48,749 nucleotides of DNA from Kiritimatiellia bacterium (lineage in GTDB: Bacteria; Verrucomicrobiota; Kiritimatiellia; RFP12; UBA1067), in assembly GCA_028700415.1 (NCBI GenBank), contig JAQVSS010000007.1:1-48749 (forward strand), in the 5' to 3' direction. Position numbers and translations under genes: made by a program. The notes under the pieces are model-generated. The model did no database searches. It was not told the origin of the DNA and saw only the letters and a list, made by a program, of their open reading frames with translations. Positions 1 through 48,749 of the stretch are shown piece after piece; positions within the stretch are counted from its first letter, which is position 1, and the number at the start of each line of letters is the position of its first letter.

Positions 1-1290
1 ACGCGTGAACTCGCCGCGCAGATTGCGACGAGTACCGCCGCATACGGACGTTATTTGGGTCTCCCTTTCGCCGTTGTTTTTGGCGGGGTCAACCAGTATC
101 CGCAGGTGAACGCGCTCGATCGCGGCGCTGTACTTGTTGTTGCCACACCGGGACGTTTACTCGACCTGATGGAACAGGGACATGTGTCGCTCGAACATGT
201 CGAGGAGTTTGTGCTGGATGAGGCCGACCGCATGTTGGACATGGGGTTCTTGCCCGACATAAAGCGTATCCTTGCCAAATTGCCGGAAGAGAGGCACACG
301 CAATTCTTCTCAGCTACGCTTTCTCCCGATGTAATGCGGCTAGCCATGTCAATGGTTAAGGATCCGGTTTCTATCACGATTTCTCCGGACAAGCCGATTG
401 TCGATAAGATCAATCAGAAAATCATGTTCGTGGATAAGCCCAATAAAGACAGCCTTCTGATCCACTTGCTGAGCCATCACCCCGAAATGACGAAGGTGCT
501 CGTTTTCGCGCGGACGCGCCGCGGTTCAGACCGTATCGAGCGCAAACTTCAACAGGCCGGTATCCGGACAGAGACTATCCATAGCGACAAGACGCAGCGG
601 GCTCGAACCGACGCAATGAATGCTTTCCGCAACGGCCATGTCCGTGTATTAGTGGCTACAGACATTGCTTCACGCGGCATTGATGTGGACGGGATTACGC
701 ATGTCATCAATGTTGACCTGCCCGAAGAGACCGAATCGTATGTGCATCGTATCGGGCGCACGGCCCGTGCGGGTGCCGACGGGGCAGCGTTCTCATTTGT
801 GAGTGCCGAAGAGCGGGGGTTGCTGCGGGCGATCGAACGTGTGATCAAAAAGAGTATCGAAATCGACAAAGATCACGAGTTTCATTCGGAAAGAGCGGAA
901 AAGGCTGCGGGGAAAGGCAATTCCGATTCATTGCCCCGGCCGTCATGGGCGCAGGACAAGCGCCGTCCGGGCAGACAACATCCCGCCAACGCCGGTCATC
1001 CGCGCAGGTCCGGTGGCTTCCGCGGACGCACCCAACCGGATTTCCGTGTTCAAGGCGACAAAACACCCAGTCGCCATGAACATACGGCGCCATCGCGCCA
1101 AAATCAAGCCATGGGACAAGAACGCCTGCCCCAGGTCAAGGGGGGAGATGCCGACCATCCGAAACGCTCTTCCCATCCGCCGGCAGACACGCGCAAACCC
1201 GGAAGCGGTAAGCCGCATACCGGACATGGGCATCAGAACGAAGGCGGCAAGCCTAAGAAACGTTTTTCCCGGCCGCCGTGGATGACCTGA
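1..1290 (+). CDS. DEAD-box ATP-dependent RNA helicase, truncated at window start; basic RG/H-rich C-terminal tail
   Basis: Frame 1 is open from base 1 (TRELAAQIA...); DEAD box VLDEADRMLDMGF, SAT motif FFSATL, HRIGRTARAG motif VI; low-complexity basic tail after about residue 290 of the ORF. Confidence 0.95.
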   Translation, partial: TRELAAQIATSTAAYGRYLGLPFAVVFGGVNQYPQVNALDRGAVLVVATPGRLLDLMEQGHVSLEHVEEFVLDEADRMLDMGFLPDIKRILAKLPEERHTQFFSATLSPDVMRLAMSMVKDPVSITISPDKPIVDKINQKIMFVDKPNKDSLLIHLLSHHPEMTKVLVFARTRRGSDRIERKLQQAGIRTETIHSDKTQRARTDAMNAFRNGHVRVLVATDIASRGIDVDGITHVINVDLPEETESYVHRIGRTARAGADGAAFSFVSAEERGLLRAIERVIKKSIEIDKDHEFHSERAEKAAGKGNSDSLPRPSWAQDKRRPGRQHPANAGHPRRSGGFRGRTQPDFRVQGDKTPSRHEHTAPSRQNQAMGQERLPQVKGGDADHPKRSSHPPADTRKPGSGKPHTGHGHQNEGGKPKKRFSRPPWMT

Positions 1291-1333
1291 TTAGAGGTCG
1301 GGTACCGGCAGGGAACCCGGCCGGTAAACTTGA

Positions 1334-1606
1334 CTACGCGGATTCGATGATCCTGTTGGCATATTGTGTGGTGTCGCCCGTACGGATTAGTACAATCGCG
1401 TTCGGAACACGTTTTTTGAAGATGACATGGGGTTCACTGTCATGCGCCAACCCTTCCGATGCCGCACGGAACCGGTTCTGAGTTTCGGCGGCATTGTGCT
1501 TGAGAAACTCCTCCGCCATTGAAACTCGCCCGATGACGAAATTAGGCCGGATGGCGCATATCTCACGTCGGTAGAAATAGCGTTTTGCTGATTTGTGTTT
1601 GTGCAT
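1334..1606 (-). CDS. Possible small uncharacterised protein (about 61-90 aa)
   Basis: Open minus frame in a 385-nt gap between helicase stop and mcsA start; ...MAEEFLKHNAAETQNRFRAASEGLAHDSEPHVIFKKRVPNAIVLIRTGDTTQYANRIIESA; no clear ribosome-binding site, start ambiguous (1606 or 1519). Confidence 0.3.
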   Translation of the reverse strand: MHKHKSAKRYFYRREICAIRPNFVIGRVSMAEEFLKHNAAETQNRFRAASEGLAHDSEPHVIFKKRVPNAIVLIRTGDTTQYANRIIESA

Positions 1607-1625
1607 GCGACACAGGTGCGATGGT

Positions 1626-1654
1626 TTGCGGCGGCGGCGTTTTTCTGGTACAGT
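1626..1654 (+). promoter_or_regulatory. Putative sigma70-type promoter for mcsA (TTGCGG-17-TACAGT)
   Basis: -35-like TTGCGG at 1626-1631, 17-nt spacer, -10-like TACAGT at 1649-1654, 21 nt upstream of the ATG at 1676. Confidence 0.4.
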
Positions 1655-1675
1655 AATTCTAATTTGGGAAGAATA

Positions 1676-2218
1676 ATGAAATGTGAAATGTGCCATCAGG
1701 TTGAGGCGGAGACGGTTGTCCACAAAACAATCGAGGGCGAAATCCTTGAACTGTTCGTGTGCCAAGAATGTGCACGGAGGGAATCTCGGCGTGATGTGCC
1801 GCATCCACCGCTCCCGCATGACAACGGGGAGGACGGGGTTTCGGCTGTGCCGCTGATGGGAATGATTCTCGATGCCGCTTTCGAGATTGTGGGTAAATCG
1901 ATTAACCGTGAGGAGACTGCTTGTCCGGTGTGCGGAATCTCGAGGGGCGAATATCGTAAACGGTCGCGGCTGGGATGCCCGGCCTGTTACGAGGCTTTTT
2001 CAAAAGATCTGGAAGCCGCCATTTCAGATTTGCATCGTGCCACACAGCACACGGGCAAGACACCTGAGAAAGCCAAAGCGGCATGGCAACGTCAGCAACT
2101 TTTGAATGCGCTCGATGACGCGGTGAAGGGACAGCGGTACGAAGAAGCCATCATCCTGCGTGACCAACTCGGTAAACTAGGTGGCGACGAATCGGCGAAG
2201 GGGAGGCTGGCACCATGA
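1676..2218 (+). CDS. mcsA: McsA-like zinc-finger/UVR-motif protein (protein-arginine kinase activator)
   Basis: Four CxxC motifs (CEMC, CQEC, CPVC, CPAC) plus UVR-like C-terminal motif (YEEAIILRDQLGKL); directly upstream of mcsB with 4-nt overlap. Confidence 0.85.
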   Translation: MKCEMCHQVEAETVVHKTIEGEILELFVCQECARRESRRDVPHPPLPHDNGEDGVSAVPLMGMILDAAFEIVGKSINREETACPVCGISRGEYRKRSRLGCPACYEAFSKDLEAAISDLHRATQHTGKTPEKAKAAWQRQQLLNALDDAVKGQRYEEAIILRDQLGKLGGDESAKGRLAP

Positions 2219-3270
2219 GGATGACTCCCGATGTGGACGCCTCTGCGAGAAGAACGAAAACTGTGTCTGCTGGTGACATTGCGATGAGTTGCCGTGTACG
2301 GCTCGCGCGAAATCTGTCTGACGAACGGTTTCCGGACTGGGCGACTGAATGCGATCGTGAGCGCGTGTTTGCCAAGGTGCGTGCAGCGTTGGAAACCGAG
2401 AAGACCGGGGCGACTTTGGAACCGGTAGCCTCGTTCGATGCGCAGCATCTCGAAATGTTACGCGAAGCGCACCTGATCAGCAAAGATTTGTTGGAACACG
2501 CGGCAGGTGGCGGTATCGCCCGTTTGGAAAAAAGCCAGGTCTGTATGATGGTCAATGAAGAAGACCATTTGCGCATTCAAGGGTTCTCGTTCGGGCTCGA
2601 TATGCAGACAGCATGGCAGCGGGCTGATCAGCTTGACACACTCTTGGAGCGCCAACTCAACTATGCGTGGTCGCCTCGTTTTGGATATCTGACCGCGTGT
2701 CCCAGCAACGTGGGCACGGGGTTGCGGGCAAGCGCCATGGTTCACTTGTTAGGGTTACGCCTGCTCGGCGAGCTTGAAGCAGTCGTGCGCGGTTTGGAAC
2801 GGATGCGGCTTCTGGTGCGCGGGATCGGTGGCGAGGGTTCCGAAGCGGCTGGACAAATTTATCAGATTTCCAACATGGATGCGCTGGGCGTAAGCGAAGA
2901 AACGATTGTCCAGCGTGTGGCGCGTATTAGCGGTGAGGTTGTGCGGCAGGAACACAACGCTCGTGTACGATTGGTTCAAGAGATGCCGCTTGTGCTGATG
3001 GATTGTTTGGCGCGGTCGTTGAGTGTACTGCAAAACGCGCGGTTGCTGTCGACGGTGGAGGCGTTGGAGTTCCTGTCGGCGATGCGGTTAGGCGCAGCGC
3101 TGGGATTCTTTACGCGGCTGAAGGTGTTTGATATCGACAAGCTCATTTTGTTGATGCAACCAGGGCACATGCAACAGGGAATGAAAACATCCCTGATGTC
3201 CGAAGAGCGCGACGAGGTCCGTGCCGGATTTCTGAGTCGCAAGTTGGCGCATGTGAAGCTGAAAGGTTAG
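2215..3270 (+). CDS. mcsB: Protein arginine kinase McsB (ATP:guanido phosphotransferase)
   Basis: SCRVRLARNLSDERFP, MMVNEEDHLRIQ, ACPSNVGTGLRAS motifs of the phosphagen-kinase-like family. Confidence 0.92.
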   Translation: MRMTPDVDASARRTKTVSAGDIAMSCRVRLARNLSDERFPDWATECDRERVFAKVRAALETEKTGATLEPVASFDAQHLEMLREAHLISKDLLEHAAGGGIARLEKSQVCMMVNEEDHLRIQGFSFGLDMQTAWQRADQLDTLLERQLNYAWSPRFGYLTACPSNVGTGLRASAMVHLLGLRLLGELEAVVRGLERMRLLVRGIGGEGSEAAGQIYQISNMDALGVSEETIVQRVARISGEVVRQEHNARVRLVQEMPLVLMDCLARSLSVLQNARLLSTVEALEFLSAMRLGAALGFFTRLKVFDIDKLILLMQPGHMQQGMKTSLMSEERDEVRAGFLSRKLAHVKLKG

Positions 3271-3351
3271 CTGTTATTTTTAAATGCCCGGATGGAGGAA
3301 TAACCGACCTCATGGGTATGGGGTGTTTTCTGATAGAATGAGGCAAAAGTT

Positions 3352-6003
3352 ATGAACGGATTCGGTAATTTCACTGCACGTGCGCAACGTGCAATTCAGT
3401 TGGCCGCCCGCGAGGCGGACCGGTTTAATCACCCGTATATTGGCACTGAACACCTCTTGCTGGGGTTGGTTGCATTAGGTGAAGGCGTGGCGGTCGAGGT
3501 GCTGGAAGAACTGGAAATAGCTCTTGATGATGTCCGCATTGCCGTGGAACGGATGGTCGGGCTCGGCGGAGAAATTAAAACCAAGGGGGAACTTCCGTAC
3601 ACACCGCGCACAAAGAAAGTTCTGCAACTGGCCGTCGCAGAGGCACATGCTATGCAGCAAGAATTGGCTGGCACTGAGCATCTGCTGCTGGCTCTACTGC
3701 GCGAGGGTGAAGGGGTTGCGGCCCAAGTCCTGCAATCGTTGAATGTGCGATTGGACGAGGTTGTGGACGGCATCCGGCGTTGCCTCGAGGGAATGGAAGA
3801 AGACGGGGGCGTGGATGACGACCCCTTGGGTGAAGGAACGCCGGATGACGCGCAACAGGGAAAGCATCATGACTTTCCGTCTGCGCAGCTGCCGGGTGAG
3901 GGGATCAAAAAAAGCGGAGGGGGCAAGGATCGTCCCAAAACGCCCGCGCTCAATGCCTTTGGACGCGACTTGACGGAACTCGCAAAAAAGGGAGAGCTGG
4001 ATCCTGTGGTGGGACGCAAAACCGAGTTGCAGCGCGTCATCCAAATCTTGTGCCGCCGCTCAAAAAACAATGCGGTGTTGTTAGGCGAGGCGGGGGTAGG
4101 CAAGACGGCGGTGGTCGAAGGGTTGGCTCAAGTGATCGTTATGGGCGAGGTGCCTGAACGCATGCGCGACAAGCGTGTGATCGCGCTGGACATGGCGCTG
4201 CTGGTGGCGGGCACCAAATACCGCGGCCAGTTTGAGGAACGGATTAAAGCGGTGGTTGATGAGGTCCGGCGCGAAAAAAATATCGTCCTGTTTCTCGACG
4301 AGTTGCACACCATCGTGGGAGCGGGCGGTGCGGAAGGCGCCATGGATGCGGCGAACATTATCAAGCCTGCCTTGGCGCGGGGTGAATTGCAATGCATCGG
4401 TGCCACCACGCTGACCGAATACCGCTTGCACATCGAAAAGGATGGGGCGCTCGAGCGGCGTTTTCAGACGGTGCGTGTGGACGAGCCGACTATCGAGGAG
4501 ACGGTCGCGATTCTCAAAGGCATTGCTCCGCGGTATGAGGCGCACCACAATGTGCTCTACGAGGCAGCAGCACTTGAAGCGGCGGCAAAGCTGACGGCCC
4601 GCTATCAGCCTGGACGGCAGTTGCCGGACAAGGCGATTGACGCGATTGACGAGTCGGGGGCACGGGTGCGGATGCAGGTGGCGGTACGTCCACCGGACGT
4701 GCGCGACTATGAGCAGCGTATTCGTGAACTCGGGAAGAAAAAAGATGTCGCGATCCGCGACCAACATTTCGAAGAGGCTGCGGCGCTGCGCGATGAGGAA
4801 CGCAAAGCGAAACAGGAACTCGACACGACCGTTTCGACGTGGAAAGCAGAATATGCTGAAAAGGCGTTGCCCGTGACGGTGGACGATGTGACTGAGACGG
4901 TGGCGCATATCACCGGTGTGCCGATAAAGCGGATGAGCCAGACTGAACTGACCCGGATGCTGAATATCGAACAGGAATTGCAGCAAGCGGTGATAGGCCA
5001 AGAACCTGCGATTCAGGCCGTGTCACGCGCGCTGCGGCGTTCGCGGGCGGATCTTAAGGATCCAAAGCGGCCGATCGGATCGTTTATTTTCCTTGGTCCC
5101 ACGGGTGTGGGCAAGACGCTTCTGGCAAAAGTCCTCGCGGAGAAAATGTTTGGCGACAATCAGGCACTGATCCAAATTGACATGTCAGAGTATATGGAGA
5201 AATTCACTGTCTCACGCCTGATCGGTTCACCCCCGGGTTATATCGGACATGAAGAGGGCGGACAACTCACCGAACGCGTGAGACGGAGACCCTACAGTGT
5301 GGTGTTGTTTGATGAGGTTGAGAAGGCTCATCCCGACGTCATGCACATGTTGCTGCAGATATTAGAGGAGGGGCGGCTTACTGACAGTTTGGGGCGACAA
5401 GTCGACTTTCGCAATACGGTGGTGATTTTAACCTCCAACCTTGGTTTCGACTATGAGAAGCAGGGGCAGGGGCTGGGCTTTGTACGCGAAAGCGAAAACG
5501 ACGATTACGGCCGACTGCGTGACCGGATGATCAGCGCTGCAAAACTGGTGTTCAAGCCAGAGTTGCTCAACCGTTTCGATGATGTGATTGTTTTCAGGAA
5601 GCTGGCAAAAGCGGATGTGGTTCAAATCCTTGACATCGAGCTGGCCAAAGTGCGTCAACGTCTGGAGGCCAAGTCGATCCGTCTGGAACTCGCGGATTCA
5701 GCGACGGAATTTCTAGTTAATAAGGGGTTTGACCCTGCATTGGGCGCGCGTCCGCTGCGGCGAGCGGTAGAGCGTTTTTTAGAAGACCCCTTTGCGGAAG
5801 AACTGCTGCGCGGGATATTGACCGAAGGTGTGATTGATATAAGTTTAGGGGACGATAAACAAGGGTTAGTCTTCCGGATGCGGGGAGAACTGCCGTTGCG
5901 CACGCCGCATCCGGAGCCGTCCCGCGTCGAAACTTCACCGAAGGAGCCGGTGATTAAACAAGCCGCGAAAAAACCGGCAAGAAAACGAAACAAGTCCAGC
6001 TGA
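3352..6003 (+). CDS. clpC: ClpC-type AAA+ ATPase
   Basis: N-terminal Clp repeats, two Walker A motifs ([16 protein letters not shown]), central UVR motif ([18 protein letters not shown]), lysine-rich C-tail. Confidence 0.95.
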
Positions 6004-6047
6004 AACGTTAAGGAATTGCCGTTTCATGTGGGCGTCATGGGAGGGCT

Positions 6048-7550
6048 ATGAGAAACACACACACACCTGCACGGTTTTGTCTAGAAGTTTCGCCCGCGCC
6101 CTGTGTGTTGGTTCTTTTTGGTGGAACAGGTGATCTTGCGCGCCGCAAACTTATCCCCTCGCTTTTTCAACTGCATACGCGCGAACTGTTGCATGCCACG
6201 TCGCGCATCGTGGGTTGCGGACGGACTGAACACGATGACGCGTCATTCCGTGATGTGGCCAGAAACACATTACCCTCGGCAAACCCTGATGAATGCGATG
6301 CGTTTCTTGAGCGTTTCAGCTATGTGCGTACGGTTGACACCGACGCCTCTTCGTTCCGCCGGCTGACCGCGCACCTTGATGCCTTAGACAAACTCGACAC
6401 CCCAGCGGCCTTTAACCGCCTCTATTACTTCGCCGTTCCTCAGACATCCTACCAGCCCCTCATCGCCTGTCTTGCGGGGGCCGGTCTTCTGAATGAGCCG
6501 GACGCAGGTGGCGCGTGGAGGCACTTGCTGCTTGAAAAACCCTTCGGCTCGGACACCTCTTCTGCAGCCGCACTTGACACTTTTCTCCATCGCTATGTCC
6601 GCGAGGATCAGCTTTTCCGCGTCGATCATTATTTAGGTAAGGATACGGTACAGAATATTCTGATATTACGTTTTGCAAATAGTTTGTTTGAACCGGTCTG
6701 GTGTGCCTCCTATATCGACCACGTACAAATCACCGTTTCCGAAACCCTCGGCGTGGAACACCGCGCGGGATACTACGAACAGGCCGGCCTCTTGCGTGAC
6801 ATGTTTCAGAATCATCTGCTCGAAATGCTCGCGTTAATCGCCATGGAACCCCCCGTGACGTTTTCTGCAGAGGCCATCCACACCGCGAAACTCGCGCTGA
6901 TTCGGGCGATTCGCGTTTTTCCAGTTGACGCGCTCGAAACCTGTGTGGTCCGCGGCCAGTACCGAGCCGGTAACGGCCTGCCCGGTTACCGTGAAGAGTT
7001 AGGTGTCGATCCGGCCTCTACAGTAGAAACTTTTTCCGCCATGAAACTCTGGATCGATACTCCACGCTGGCACGGGGTGCCTTTCTACCTGCGTTCCGGA
7101 AAGCGCCTTGCCTCCCGTACCAGCGAAATTTTTTTGGTCTTCAAGCCGTCGCCGAACAAGCTTTTTGGAAAGGCGGCCCCCGATTCGCTCGTGTTAAAAG
7201 TCCAGCCCGATGAGGGCATGTGTTTGAACCTGCAAGCCAAACGTCCCGGGCCAAAACTTTGCATGGGCGAGTTACCGCTCGCGTTTAACTACGCAGACCT
7301 AGGAGCCGAATTGGATGCGCCTGACGCATACGCACGGTTGTTGTTGGACGCCATGCTGCATGACCACACGCTCTTCGTCCGCAACGAAACGATCGCTGCC
7401 GCATGGCGTCTCTTCACGCCCGTACTTGACCTTTGGCAGGCCAAACCGGATGCCTGTCCGCTGTACACCTATCCGGCCGGATCAGACGGCCCAAAGGCGG
7501 CGGGCCACCTGATGACCCGCGATGGGCGCGCCTGGCGCCCGCTGATCTGA
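6048..7550 (+). CDS. zwf: Glucose-6-phosphate 1-dehydrogenase
   Basis: FGGTGDLARRKLIPSLF, RVDHYLGKDTVQNILILRFAN signature. Confidence 0.95.
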   Translation: MRNTHTPARFCLEVSPAPCVLVLFGGTGDLARRKLIPSLFQLHTRELLHATSRIVGCGRTEHDDASFRDVARNTLPSANPDECDAFLERFSYVRTVDTDASSFRRLTAHLDALDKLDTPAAFNRLYYFAVPQTSYQPLIACLAGAGLLNEPDAGGAWRHLLLEKPFGSDTSSAAALDTFLHRYVREDQLFRVDHYLGKDTVQNILILRFANSLFEPVWCASYIDHVQITVSETLGVEHRAGYYEQAGLLRDMFQNHLLEMLALIAMEPPVTFSAEAIHTAKLALIRAIRVFPVDALETCVVRGQYRAGNGLPGYREELGVDPASTVETFSAMKLWIDTPRWHGVPFYLRSGKRLASRTSEIFLVFKPSPNKLFGKAAPDSLVLKVQPDEGMCLNLQAKRPGPKLCMGELPLAFNYADLGAELDAPDAYARLLLDAMLHDHTLFVRNETIAAAWRLFTPVLDLWQAKPDACPLYTYPAGSDGPKAAGHLMTRDGRAWRPLI

Positions 7551-7607
7551 CTTCTCGCAATTGGAAACCGCCGGACTTCCGTCCCCTTGATCTCTCAGGT
7601 TGTTGGA

Positions 7608-7636
7608 TTGTTCACTCACCGGAAATCCGGTATAGT
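7608..7636 (+). promoter_or_regulatory. Sigma70-type promoter for ispF (TTGTTC-17-TATAGT), predicted start site at or next to the ATG
   Basis: -35 TTGTTC 7608-7613, -10 TATAGT 7631-7636, ATG at 7644; inverted repeat ACCGG-AAAT-CCGGT at 7618-7631 in spacer. Confidence 0.55.
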
Positions 7637-7643
7637 ATCGGCC

Positions 7644-8168
7644 ATGGTACGGACTGGAATAGGATACGATTCTCATCGGCTAATAGAAGGACGGCGACTG
7701 GTGTTGGGCGGCATCGATATTCCGCACGAGAGCGGCCTTCTTGGACACTCGGACGCCGACGTGCTGATTCATGCGCTATGTGATGCCTTGCTGGGTGCAG
7801 TTGCCGATGGCGATATTGGGCTGCATTTTCCAGACAACGACCTTACGTGGAAAAATGTGGACAGCACGATCTTGCTGGGACGGGTGGTCGCGCGATTGAC
7901 ACAGGCGGGATGGAAAATCCTGAATACGGATGCGACCGTTGTTGCCGAAGCGCCCAGGCTTTTGCCATACCTCACCGCTATGCGGTCAAGGCTCGCGGAA
8001 GTGATGGGAATCGATTGTTCCCGTGTTTCCGTTAAAGCCAAGACCAATGAAGGTATGGATTCCGTTGGCCGCCGTGAAGGCATTAGCGCCATGGCGGTGG
8101 CGACGGTCATGCGGCAACTGCCTTCAGGGCAACGTTTGGCGGAGAGAGATGACGATGCAGATCTATAA
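7644..8168 (+). CDS. ispF: 2-C-methyl-D-erythritol 2,4-cyclodiphosphate synthase
   Basis: MVRTGIGYDSHRL, GLLGHSDADVLIHALCDALLGA, DIGLHFPDND motifs; internal ATG preferred over track start. Confidence 0.95.
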   Translation: MVRTGIGYDSHRLIEGRRLVLGGIDIPHESGLLGHSDADVLIHALCDALLGAVADGDIGLHFPDNDLTWKNVDSTILLGRVVARLTQAGWKILNTDATVVAEAPRLLPYLTAMRSRLAEVMGIDCSRVSVKAKTNEGMDSVGRREGISAMAVATVMRQLPSGQRLAERDDDADL

Positions 8169-9558
8169 TAGTCTTACGCGCAGAAAAGAAGCACTGATAC
8201 CCATCGAATCCGGACATGTGAGAATGTACACGTGCGGGCCGACGGTCTATAATTTTGCGCACATTGGCAATTTCCGCGCCTACACGTTCGAGGATATTCT
8301 TAGGCGTGTCCTGCTGTTCAACGGGTGTCGTGTGACGCAGGTGATGAATCTGACTGATGTTGACGACAAGACGATCCGTGGCGCGGGGGCAGCTGCCGTA
8401 CCGCTTAAAACATTCACCGCTCCTTTCATTCAAGCTTTTTTCGACGACCTGAAAGCGTTGAACGTCCAGTCTGCCGAGGTCTATCCGGCGGCGACTGACC
8501 ATATTCCAGAAATGTTGTCGCTGGTCGGTAAACTCTTCGAGAGGGGACTCGCGTACAAGTCGGATGACGGCTCTGTATATTTCAGTGTGGCAAAGTTGCC
8601 CGGCTATGGAAAACTTGCGCATCTTGACCGGGCGAATCTGCGAGCCGGTGCGCGTGTGGCAAACGACGAGTACGAGAAGGAGAGTTACGGCGATTTCGCA
8701 TTGTGGAAGGGATGGGACTCGAATGACGGGGATGTGGTTTGGGAGTCGCCATGGGGTAGGGGACGCCCCGGTTGGCATCTCGAATGTTCTGCTATGGCCA
8801 TGAAGTATCTGGGCGAAACTTTCGATCTTCATACCGGCGGTATCGACAACCTGTTTCCCCATCACGAGAACGAGATTGCGCAAGCGGAGGGGGCGACGGG
8901 AAAGCCCTTTGTCAACTTTTGGATGCACTGCGCCCATTTGCGTGTGAATGGCGAAAAAATGTCCAAATCACTTGGGAATTTTTTCACGTTACGTGACTTG
9001 TTGCAAAAGGGCTGGTCGGGGCGGGAAATCCGGTATGTTCTGATAAACGGTCATTATCGCCAACCGCTCAATTTTACTTTTGACGCATTGGATGCGGCGC
9101 GCACATCGCTCGCCCGCGTCGACGAGTGCGTCGACGCATTGACCGCCCTCGCCGGTTCAGCGGCGGCGGGTTTGGTGCCACCGTGGGCAACCCATGTGTG
9201 CAACTTTTTCACGGCATCGGTTAACGACGACCTGAATATGCCCGAAGCGTTCGCGGCACTCTTCTCACTTGTGCGCGAGAGCAACAGTGCGATGCGTGTG
9301 GGTTCATTTAAGCCGGAATCTGCAGCGGCTGTGCTGAAGGTCTTCGACGCGCTGGATTCGGTGTTTGGCTTGATCCGCTTCGGACGTACTGCCCATGAAG
9401 AGGCTCTTCCGCCGGAAATCGAGGCGCTCGTACATGCGCGTGCCACCGCGCGTGCGAACAAAGACTGGCGCGGCTCTGACCGCATCCGTGAGGAACTCGC
9501 ATCCAAAGGCTGGGAGGTGCGCGACTCAAAAGAGGGACAGAAAATCAAGAAGTTGTAA
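8149..9558 (+). CDS. cysS: Cysteinyl-tRNA synthetase
   Basis: [49 protein letters not shown] motifs; start overlaps ispF end by 20 nt. Confidence 0.95.
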
Positions 9559-9559
9559 C

Positions 9560-10222
9560 ATGGCAAACGAAAAGTTCATCACCTTTGAAGGTCCGGAAGG
9601 TAGCGGTAAGTCCACACATATCCTTCTGCTGGCCGACTATCTTCGCGAACACGGCATTGAGGTGATTGTCACTCGGGAACCGGGGGGCACGCCAACGGGT
9701 GAAGCGATCCGTGATCTTTTGCAACACGGCGGATCTGGTGAGGTGCCGGTGCCACGGGCTGAAGTGTTGTTGTTCCTCGCGAGCCGTGCGCAGCACGTTG
9801 AGCGATTCATTCGCCCGGCACTCGCTAGCGGATCTTGGGTGTTGTGTGACCGGTTTGAGGATTCGACCTTAGCGTATCAGGGCTACGGCCGCGGATTCGA
9901 CGTTGACAAACTGCGTGCGATGAATCATTTTGCCACGCACGGGCTCAAACCGGATTTGACACTGCTGTTGGATGTTTTGCCTGAAATAAGCCGTGCAAGA
10001 TTGCTGGCAAGGCAGACTCAAACTTCAGCCGCACCGGATCGGATCGAACGCGAGGCGGAGGCATTCCACATCCGTTTGCGTAACGGATTTCTTGAGCTTG
10101 CCCGGCAGGAGCCGAGCCGGTTTGTCGTGGTGGATACCGTCGGGGAACAGAAACAGGTGGCATCCGCAATCCGCGCGGCGGTCATCCGTCGTCTGATGGG
10201 GGGAGACCCCAATGAACATTGA
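9560..10222 (+). CDS. tmk: Thymidylate kinase
   Basis: ITFEGPEGSGKSTH P-loop, VTREPGGTPTGEAIRDLL, DRFEDSTLAYQGYGRG. Confidence 0.93.
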   Translation: MANEKFITFEGPEGSGKSTHILLLADYLREHGIEVIVTREPGGTPTGEAIRDLLQHGGSGEVPVPRAEVLLFLASRAQHVERFIRPALASGSWVLCDRFEDSTLAYQGYGRGFDVDKLRAMNHFATHGLKPDLTLLLDVLPEISRARLLARQTQTSAAPDRIEREAEAFHIRLRNGFLELARQEPSRFVVVDTVGEQKQVASAIRAAVIRRLMGGDPNEH

Positions 10223-11180
10223 CGACACCTTCCGGATGATGCGACGCGCGATCGATGCGGGACGACCTGCACATGGGTATCTAATTGTCGGATCCGTGCG
10301 TGGCGCGGCAATGGATTTGGCGACTCGTATCTTGCAGACGCTTTTCTGTCAGACCGGTGATAAGCCATGCGGTTCATGCGAAGGGTGCCGGCGCGTGGTC
10401 CAGCGTATTGAAACCGACATCCATTGGATTTTCCCTGAGAAAAAATCGCGCGTCATCAGTGCCGATCAAATCCGCGATAAACTGATTCATGAGGTCACGC
10501 AAACCGCGTTTTCAGGGGGATGGAAGGCCGGTGTGATAGTCGGCGCGGACCGTCTCAATGACTCTTCTGCAAATGCATTCCTCAAAACATTGGAGGAGCC
10601 GCCGGAAAAAACCCTTTTCCTGTTGCTTTCCGATACGCCGCAACAGCTGTTGCCTACCATTGTGTCCCGATGCCAACGAATTGATTTGACGGACGTTCGC
10701 GAATTGAGCGAGCCGTGGAAAAGCCGGGTGATCGAGACGTTATCGAGTCCGCTATGGGGGCGACCCATGGAGAATCTGGCCATGGCGACTGTGCTTTTTT
10801 CGGTATTGGCTGACATCAAGGAGAAAGCCGCGCAGATGGTGACCGGCGAAGGAAAGGAGAACGACAAAACGGAGGAAGACGATGAGGTGTTTGATGCGAA
10901 AGTCAATGCGCGATACCGTGAAATGCGTACGGATTTTCTTTTGACGTTGTTGCGGTGGTTCCGGGATTTGCTCGTGTTACAGACCGGCGGTTCCGATGCC
11001 TTGGTTTTCAACACCAACAAACTTGCGGTGTTGAAAGAGCGTGCCAAACGTCTCACCTTAGCGAAGGCGATCTATAATCTGGGCGCTATTGAGGAGTTGA
11101 CGCGCCAAATGGAGAAGAGCCTGTCGGAAGAAACGATATTAGCGTATGCTATGGATCGTATTAACCACGGTGTGGCGTAG
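10212..11180 (+). CDS. holB: DNA polymerase III delta' subunit
   Basis: Zinc-finger-like CQTGDKPCGSCEGC, DRLNDSSANAFLKTLEEPPEKTLFLLLSDTPQQLLPTIVSRCQ; follows tmk. Confidence 0.9.
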   Translation: MNIDDTFRMMRRAIDAGRPAHGYLIVGSVRGAAMDLATRILQTLFCQTGDKPCGSCEGCRRVVQRIETDIHWIFPEKKSRVISADQIRDKLIHEVTQTAFSGGWKAGVIVGADRLNDSSANAFLKTLEEPPEKTLFLLLSDTPQQLLPTIVSRCQRIDLTDVRELSEPWKSRVIETLSSPLWGRPMENLAMATVLFSVLADIKEKAAQMVTGEGKENDKTEEDDEVFDAKVNARYREMRTDFLLTLLRWFRDLLVLQTGGSDALVFNTNKLAVLKERAKRLTLAKAIYNLGAIEELTRQMEKSLSEETILAYAMDRINHGVA

Positions 11181-11188
11181 GACTTGTC

Positions 11189-12076
11189 ATGCTGACAGTT
11201 GCACATATCAGGATGCCGGAAAACGGGGTGTTCCTCTGTCGGGTTCCGCCTTCCCTTGCTCTTATGCCTGGTGATGCCTGTTTGGTGGAACTTGATTACG
11301 GGATGGACACCGGCATCGCTCTCGATATTTTTGGGATGAATGAAAACGGCGGGACGGAAGAAAGAACGCCTGCGTTCCGTGTTGTGCGCAAACAAGTGGA
11401 GGAAGATAAGACTCGGATAGGGGAGAATGCGGTGCTGAGTGAGAAGGCGCGGCAGGCTTTTTTGCTTTCGGTCAGTCATGAAAAAGGGCATGTGAAACTG
11501 CTGCACACGCGGTTTTCGTACGCGAGAGACAGGTTTTTTATTCGTTATTCTGCACTGTTCCCGGTTGATTTACGCCGTTTTGTTGGGCAGTTGCAGCGCG
11601 ATTTCAAAACACATGTTGACCTGTGGCAGGTGGGTGTGCGTGATGAAGCGGCGCTGATAGGGTGTCTCGGATCGTGCGGGCGTCCAGTGTGTTGCTGCAC
11701 GTGGCAACGTCAGTTTCAGTCGGTGAATGTGCGGATGGCCAAATCGCAAGAGATGTCGCTCAATCCGGTATCCATTAATGGGAGTTGCGGGCGCTTGAAG
11801 TGCTGTTTGCGCTTCGAATACGAACAGTACCGTGCCGCAGGCGAACACTTGCCTGAAAACGGCAGCGTTGTGACGTGTAAGGAATTCGAAGACGCCGAAG
11901 GTCTTGTGGTCGGGCGCGACGTGATGCGCGGACGACTGACAGTTCGAACGCGGGATGGACGTTTCTTGACGGTGACGTGCGACGGGATAACCGTCGTTCG
12001 GGCCGCCATACGTTTTGATGAACCAGAACGGGAGGCTCAAGATGAACATACTGGTTGTGAATGGCCCGAACCTTAG
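11189..12076 (+). CDS. PSP1-domain protein, RicT/YaaT-like
   Basis: Cys-rich GCLGSCGRPVCCCTW... and SINGSCGRLKCCLRFEYEQYR typical of PSP1/YaaT; located after tmk-holB. Confidence 0.88.
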   Translation: MLTVAHIRMPENGVFLCRVPPSLALMPGDACLVELDYGMDTGIALDIFGMNENGGTEERTPAFRVVRKQVEEDKTRIGENAVLSEKARQAFLLSVSHEKGHVKLLHTRFSYARDRFFIRYSALFPVDLRRFVGQLQRDFKTHVDLWQVGVRDEAALIGCLGSCGRPVCCCTWQRQFQSVNVRMAKSQEMSLNPVSINGSCGRLKCCLRFEYEQYRAAGEHLPENGSVVTCKEFEDAEGLVVGRDVMRGRLTVRTRDGRFLTVTCDGITVVRAAIRFDEPEREAQDEHTGCEWPEP

Positions 12077-12497
12077 ACTGCTAGGCACACGTGAACCCGC
12101 AATTTACGGAGATGAAACGCTTGCAGACATTATGCGTCACCTGACTGCATACGCCTCTGAAAGAGGTGTGCGCATCGAGGCATTCCAAAGCGACATCGAG
12201 GGCGAATTAGTCGACGAAATCGGTGCTGCCTGGGGCTCATATGACGGTATCATCATCAATCCCGCCGCATACACGCATACGAGTGTAGCGATTCGCGATG
12301 CGATCAAGGCCTGCCGTTTACCCACGGTGGAAGTTCATCTTTCGAACACGCATACGCGTGAGGTGTTCAGGCATACCAGCCTGACTGTTCCTGTGTGTAT
12401 AGGGCAGGTGATGGGATTTGGTGGTCATGGATATGTGTTGGCCTTGGATGGACTCCTGCGTCACCTCGAAACAATCAAACAGGAAAGAATAAAATGA
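12042..12497 (+). CDS. aroQ: Type II 3-dehydroquinate dehydratase
   Basis: MNILVVNGPNLRLLGTREPAIYG, INPAAYTHTSVAIRDA, VEVHLSNTHTREVFRHTS. Confidence 0.94.
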   Translation: MNILVVNGPNLRLLGTREPAIYGDETLADIMRHLTAYASERGVRIEAFQSDIEGELVDEIGAAWGSYDGIIINPAAYTHTSVAIRDAIKACRLPTVEVHLSNTHTREVFRHTSLTVPVCIGQVMGFGGHGYVLALDGLLRHLETIKQERIK

Positions 12498-13417
12498 AAC
12501 GGATCACACGGGAACCCGTAAAAATCTGGATGGTGGGGTCGATCGGGATTGACGATATTAAGACGCGGACGGTGGAACGCAAGGACCTGATGGGTGGATC
12601 GCTTCCGTTCAGTACGGCGGCATCATCCTTTTTTGCCAAGACGGGTGCGGTAGGGGTGGTGGGAAGCGATTTCCCTTCCGCGTTCAGCCGCCGCTGGCAA
12701 GCGTTCGGAATTGATCTTGCGGGTGTCCAGCGTGTAACGGGCTCCACCTTCCGTTGGGCGTGCGAATACGACAAAAACATGATTGACCGGACGACGTTGA
12801 AGACGGAATTAGGGGTTTTCGCCGCATTTATGCCGGAGCTGCCAGCGTCGTATAAACATGCGCCCTTCGTTTTATTGGGGAACATCCAGCCCGAGTTACA
12901 GTTGCATGTGCTGATGCAAGCCGAAGGCGCGAAATTTGTCGCGCTTGACACCATGAATCTTTGGATTGAAATTGCTAGACCGGCGTTACGAAAGGTGATC
13001 CGGAAAGTCAATTTGCTGACACTCAATGATGGCGAGGCACGCTTGTTGACTGGGAAGTGGAATCTGGTCGACTGTGCAGATGCGCTCCTTAAAATGGGGC
13101 CTTCGTTTGTCGTTATCAAAAAGGGCGAACATGGTGCTTTGCTTTTTTCGAAAAAAAGCGTTTTTATTGTGCCGGCATATCCTGTGCGGAAATTGTCTGA
13201 CCCGACAGGTGCCGGGGATTCCTATGCGGGCGCCTTTATGGGTTATCTGGCGCGTGCAGGGCATGTGACCGAAAGGCTTTTGCGCGAGGCGTTGGTTTAC
13301 GCAAGTGTGGTCGCGTCGTTTGGTGTCGAAGGATTTAGTCTTGAGAGGTTTGAGCGACTCACGATGTCTGAGATTGATAAACGTGTCCGGGAACTCAAGC
13401 GCATGATGACCGCGTAG
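12494..13417 (+). CDS. PfkB-family carbohydrate/nucleoside kinase
   Basis: DPTGAGDSYAGAFMGYLA signature; start overlaps aroQ stop (ATGA). Confidence 0.85.
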   Translation: MKRITREPVKIWMVGSIGIDDIKTRTVERKDLMGGSLPFSTAASSFFAKTGAVGVVGSDFPSAFSRRWQAFGIDLAGVQRVTGSTFRWACEYDKNMIDRTTLKTELGVFAAFMPELPASYKHAPFVLLGNIQPELQLHVLMQAEGAKFVALDTMNLWIEIARPALRKVIRKVNLLTLNDGEARLLTGKWNLVDCADALLKMGPSFVVIKKGEHGALLFSKKSVFIVPAYPVRKLSDPTGAGDSYAGAFMGYLARAGHVTERLLREALVYASVVASFGVEGFSLERFERLTMSEIDKRVRELKRMMTA

Positions 13418-13471
13418 CCCACCTACTTGTCATAACATATATTATGCGACGTTAATGACTGTTTAAAAAGA

Positions 13472-13501
13472 ATCGCTTTAACCCGCTGATTTTAAAGCGA
13501 T
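13472..13501 (-). terminator. Rho-independent terminator of the Gfo/Idh/MocA gene
   Basis: 9-bp perfect stem ATCGCTTTA...TAAAGCGAT (13472-13480/13493-13501); minus-strand 3' side continues TCTTTTTAAAC; overlaps the stop codon. Confidence 0.65.
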
Positions 13502-14544
13502 ATGCGTCGGCCTGTCGCCGCCGAATCGTAAATCGCACGGATCACTGCGATAGGCTTCCGCGCAGACTCTCCATCAATCGTAAAGTTTTTTCCATCCCTC
13601 AGCGAGTGCACGAAATCTTTAAAGCATTCCGCGTGCAAGGCGTGTGTCATTGCGGCCGGATTGGCCGCACCTTGAGCGTTCGTGTTAGACCCGATTTCGC
13701 CCAATTCCAAAGCGGCACAATCCTCCTGCCGGTGATCTCGGAAGTCGAACAGAGTGAGATGATCATCAACAAAAATGGCCGTGCCTTCTGTTCCGCTGAT
13801 TTCCAACCGCTTGGCCTGCCCCGGCCACGAGGAAGTTGATCCATAAATCACTCCTACTGCACCGCCCCTAAACTTGACCGCAGCGGTAGCCGCATCCTCT
13901 GTTTCAATTCCGGGATGCCCTACTGAAGACACGCAGGCTACGACCGACTCTATCGGCGGCATGATATCGCACAACAAATCAATCATATGGATCGCCTGGT
14001 TCATCAGCGCACCTCCCCCATCCAGTTTCTGTGTACCGTGCCAGAGGGACGCCGAATAATAGTCATCTGGGCGCCACCAGGGCACATACACGCCCGCATA
14101 GGTGAGCGTCCCAAAACGCCCAGTGCGAAGCGCATCACGGATCGTTTGCAGCGCCCGGGTGTAACGGATCTGGAAGATTCCTCCAAGCTGCGTTCCTGCT
14201 TCACGATGTGCCTGAATCATCGCATCAACACGTTCCAGCGTCACATCCAAAGGTTTCTCACATAACACGTGTTTTCCAGCCCGAGCCGCCGCCACCGCCG
14301 CCTCCATATGCGTCCCCGAAGGGGTCGCTATCACGAGAATATCCACGTCACGACGTGCCAACACCGCATCAAGTGAATCGAACGCCTGACAGCCGAATTC
14401 GGCGGCCATCTTTTCGGCGCGAGCCTTTTCAAGATCACAGACCGCGACCAACCGAGTCCCAGGGATATCCCCTATCGCCCGGGCATGGAATTTTGATATC
14501 ATACCTGCCCCAAGAATTGCGAACCCCAATACGTCCCGTTTCAT
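13492..14544 (-). CDS. Gfo/Idh/MocA-family oxidoreductase
   Basis: FAILGAGMISKFHARAIGDIPGTRLVAVCD Rossmann motif; ATPSGTHMEAAVAAARAGKHVLCEKPLDVT. Confidence 0.92.
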   Translation of the reverse strand: MKRDVLGFAILGAGMISKFHARAIGDIPGTRLVAVCDLEKARAEKMAAEFGCQAFDSLDAVLARRDVDILVIATPSGTHMEAAVAAARAGKHVLCEKPLDVTLERVDAMIQAHREAGTQLGGIFQIRYTRALQTIRDALRTGRFGTLTYAGVYVPWWRPDDYYSASLWHGTQKLDGGGALMNQAIHMIDLLCDIMPPIESVVACVSSVGHPGIETEDAATAAVKFRGGAVGVIYGSTSSWPGQAKRLEISGTEGTAIFVDDHLTLFDFRDHRQEDCAALELGEIGSNTNAQGAANPAAMTHALHAECFKDFVHSLRDGKNFTIDGESARKPIAVIRAIYDSAATGRRISL

Positions 14545-14568
14545 GGTTGCGTTTTGACTCCTCTGATT

Positions 14569-15645
14569 TCACACGATTAGCATACAGTCGCCATAGCTGA
14601 AAAACCGGTATTGCTCGCGCACAGCCTCGCGGTATGCGTCAAGGATGCGGGCGCGTCCAGCAAGAGCCGAGACCATCATAATCAGCGTAGATTTCGGCAA
14701 GTGAAAATTGGTCAGCATGCAGTCGGTAGCCAGAAAACGGTATGGAGGATAAATAAAGATCGAACTCGAACCCGACGACGCGACCACCTGCCCGCCATGC
14801 CCCGCCGCCACGGTCTCCAAGGTGCGTACGCTCGTGCTGCCGACCGCCACCACGCGTCCACCCCGGGCACGGCACGCCGCGATCGCGTCCGCAGTCGCCT
14901 GCGGGATCGAATAACGCTCCGGATCCATCAGGTGCTCCCCCACCGTGACGGTTTTCACAGGTTTAAACGTGCCGGGTCCCACATGAAGTGTGACGGTTGC
15001 ACGATGCACCCCCTTTTCGTCCAACGCCGCAAGAAGCGCTTCGCTAAAATGCAACCCGGCTGTCGGGGCAGCAACCGCCCCCGTCTCGCGCGCATAAATA
15101 GTCTGATACCTCTCCCGGTCGATCCTTGCTTGACGGGCATCGCCTTTGCGGTGGATGTAAGGCGGAACAGGAGTTAACCCATAACGGTCAAGCAACGACA
15201 TCAACGGAGCTTCAGACCGGAAAAGCACCGTCCACGTTCCGTCCACGTTCCGTGACACGACTTCGCCTTCAAGCCAACCGTCCGCGAAAACAGCTTTTTG
15301 ACCTGTCCTGATCGGACGCCCAGAACCGGTGATACACGCCCAACAAACACCATCGTTAGTTTTTTCAACTTTTTGCGGTACAGATACAGGCTCCACCAGC
15401 AACAGTTCGAGTGCTCCGTTCGTGTCGATCCAGACACCTTGGAGACGCGCAGGAAAAACACGTGTATCATTGAGGATCAGCAGATCCTCCGCCGTCAGGT
15501 AATCGGGCAGATCGGCGACGCTGCGGTGTTCCAGCCGCCCGTCGAAACGGTGCAGCACCATCATGCGAGAAGTCCCGCGTTGGGCAGGCGGCTCCTGTGC
15601 GATCAGTTCGACCGGCAGGTCGTAATCGAAATCACTGGTCAGCAT
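14569..15645 (-). CDS. queA: S-adenosylmethionine:tRNA ribosyltransferase-isomerase
   Basis: SDFDYDLPVELIAQEPPAQRGTSRMMVL, GAVAAPTAGLHFSEALL, TNFHLPKSTLIMMVSALAGR. Confidence 0.95.
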   Translation of the reverse strand: MLTSDFDYDLPVELIAQEPPAQRGTSRMMVLHRFDGRLEHRSVADLPDYLTAEDLLILNDTRVFPARLQGVWIDTNGALELLLVEPVSVPQKVEKTNDGVCWACITGSGRPIRTGQKAVFADGWLEGEVVSRNVDGTWTVLFRSEAPLMSLLDRYGLTPVPPYIHRKGDARQARIDRERYQTIYARETGAVAAPTAGLHFSEALLAALDEKGVHRATVTLHVGPGTFKPVKTVTVGEHLMDPERYSIPQATADAIAACRARGGRVVAVGSTSVRTLETVAAGHGGQVVASSGSSSIFIYPPYRFLATDCMLTNFHLPKSTLIMMVSALAGRARILDAYREAVREQYRFFSYGDCMLIV

Positions 15646-15663
15646 AAAAGATTTATCCTGCCC

Positions 15664-17262
15664 CTACGCACTTCGCCCCGGCAACACGGTGTTCCGGGCG
15701 ATACGCTTCATTTCCGGATAGTTGAGCGTGTAATGCAGTCCGCGGCTCTCTTTACGCCGCATCGCGCTGCGCACAATGAGTTCGCCAACCAACGCAAGGT
15801 TGCGCAGCTCCAACGTATCAGGTGTGACGAGATAGTCAAAATAGTATTCCCGGATCTCTCGCCGGAGGTTCTGGATGCGTCGTCGCGCACGCTCAAGGCG
15901 CTTGTCTGTACGCACAATACCCACGTAGTCCCACATGCAGGTACGGACTTCCATCCAGTTGTGTGCCACCATAACCGCCTCGTCGCTCGCTACGGCCGTT
16001 CCGTACTGCCAGTCGGGAATACGCAAAGAATCGTCACTAATACGTTTTGTGGCATTCACGATACGCCCGGCAACTTCGTAGGCACACACCAGCGCTTCGA
16101 GCAGCGAGTTGCTGGCAAGCCGGTTTGCCCCATGGAGTCCCGTGCAAGCCGTTTCTCCCACGGCGTAAAGCCCCGACAGGGAAGTCACCCCATTCACAGT
16201 CGCCTTAATTCCACCACAACAGTAGTGCGCTGAGGGCACGATTGGAATCAGATCTTTCGCCATGTCGATGCCAAACTTGTAACAGGTCTCAAAGATGTTC
16301 GGGAAACGCTCTTTCAGGAACGCTTCTGACTTATGACGGATATCGAGGCAACAATAGGGCGCACCAGTACGTTTCATCTCAGAATCGATCGCACGGGCCA
16401 CCACGTCGCGGGGTGCAAGCGCGCCGCGCGGATCATACTTTTTCATGAAGGGGCGTCCCTCGGCGTCAACCAACTCCGCACCCTCACCGCGCACTGCTTC
16501 GCTGATAAGAAACCGTTTGGCTTGAGGGTGGTAGAGACAAGTGGGATGAAACTGAATGAACTCCATGTTCGCGATTTCGGCGCCGGCACGCCATGCCAAC
16601 GCTATTCCGTCGCCCGTCGCAATATCGGGATTGCACGTATAGAGATATACTTTTCCACATCCGCCAGTAGCCAGAACTGTGTGTGGCGAGCGTACCGCAA
16701 AAATCTCTCCAGAGGTTTGGTCGTGAACATACGCGCCGACACAACAATTCTCGCCTGGCCGGTTCAACCACTGCGTGGTGATCAGGTCAATCACCATACT
16801 GTTTTCGAGGACTTGGATATTGGGATGATTGCGAATCTGTTCCACTAAAACGGACTCGACGCGCTGCCCGGTAATGTCACCAGCATGCAATACGCGGCGC
16901 TGAGAATGCCCGCCTTCGCGTCCCAAGTCATACCCCGGTCTGCCGTCCGAGCGCGGGTTGAACCGCACGCCAAGAACCTCTAAGTCCGCGATCCGCGCGG
17001 GCCCGTCCGTGACAATCTTACGAACCACCTGCTCGTCGCAGAGTCCGGCGCCCGCAATCAATGTATCCGACACATGCTGTTCGAAACTGTCACACGCCTC
17101 CATCACGCAAGCGATCCCGCCCTGGGCGCGGTTTGTATTACAGTCGTCGATTTTCTTTTTGGTCACCAGAAGGACATGACCGTGCGGTGCCAAATATAAC
17201 GCACTCATCAGCCCGGCGATACCGCTGCCCACCACAAAGAAATCACACGCCTCTACGCGCAT
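15664..17262 (-). CDS. nadB: L-aspartate oxidase
   Basis: MRVEACDFFVVGSGIAGLMSAL, NRAQGGIA, VLATGGCGKVYLYTCNP, EFIQFHPTCLYH, LYAVGETACTGLHGANRLASNSLLEA. Confidence 0.94.
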   Translation of the reverse strand: MRVEACDFFVVGSGIAGLMSALYLAPHGHVLLVTKKKIDDCNTNRAQGGIACVMEACDSFEQHVSDTLIAGAGLCDEQVVRKIVTDGPARIADLEVLGVRFNPRSDGRPGYDLGREGGHSQRRVLHAGDITGQRVESVLVEQIRNHPNIQVLENSMVIDLITTQWLNRPGENCCVGAYVHDQTSGEIFAVRSPHTVLATGGCGKVYLYTCNPDIATGDGIALAWRAGAEIANMEFIQFHPTCLYHPQAKRFLISEAVRGEGAELVDAEGRPFMKKYDPRGALAPRDVVARAIDSEMKRTGAPYCCLDIRHKSEAFLKERFPNIFETCYKFGIDMAKDLIPIVPSAHYCCGGIKATVNGVTSLSGLYAVGETACTGLHGANRLASNSLLEALVCAYEVAGRIVNATKRISDDSLRIPDWQYGTAVASDEAVMVAHNWMEVRTCMWDYVGIVRTDKRLERARRRIQNLRREIREYYFDYLVTPDTLELRNLALVGELIVRSAMRRKESRGLHYTLNYPEMKRIARNTVLPGRSA

Positions 17263-17320
17263 CGCATCACCCTCTCGTTTCTCTCCTACCCCAAGCACAA
17301 CATTCCTCAAAAACGTATAA

Positions 17321-17348
17321 ATGATAACACCCTTTGTAATTTCATCAA
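17321..17348 (-). promoter_or_regulatory. Putative promoter for nadB (TTGATG-16-TATCAT)
   Basis: Minus-strand -35-like at 17343-17348 and -10-like at 17321-17326 in the divergent nadB/argC gap. Confidence 0.35.
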
Positions 17349-17357
17349 AGACACCTT

Positions 17358-17386
17358 TTGAACCAGTAGCACTTTTTTAGTATAGT
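17358..17386 (+). promoter_or_regulatory. Sigma70-type promoter for argC (TTGAAC-17-TATAGT)
   Basis: -35 TTGAAC 17358-17363, -10 TATAGT 17381-17386, ATG 17413. Confidence 0.55.
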
Positions 17387-17412
17387 AAAAACATTTCAAT
17401 GAAAGGCTTTCT

Positions 17413-18468
17413 ATGATCCGAGTCAAAGTGGTGGGTGCCACGGGTTATGGTGGCGTAGGAATCACCGAACTTTTGTTGCAGCATCCGGAAGCGAAACTGG
17501 TTTCCCTTGTTGCACGTGAAGACGTGGGAGTTCCCATTTCCAGTGTTTACCCCCATCTTGAGGGGTTTTGCGATTTGCCCGTGCTGGCAGCCGATGACCC
17601 TCGCGCGATGGAACCGGCTGACGTTGTCTTTTTTGCCACGCCGGACAAAGTGGGCATGTCTGCGGCACGCGCTGAATTGGCCAAGGGCGCAAAGGTCATC
17701 GACTATAGCGGCGACTTCCGGTTCACCACAATCGAAGCCTACGCCGATTATGCCACGCGCATTGGAAAAGATCCCACGCACGCGTCGCCCGACCTTCTGG
17801 GACGTAACGTTTACGGTTTGGCCGAGTTACACCGGGACGCAATCCGCGTGTCCGATATTGTGGGTAACCCCGGCTGTTTCGCGTGCAGTTGTATCCTCGG
17901 TATGGCCCCCGCCGTTAAACAGCGTCTCGTTGAACCGCACAGCATTATCTGCGACTGCAAAACCGGTGTCTCCGGTGCCGGGAAAAAAGTAAACGCCACT
18001 TATCATTATCCCGCCCGGTATGAACAAATGAATGCTTATAAGCTCGCTGGACACCAACATGTCTGTGAGGTCGAGCGTGAACTTAGTCTTCAGGCAGGTT
18101 CAGACATCAAGGTCACCTTTACTGCCCAAGTCATGCCTGTCTGCCGCGGTATCCTTTCTACCCTGTATGGCAACCTGACGCGGTCGGTAACGGAAGACGA
18201 ACTTCTCGCGCTCTACCGCCACTTTTTCGAGGATAGCCCGTTTGTGCGTGTCTATAACAGCACCTCGTCCATCGGTACGCTTAATGTGCGCGGCACCAAT
18301 TATTGCAACCTTGTGGTCTCTGTCGACACACGGGTAAACCGCCTGCGCGTTGTTGCCCATATTGATAACCTTGTTAAAGGACAGGCTGGCTCGGCTCTTC
18401 AGAACATGAACTTGATGTTTGGCTTTCCGGAAACCACAGGACTCGACAGACCGGGGATCTATCCATGA
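17413..18468 (+). CDS. argC: N-acetyl-gamma-glutamyl-phosphate reductase
   Basis: VVGATGYGGVGITELLLQHPE, VIDYSGDFRF, IVGNPGCFAC, KTGVSGAGKK. Confidence 0.94.
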   Translation: MIRVKVVGATGYGGVGITELLLQHPEAKLVSLVAREDVGVPISSVYPHLEGFCDLPVLAADDPRAMEPADVVFFATPDKVGMSAARAELAKGAKVIDYSGDFRFTTIEAYADYATRIGKDPTHASPDLLGRNVYGLAELHRDAIRVSDIVGNPGCFACSCILGMAPAVKQRLVEPHSIICDCKTGVSGAGKKVNATYHYPARYEQMNAYKLAGHQHVCEVERELSLQAGSDIKVTFTAQVMPVCRGILSTLYGNLTRSVTEDELLALYRHFFEDSPFVRVYNSTSSIGTLNVRGTNYCNLVVSVDTRVNRLRVVAHIDNLVKGQAGSALQNMNLMFGFPETTGLDRPGIYP

Positions 18469-19568
18469 GTAACACAAAAAAGAACGTGTACAAAAAAACG
18501 ACGAAAGTCGAAGCGAAGCTGCAATCCACACCGTCCGCTGCTCACAAGCATCCTAAACCTGGTCTCGGACGTGGGCTCGGCGCACTCATTAGTCATCATC
18601 ATACCCCCCAAAAAGCGGGTGTCACCGTGCCCGCGCAACACCCTTCGGTTTTCGTGCCGCCTGCCACCACCCCTTCCGGGGTCTCTTCTCACTTGGAGGC
18701 GTCAGCCCTTCCGGAAGGGATTTCGTCATCACACGATAACCGTCGGACGGTCTTTGATTTGCCGGTTGCAGAAATCGCCCGGTCTCCTTGGCAACCCCGC
18801 CAGACCTTTGACGAGGCCGCGTTACACGAACTCTGTGAATCCATTAAAGCTAACGGTGTGATCCAGCCCCTTATTTGCCGAAAGAATACTGAGGGGCGTT
18901 ATGAGCTAATCGCAGGTGAACGCCGACTTCGTGCCGCAGTCGAGGCAAAACTCTCGAAAGTCCCCGTGATCCTCGTAGATGCCGAAGACCGGCGTGCGGC
19001 TGAAATGGCGATCATTGAAAACATCCAACGGCAAGATCTGAATGTGATTGAGGAGGCCGAAGGTTACCGTACGCTTGCAGAGACCTTCAACCTTACCCAA
19101 CAGGACGTTGCGGATCGTGTCGGTAAAGCCCGTGCCAGCGTGGCGAATACCGTTCGCCTTCTTGAATTGCCCGATGAGGTCAAGCAGCTCGTCGGCAGCG
19201 GGTTGCTTTCGACCGGGCACGCCAAGGTGTTGCTCGGGCTGGGTAGTGCGACCGAACAAACGATACTTGGGAGAAAGTGTGTTACCGAAGATTTGACTGT
19301 ACGCACACTGGAAAAAATCATACGCCGTCGCAAGACCGAAAACACTGCTGGCGCGGATTTGCGCCGAACGGGTAAACCCGACCTGCCTGAAAGCTATGTG
19401 CGTGACCTCATGGATCGGCTCCACAAACATTTTGGTACCGCTGTTCGCCTTTCACCGGGCATGACACATGCCAACGGGAAACGTACCAAAGGCGTGCTCG
19501 AAATCGATTTTTACGATAATGAGGATCTTGATCGGGTATTAAGCGTACTCGGCATTAAGCTGGATTAG
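18465..19568 (+). CDS. parB: Chromosome-partitioning protein ParB
   Basis: GLGRGLGALI N-terminal motif, LIAGERRLRAAVEAKLSKVPVIL, IIENIQRQDLNVIEEAEGY, HTH region; 4-nt overlap with argC. Confidence 0.93.
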   Translation: MSNTKKNVYKKTTKVEAKLQSTPSAAHKHPKPGLGRGLGALISHHHTPQKAGVTVPAQHPSVFVPPATTPSGVSSHLEASALPEGISSSHDNRRTVFDLPVAEIARSPWQPRQTFDEAALHELCESIKANGVIQPLICRKNTEGRYELIAGERRLRAAVEAKLSKVPVILVDAEDRRAAEMAIIENIQRQDLNVIEEAEGYRTLAETFNLTQQDVADRVGKARASVANTVRLLELPDEVKQLVGSGLLSTGHAKVLLGLGSATEQTILGRKCVTEDLTVRTLEKIIRRRKTENTAGADLRRTGKPDLPESYVRDLMDRLHKHFGTAVRLSPGMTHANGKRTKGVLEIDFYDNEDLDRVLSVLGIKLD

Positions 19569-19662
19569 CCCGCACCTTGGAGTTCTTTTCCGCCCCCTCC
19601 CCTATCCAAACACGTTACCATTGATTCACATTTTCTCTGAATGACAGTCGGTGTGGTTATCT

Positions 19663-20580
19663 ATGAAAAGTCTCATATTTATTGCCTGCGCGAGTCTCCT
19701 CACCGGTTGTTCAGAAAAACCTGCGACTGACGTGGAAAACACGTTTGCCCCTTTTGTCTTTTCTCCTGAACAGGCTTCAAATGCTTGGTCACAGGTCACC
19801 GCGTTTGTGGACGAATGTACGCCACGAAATAGCGGCACACCGGGCAGTGAAAATGCCGCCGCTTGGCTTCACAAGCGCTTGATTGGACAGGGAATTGACA
19901 CGACCATTGACCGCTTTACTGACTCCACGCCACGCGGGCCGAAACCGTTCTTCAATGTGTTGGCGTCAATTCCCGGGAAAAGTGACAAATGGATACTCCT
20001 GCTTTCACATTTTGATACCATGAGTGGCATTTCCGGATCTTTCCAAGGCGCGAACGACAGCGGTTCGTCCACCGGGCTTCTGCTCGAACTTGCGACAGCA
20101 CTCCATGCCTCTGCGCCCTGCAAATACAACGTTCTCTGTGCATTTCTTGACGGAGAGGAATGTATGTTGGCCTACAGTGACAGGGATGGTTTTCACGGAA
20201 GCAGACGCCTCGCAAACACGATGAAGCAGCAGGGAAGAAAAATTAAAGCCGTGATCCTCATGGACATGATTGGTGACCGTGACTTGAAGATCACAATCCC
20301 CCGCAACAGCACGGCAGCTCTTCGTGTGCTTGCGTTGCAGGCCGCCGAAGCGACGGGAAATCGGGACAAAATTGGCCTGTTTGACGGCATGATCTACGAT
20401 GATCACCAAGCATTCCTCGATCTCGGATATCCGGCCATTAATCTCATCGACTTCCAATACGGAAGCCACCCCGGTAAGAACGACTACTGGCATACGACCA
20501 AAGACTCAATCGACAAACTTTCTGTCGACAGTCTCCTCGTCACGGGGCGGATTGTCATGGAAATGTTGAACGGACTCTAA
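19663..20580 (+). CDS. M28-family peptidase / glutaminyl-peptide cyclotransferase-like lipoprotein
   Basis: Lipoprotein signal ...ASLLTGCSEKP; WILLLSHFDT...GANDSGSSTGLLLELA, FLDGEE, HHAxF-like metal-site region. Confidence 0.82.
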   Translation: MKSLIFIACASLLTGCSEKPATDVENTFAPFVFSPEQASNAWSQVTAFVDECTPRNSGTPGSENAAAWLHKRLIGQGIDTTIDRFTDSTPRGPKPFFNVLASIPGKSDKWILLLSHFDTMSGISGSFQGANDSGSSTGLLLELATALHASAPCKYNVLCAFLDGEECMLAYSDRDGFHGSRRLANTMKQQGRKIKAVILMDMIGDRDLKITIPRNSTAALRVLALQAAEATGNRDKIGLFDGMIYDDHQAFLDLGYPAINLIDFQYGSHPGKNDYWHTTKDSIDKLSVDSLLVTGRIVMEMLNGL

Positions 20581-22499
20581 ACGCCTGGGTGCTGAACCAA
20601 AACCAGCGGTTGGCCTTTGGTCACTACCGCGCCATGCGAGACAAGAAACTTTAGCACTTTCAACGGTTTATCCGCTTTGATCTGATTGAAAAGTTTCATT
20701 GCTTCAACGATACAAAGCGGATCTCCCTCTTTAAGACTGTCCCCCTCACTCGCCAATTCCGGCTTCCCCGGTCCTGGCGAACGGTAAAAAGTACCGTTCA
20801 GCGGCGCGAGCACAGTTACTCCGTTCAGAGGCGGTTCATCGGTCTTTTTTTCGGGTGCCTTTTCAGGAGAAAGATGATCGGTGTCCTTGACAGGCTCGGC
20901 GGGGGTGACAGTTTCAGGCACCAAAGCCGCAACGCCTGCGCCCCCTCCCAGACGTCCGGCCAGAGCAGTCACCAGCTTTCCAATCTCCGCGTATTTCAAC
21001 ACCTCGCCTGACACCGTCGGCGCGGTTCTCAGCGCATCAGCCGTTGTCGGAGGTTCCGTCTTTTTCTGCGCGCCAGCACCTTCCGTATCAGCCGGGATTG
21101 GATCGCGCTGATCTGCCGGCGCAGAACGCCATTTGAAATAACTCAACGCGACTTCCGGGAAAAGACAATAAGAAAGGATATCTTCTTCCTTTTCGATAAG
21201 TTTTGAATCCACCTGTGCCGCAGCATCGGCTAATCCCGGCTTTAGCAAATCAGCCGGACGACACGTTACGCGCTTCTCGCCCTTCAGGATACTTTTGGCC
21301 AATTTCGGATTGATTGGCGCCGGCGAACGGCCATATAAACCCTTTACGTAGTCGCGTGTCTCTTGTGTCACCATCTCGTATCGCTTGCCGGCCAACACAT
21401 TCAAAACCGCCTGCACGCCTACGATCTGGCTGGTTGGAGTCACAAGAGGGGGATACCCCATGTCCTTGCGCGTTTGCGGCAACTCTTCCAGCACTTCCGA
21501 CAACCGGTTTAACGCACCCTGCTGCTGAAGTTGCGAGCGAAGGTTCGAAATCATGCCGCCCGGAATGTGGTGTTCTAAAACATCGGCGTCCACAGACTCC
21601 ATCAGTCCGGACGAAGGTTCACGCACTTTCTTAAGGGCCTTAAAATGAGAGTTGGCCTTCGCCACCATGGCGTGATCAAGTCCCGTATCGTACCCTTCAT
21701 CCTCGAGGATCGCTACAAGTGTCTCTGTCGGAGGCTGGGAAGAAAAGCCCGACATTGTCGAAACCGCGGTGTCGATCGCGCCTGCACCGGCTTTGACCGC
21801 TGACAGATACATAGCAACAGCCATACCACTGGTCATGTGCGAATGCACTTGCACCGGAACCTTGAGTGATCGTACAAGCGCAGACACTAACGCCGTGGCT
21901 GCTGCCGGGCTTAGAATACCGGCCATATCCTTGATACAGAGGGTATCGATACCCATTGACTCTTGCTCTTTTGCAATCGCCACAAAATTTTCGACCGTGT
22001 GGACAGGGCTGTAAGTGTAGCAGATCGTACCTTGTGCGTGTCCACCGTACTTTTTAACCGCCCGAATTGCATTTTCAAGATTCCGCGTATCGTTCAACGC
22101 ATCGAAAATCCGGAAGATGTCCACGCCGTTCTCACATGAAAGCGCAATGAAACGCTCCAAAACATCATCGGGATAATTCTTGTACCCAAGGATATTTTGA
22201 CCACGCAGCAACATTTGCAGTGGGGTCTTTTTACAGACGGCTTTAAGCTGCCGCAACCGTTCCCAAGGGTTTTCACGCAAGAAACGCAAGCAGACATCAA
22301 ACGTTGCCCCACCCCAACACTCCAATGAGTAGTATCCCCCCTTATCCACTTTGTCGGCAATTGCAAGAATGTCATCCGTACGCATACGTGTGGCCCAAAG
22401 GGACTGATGCGCATCGCGTAAGGTTGTATCGGTAATGCGTACACGAGGTCTCGATGCCGCCGTGTTCGGGATCATTCGTTTCGAGTTCACTGTGTTCAT
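20577..22499 (-). CDS. Pyruvate carboxylase subunit B / oxaloacetate decarboxylase alpha-type protein with C-terminal biotinyl domain
   Basis: RITDTTLRDAHQSLWATRM, HSHMTSGMAVAMYLSAVKAGAGAIDTAVSTMSGFSSQPPTE, biotin site VEAMKLFNQI. Confidence 0.9.
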   Translation of the reverse strand: MNTVNSKRMIPNTAASRPRVRITDTTLRDAHQSLWATRMRTDDILAIADKVDKGGYYSLECWGGATFDVCLRFLRENPWERLRQLKAVCKKTPLQMLLRGQNILGYKNYPDDVLERFIALSCENGVDIFRIFDALNDTRNLENAIRAVKKYGGHAQGTICYTYSPVHTVENFVAIAKEQESMGIDTLCIKDMAGILSPAAATALVSALVRSLKVPVQVHSHMTSGMAVAMYLSAVKAGAGAIDTAVSTMSGFSSQPPTETLVAILEDEGYDTGLDHAMVAKANSHFKALKKVREPSSGLMESVDADVLEHHIPGGMISNLRSQLQQQGALNRLSEVLEELPQTRKDMGYPPLVTPTSQIVGVQAVLNVLAGKRYEMVTQETRDYVKGLYGRSPAPINPKLAKSILKGEKRVTCRPADLLKPGLADAAAQVDSKLIEKEEDILSYCLFPEVALSYFKWRSAPADQRDPIPADTEGAGAQKKTEPPTTADALRTAPTVSGEVLKYAEIGKLVTALAGRLGGGAGVAALVPETVTPAEPVKDTDHLSPEKAPEKKTDEPPLNGVTVLAPLNGTFYRSPGPGKPELASEGDSLKEGDPLCIVEAMKLFNQIKADKPLKVLKFLVSHGAVVTKGQPLVLVQHPGV

Positions 22500-22536
22500 A
22501 AAACTTCTCTCCGTTAGGCAGAAACAGGTCCGTATT

Positions 22537-22561
22537 GTGACATTTTTATTGAATTTGTCAC
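22537..22561. promoter_or_regulatory. Inverted repeat upstream of pycB-like gene (possible operator)
   Basis: GTGACA-N13-TGTCAC perfect half-sites (22537-22542/22556-22561), 38-62 nt upstream of the predicted start. Confidence 0.35.
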
Positions 22562-22628
22562 GCAAGAATTTTCCAGTACGGCATGTGGTACACCGCTCCG
22601 CTCCGTTCTGGTTTTTTCCGGATGCCGG

Positions 22629-23900
22629 TCATTCGTGACGCAACGCCTCAATGGGATCAAGCTCCGCAGCCCTCATCGCCGGGTAGAGACCAAAAATGAT
22701 TCCAATACCCACGCTAATGCCGAAAGCAAGAATAAGGCTGTAAGGCTGCACCACCGTTGGCATATCCGTAAACACGGTAATCAGAAAAGGAATGGCGACA
22801 CCTAACAGGAGCCCAACGATACCACCACCGATTGACAACACACAGGTATTAATAAGAAACTGGATTACGATCCGACTCCGCCTCGCGCCGATCGCCCGAC
22901 GGATGCCGATCTCTTTGGTGCGTTCGGTCACCGAAGCCAGCATGATGTTCATGATGCCAATGCCCCCTACCAGCAGACTTATCCCTGCGATCGCACCCAA
23001 AACAATGTTGTAGGTGCGTTTTGTGCGTTCCGCTTCGCGCAACAAGGTTAGGGGCACATCGATGCGGAAATCCTTTTTTTTGTGAAACCTCGTCAACACC
23101 GCCTCAATCGCTTTGCTGCCTGCCTCAACCTTTTTTGTGTCGGCCATTTTGACGATGATTTCACTCAGTTCAACTTTCTCCCCCTCCATGCCGCCTGCAG
23201 AGTAACGGATATTTGCTTCGCCAAAAAGACGCGTTCCCGTTGTTAAGGGAATGTATGCGTCCGCCTCGCTATCTGGCGCACGCACAGCACCGCCCGTTTC
23301 ATTCTTGACAATTCCGGCCACCTCAAATACGCCCGACGCGATGCGGATATGTTGGCCAAGTATTCCCTCGGCAGCCAACAAGCGGCGCACACCATACTCG
23401 GTTAACACGCAAACATTTGAACGCATCCGCATGTCATTTGCCGTGAGCACACGTCCCGCCAACACAGGGCGCTGCACCACATCAAACCATTCGGGAACCG
23501 TCTCCACCACCCGCATTTCAAGTTGACGTTCATTCACACGCGCGTTACGCCGCGTCATACGCGCCGGCACAGTCACCACCACCCCTGGCACCGTCTCCCG
23601 AATCCTGACTTCGTCATCGTAGAGCAAGCCGTAAACGGCAAGCCTACCGCGCTGCGCCCCCGTACTCGCGCCATCCTCGCTGCTGGGTTTTACCGAGGTG
23701 ACCATGATGTTTTCACTGCCCAAACGCTTAATGGAATCCAATGCCTGCTGGCTGGCACCTTCTCCGACGGCCAACATGGCAATCACGCTCCCCACCCCAA
23801 ACACCACACCTAGCATGGTTAGAAAGGAGCGCGCCTTATGACGCCATACATCCGTCAACCCCAACTTGATAAAAGGCCAGAAATGCAGGATCTGATTCAC
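22629..23900 (-). CDS. MacB-type ABC transporter permease
   Basis: ARSFLTMLGVVFGVGSVIAMLAVGEGA, VGGIGIMNIMLASVTERTKEIGIRRAIGAR, LDPIEALRHE. Confidence 0.92.
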   Translation of the reverse strand: MNQILHFWPFIKLGLTDVWRHKARSFLTMLGVVFGVGSVIAMLAVGEGASQQALDSIKRLGSENIMVTSVKPSSEDGASTGAQRGRLAVYGLLYDDEVRIRETVPGVVVTVPARMTRRNARVNERQLEMRVVETVPEWFDVVQRPVLAGRVLTANDMRMRSNVCVLTEYGVRRLLAAEGILGQHIRIASGVFEVAGIVKNETGGAVRAPDSEADAYIPLTTGTRLFGEANIRYSAGGMEGEKVELSEIIVKMADTKKVEAGSKAIEAVLTRFHKKKDFRIDVPLTLLREAERTKRTYNIVLGAIAGISLLVGGIGIMNIMLASVTERTKEIGIRRAIGARRSRIVIQFLINTCVLSIGGGIVGLLLGVAIPFLITVFTDMPTVVQPYSLILAFGISVGIGIIFGLYPAMRAAELDPIEALRHE

Positions 23901-24616
23901 ATCACACCCTCTTTGCCCGTGATTGACAAAACGCGCCCGTCTTTCAACACGATATTTGCTTTCGCGTAGGCCGCAATGTCAGGCTCGTGCGTAACAAGAA
24001 CGACCGTTTTCCCCTGCTCGTACAATTCTTGGAACAATCCCATAATTTGTATGCTTGTTGCGCTATCCAAGTTGCCGGTTGGTTCATCGGCCAACAAAAC
24101 CGCGGGGTCGTTTGCTAATGCGCGTGCCACAGCCACCCGTTGGCGTTGCCCTCCAGAAAGTTCAGATGGCAAGTGACGCAAGCGATGAGAGATGCCCACA
24201 CGATCAGCCAGCATTTCAGCCTTACGCCTGCGCTCAGCGTGCGGAAGCCCCAAATAAAACATCGGGACCTCAATATTTTCGCTAACCGTGAGTTGTGGAA
24301 TCAGATGGAAACTTTGAAACACAAAACCAAGGTTTCTCAATCGATGGTCGCTCAACGCATTGTCATCCATTTCGGCAACATTTTTTCCATTCAACCAATA
24401 CGCTCCGGATGACGGTCTGTCGAGACACCCGAGAATATTCAACATCGTGCTTTTCCCGGAACCGCTCGGCCCCATGATCGCACAGTATGCGCCCCTGCGA
24501 ATGGAAAACGATATGCCGTCCAACGCACGCACGATTTCGTTGCCTACCGTATAATGCCTCATTACTGCATCGAATCGGACGACTTCATCGTCCAGCGGAT
24601 GCCGATTCTCTGTCAT
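23897..24616 (-). CDS. ABC transporter ATP-binding protein (LolD/MacB-type)
   Basis: GPSGSGKSTMLNILG Walker A, LSGGQRQRVAVARAL, LLADEPTGNLD; overlaps permease start. Confidence 0.94.
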   Translation of the reverse strand: MTENRHPLDDEVVRFDAVMRHYTVGNEIVRALDGISFSIRRGAYCAIMGPSGSGKSTMLNILGCLDRPSSGAYWLNGKNVAEMDDNALSDHRLRNLGFVFQSFHLIPQLTVSENIEVPMFYLGLPHAERRRKAEMLADRVGISHRLRHLPSELSGGQRQRVAVARALANDPAVLLADEPTGNLDSATSIQIMGLFQELYEQGKTVVLVTHEPDIAAYAKANIVLKDGRVLSITGKEGVM

Positions 24617-24624
24617 CTGGACAA

Positions 24625-26247
24625 TCATTCCGGATTATCACTTCCCGAACCGGGCGTCGCTTTTTTGGGACGCATCGTTTTTGGTTTTAACCCGTTGGAG
24701 GGGGTGGGGCGCGGGGTATTTGGGGACTTCACCCTGGTTTGGGATGCCCCCCCCGCAGCCGAAACGGGCTCGTTGAGTCCGCTTTTCTTCTCTTTCATCG
24801 GAGGTGCCAGAAGCACCTCTTCGCCGGTCCGAACACCCTCGAGGATATGAATCATACGGTTATTGTCCAGCCCCACGCGAACAATCCGCGGCACCCACTC
24901 GCCGTCATCGTTTACATAGACGCGCGGAACACCGTCCACACGCACGACGCATTGCACCGGCACGTAGAGCGCCTTGTCGTAAGATTCCTTGACCAACTCG
25001 ACATCGCAACTCATACCCGGGCGGATAACCACATCTTTGAAATCACATTCGATTTCACACTTGTAAAGTTTCAGATCTGGATTCAACTGCGAACTCTGCC
25101 CATCCGGAAGAATACCGATCTTCACAAGGCGTCCGTCAAATACACGGCCAGGGAAAGCGTCAATTTTAATCCGGGCAGGCATTCCGTTGTCGATTTTATT
25201 GAGGCTGGCCTCAGGGATCATCACCTCGACTACCATTCCTGACTCGATCGGGATATAGATCAGCTCTTGGCGCTCAACAGCGGTGGAACCCACCGCCAGC
25301 GGCTTGATCCACCATTGCCGACGCGAAATCAATACAGTTGAGGTATACAGCACAATTCCGTTTGTCGGCGCGTAAATCTTACTTTTTGAAATTTGGAAGT
25401 TTAACTCTTCCAAACGGTTGGTGGCACGTGTGCGTTCGCGCAGTCTCGCCCGCAATTCCGACTCGACCTGCCGCAACGCAGATTTATTTTGCCACTTTGT
25501 ACGAACCAGAGCACGCTCCGCTTTACGAAGCGAACTTTCGAGCGTCGAACGCTGCTGCAAGAGCGTATAATTCGTCAACACATTCATGCGTGTCCGTGAC
25601 ATTTCAAGATCGAGTTGCTTACGCTGCAAGGCCAACTCATCCGCCTGCAGTTCGGTTCGGGTCAAAAAGCTTTCTTTTGCCAATCGCTGCGACCACTCTA
25701 AACGCTCGGAGGCACGTTTCAACTCTTCGTTGGCCAACGCAATATCCGCCTCGTACTGACGCACTTGTTGGGGATAGTCGCCCTCCTGATATTTCTCAAG
25801 CGCCATTTTTGCCAGCATGAGATCAACCTCACGATCCAGCAGCGCCGCTTCACAATCACCCTCTGTGACATTCAATTTTTCTTGGGCGATCACTAGGCTG
25901 GTGTCGGCATTGGCGACAGTAATCTCCTGCTCATTACGTTTATCAACTAAATCGCTGGCATCGAATTCAAGCAACAGGTCACCGCCCTGCACATTGGTTC
26001 CTTCGTCGATGACCCAGATCACCGTGTTATTACCCTCCAACTCGCTGTTGATAATAACCTTATCACGACTCTGAATGGAGCCGCCAGACGTAACGGCAAT
26101 CGTCAACGGCCCCTCTTGCACCGTAAAAACCGGCATGGGCTCGCTCGGTTTTCCGCTGCCCCGTGTCAATAGCCACGCGATGAACACCATTGCGCTCACG
26201 ATGCAGGCGATGATCGTTTTCTTTTTTAATAACCGCTTGTTATCCAT
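24625..26247 (-). CDS. HlyD/MacA-type periplasmic adaptor
   Basis: N-terminal TM, biotinyl-lipoyl-like halves, long coiled-coil, IYAPTNGIVLY; operonic with ATPase. Confidence 0.88.
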   Translation of the reverse strand: MDNKRLLKKKTIIACIVSAMVFIAWLLTRGSGKPSEPMPVFTVQEGPLTIAVTSGGSIQSRDKVIINSELEGNNTVIWVIDEGTNVQGGDLLLEFDASDLVDKRNEQEITVANADTSLVIAQEKLNVTEGDCEAALLDREVDLMLAKMALEKYQEGDYPQQVRQYEADIALANEELKRASERLEWSQRLAKESFLTRTELQADELALQRKQLDLEMSRTRMNVLTNYTLLQQRSTLESSLRKAERALVRTKWQNKSALRQVESELRARLRERTRATNRLEELNFQISKSKIYAPTNGIVLYTSTVLISRRQWWIKPLAVGSTAVERQELIYIPIESGMVVEVMIPEASLNKIDNGMPARIKIDAFPGRVFDGRLVKIGILPDGQSSQLNPDLKLYKCEIECDFKDVVIRPGMSCDVELVKESYDKALYVPVQCVVRVDGVPRVYVNDDGEWVPRIVRVGLDNNRMIHILEGVRTGEEVLLAPPMKEKKSGLNEPVSAAGGASQTRVKSPNTPRPTPSNGLKPKTMRPKKATPGSGSDNPE

Positions 26248-27970
26248 TACTTTCCCCGTTCATATCGCACCACATGCCTGTTTCCGAAATCTCAAGAACC
26301 CCCATATCGCGGCGCAGTTCCAAGTCGCTCAAATGCCATTGAATGACTGCGGAGCAGAGCGCATTACGGGCACTCAGCATCGCACTTTCCGCTTCAAGAA
26401 TGTCGCGCATCGATGAGCGCCCGGACTGCAAAAAAAGATTGTTGCTGTCTACGCGCAGTTTTGCCACTTTCATAATTTCGATTTGATTCTCGTAAGACGC
26501 GCGGGCAGAGATAAGGTTGCGGAACCCGCTCCGCACCGCCTGTTTGATCATGTCTTCCTTTTCTTCCAACGCCCGCTTAGCCTGTTCGAACGCAATCAGA
26601 TGTTTTCTGAATGCGTTCCGCTCTTTGCGCCGGTCCCATGGCAGAGAGAGCTGTACCCCCCCGGTTAATGCTTCTCCGCCGTCGAAACCGTTCCCACCCG
26701 TCTCACGCATACGATCCATGCTTGCCCCCCCCATGAGGGTCACATCTGCCCGCAGCGCATCTGCCGCAATTTTTATGGCACGCGCAGCATCTTCAAGTCC
26801 ACAGCGTGTAATAAAAAGATCACATCGTTTTGACAATGCGATCCGGCACGCTTCGTTCTCGTCAGGAAACAACTCGACAGCGCTTTTGCTTGTCTTGGCA
26901 AAACGATCCATTTCCGCCGCTAACCGGTTCAGTTCGCCTGCGTCCAACACAATGTTCGATTCAGGAGGCAATCCGATCTTGATCTTGAAGGCATCGAGTT
27001 TTGTCTCGTAACTTTTACGGGTGTTAATCACACTCTCGCCCGCCCCCAGCAAGTCGGAACGAGCTTGGTCGACTTGTATCCGCTCCATCCGTCCCGCATC
27101 AAACATCATTTCAGCACGCCGGCTGTTGTCGGCCAGCCTGCGTTCGTTGTCTAATGCATTTTTTAACCGCTGCACATATTCCAAGACGTCAAAATAGGCG
27201 GTCGCGACAGAAACCGCATAGGTCTGCCGATAATATTCAAACGTCTGAATGGCATAGCTAAGGTCACGCTCCGCTTGCGTAAGCGGCTCGCGTACGATTT
27301 CACGTCCCGCCCCCCGCATCAGGGGTAATGTCATCGTCAGATCGCCCGTAACCCCTAATGAGCGCCAGTCATCGCGCAAAAGGCTCACCACATCCAGAGC
27401 CAAATTCCCGGCTATTCCTAAACCGTTCTCCATCTTTCGGTCAAATCCCGCCGCCGATTTTCCCGTCGCCTTTTCAATTCCCGGGTCACCTGAAAGCAGG
27501 GCCAGCAATATGCCGCTGAAGGAAGTTTCAAATTGATACTGCTGATAGTCCAAATCCAATGCGGTCGAAAAGACAGTCTCTTTCAACTTCTGATATTGCC
27601 GATCATTCCGTGCCGCCACACAAAGCGCATCGGTCAACGAGAACGTAAGCACACCGTTCGAGACGACCAGATTTCCTGCACGCGGGATCTCCGGAAATAC
27701 AACGTTTTGCTCGCCACGCGCAGCCGCCAAAAGCGCAATCCTCAACGTCAGCGCATCCGCTGGCCGATGGGCATCAAAAGAGTTGGTGTACCCCGTCTGT
27801 TGTTGCCAGAAATCAGTTGCCAGTCGAATCCCCGTCTCATCGCATTCTTGAACCGCTTTGTCCGGTGTCATACACGCCACGGGCACAAGCAGACACCACA
27901 CGAACATGATACCCCATGCGGCGCCGTGCCAGATCATCCCGATTCTTAAGCTATTCCCCGCTTTCACCAT
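26240..27970 (-). CDS. TolC-family outer-membrane efflux protein
   Basis: Signal/lipoprotein N-terminus, TolC-like repeats (AYFDVLEYVQRLKNALDNERRLADNSRRAEMMFDAGRMERIQVDQARSDLL); overlaps adaptor by 8 nt. Confidence 0.85.
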   Translation of the reverse strand: MVKAGNSLRIGMIWHGAAWGIMFVWCLLVPVACMTPDKAVQECDETGIRLATDFWQQQTGYTNSFDAHRPADALTLRIALLAAARGEQNVVFPEIPRAGNLVVSNGVLTFSLTDALCVAARNDRQYQKLKETVFSTALDLDYQQYQFETSFSGILLALLSGDPGIEKATGKSAAGFDRKMENGLGIAGNLALDVVSLLRDDWRSLGVTGDLTMTLPLMRGAGREIVREPLTQAERDLSYAIQTFEYYRQTYAVSVATAYFDVLEYVQRLKNALDNERRLADNSRRAEMMFDAGRMERIQVDQARSDLLGAGESVINTRKSYETKLDAFKIKIGLPPESNIVLDAGELNRLAAEMDRFAKTSKSAVELFPDENEACRIALSKRCDLFITRCGLEDAARAIKIAADALRADVTLMGGASMDRMRETGGNGFDGGEALTGGVQLSLPWDRRKERNAFRKHLIAFEQAKRALEEKEDMIKQAVRSGFRNLISARASYENQIEIMKVAKLRVDSNNLFLQSGRSSMRDILEAESAMLSARNALCSAVIQWHLSDLELRRDMGVLEISETGMWCDMNGESNG

Positions 27971-28070
27971 ACAAACTATCCCCCATCCCAGTCATCCGTA
28001 GTCTGACCCGGGGTTTCTCCCCAGAAACGCCCAAGCCCTGTCGGGCATGGCTTTCAATCCCAGACAAAAA

Positions 28071-29144
28071 TCAAACCGCCTGTTTGGCTCGATACGACTC
28101 AACCTCCCAATTTTCGATGAAAAGGCGCGACACATCCGACAAATAGCAAAGCCCCCCAAACGCATATGCCAATTGTTTGACTAGCGCACCGTCCAATGCC
28201 AATTCCAAAGCCAACCGTGCGGTCTTTGTGTTCGTACCCACACCTAGGACTGCATTTTCAGTCACAATCACGCGTGGCGTATAACCCCGTGCCGACACAA
28301 ACGCCAATAATTCCCCAACAGACACACCCCCCTCATACGCATATGATTTCGCATACACGATGTGATCCGGAGAGATGGGCCCATTACCGACCTCGAAACG
28401 GCCTGACACGGCAACCGCCGCCGCATGCTCACCCAACGCTTCAGACAACACCTGCCGCCACCCCCTGACTTGGGCATCGGAAGGCGACTCGCACACGCAC
28501 ACCTCAGCCGCGACGCCACATGTGCGATATGCCTTTTTTAATGTATCAAAGACCCGGGTATATGTACCGCGGATTTCCGCCTCGGTGTCCCCCGAAACAA
28601 AAACCCCATGGTTTTGGAGGAAAATCAGCCTCGGTTCCACACCGTGTGCGGCTTTGTACGTGTGAATGGATCGGCGGACCGACATGCACAACATGTACCC
28701 CGGGTCGATATAGGGCACCCATAACGCATCTGGAAAAAGTCTGGCAACCGCTGCACGTCCGTCCGCCGCGCACGTCATCCCGTTGACAATCGGCGGATGG
28801 GTGTGCACGACGTATCGAGCGGAAAGTGAATCATGCAAGGGAGCCTCCACGGACGGGCGCCCCGATGTCCCCGCTTTAACCGCTGAGGCCATTATATTTT
28901 TGACCAACGCTTCACGGTCAGCAGAGTCGACAGGAGTTACTGCCTCATAAAGACGCGACAACTCCGTCCGGTCCATCATCACAAACGTCTCCGGCTTTAG
29001 CCCTGCAAGCGTCGTTCCGGAAGGCTTGATCCACAGCGTCTCGGCATCTTTACAGGACGTATTGCCGCCACCCGCTTTGACATATTCTGCGGTGCCATAC
29101 GCGTGTGATAACTTTGATATGGTTTTCAGCATATCCATGCACAT
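28071..29144 (-). CDS. Class II aldolase/adducin-family protein (rhamnulose/fuculose-phosphate aldolase-like)
   Basis: KAGGGNTSCKD...LWIKPSGTTL, VVHTHPPIVNGM zinc site, LQNHGVFVSG; real start may be 29132 or 29138. Confidence 0.85.
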   Translation of the reverse strand: MCMDMLKTISKLSHAYGTAEYVKAGGGNTSCKDAETLWIKPSGTTLAGLKPETFVMMDRTELSRLYEAVTPVDSADREALVKNIMASAVKAGTSGRPSVEAPLHDSLSARYVVHTHPPIVNGMTCAADGRAAVARLFPDALWVPYIDPGYMLCMSVRRSIHTYKAAHGVEPRLIFLQNHGVFVSGDTEAEIRGTYTRVFDTLKKAYRTCGVAAEVCVCESPSDAQVRGWRQVLSEALGEHAAAVAVSGRFEVGNGPISPDHIVYAKSYAYEGGVSVGELLAFVSARGYTPRVIVTENAVLGVGTNTKTARLALELALDGALVKQLAYAFGGLCYLSDVSRLFIENWEVESYRAKQAV

Positions 29145-29362
29145 GCTACCTGCTCACTTTTTGTCCCGTGAGCCGCCGGGATGGGCGAAATTAAAACAAC
29201 GAGTTGCGGGTTCCACACACTGTTAACGTTTCGCCAAAGCGTTCGCCTCATCGTTTTGACTTCCGAAAGCCAGTCGATGTCAAACGGCGCATCTTCGGCG
29301 GCACAGAATTTGTCCCATACCGCCCCCCTGGACTCCCCCGCAAAAAACGCTATTAATTTACA
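29126..29362 (-). pseudogene. rhaA (remnant): Remnant of L-rhamnose isomerase C-terminus (no start codon, N-terminal >90% missing)
   Basis: Minus frame opened after TAG at 29363-29365: CKLIAFFAGESRGAVWDKFCAAEDAPFDIDWLSEVKTMRRTLWRNVNS...; AVW-[DE]-x-[FY]-C-x3-D-x-P-x3-[DE]-WL-x2-V-[KR] matches the RhaA C-terminus as recalled; homologous part about 29228-29323. Confidence 0.65.
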
Positions 29363-29398
29363 CTAACTGAACCGGTCGTTCCAGCCGATTTTAAGCAA

Positions 29399-30379
29399 TC
29401 ATCCGCCGAAAATCTCACGATACTGCGGTGCCCAGTACGAGATCAACAGGTCGGCACCGGCCCGGTCAAGTGACATCAGCGTTTCGTGGACCATATCAAT
29501 CAGATTTCCCCATCCGCGTTCCGCAGCGGCAATCAGCATACTGTATTCGCCACTGACATTGTAGGCGGCGATAGGCAGTTCAGTGCGCTCACGCATTTTG
29601 GCCAACACGTCCAGATAAAAAAGTGCGGGCTTGACCATCAGAATGTCAGCCCCTTCCTCTTCGTCGAAATCCGACTCGCGCAATGCCGCGCGCAGATTTC
29701 GATACGACGCTTGGTAACCTTTGCGGTCCCCCGCCGATGGTGTGGAGTTTTCCGCATCACGGAACGGTCCGTACATTGACGAGGCGAACTTGGTCGAATA
29801 TGACATCAGCAAGGTTTTTTCAAAAGCGTTCTCGTTCAGCGACACACGAATCGCCGTCACCTGTCCGTCCATCATTGCACTTGGGGCCACCACATCTGCA
29901 CCCGCGGCCGCATGGGACACCGCAACTCGTGCCAATAGCTCGACCGCCGCATCGTTATCGACCTGTCCCAGCCGGTCTAGCGGGCCACAGTGCCCGTGCG
30001 CCGTATAGGCACAAAGGTAGACGTCGGTCATCACCACCAATTCAGGAAACGCACGCTTAATGGCGGGAACCGCACGCTGCACAATACCGCATTCGTCATA
30101 CGCGCCGCTGCCGGCCGCGTCTTTCCCACTCTCCGCCTGTCCAAACAAAAGCACGCCACCAACCCCCTGGGCCGCGACAGGTTCAAGTGCCCGCAACAAC
30201 ATGTCGACGCTGAGTCGGTTCTGCCCCGGCATGGACATGATTGGTTCACACCGTTTTTCCCCTTCGACCACAAACACAGGCCAGATGAGTTTCGACGCCG
30301 GAGGTGCCGGAGCATCAAACAACCGGCGTATGGCCGGCGCGCGCCGTAACCGGCGTAAACGTATATCTGGAAAACGCAT
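29399..30379 (-). CDS. hemB: Delta-aminolevulinic acid dehydratase (porphobilinogen synthase)
   Basis: LIWPVFVVEG, VVMTDVYLCAYTAHGHCG, VAPSAMMDGQVTAIR, DILMVKPALFYLDV, AAYNVSGEYSM; RBS GAGG upstream of ATG 30379. Confidence 0.95.
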   Translation of the reverse strand: MRFPDIRLRRLRRAPAIRRLFDAPAPPASKLIWPVFVVEGEKRCEPIMSMPGQNRLSVDMLLRALEPVAAQGVGGVLLFGQAESGKDAAGSGAYDECGIVQRAVPAIKRAFPELVVMTDVYLCAYTAHGHCGPLDRLGQVDNDAAVELLARVAVSHAAAGADVVAPSAMMDGQVTAIRVSLNENAFEKTLLMSYSTKFASSMYGPFRDAENSTPSAGDRKGYQASYRNLRAALRESDFDEEEGADILMVKPALFYLDVLAKMRERTELPIAAYNVSGEYSMLIAAAERGWGNLIDMVHETLMSLDRAGADLLISYWAPQYREIFGG

Positions 30380-30387
30380 ATGAGACC

Positions 30388-31017
30388 TCAATCGGGGATG
30401 AAGAGAATCTGTCCGACACGGATCGTCGAAGGGTTTGTAATCTTGTTGGCCTTCAAGATCACATCCATGCTTTTGCCATAACCCCGGGCAATCTCGGAAA
30501 GAGTTTGTCCCCTCTCAACCTTGTGCTCATATCCGGAGACCGACCGTGCGCCGACAGACGCTTTCCCTGCATTTGACGCACGCCCTGTAACCGGCGATGC
30601 CGCGGCAGCGTTTCTTGCCGCATTGATATCCGCCTGTTGTCGTGCGGCGATCTTTTCGATGCGTACCGCCAAATCGTCCGTGATCTCTTTTTTCAGGGAT
30701 TCACGCTCCGCACGGAGAAGTTGCATATCCCGGCGCAACGCGATGATGTCATCCTGAGTCTGCGGTGTAGTGCCTGCCTGGGTTTCGAATCGCGACATCC
30801 GTGTCTCAAATGACTCCTGATTGCGGTTCAACGCCGCCACCTGCTCACTCAACTGGCGGATTTCCACACTCATTTGCTGCGCGTTGGTCAACATGCCCGC
30901 CACAGCGGGATTCTGCCGCGATGGTTGCTCGAAGATGGTTCCCTCAAACATCGGGCCCGCACAGCCCGCACCCAAATGAACAACCGCTAACATGAATACC
31001 GTTCTCATTGTTTTCAT
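30388..31017 (-). CDS. Coiled-coil LysM-domain lipoprotein
   Basis: Lipoprotein signal MKTMRTVFMLAVVHLGAGC; C-terminal LysM (YEHKVERGQTLSEIARGYGKSMDVILKANKITNPSTIRVGQILFIPD); RBS GGGGAGAGG before ATG 31017. Confidence 0.85.
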   Translation of the reverse strand: MKTMRTVFMLAVVHLGAGCAGPMFEGTIFEQPSRQNPAVAGMLTNAQQMSVEIRQLSEQVAALNRNQESFETRMSRFETQAGTTPQTQDDIIALRRDMQLLRAERESLKKEITDDLAVRIEKIAARQQADINAARNAAAASPVTGRASNAGKASVGARSVSGYEHKVERGQTLSEIARGYGKSMDVILKANKITNPSTIRVGQILFIPD

Positions 31018-31048
31018 GTCTACCTCTCCCCTTGCTCCTCCGGTCATG

Positions 31049-31369
31049 TCATGGCAGAAAATAAAACACCAACCATGCGGCTACCAATAGGCACAGGAAA
31101 ACCAGAAACGAGCGGCGCCGATCGTCGATGATATCGTCAACCGAGGTTCGACGCAGTTGCCGCATCCCCCCTGCCGAAATGTAGTGAAACAGTTTGGGAC
31201 GACCGCGATCCACCCCGGGGTGTCGGCGTTTACAAAAAAAATGCCTGTTCCCCTGCGTGTCTTCACGCACATCCAACCGCCACGAAACCGGCATATGTCC
31301 CGATCCACCACCAATAAACACACTCGATGTGCCGGACTTCAAAACGTGTTTGACGAATTTCGGTGACAT
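31049..31369 (-). CDS. Small protein with single C-terminal transmembrane segment, unknown function
   Basis: 106 aa ending RRRSFLVFLCLLVAAWLVFYFLP; purine-rich RBS (GGAAAGGG) before ATG; lies in an operon between two LysM genes. Confidence 0.6.
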   Translation of the reverse strand: MSPKFVKHVLKSGTSSVFIGGGSGHMPVSWRLDVREDTQGNRHFFCKRRHPGVDRGRPKLFHYISAGGMRQLRRTSVDDIIDDRRRSFLVFLCLLVAAWLVFYFLP

Positions 31370-31386
31370 GACCCTTTCCAGCCCCC

Positions 31387-32508
31387 CTATGGCACGACAA
31401 TAATCTGGCCGGCACGAATACGCCCATCCGGGTCAATCCGTGTACGGTTCGCGTCACGTATCTTTTTCCATCCCATCGAGTCGCCATAAAATTTTTCAGC
31501 CACACGGAACAACGTGTCACCCGGTTGTACAACATACGTCTTTTGCTCGCCACGGGTTTTGGTGTTGTTCTCTTTTTTGTCCTCTTTGCCGAACAATGAC
31601 AATGCGGACAGGCTGGTTTTATCAATCTTGCGGGAAGAAACGGGTTCGGCATCTTTTTTTTCAGTTGCGTCCGCATGTGCGGTTGTGACTGGAGTCTCGG
31701 GCGATCCTGTCAAACGAGTTTGCACCTTTTTAAGCACTGCTTCCGTTGACGGGACCTCCACAAGTGGTTTTCGTCCCTGTGTTTTGACACCGTTTTCGGA
31801 AATGTCCATCGCTTCTTTCCTCAAAGCGCGTAAGGATTTTGTGTCAGTCTTGGTGATCGGTTCCTCTTCAGCTACCGACCTCATGGCATCTCCAGCACGT
31901 TGAGTCAGCCCCCGTGCGGGTTCTGACACCGTTTCGTTGACACGCATTTTCTGCAGAAGTTCACGCAACCGCGTATTATCCCCACGTAAGGTGCCGAGTT
32001 CTTTATCGGCCGCCGTTTTAGCTTCCATGAGCACTGACTTCTCGCCTTCCAATGCCGTGATGATCCGGTTAAGGCGCTCATTCTCCTTCAACAGGTGCGC
32101 CTGCGAAATCCCTTGAACCGAATCCCCCACCTTTTTAAGAATTTGTGGCGCAAGCAATTGTTCGGCAATTCTGATCCGATCTTGAGCCAACGTGCTTTTT
32201 TCGGTTTCCGGACGCAAATAAAGGTACTGCTTGTAATGGTAAACAGCTCCAATATAATCTTCCGCATGGTCGTGCAAAAGTGTCGCGAGCTGGAAATGCG
32301 CAGAAAACGACTTGGGCTCTTCAACCAACAGTCGGTTATAGAGATGAATAGCCTCATCCAGATCCCCCGACTGCTCGGCCGTGAAGGCTTTGCGGTACAA
32401 TACAGAAGTCCGTTCGGTGTTCTCGACTGCCGCAATGCCATGCTTGTCACACCCAGACCCGCAAGCCATAAGACCTGCCAACAGAAAAACAACCTGTTTT
32501 CGCGACAT
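31387..32508 (-). CDS. LysM-domain lipoprotein with TPR-like N-terminal region
   Basis: MSRKQVVFLLAGLMACGSGC lipobox; AEQSGDLDEAIHLYNRLLVEEPKSFSAHFQLATLL; C-terminal LysM YVVQPGDTLFRVAEKFYGDSMGWKKIRDANRTRIDPDGRIRAGQIIVVP. Confidence 0.85.
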   Translation of the reverse strand: MSRKQVVFLLAGLMACGSGCDKHGIAAVENTERTSVLYRKAFTAEQSGDLDEAIHLYNRLLVEEPKSFSAHFQLATLLHDHAEDYIGAVYHYKQYLYLRPETEKSTLAQDRIRIAEQLLAPQILKKVGDSVQGISQAHLLKENERLNRIITALEGEKSVLMEAKTAADKELGTLRGDNTRLRELLQKMRVNETVSEPARGLTQRAGDAMRSVAEEEPITKTDTKSLRALRKEAMDISENGVKTQGRKPLVEVPSTEAVLKKVQTRLTGSPETPVTTAHADATEKKDAEPVSSRKIDKTSLSALSLFGKEDKKENNTKTRGEQKTYVVQPGDTLFRVAEKFYGDSMGWKKIRDANRTRIDPDGRIRAGQIIVVP

Positions 32509-32595
32509 CAGGTTAACCCTTCCAGGGAAAAACCCATTTTTTTCATTTTTGATTTGGTTTATGTGCATGGCCCGCATATCATCTTTCCATTTCGT

Positions 32596-32625
32596 AGGCT
32601 AGAAGGCTTCCTTCCGCACTGTCAA
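32596..32625 (-). promoter_or_regulatory. Putative promoter of the LysM-hemB operon (TTGACA-18-TAGCCT)
   Basis: Perfect -35 TTGACA (minus strand 32620-32625), weak -10 TAGCCT (32596-32601). Confidence 0.3.
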
Positions 32626-32661
32626 AAATGAATCAACTCTATTGTACGTATCTTCAGACGA

Positions 32662-34482
32662 ATGACCACTGAAAACGAGAAAAATCTTTGGCACTCCGCG
32701 CGCATCAGCTTGGGTGATGCGGGGTGTTTGAGTGTTATTATGCCGGTCTACGGCTTGGGAACGGTCATCGAGCAGAATATCGGGGCCGTCTATGGGCTAT
32801 TGTCAGGAAATATCCCTTTTGAAATCCTGCCGGTCGATGACGGCAGCGGCGATGATACCGCAGAAGCGCTTCTTCGTGCTGCAGCCAAAGATCCCGAACG
32901 TGTTCGCCCGGTTTTCGTAAAAATTAATACCGGTAAGGGGAATGCCCTCAAACAAGGTTTCGCCGCTTCCCGGGGCTCCCACATATTATTGCTTGATGGT
33001 GATCTCGATCTCTCGCCGGCACACATCACCACCTTTTTCGATATCATGGCCCGAAAACGGGCAGACATCGTCATCGGTTCTAAACGCCATCCGGATTCAG
33101 TTATCGATTATCCATGGCATCGCCGCCTCGCAAGCGTCATTTATTACACGATGGTCCGCCTGCTTGTTGGTCTGCCGGTGTCGGATACTCAGACCGGAAT
33201 GAAACTTTTTACCCGCGCGGCGCTCGGATGGGCTTTTGAACGCATGTTGGTCAAAGCCTTCGCGTTCGACCTCGAGATTCTTTCCATTGCCCATGCCAAA
33301 GGGTACGCGGTGGCAGAAGCCCCTATTGAGATGCATTTCGGCCAGAAAATCGGTTGCCTGTCATGGAAAAATGTTAAGCAAGTGATGCATGACACATTCG
33401 CCATTTTTTACCGTTTGCGCGTTTTACGCTATTATGACAGCGTTAAAATCGCGCCTTCGGCACAAAACCCCCTTTTTGTCTCGGTTGTGATTGCTTGCCC
33501 GGCACCGAGCCCCTACCTCACCGAATGCCTCACCGCTCTCGCACAGCAGACGTATCCAAATTTTGAAGTGATCGTCCTGCCCGATGCCCCGGCCGATCTC
33601 GGTGCCTACCCTTTCAAACTTTCCGTGAACCCTACCGGTGCAATCCGTCCCGCCGAAAAACGTAATGCGGGCATCCGGATTGCTCACGGTGAGATTGTCG
33701 CCTTCCTAGACGACGATGCCTATCCTGTGTCCAACTGGCTGGAGCATGCGGTCAAATACTTTACACTGCATGACGTGGGGGGGGTTGGCGGGCCGGGAAT
33801 CACCCCCCCCGGCGATCCTTTTATGGGGCAGGCGGGCGGGCGGGTCTACGCCAACTTGTTTGTCTCGGGCAATTTCCGTTATCGCTACATGGGGGATCGC
33901 GTGCGTTCGGATATCGACGATTTCCCAAGTTGTAACCTTTTCGTGCGTTCCGATGTTCTCAAAGCTATCAACGGGTACCGGACCGATTTCTGGCCTGGCG
34001 AAGACACCATTCTTTGTTCTGATATCGTGCTCGGGCAGAAAAAGCGTATCGTCTATGACCCTTGGGTCCAAGTCTACCATCACCGGCGTCCGCTTTACGG
34101 CCCGCACCTAAGGCAGATTGGCCGATACGCGCTTCACCGAGGCTATTTTGCGAAACGTTTTCCTGCCACCTCGCTGCGGCTGAGTTACCTCATTCCCTCT
34201 TTTTTTGTCGTGGGCCTCATAGTTGGCGCTGTGATTACCTGCTTTTACCCAAAGTTTAGTGTCGTCTATTTCTCGGGACTCGCCTTCTATGCCCTTTTGA
34301 CCTTGCTTTCGACCGTTTCACTTAATCTTGCGCTGTGGTTGACGACCTGGCTCGGCGTGATGGCCACCCACATGATCTATGGTATCCGCTTCATGATGGG
34401 CCTCCTCATGCGCCGGATGCCGTGCGAAGTTGCCGCCTTTGACCATCCCGCAGAAAAGAAGCCGCCGGTTTCAGGAGACTAA
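32662..34482 (+). CDS. Glycosyltransferase with two family-2 domains and C-terminal transmembrane segments
   Basis: Domain 1 LSVIMPVYGLGTVIEQNI...LPVDDGSGDDT...NTGKGNALKQGF...DGDLDLSP; domain 2 VSVVIACPAPSPYLTECLTALAQQTYPNFEVIVLPD...RNAGIRIAHGEIVAFLDDDAYP. Confidence 0.9.
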   Translation: MTTENEKNLWHSARISLGDAGCLSVIMPVYGLGTVIEQNIGAVYGLLSGNIPFEILPVDDGSGDDTAEALLRAAAKDPERVRPVFVKINTGKGNALKQGFAASRGSHILLLDGDLDLSPAHITTFFDIMARKRADIVIGSKRHPDSVIDYPWHRRLASVIYYTMVRLLVGLPVSDTQTGMKLFTRAALGWAFERMLVKAFAFDLEILSIAHAKGYAVAEAPIEMHFGQKIGCLSWKNVKQVMHDTFAIFYRLRVLRYYDSVKIAPSAQNPLFVSVVIACPAPSPYLTECLTALAQQTYPNFEVIVLPDAPADLGAYPFKLSVNPTGAIRPAEKRNAGIRIAHGEIVAFLDDDAYPVSNWLEHAVKYFTLHDVGGVGGPGITPPGDPFMGQAGGRVYANLFVSGNFRYRYMGDRVRSDIDDFPSCNLFVRSDVLKAINGYRTDFWPGEDTILCSDIVLGQKKRIVYDPWVQVYHHRRPLYGPHLRQIGRYALHRGYFAKRFPATSLRLSYLIPSFFVVGLIVGAVITCFYPKFSVVYFSGLAFYALLTLLSTVSLNLALWLTTWLGVMATHMIYGIRFMMGLLMRRMPCEVAAFDHPAEKKPPVSGD

Positions 34483-34486
34483 TCAA

Positions 34487-35860
34487 ATGTCAGGCATAGG
34501 ACTAATCGTTGTTTTCGTGATGGCCGTAACCATCATGCTTTTAGCGATTTCAAAATTTAAGATCCATCCGTTTCTGGCTCTCATGGGTGTCTCGCTCCTG
34601 TTGGCAATGTGTGTCGGCCTTCCGCTTGACCAGATTCCCAACATCATCGGGACCGGGTTTAGCAACACCTTCTCCAGCATCGGGATTGTCATCATTCTCG
34701 GGGCACTCATCGGCACCATTCTCGAAACGACCGGTGCTGCCCTTAAGCTTGCGGAGGGGGTTGTCAGAATCGTCGGGCACAAACATCCCGAGCTGGCAAT
34801 TGAACTCATGGGGTGGATTGTTTCAGTCCCCGTGTTTTGCGACAGCGGGTTTGTAATTCTCAATCCCATCCGTAAAGCACTCAGCCAGAAGACGAAACGT
34901 TCCAGTGTCGCCATGACGGTGGCTCTTTCTGCCGGACTCTACACCTCCCATGTCTTGATTCCGCCCACACCGGGCCCCCTCGCAGCGGCGGGCGCGCTCG
35001 GGATCGGCCATCTTCTCCTAGCCGTCATTGGAATTGGCATGCTGGTATCCATCCCGTGCCTTGTGGCCGCATACTTTTTTGCCGACCACATCGGCAGACG
35101 GGTCAAATCCGCCGAAGACCTCGAGGAACAGACCGGAATCAGTTACGACGAGCTTCTTAAGAGTTTTGGAGAACTCCCTAAAGGATTTCTTTCTCTCGCG
35201 CCGATTGCCATGCCGATTCTTGCCATGGCGATGGGATCCGTCTCCGCCGCTCTTGGCTGGAAGGGGTGTTTTGCAACTGTGCTGACTTTTCTCGGCACGC
35301 CGATCATCGCATTAACGGTGGGGCTATTCTTCGGCATCATCCTTTTGACACGCACTGGAAAAACAGACACGTTCACCTCGCTTACCAACGAAACCCTTAA
35401 GGCGGTGGGGCCCATCCTTTTCATCACGGCGGCGGGTGGCGTTTTAGGCAAGGTGATTGCCAGTGCGGGTTTTATCGGCATCATGCAGGAACACGCGACC
35501 GTCCTCTCCGCCATTGGCATCTTTTTCCCCTTTCTCGTCTCGGCCATTTTGAAAACCGTCCAAGGCTCTTCCACTGTCGCCATAACGACAACGGCAGGTA
35601 TCATGGGAAGTATAGCTGAGTCGGGCTCCATGATGCATCTGCTCGGGTTGACAAGCCCCATGGCGGCTGTCCTCACCGCCATGTCGATCGGCATTGGTTC
35701 CATGGTGGTCTCTCACGCCAATGACAGCTATTTTTGGGTTGTCACCAACTTTGGGCGCATGAAAACCGGGGACGGATATAAAACCCAGACGGTCGTCACA
35801 CTCATCATGGGGGTTTCCGCCATGTCGTTCATCTGGCTGCTTTCCCTTTTGTTCATCTAG
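34487..35860 (+). CDS. GntP-family gluconate/organic acid permease
   Basis: Highly hydrophobic; HPFLALMGVSLLLAMCVGLP, GTGFSNTFSSIGIVIILGALIG, FCDSGFVILNP, HVLIPPTPGPLAAA, SHANDSYFWVVTNF. Confidence 0.92.
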   Translation: MSGIGLIVVFVMAVTIMLLAISKFKIHPFLALMGVSLLLAMCVGLPLDQIPNIIGTGFSNTFSSIGIVIILGALIGTILETTGAALKLAEGVVRIVGHKHPELAIELMGWIVSVPVFCDSGFVILNPIRKALSQKTKRSSVAMTVALSAGLYTSHVLIPPTPGPLAAAGALGIGHLLLAVIGIGMLVSIPCLVAAYFFADHIGRRVKSAEDLEEQTGISYDELLKSFGELPKGFLSLAPIAMPILAMAMGSVSAALGWKGCFATVLTFLGTPIIALTVGLFFGIILLTRTGKTDTFTSLTNETLKAVGPILFITAAGGVLGKVIASAGFIGIMQEHATVLSAIGIFFPFLVSAILKTVQGSSTVAITTTAGIMGSIAESGSMMHLLGLTSPMAAVLTAMSIGIGSMVVSHANDSYFWVVTNFGRMKTGDGYKTQTVVTLIMGVSAMSFIWLLSLLFI

Positions 35861-35920
35861 TACACTGTCTTGACATACAATACCGGCGCGTTGTGACGAC
35901 CTGCGCGTGGCAGGACCCTT

Positions 35921-36667
35921 TCAAGGCCCATAGACTTCGCGCCGGATGGTCTCAACCACGCGCTCACGGCCCGCGCCGTCCAAAACCACCGGCCAGGCCA
36001 TCAGATTCGATGGCTTAGTTGTTTTACCCGCATAGGGTGGCAGCGTGACCGGGGAGGCGCAGTAGTTGAACCCCAAACGCGCATAAAAAGCCACGCGCCG
36101 TGAGGCCAGACGTTTCGATCCGAAGGGCTCGACATCGACTACGACGGGCCTAGCCAAATGACGGATCAACAGTTTAAATGTCTGCTGCCCGATACCTTTT
36201 GAACGGTATGCTGGCGCGATCGCAACATGTTCAACAAAACAGAACCCGGACAGTTTCCAACAGGCGAGAACACCTACAACGGAACCCTCATGCATAACCG
36301 CTGAGAACCGGTAGTTCGGCTCACGCATTACCCATGTCTGCTCAAGACGGGAACGGCATTCGAAATCGGCGAACGCAACGTTGTAGATGCCCCAAGCCGT
36401 TTCAAATTCCGGACTCCGCATGTCAAGGTGAGCCGAAAAACAAAGCCCACCACTCTCGAAGACGGGAAGCGACTTGAAAGCAAATCGGCTGAAATCAACG
36501 GCTGTATCCGCGCCGGTAGATGGCACGGCACCACCCCTGACCGCTTTGAGACATCTGCTTTCTGACTGAACCGGATAAGCGAAGAACTTCGCGTTGAGAG
36601 ACGTCAGGCCGGTTTGGCCCGTAAAAGAAAAGACCCGTCCGGGTCTTTCACAACCTGCCATATTCAT
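35921..36667 (-). CDS. GNAT-family N-acetyltransferase
   Basis: FVEHVAIAPAYRSKGIGQQTFKLLIRHL acetyl-CoA binding motif. Confidence 0.8.
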   Translation of the reverse strand: MNMAGCERPGRVFSFTGQTGLTSLNAKFFAYPVQSESRCLKAVRGGAVPSTGADTAVDFSRFAFKSLPVFESGGLCFSAHLDMRSPEFETAWGIYNVAFADFECRSRLEQTWVMREPNYRFSAVMHEGSVVGVLACWKLSGFCFVEHVAIAPAYRSKGIGQQTFKLLIRHLARPVVVDVEPFGSKRLASRRVAFYARLGFNYCASPVTLPPYAGKTTKPSNLMAWPVVLDGAGRERVVETIRREVYGP

Positions 36668-36802
36668 AAGCTCGCCGCCTCGCAAGCGATGCGACGATGT
36701 GCCAACTCACTTCGTATCGTGTCGGTTTGTATCCGGCAGAACTACCGGAACCAGCAATCGGCGTCACCGGCCTACGGCCACAAAAAACGCCTTTCAGTTG
36801 CA

Positions 36803-37906
36803 TCACGACGTGAATAGTGTATGCGTATCGTTCCCCGATTGACAAGCGGGAAATGGAGTTGCCGCGGGACTACTGCACAGAGGGCACCCCGTCTCCGCGG
36901 CCAGATAGTTTCCGGTGGCGGCATAAGCCCTTGCGCGGCAACCGCCACAGCCGTACCGGAACGCACATATCCCGCACGCCCCCCCGTAACGGTCAGGGTC
37001 GGCCAAGTCGCAAAAGACCTGTGATTCCTCATAGGCTTTCTTGAAATCAAACCTTGCCGCACGGAGATCCCCGCAGGGCACGTCGAGAAAACCGCAGGGC
37101 TGCAACACGCCTGTGTGAGAAATGAAGACGAAGCCGCGTCCACCCATGCACCCTGCAGGTGGCTGCCCGGGTCTACCCAGCGCATGCCAGATCCGCACGG
37201 CTTGTGGGGCACAGGTCTCACGCACATGGATCGGTCCCTGTCCATCCATCTCGAACGCCCACCGGATCACAGCCTCGGCCGCTTCCGGAGTCAACGAGAG
37301 ATCGCGCAACTCCGCTCCACGCCCCACGGGTACCAGAAAGAAAAGGTCGAGCGTGCGGGCACCGCTCGCAATCGCCGCATCGCGGATCGCGGGCAACTCG
37401 GCACAGTTCAGCTGCGAGACCGTCGTGTTGATCTGGAACGGCATGCCGATCTCAGCTGCCACAGCCATCGCTCGCCGCACGTTGTCGAACGCTCCCGGAA
37501 CACCGCGGAACACATCGTGCGTCGCCGCCGTTGCGCCGTCGAGGCTGAAACTACACGCGGTTACCCCCGCCTCTTTGAGCGCCAACAATGCGGCGCGCGT
37601 CACCAAAGTGCCACAGGGTGCCATCACCGAACGCAGTCCTCGCCCGGATGCGCCGCGCACCAAATCGAGAATGTCCGGCCGGGACATCGGCTCGCCGCCT
37701 GTCCAGATGATCATGGGCTTTCCAAAACCCGCCAGCGCATCCAATACGCGCAAACATTCGGCTGTGGACAGCTCACCTTCATACGCGCGGTCTGTCGCCC
37801 CGGCACGGCAATGGCGACACGCCAATGGGCAACGCCGCGTCACCTCCCACGCGACCACGCGCGGCCCGTTCCGTCCCGCATCATGACCGTTGGCATGTGC
37901 GGTCAT
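36803..37906 (-). CDS. ahbD: Radical SAM/SPASM protein, AhbD-like (heme synthase of siroheme-dependent pathway)
   Basis: CxxxCxxC in VTRRCPLACRHCRAGA; WTGGEPMSRPDIL; SPASM cysteines CGICAFRYGCGGCRARAYAATGN...CPLC; ATGA overlap with the AhbC-like gene. Internal ATG at 37906 chosen. Confidence 0.8.
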   Translation of the reverse strand: MTAHANGHDAGRNGPRVVAWEVTRRCPLACRHCRAGATDRAYEGELSTAECLRVLDALAGFGKPMIIWTGGEPMSRPDILDLVRGASGRGLRSVMAPCGTLVTRAALLALKEAGVTACSFSLDGATAATHDVFRGVPGAFDNVRRAMAVAAEIGMPFQINTTVSQLNCAELPAIRDAAIASGARTLDLFFLVPVGRGAELRDLSLTPEAAEAVIRWAFEMDGQGPIHVRETCAPQAVRIWHALGRPGQPPAGCMGGRGFVFISHTGVLQPCGFLDVPCGDLRAARFDFKKAYEESQVFCDLADPDRYGGACGICAFRYGCGGCRARAYAATGNYLAAETGCPLCSSPAATPFPACQSGNDTHTLFTS

Positions 37907-39090
37907 GCGTTCCCCTGCGCGATCTCGGCATCTGTCAGGTAACAGGCGGGGTCCACCCCCCACACGTCCCCCGTGGCGGCCTCGGCGCGCGCCCGAAAAT
38001 TGCCGCCACAAACATCGAGAAAACGGCAGACGGCACATCGCCCCGTCACATGTTTCTTCTTTTCCCGCAGAAGTGCTAAAAGGCTACCCGGTTCAGGACT
38101 TCCCCATATTTCACCGAACGTCTTGTCCCTCACGTTACCGACCGGTTTGTTGCGCCAGAACTGATCCGGATAGACCGTGCCGTCCCAGCTGATACACGCC
38201 AGACCATGGCCGGTGCTGTTCCCTCCGTTCATGCGCAACAGGGTCATCACGTTTTCAGCGCGAGGGTTCCCCTCCCGCACCATGCGCAGATAAAGGTAAG
38301 GCCCGTCGCAGTGATTGTCGACGGTCAACACCTCCACCGGGACACCCCGCTCATGCAGCCGCATTGTACGGTCGATAATCATATCCAGTGTGGCACGCCG
38401 CACATCCGGCGCGAGATCGTGCCCGGCGATCTCCGCCCCGCGCCCGCAATAGACAAGGTGGTAGAGACAAATACGGGGGATGCGTTCATTTTCCAGCAGG
38501 TCGAAAATCGCGGGGATCTCGCCGACATTGTCCCGTGTCATGGTCACACGCAAACCGACTTTGACACCGGCCTCGCGGCAATGGCGGATCCCGGCCAGCG
38601 AGCGCTGAAACGCGCCCTGACAGCCCCGGAACCGGTCATGGACGCCTTCCATTCCGTCGATACTGATCCCGACATACGAAACACCGATTCCTTTGATCTC
38701 CGACGCCATATGCGCGTCGATGAGCGTCCCATTCGTCGAGAACACCACGCGCAACCCCAGCTGGACAGCATGGCGCGCCAACGTCAGGATGTCAGGCCGC
38801 GTGAAGGGCTCACCACCGGAAAAGAGCAACACAGGGCAGCCGAATGCGGCCAATTCGTCGATGACCGCCAGCGCTTCTCTGGTCGAGAGTTCATCGGGCG
38901 TGCCGTCTGTCGCAGCATAGCAATGCGTACACCTCAGATTGCACCGTGTGGTCACATTCCAGACGACGACCGGTTTCTTGTCCTCGGAAAACTGAAGAAG
39001 ATGACTGGGAAGCCGTGCGGATCTGCGCCCATAGCGCAACGGATCAGAGACCTCCACCTTACCAACATACAGTTTTGAGATGCCGATCAT
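37903..39090 (-). CDS. ahbC: Radical SAM/SPASM protein, AhbC-like (12,18-didecarboxysiroheme deacetylase)
   Basis: MIGISKLYVGKVEVSDPLRYGRRSARLPSHLLQFSEDKKPVVVWNVTTRCNLRCTHCYA N-terminus as in AhbC/NirJ-type proteins; LLFSGGEPFTRPDIL; SPASM cysteines CAVCRFLDVCGG. Confidence 0.85.
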   Translation of the reverse strand: MIGISKLYVGKVEVSDPLRYGRRSARLPSHLLQFSEDKKPVVVWNVTTRCNLRCTHCYAATDGTPDELSTREALAVIDELAAFGCPVLLFSGGEPFTRPDILTLARHAVQLGLRVVFSTNGTLIDAHMASEIKGIGVSYVGISIDGMEGVHDRFRGCQGAFQRSLAGIRHCREAGVKVGLRVTMTRDNVGEIPAIFDLLENERIPRICLYHLVYCGRGAEIAGHDLAPDVRRATLDMIIDRTMRLHERGVPVEVLTVDNHCDGPYLYLRMVREGNPRAENVMTLLRMNGGNSTGHGLACISWDGTVYPDQFWRNKPVGNVRDKTFGEIWGSPEPGSLLALLREKKKHVTGRCAVCRFLDVCGGNFRARAEAATGDVWGVDPACYLTDAEIAQGNA

Positions 39091-39173
39091 TCTTTCCTCT
39101 AACCCTCAGGCGGGTTCACCACTAATTCAGGGCAGCGAAAATAACACAACCCCGACAGCCGTGCAAACGTCAA

Positions 39174-41573
39174 TCAAGGTGTGTCTGCGTTTGGCGCTCC
39201 GGACGCCTTCCGCACGCGAAACGTAATCGGGGCCGACGAAACCACCAGTCTGTTGGTGGTTGTGGCGGCGGCCCAGAGCGTGTACTCCCCGACACCGAGC
39301 CTCGATTGCGGCGGCCCCTGCTCAACGGCAACCGAGCACACCGGCGTGGCCGACCGCCCCAACCGCTTGGATCCCAGATAAACCGCAAGGCTGTCGACAC
39401 CGTTCGTCACATCGGTTTCGGCGCGGGCCGTCACAAATGCGGGGCCGTCGATCACCTCCCCGTCCTCCGGCACCGTGACACGCACCGTCGGCACAGGCAC
39501 CCCGATACTCTCTACACGGAACACGAAGTCAAACCGTTTTCCGTTGAACCTCTGGTCCGCAGACGAGACGTTTACCGAGACCGGCAACGTCCCCCGTTTG
39601 AAATCGGTCCCGGTCGGATACAGTCTGACCAGTGTCCCCGAAAAATGATCCTGTCCGAAATAGATCTCGTCCGACACCTGTCCGTGCTGAACGATATGGG
39701 CGCTCACCATGTCACACGGACGTTGCACAGGGCGCAACAGCACCTGAAAGCCTGTCGCGGGAGAAACAGTATTCGTTGCGAAAACTAATTCGCCCGCACC
39801 GTTTCCGTCGTAATTGAGCAGGAACGGGCGCAAATCATTTGCCCCGTCGATGGCGTTATCCTCCGACTGGGCGCTGACCATAAAATGGAAAAACAGGGTC
39901 GGGGTGTTCGTTGCGGGCAGGATGCGGACCGTCTGCTCAATATCATAATTGTCCGGGGTAAACGCCAAACTTTCGCGCGACAGTGCGGCGATACCAGGAA
40001 CATCCGTGGCGCAGAAAACACGGACATCCCGGTCAGGACGGTTGAGCAAGCGGACACTGGCGAACCCAGGATTCAGGGCGTCTATCCGGTAGGTCTCGCT
40101 ACGCAGCAGAACGGTGTTCACCGGTTCCGAAAGTGCGGCGAGTTGAACAACCGTCTCATACCCAATCCTCGCGCACGTGTCGTGATAACCGTGCGGGTGA
40201 GTCTCATTCACGCTGTGGGGCTTCTCTTTTTCGGATGGCGGCTGACAACGGTCCGTCACCAGCGTATAAAGCATATTGGCCAACATGTACGTCAGCCAAT
40301 CGTTGGTGCGTCCCGGCACAACCTCTTTAACCAGTTTGGGGTTCTCATAACGGGCACGTGCCCAAGCAAGCGGATATGGAACGAAAATCAGCCCCTTGCT
40401 TTTCGCATAATCATAACTTTCCAGCAACATGGGTTCCAGCGTCCGTAAAGTATTCAACCCGTCGGCATCACCTTCCGGCGTACGGCAGAACACCGCCACA
40501 CATGGTTGCGGACGGTTGGTGGGCGGAGCACTGACGGACGTGTGAAGCGTCGTGTCCAAATATTGTTCCATCTGCTGCCGGTCGCCATAGACTAAATCAA
40601 ACGACATGGCATAACGGTCAAACCCCGAAAGATACCAATCGGACGGCGTTTTCCAAAAACCGTCTTGAAACGTTGCGTCAAGAATACTCTGAAGATTCTG
40701 CCGGAGGGGATCGTCCTCCACCGTATTCGGCACATACACTTTTAGCCGTTTTTTGATATGGGGCTCGATACGCACCACGCCTTGAAAGGGCCCCGCATAA
40801 TGTTTTCTCACCTGTTCGTTCAAAACCGCATCCCGTGCGGAGAGCGCCAAGACCGTCGTTGTCTTCTTTGTGGTCCAATAGGCCTCTAGCGCGTCTTTAG
40901 GCAGACGCTCGCCCGTCAATTGGCAATAGGCGGTGGCAGCGGAAAGGAAGGCACTCGCACGCGCCTTGACCGGCGAATCGCCCGTCATCCTGTTGTGCTT
41001 GAGCGCCTCTTGCCATCCGAACGCCGCGGGAATAACCTCCACGCCACATCCGTCCCCCACACGGTACACCGTTGCCGCGATCGACTCCGCCCGCGTGTCG
41101 CGAAACGAATTGGCTGGTTTCGCCATCACGAAAAGCGCGACACGGATTCCCCTGCCGTTTGCTTCCCGGGCAACAGCACGCACGCCTTCAAAAAAGAATT
41201 CGGGATAGCCGGACACAATGTCGTCGGTTTCGGCCAGCAACAGATAATCGAACTGTCCCGAAAACAGTTGCCCGCGGACGGGCTGCGACTCCGGATTGTA
41301 CCACCACCCCATGAGCGTCCGGTTATTGCCCAGAGGCACAAACGACACGCGAACAGGCACGTCCATTTTCGACGCTTTAAACATGTTCTCGAGATCAGAG
41401 CAAAGAACTTCCGCCTCGACCCCTCCCGGATGTTGCGGCACAGAAAGCACCGCCAGACGGACCATCCCGTCACCGTTAACGTCCAAATTTTTGGCCGACG
41501 CGGAAAGGGGCGCCAAAAACATTCCCGTCACAACCAGCGCAAATCCGATGCAGATGTGTTCAGTCCGGGTCAT
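39174..41573 (-). CDS. Large secreted protein of unknown function (signal peptide, central region with SGNH-like features, C-terminal Ig-like region)
   Basis: 799 aa; N-terminal signal ICIGFALVVTGMFLAPLSASA; overlaps holA stop by 4 nt; C-terminal beta-rich region VPTVRVTVPEDGEVIDGPAFVTARAETDV; domain assignments are inference. Confidence 0.8.
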   Translation of the reverse strand: MTRTEHICIGFALVVTGMFLAPLSASAKNLDVNGDGMVRLAVLSVPQHPGGVEAEVLCSDLENMFKASKMDVPVRVSFVPLGNNRTLMGWWYNPESQPVRGQLFSGQFDYLLLAETDDIVSGYPEFFFEGVRAVAREANGRGIRVALFVMAKPANSFRDTRAESIAATVYRVGDGCGVEVIPAAFGWQEALKHNRMTGDSPVKARASAFLSAATAYCQLTGERLPKDALEAYWTTKKTTTVLALSARDAVLNEQVRKHYAGPFQGVVRIEPHIKKRLKVYVPNTVEDDPLRQNLQSILDATFQDGFWKTPSDWYLSGFDRYAMSFDLVYGDRQQMEQYLDTTLHTSVSAPPTNRPQPCVAVFCRTPEGDADGLNTLRTLEPMLLESYDYAKSKGLIFVPYPLAWARARYENPKLVKEVVPGRTNDWLTYMLANMLYTLVTDRCQPPSEKEKPHSVNETHPHGYHDTCARIGYETVVQLAALSEPVNTVLLRSETYRIDALNPGFASVRLLNRPDRDVRVFCATDVPGIAALSRESLAFTPDNYDIEQTVRILPATNTPTLFFHFMVSAQSEDNAIDGANDLRPFLLNYDGNGAGELVFATNTVSPATGFQVLLRPVQRPCDMVSAHIVQHGQVSDEIYFGQDHFSGTLVRLYPTGTDFKRGTLPVSVNVSSADQRFNGKRFDFVFRVESIGVPVPTVRVTVPEDGEVIDGPAFVTARAETDVTNGVDSLAVYLGSKRLGRSATPVCSVAVEQGPPQSRLGVGEYTLWAAATTTNRLVVSSAPITFRVRKASGAPNADTP

Positions 41574-42706
41574 CGCGCTCCCGCCACCAACCGGGTGGCA
41601 CCCGCAGGGCGGGTTCGGTTACCGATGATCCTCAAAAGCGTGGTTTCCAACAGAAACCGCTCGGGCAGGCCAGTCGACACAAGTTTTTCGCGCAGTTCCA
41701 ATAGTCGGAAACGGGCAATCCGCAATTCTTGCAGCTTATACTTGAGCGCATGGGGCAAACGTGTTTTCAGCGACCAGGCGTTTATCGTTTTTGGGTTGAC
41801 CGGCAACGCATTCAGCAGTGCCTCCGCTTCAGGAGGAAGGTCAGGTGCCCACGCGCATGCGCCGCCTGTCCCCCCCGTCACCCATTTGCGTTCGAACGCT
41901 TCGCGCAGCACCAGCAATTCGCGCACACGTTTCTCGAGCATGGTGGCGACCATAATGCCGACCCCCTTCTGCCCATCCATGCGGTTCAGCGTCGCCAGCA
42001 CACCAACCGGGTTCCGTTCCCCGAACGCATCGAGCAGATCCCACGCCTCAGCCTCACGTCCCACGGAGGTGATTTCGCGGACGTCCCGCACCGTCACACG
42101 CCCGCTGCCCCCCACGTAGACACGCAATTTTTCCACTTCCTGCACCAACAGACGTGTGTTATATCCCACCCGGTTGAGAAACTCACTGTGAGAGCCGCTA
42201 TCCATAGACAGCCCCGCTTTTTTCAGCAAACCATCCAACCGTTGCGAGGCCAGCTTCTCCAATTCCCACCCTTTGGAACTTCCGCCGAAATCCTCGATCT
42301 CGCCTTGTTTCTGGCACACTTTAAAAAAAACCGACGCACGCAAAACTTTGGTGGCAGTAATCACGAGCACCTGCCCATCGAGCAACCCCCCACTGAGCCA
42401 CCCGGTCAGCTTCTCCACCGCCTCTTTGGCCGCAATGGTTTCGGAGACACGGCCTCCACCGGCGAGAAACGTGGCGTCACGCAACCATGTCACCTTATGA
42501 GCACCCAAAAAACCTGGGGTCTGAACCGCCTCCATACATGCGTCAACCGCCTTACGAACCTCATCTCCCGTATCTTTGCGCCCGTCGATGATTTCCACGC
42601 CGAACGTACGTTCCGACTCGGGCACGAGCTGGTTAATCCGCTCACGTGCGGCCGAATCGACCAGATAATCATCCGTCCCGCAAATCAGACATACAGTCCC
42701 ATTCAT
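41570..42706 (-). CDS. holA: DNA polymerase III delta subunit
   Basis: VCLICGTDDYLVDSAARERI, TFLAGGGRVSE, LNRVGYNTRLLVQEVEKLRVYVGG, AWDLLDAFGERNPVGVLATLNRM. Confidence 0.85.
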   Translation of the reverse strand: MNGTVCLICGTDDYLVDSAARERINQLVPESERTFGVEIIDGRKDTGDEVRKAVDACMEAVQTPGFLGAHKVTWLRDATFLAGGGRVSETIAAKEAVEKLTGWLSGGLLDGQVLVITATKVLRASVFFKVCQKQGEIEDFGGSSKGWELEKLASQRLDGLLKKAGLSMDSGSHSEFLNRVGYNTRLLVQEVEKLRVYVGGSGRVTVRDVREITSVGREAEAWDLLDAFGERNPVGVLATLNRMDGQKGVGIMVATMLEKRVRELLVLREAFERKWVTGGTGGACAWAPDLPPEAEALLNALPVNPKTINAWSLKTRLPHALKYKLQELRIARFRLLELREKLVSTGLPERFLLETTLLRIIGNRTRPAGATRLVAGAR

Positions 42707-42821
42707 GCGTCCGAATTATAAAGGATCTCCGGTCCAATTGCGAGAGAGCAATCGTTCTTTTCAATCGCAAAACCAGATACTCCACTCTTTCACTTTCCAT
42801 CCCTTTTTTACTGAAATATAA

Positions 42822-42851
42822 TTGCCTTACACAAACCAAGGCCGCTATACT
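42822..42851 (+). promoter_or_regulatory. Putative sigma70-type promoter (TTGCCT-18-TATACT) for the 42901 lipoprotein
   Basis: -35 42822-42827, -10 TATACT 42846-42851, ATG 42901 with GGAAGAGAGGGG RBS. Confidence 0.5.
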
Positions 42852-42900
42852 GTCACTCGTCAATACTTGACAGAAAAAGTGAAATAAGGAAGAGAGGGGC

Positions 42901-44481
42901 ATGAAAACAATGGCAAAAAAACTGTTAACCGTGCGGCTTTGTGGCACGCTGCTCACAGGGGTGGTTTTATTTTTCCACGCAGGCTGCAAACCTTCCTCAG
43001 AAAAAATCGCCCGGCGCGAGGCGCTCATCAACGCGGAAATCGAACAACTTTTCATACGCATTCAAGATTACTCGGGCGACCGGATCGAAGAAGCGCTGGA
43101 ATTGGCGAATGCTGCTTTGCGCAACCCGGATTTCCGACAGCAGAAACCACGTTTCTTTGCGCAGAAAATTGACCTGCTGCTCATGTTGGAGAAAGTCGGG
43201 GAAGCCTCCGGACTAATTCTAAACGCATGGAAAAACGAGCCTGAACTGGCTCGCGCCGCATTCGGGCGCGTCTTTAATTATTATCAACAACGCAATGCGA
43301 ACGAAGAAATTATTGCGTGGGGTAAACACTTGCAAGCACTCGGGACCGACTTCCCAAACGATCTGCGTCCGCAGGTGTTAAATTGGCAATTGACAACCGC
43401 ATTGAACCTGAAAGATTTTCCCTCCGCAAAAACCTACATCGACAGTCTATTGACGGCGCTCAAGCCCGAAGAGGCAGTCCCCCTGTTTCAACAAGCACTC
43501 GGCAACCTCCTCGATTCAGGACAACATCTTGAAGCCCGCGAACTCATCCGTCATCTGGAGGCCAGGAAACCGGATGTGCCCCCGTATAACAGTCTAGTCG
43601 CCGCATTGACCCTGAGGTGTGTGCTGCTGGCGAATGACTGGCCAAACGTCACATCCGCCTTCACCGCCTGTGTTGCCCAGTTGCCCGACGATCAACTGCT
43701 GAAAATACTTCGGATGACGTTCCCCCTGCTTAAGAAAAACAGCAAGTCTGACCTTATGGAGCAGACCAGCAAACTGGTGATTTTCAACGCCGTCAACAAA
43801 ACAAATTCAGTGAATTATGCCGCGCGTGTCTGGGTGGAAAGCGGGATTGCCACAAGTAAGAAGTTGCTGCCCGAACGCCTGAATGCTTTGCTTAACGCCA
43901 AAGTTTCACCCGTTCAGATAGGCAACCTCTTTGACCGGTATTTCTATGAAATGGTCGATGACCGCGAGGTGGTCCGCAGCCTCTGTGCTTTGGGAGACCG
44001 CATTCTTGCCATCTGCACCGACGAAACCACCGTCAACACCGTCAAAGTCAAGATTCTCGACGGGGCTTTCATTACCGACAATTTCGATCTGGCCATCAGC
44101 ATGCTCGAACGGGGCATACCGGGGAAAGATAAACCCTGGCACGACATGTCTATACCCAAGGTGAAAGCACACCGTGCCATGGCCCAAAATAAGCCGCGCG
44201 AGGCCGTCCAATATTTCCGCGCATTCATGGACGCCTGGATTGTTTCCAAGCAGGAAGAGGAATTCGACCCCACTTCCGGTATTGCCTATAGCCGAGACTG
44301 GATCCTCGGGCGGAACGCGAACCGAATCGCCAATATCCTTGAATCCATCCAAGATAAGGAGCAAGCCGCCAAGGCCCGAGCGGAGGCGAAGTCGTATTTC
44401 ATAGAAGCACTCAAAAAAGCCGCCACCGATCCCGAAGCGCTGAAACTCCTGAAAGCCGAAACCAAGGACTATGGACTATAG
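42901..44481 (+). CDS. Lipoprotein with TPR-like alpha-helical repeats, unknown function
   Basis: Signal ...LTGVVLFFHAGCKPSS lipobox; helical repeats; 526 aa. Confidence 0.75.
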   Translation: MKTMAKKLLTVRLCGTLLTGVVLFFHAGCKPSSEKIARREALINAEIEQLFIRIQDYSGDRIEEALELANAALRNPDFRQQKPRFFAQKIDLLLMLEKVGEASGLILNAWKNEPELARAAFGRVFNYYQQRNANEEIIAWGKHLQALGTDFPNDLRPQVLNWQLTTALNLKDFPSAKTYIDSLLTALKPEEAVPLFQQALGNLLDSGQHLEARELIRHLEARKPDVPPYNSLVAALTLRCVLLANDWPNVTSAFTACVAQLPDDQLLKILRMTFPLLKKNSKSDLMEQTSKLVIFNAVNKTNSVNYAARVWVESGIATSKKLLPERLNALLNAKVSPVQIGNLFDRYFYEMVDDREVVRSLCALGDRILAICTDETTVNTVKVKILDGAFITDNFDLAISMLERGIPGKDKPWHDMSIPKVKAHRAMAQNKPREAVQYFRAFMDAWIVSKQEEEFDPTSGIAYSRDWILGRNANRIANILESIQDKEQAAKARAEAKSYFIEALKKAATDPEALKLLKAETKDYGL

Positions 44482-44500
44482 GAGCCGGGGGGCATTCACA

Positions 44501-45580
44501 TTATGCCGGCCATTGGGTGACGAGCGCTAAAATCGCTTCCAACGTTTCGGATTCGGGTAGAACCCGCACCTGTTTGCCGCTCACAAACAACGCATAGGTG
44601 CCGTTGCCTCCCGCGACCGCAATGTCCGCGCCTTTGGCTTCTCCCGGGCCGTTAACCACGCATCCCATCACGGCCACATGCGGACGTGCCGCGTCCGGAT
44701 TCTCGCGATAAAAACGCTCCAAACGTTCCTCAACCCGTGACGCGAGCCCGGCCACATCCACACGGGTTCTGCCGCAGGTCGGACAGGCGGTCACCGCCGC
44801 ACCCGGCACGCGCAACCCCACGCTCCGCAGCAACTCCACACCCACCCGCACCTCTTTCGCCGGCGTGTCCGTGAGCGACACACGGATCGTATCGCCAATA
44901 CCGTCGAGGAGCAACGAGCCCAACGCCACACACGAGCGCACCGTACCGGGAATGAACGTTCCGGCTTCCGTTACCCCAAGATGCAACGGATACCTGGTGC
45001 GCTCGGAAAGCAGCCGGTAAGCGGCCCGTGTGCGGGCCACATCTGAGGCCTTAACAGAAATTTTGATCTCGCGGTAATCCTCGGCTTCCAGCACGGCAAC
45101 ATGCCGCAACGCGCTCTCGACCAGGGCCTCGGCGGTTGCGGTGCCATACTTGGCCAGAATGTCCTTTTCCAGGGAGCCGCCATTCACGCCGATCCGGATC
45201 GGGATGTTCCTCACCTTCGCGGCGTTTACCACAATCCTCACGCGCCCACCCCCGCCAATGTTTCCGGGGTTGATGCGCAACCCGTCCGCACCGGCTTCCA
45301 GCGCCGCCAGCGCCAGGCGGTAGTCAAAGTGGACATCCGCCACCAGAGGCACAGGCGACTGTTCCCGCACTTGCTTAAAGACTGTGGCCGCAGTCTGGTC
45401 CGGCACGGTCAGCCGCACGATATCACACCCGAGCTCCGCCGCCTCGTTAATCTGCCTAAGCAAAGCGTCCGCATCGTGGGGGTGTGCGTTCGTCATGGTC
45501 TGCACGCTGACAGGAGCGCCGCCACCGATATCTACAGACCCTATCCTGATACGCCGTGTCTCCGTCCGGGGACGCAACAT
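44501..45580 (-). CDS. ispG: 4-hydroxy-3-methylbut-2-en-1-yl diphosphate synthase
   Basis: SVQTMTNAHPHDADALLRQINEAAELGCDIVRLTVPD, CPTCGRTRVD, MGCVVNGPGEAKGADI. Confidence 0.95.
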   Translation of the reverse strand: MLRPRTETRRIRIGSVDIGGGAPVSVQTMTNAHPHDADALLRQINEAAELGCDIVRLTVPDQTAATVFKQVREQSPVPLVADVHFDYRLALAALEAGADGLRINPGNIGGGGRVRIVVNAAKVRNIPIRIGVNGGSLEKDILAKYGTATAEALVESALRHVAVLEAEDYREIKISVKASDVARTRAAYRLLSERTRYPLHLGVTEAGTFIPGTVRSCVALGSLLLDGIGDTIRVSLTDTPAKEVRVGVELLRSVGLRVPGAAVTACPTCGRTRVDVAGLASRVEERLERFYRENPDAARPHVAVMGCVVNGPGEAKGADIAVAGGNGTYALFVSGKQVRVLPESETLEAILALVTQWPA

Positions 45581-45596
45581 CCGGAACCCCCTCTCT

Positions 45597-47045
45597 TCAA
45601 GGCTTGAGGAGCCCGTTCGTGGCCGACGACGTTCGCGCCGCCTCCTCCCCCGCTTCGCGTTCGAACGCGCGAACAGCCTTGGTGTACTTCACCTGCTTCA
45701 CGATATCGCTGTAGAATAAGAGCAACATCAGCCCGATCAGCAAGACCGCAAAAGCGTTCACCAGCACGGACACCACCTTGGGATGCGGTTTTCTCCGGGT
45801 GATCACCTCATACAGGGCAAAGATGATATGCCCGCCGTCCAGCACCGGAAAGGGCAACAGGTTCAGGATGGCGAGGTTCACGCAGATCATCCTCAGAAAA
45901 CCGAGCGCGTCCATCATCCCGCCGCGCACGGTGTGGTACAGCCCGATCACAATCGCCACCGGCCCCCCCACGTTCTTTGCCACCGCTTTGCGCTCACCCT
46001 TGGAGTCGGGCATGATTAACGCCTGCAGCACGCGAACGACAGACATGGAATCCCACTCCAGCTGCCGCCAGGGGTTCCGGTACATCATCCACGCCTTCAC
46101 GCGCTCCGTGCCGTCCTTCCATACGATCCCGATCAGGTGCCGCCCCGCCGCCTGGTCATATACGGGCGTCACCGAAAACTGTTTCAGAGCCTTGCCGCGT
46201 TTGACGGTCAGCAAAACCGGCACCCCGCCATTTTCCCTGATGATCGAGGAAAAATGGTAGGCGCCCCGCACCGGGACACCGTTTGCTGCCTGAATCACAT
46301 CGTTTGTCCGCAAACCGCTCGCCGCTGCGGGAGACCCCGGAAGAACGGACGACACCAAGCACAGGGTTTCGGGGTAAACCCCTGACAACACCCGCAGCTC
46401 GGCAAAGTTATTGGTTTGAAAAGGCAGCACAACGACACGGCCACCACCGTTCTCCTGTTGAATACCGAAGGTGGCAGCCCCCGACTCGCCCGCCAACTGA
46501 TACTCCACCTGAAGGTCGATCCACGTGCTGACCTTTTTCCCGTTCACGGTTAGAATGCGGTCACCGGCACGCACCCCGGCCTTCCAAGCCTCGGAGTCTT
46601 CCGCAACCGCCCCGATCCGCGTGTCCACCACACCTGTCTTTACGCCTGGCGCAAAGAAAATCACATACGCCAGAAGAATGGCCAGCACGACATTCCCCGA
46701 TGGCCCCGCGAATGCCACCACAATCCGTTTCCACGGCGGGATGTCAGGCAACTTTCTTGCTTCACCTTTCCCCTCGCCATGCGTCTCGCCCTGCACCTTC
46801 TCCATGCCCGAAGGGTCGAGTTGCGGCAACGCCACATAACCGCCAAAAGGAACACACCCGATCTTGTATTCAATCCCGTTGACCGTCCGTTTCCAGATTG
46901 AGGGGCCAAACCCGATCGAGAATGCGTCTACCTGCAGCCCCAGCCAGCGTGCGGCCAAAAAATGGCCGAACTCGTGAATGAAAATCGCTAAGCTGAACAA
47001 CAGGGCTACGCAAATCCCAGCCAAAACCGACCATACCATTTCCAT
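45597..47045 (-). CDS. rseP: RseP-family site-2 metalloprotease with PDZ domains
   Basis: HEFGHFLAARWLGL zinc site, SIGFGPSIWKR, PDZ regions, NLLPFPVLDGGHIIF. Confidence 0.93.
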   Translation of the reverse strand: MEMVWSVLAGICVALLFSLAIFIHEFGHFLAARWLGLQVDAFSIGFGPSIWKRTVNGIEYKIGCVPFGGYVALPQLDPSGMEKVQGETHGEGKGEARKLPDIPPWKRIVVAFAGPSGNVVLAILLAYVIFFAPGVKTGVVDTRIGAVAEDSEAWKAGVRAGDRILTVNGKKVSTWIDLQVEYQLAGESGAATFGIQQENGGGRVVVLPFQTNNFAELRVLSGVYPETLCLVSSVLPGSPAAASGLRTNDVIQAANGVPVRGAYHFSSIIRENGGVPVLLTVKRGKALKQFSVTPVYDQAAGRHLIGIVWKDGTERVKAWMMYRNPWRQLEWDSMSVVRVLQALIMPDSKGERKAVAKNVGGPVAIVIGLYHTVRGGMMDALGFLRMICVNLAILNLLPFPVLDGGHIIFALYEVITRRKPHPKVVSVLVNAFAVLLIGLMLLLFYSDIVKQVKYTKAVRAFEREAGEEAARTSSATNGLLKP

Positions 47046-47108
47046 TGTTTCCCACCTGTTCCACACCCCGCCGCATCGTCCGTAAAATACCGGCTGGGGT
47101 TAATCATA

Positions 47109-48314
47109 TTATCCCTTTAAACCGGTCAACGCATACGCCTGCCCGCGCGCCCAGGCGTCCGCTTCAAAAACCGTACCGAAATCCAAACATGGGCGCACCG
47201 TATGCGCCTCCATCACACGCTCGACCGTACGCCAGACTCCGGCGAACGGGATGAGACCCGCTAGAAAGGCCTCCACGGCCACCTCGTCCACCGCATTGAC
47301 AACCGCTGGCAGGGTGCCTCCCGCTTCCGCGGCCTCGCGGATCAACCGCAGACAATGAAACCGCGTCTCATCCGGCTCGAAAAAGGTCAAGCTCCCCTGC
47401 TGCGGCAAATCCAGCTGAGGCATCTGCACCTCGCAACGCTCTGGCCACGTAAGGGCGTACTGGATGGGAAACCGCATGTCCGGAACCGAAAGCTGCGCCA
47501 ACGTAGAGCCGTCCGCAAACGTCACCATGGAATGCACAATGCTCTCGGGATGGATCACCACACCGATCTTCCGAACCGGCAGGTTGAAAAGCCAATGCGC
47601 CTCCAAAAGCTCCAGCCCCTTGTTCATCATCGTGGCCGAATCGATCGTCACCTTGCGTCCCATGACCCACCGCGGATGCGCCAACGCCTCCGCCGGCGTC
47701 ACGCGCTCGAAATCCACTTCGGGGCGCAACGCGAACGGCCCGCCGGAAGCGGTCAGCAGCAAGCGGGAGACCCGGTCCTCCGCACGCCCGGTTCCGGACG
47801 TGTCATCGCGCACACACGCGGCTTGACACGACGGCGCCTGAAGGCACTGGAACATGGCGCTGTGCTCGCTGTCCACCGGCAACAGCCTAACCTTTGCCGC
47901 CTCCCGCCGCCGCATGACCAGTTCGCCGGCCGCGACCAGGACCTCTTTCGTCGCCAGCGCCACATCGTGGCCCGCGTCCAAGGCGGCCAGCACCGGCTGT
48001 AAACCTGCCAAGCCCACCACCGCGCAGAGCACCGTGTCCGCCTCAGCCAGCGCCGCCAGCGCGGCCACGCCCTCAGGCCCCGGCCACACGGCAATGCCGT
48101 GCGGGCGTGCCAACGCCTCGGCCTCGCGTGCCGCCGCGAGATCGGCAACGGCAACCACACCCACACCGAACTGAATCGCCTGATCCAGCACGCGCGTGAT
48201 CTTTGTCCGGGTCGATAGGCCAACGATGCGGACCTTCCCGTGCAAAGACTCTGCCACCTTCAGCGCGTTTTCACCGATCGAACCGGTGCTGCCCAATATG
48301 ACGAGCGACCTCAT
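47109..48314 (-). CDS. dxr: 1-deoxy-D-xylulose-5-phosphate reductoisomerase
   Basis: MRSLVILGSTGSIGENALKV, ALATKEVLVAAGELV, PVDSEHSAMFQCLQ, LTASGGPF, KVTIDSATMMNKGLELLEAHWLF; ATGA overlap with cdsA. Confidence 0.95.
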   Translation of the reverse strand: MRSLVILGSTGSIGENALKVAESLHGKVRIVGLSTRTKITRVLDQAIQFGVGVVAVADLAAAREAEALARPHGIAVWPGPEGVAALAALAEADTVLCAVVGLAGLQPVLAALDAGHDVALATKEVLVAAGELVMRRREAAKVRLLPVDSEHSAMFQCLQAPSCQAACVRDDTSGTGRAEDRVSRLLLTASGGPFALRPEVDFERVTPAEALAHPRWVMGRKVTIDSATMMNKGLELLEAHWLFNLPVRKIGVVIHPESIVHSMVTFADGSTLAQLSVPDMRFPIQYALTWPERCEVQMPQLDLPQQGSLTFFEPDETRFHCLRLIREAAEAGGTLPAVVNAVDEVAVEAFLAGLIPFAGVWRTVERVMEAHTVRPCLDFGTVFEADAWARGQAYALTGLKG

Positions 48315-48749
48315 GATGCCACAGCCTGCCCGACAAACCATGCCAGATAGAAATACAGCACCGCGGGCGTAAACGTCAAACTGTCGAACATGTCGAGGAT
48401 TCCGCCCATGCCCGGCAATAGCCCCGCCGAATCCTTGATGTTGACCGAACGCTTGAACATCGATTCGATCAAATCGCCCACGACCCCAACCAGCCCCAGC
48501 ACCAGTCCCAGAACCGACGCATGCGCAACGCTCAAGTTCTGAAGTGCCCCCCCCGGCAGCCAAGGGCAATGCTGCGCGGCTTCAACCATCGCGATACTCG
48601 CCGCCATCGAAGCCACCAACCCACCCGCGAAACCCTCCCACGATTTCTTCGGCGAAATGCGCGGGCACATCTTATGGTGCCCCATCGTTGTCCCCACCGC
48701 AAACGCGCCCACATCGCTGAATTTCACCACTGAGGCCAAATAGGCGGCC
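48311..48749 (-). CDS. cdsA: Phosphatidate cytidylyltransferase, partial (N-terminal part beyond window)
   Basis: KFSDVGAFAVGTTMGHHKMCPRISPKKSWEGFAGG, VGVVGDLIESMFKRSVNIKDSAGLLPGMGGILDMFDSL CdsA signature. Confidence 0.93.
   Translation of the reverse strand, partial: AAYLASVVKFSDVGAFAVGTTMGHHKMCPRISPKKSWEGFAGGLVASMAASIAMVEAAQHCPWLPGGALQNLSVAHASVLGLVLGLVGVVGDLIESMFKRSVNIKDSAGLLPGMGGILDMFDSLTFTPAVLYFYLAWFVGQAVAS

Follow-up and report, generated by a model that had tools for sequence, protein, structure and literature searches.

Gene content of the locus

On the minus strand of the window, that is, the whole 48,749-nucleotide stretch analysed here (positions 1-48749; G000:C83), a gene for a LysM protein and hemB precede a gap, a class II aldolase gene and a set of efflux genes (Table 1). 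The contig is part of a metagenome bin, hereafter referred to as the bin. Within the gap, the minus-strand frame 29362-29126 is open from stop to stop over 78 amino acids, and no start codon precedes the part that matches L-rhamnose isomerase (RhaA); in this respect the initial annotation, which had described a stop-free frame lacking a start, quoted the sequence as it reads. The aldolase open reading frame is listed from the ATG at 29144 (MCMDML...), and the ATG at 29138 (MDML...) is the start conserved in relatives, which probably makes it, and not 29144, the start of the gene.

Table 1. Features of the hemB-aldolase region in the window
Feature	Position	Strand	Remarks
TolC-like, HlyD-like, ABC and MacB-like genes	22629..27970	minus	downstream; gene order shared with G011 and further relatives
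Class II aldolase, 355 aa	28071..29138	minus	orthologue of the aldolase 3' of rhaA in relatives
Probable aldolase ribosome-binding site GAGCAGG	29149..29155	minus	assigned by eye
rhaA 3' relic	29223..29326	minus	codons 387-420 and native TAA stop, one base missing; GAVWDKFCAAEDAPFDIDWLSEVKT, frameshift, EANALAKR-stop
One-base deletion site in relic	29250..29251	minus	Tyr codon cut to AT
Junction zone	29327..29358	minus	zone in which the shortened leader of rhaA meets its codon 387
Promoter-like block CTGGAA-N16-TGTA	29359..29384	minus	conserved upstream of rhaA in G011, G025, G020, G002 and G032; retained in window
hemB (porphobilinogen synthase)	29399..30361	minus	upstream flank of deletion
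LysM protein	30388..31047	minus	upstream of hemB; conserved neighbour

Identification of a rhaA remnant

When the 78-residue frame was searched against family collections, RhaA (PF06134) was the top Pfam family (E = 0.0016, profile positions 384-411 of 417), rhaA was the top NCBIfam match (E = 0.0013) and an L-rhamnose isomerase was the top match in the PDB. In the reverse direction, the RhaA of the closest relative, G011, retrieved the same stretch from the whole bin with E = 1.1e-5, and tblastn with the RhaA proteins of three relatives against the window gave values of 5e-8 to 3e-7 at this site, the next-best matches being 0.4 or worse. The DNA of the relic aligned with the tail of G011 rhaA over 105 columns with one gap, both sequences ending at the same TAA, and the alignment scored 71 versus 38 for the best of 500 shuffles. 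Judged by these matches, the gap between hemB and the aldolase gene contains a 3' remnant of rhaA, and the profile and tblastn searches thereby bear out the earlier proposal of a RhaA C-terminal relic.

The frame that had been quoted as the RhaA tail follows RhaA over part of its length. From 29326 to 29252 it reads GAVWDKFCAAEDAPFDIDWLSEVKT, ending in EVKT, and this segment corresponds to RhaA; beyond it one base is gone, and the neighbouring frame continues with EANALAKR up to the TAA at 29223, where the relatives have YEANVLAKR-stop. From MRRTLWRN... onwards, the quoted peptide is read out of frame and is noise. In comparison with the RhaA C-terminus of ten relatives, 23-26 of 35 positions were identical (the stop being counted and one position lost to the frameshift), and three of the 17 positions invariant in these relatives were altered. 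The C-terminal signature of RhaA (PF06134, TIGR01748) is present in the relic, which fits the end of the profile and runs to the native stop after the one-base gap; in contrast to a full-length RhaA of about 420 codons, however, it lacks codons 1-386 with the catalytic barrel, only codons 387-420 being left in the window, and it is not an enzyme. Its lesions as a pseudogene are the absent start codon, the 386 codons gone and the one-base frameshift, although the missing base could be an error in the assembly of a metagenome bin.

Relative to the rhaA genes of the relatives, 63% of the substitutions in the relic are found at third codon positions. Since the differences are mostly of this kind, most of the divergence would predate the loss of rhaA, and the deletion appears to be recent compared with the divergence from G011. 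No relatives closer than G011, which could have served to date it, were found.

Ancestral gene order and in-place deletion

In G011, the gene row is LysM-hemB-rhaA-aldolase-TolC-HlyD-ABC-MacB, and in the window it is LysM-hemB-relic-aldolase-TolC-HlyD-ABC-MacB in the same orientation. The closest orthologues of the aldolase in the genome_contigs collection (61-75% identity) have rhaA directly upstream and on the same strand in 11 out of 11 loci, with an intact rhaA at the same place as the relic, as hemB-rhaA-aldolase in G011 and as rhaA-aldolase in ten more loci. The bins that contain these loci are metagenomic and have labels such as Kiritimatiellae, Verrucomicrobia and Lentisphaerae, and one of the contigs begins inside rhaA. 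In these relatives, the stretch kept as the relic was found only within full-length RhaA. The rhaA-aldolase pairs of ten Kiritimatiellae relatives (G011, G025, G020, G002, G003, G008, G014, G016, G023 and G032) share order and strand with the window, and mostly the downstream efflux genes as well, but in the window rhaA is only a tail whose leader hairpin and ribosome-binding site are lost.

The distance between the hemB stop and codon 387 of rhaA is 1324 in G011 versus 75 in the window; with the G011 spacing taken as ancestral, about 1.25 kb would have been lost. Missing from the window are the gene-proximal part of the rhaA leader, the rhaA ribosome-binding site and codons 1-386; the final 34 codons of rhaA are kept together with its stop. 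A single in-place deletion of about 1.25 kb would have removed the L-rhamnose isomerase in this way. The colinear rows agree with two suggestions of the initial annotation, namely an ancestral isomerase-aldolase pair and a deletion that brought the end of rhaA next to hemB. At the breakpoint, the leader and the rhaA tail have a short G-rich similarity (11/15 by eye with the G011 sequence), for which micro-homology is not claimed.

The TolC-HlyD-ABC-MacB efflux set is located 3' of rhaA-aldolase in many relatives (L054, L056, L059 and L103), as it is 3' of the aldolase at 22629-27970 in the window. This partnership of sugar catabolism and export is odd, yet conserved.

Upstream region and expression of the aldolase gene

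The block conserved in front of rhaA in the relatives consists in full of CTGGAA, about 16 bases, TGTA and then TTTAAAG. The CTGGAA-TGTA part is kept in the window, where this is its sole occurrence. In G025 and others, the upstream neighbours of rhaA differ and the block is still present. A strict scan for the sigma-70 consensus failed to recover it, and we infer a promoter-like nature from its conservation only. A general promoter role was rejected, as 439 kb sampled from the bin contained 2 occurrences of the block versus 1.2 expected, which is no enrichment, and it was not seen in such form before the kinase or fucI genes. On both grounds, it was treated as belonging to rhaA.

Because the block survives at 29384-29359, the aldolase gene probably keeps rhaA's own promoter. 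It would be read from this promoter, about 220 bp upstream of the aldolase start, with the relic acting as an untranslated leader, and read-through from hemB might add to its expression, as was possible before the deletion. In the initial annotation, the deletion had been proposed to place the aldolase newly under the LysM-hemB operon; on this reading, read-through could now be its only source of expression. In line with this, hemB, the relic and the aldolase gene lie on the same strand and no terminator was found from hemB to the relic, the single terminator-like site of the gap being located after the relic. However, hemB is already upstream of rhaA-aldolase in G011, an adjacency older than the deletion, and the conserved promoter-like block is retained. 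These data do not support a newly acquired hemB control, and expression exclusively by read-through seems to us rather unlikely.

Just 5' of the rhaA ribosome-binding site, at about -50 to -20 before the ATG, a hairpin GTTTCCG...CGGAAAC is conserved in seven genomes (L029, L035, L034, L028, L031, L033 and L036), among which G-U replacements and some paired changes are found. This hairpin is deleted in the window. Neither the window nor the rhaA leaders gave a match to an Rfam family, the only hits being tRNAs near two rhaA loci.

Conservation of the class II aldolase

The aldolase matched Aldolase_II (PF00596) with E = 1.8e-17; its frame is open over the full length, and the motifs SVEAPLH, HTHP and NHG are kept. 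Aligned to PDB 3m4r, it contains the zinc histidines and the catalytic glutamate of class II aldolases, roles that we assume for these residues from general knowledge of FucA and RhaD. By these motifs and by sequence-based fold family it resembles RhaD/FucA-type class II aldolases as well as the aldolase half of PRK08324 proteins but, at 355 residues, it is without the dehydrogenase half of the latter. Assignment as a bifunctional rhamnulose-1-phosphate aldolase/dehydrogenase (TIGR02632, RhaD_aldol-ADH) was discarded, since the match comprised the aldolase domain only and reached 73 bits versus an equivalog cut-off of 568.

The dN/dS value was 0.117 between the aldolase genes of the window and G011 versus 0.119 for G011-G025, and on this measure (about 0.12) the aldolase is under purifying selection. 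Measured against outgroups and relative to G011, its rate was about 1.4x and that of hemB of the same contig about 1.35x; given the similar rise in hemB, there is no sign of a relaxation specific to the aldolase. It could be argued that the aldolase itself has been decaying ever since rhaA was lost and is without a present function, as it deviates at 19 of the 177 positions at which the relatives are invariant, more often than any relative tested. The full-length frame with its three motifs, the low dN/dS and the similarly faster hemB speak against such decay, which we consider improbable.

Composition of the bin and reliability of the assembly

The bin comprises 548 contigs and is 87% complete. 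The window contig has a GC content of 0.554 versus a bin mean of 0.607, and its tetranucleotide profile shows a low correlation with the bin. On the other side, hemB, cysS and ispG are present in the bin as single copies, all of them on the window contig, which argues that the contig belongs to the bin. The hemB and aldolase genes of this contig evolve faster than those of G011, while the kinase and fucI genes of the bin, located on other contigs, do not.

With G011 RhaA as query, no convincing second RhaA was obtained from the bin up to E = 10 (one 25% match, E = 0.4), nor was Pfam RhaA found elsewhere in it; the absence of a functional copy, which the initial annotation had proposed to check, thus refers to a bin 87% complete whose window contig is compositionally atypical. 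For these two reasons, the absence of rhaA elsewhere and the presence of fucI are less secure, and the local deletion is better assured than a loss of rhaA from the entire genome. If the contig were foreign to the bin, the local deletion would stand and the whole-genome statements would fall.

Since the contig comes from a fragmented metagenome bin, an assembler might have collapsed or skipped about 1.25 kb of an intact rhaA. However, both flanks are colinear with G011, the relic is diverged and frameshifted in a way that a simple collapse would not produce, and the bin contains no other rhaA fragment, though an assembly break would leave one. Colinear flanks together with a decayed tail argue against misassembly, to which we give very little credence. 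Least credible of all is a genuine short gene or leader peptide conserved in its own right, since the third-position pattern, which points to coding for most of the history of the stretch, is explained by its time within rhaA, and the stretch has no start codon, is broken in frame at 29251-29250, has lost invariant positions and is carried by the relatives solely inside full-length RhaA.

Deoxy-sugar pathway genes and probable role of the aldolase

An intact L-fucose isomerase gene (fucI) and an intact FGGY kinase gene of the rhamnulokinase kind are present in the bin, and both are found in most relatives too. Of the 13 genomes compared, 8 have RhaM, and it was not detected in the bin. A rhamnose isomerase of the rhizobial/Gram-positive type was rejected as a replacement, since the search gave only weak matches within the TIM-barrel isomerase superfamily that fell well short of the cut-off.

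For the aldolase Cphy_1177 of Clostridium phytofermentans, activity on fuculose-phosphate as well as on rhamnulose-phosphate has been proposed (PMC3557285). Both L-fucose and L-rhamnose support growth of Kiritimatiellae isolates (PMC7356697). The present case is similar to that of Cphy_1177 in that one aldolase is proposed for both sugars with separate isomerases and kinases, but Cphy_1177 lies in a microcompartment locus, whereas no microcompartment shell gene was found in 13 genomes (the bin and 12 relatives), and such a context was rejected.

A putative activity of the aldolase on rhamnulose- or fuculose-1-phosphate is suggested by the neighbouring rhaA of the relatives and by the gene content. 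After the deletion, it would serve another deoxy-sugar route, the likeliest being L-fucose utilisation through FucI and the shared FGGY kinase. On account of the fucI and kinase genes, the proposal for Cphy_1177 and the growth of isolates on both sugars, the likeliest outcome appears to be that rhamnose entry was lost and that the aldolase has been retained for L-fucose. A further idea, which we put forward tentatively and with more doubt than confidence, is that the deletion, by sparing the promoter, turned an aldolase of a rhamnose operon into a fucose-dedicated one whose 5' untranslated region is formed by the relic. If true, the deletion would have rewired regulation on a small scale and would not be plain gene loss.

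Discussion

A rhaA relic generated by an in-place deletion, with the aldolase probably read from the retained rhaA promoter and used for L-fucose, is the overall best explanation for the locus, and we hold it with high confidence. The case is one of ordinary gene decay in an uncultured Kiritimatiellae-type bacterium, unusually clean and well documented, and the rhaA relic changes no general view. A 104-bp remnant that had carried no annotation preserves the trace of a lost sugar pathway, and the closest relative still has the ancestral gene row. With the remnant identified, the gap can be annotated correctly. For the organism, the predicted phenotype is no growth on L-rhamnose and perhaps growth on L-fucose, and the family of 355-residue aldolases may not be tied to rhamnose alone.
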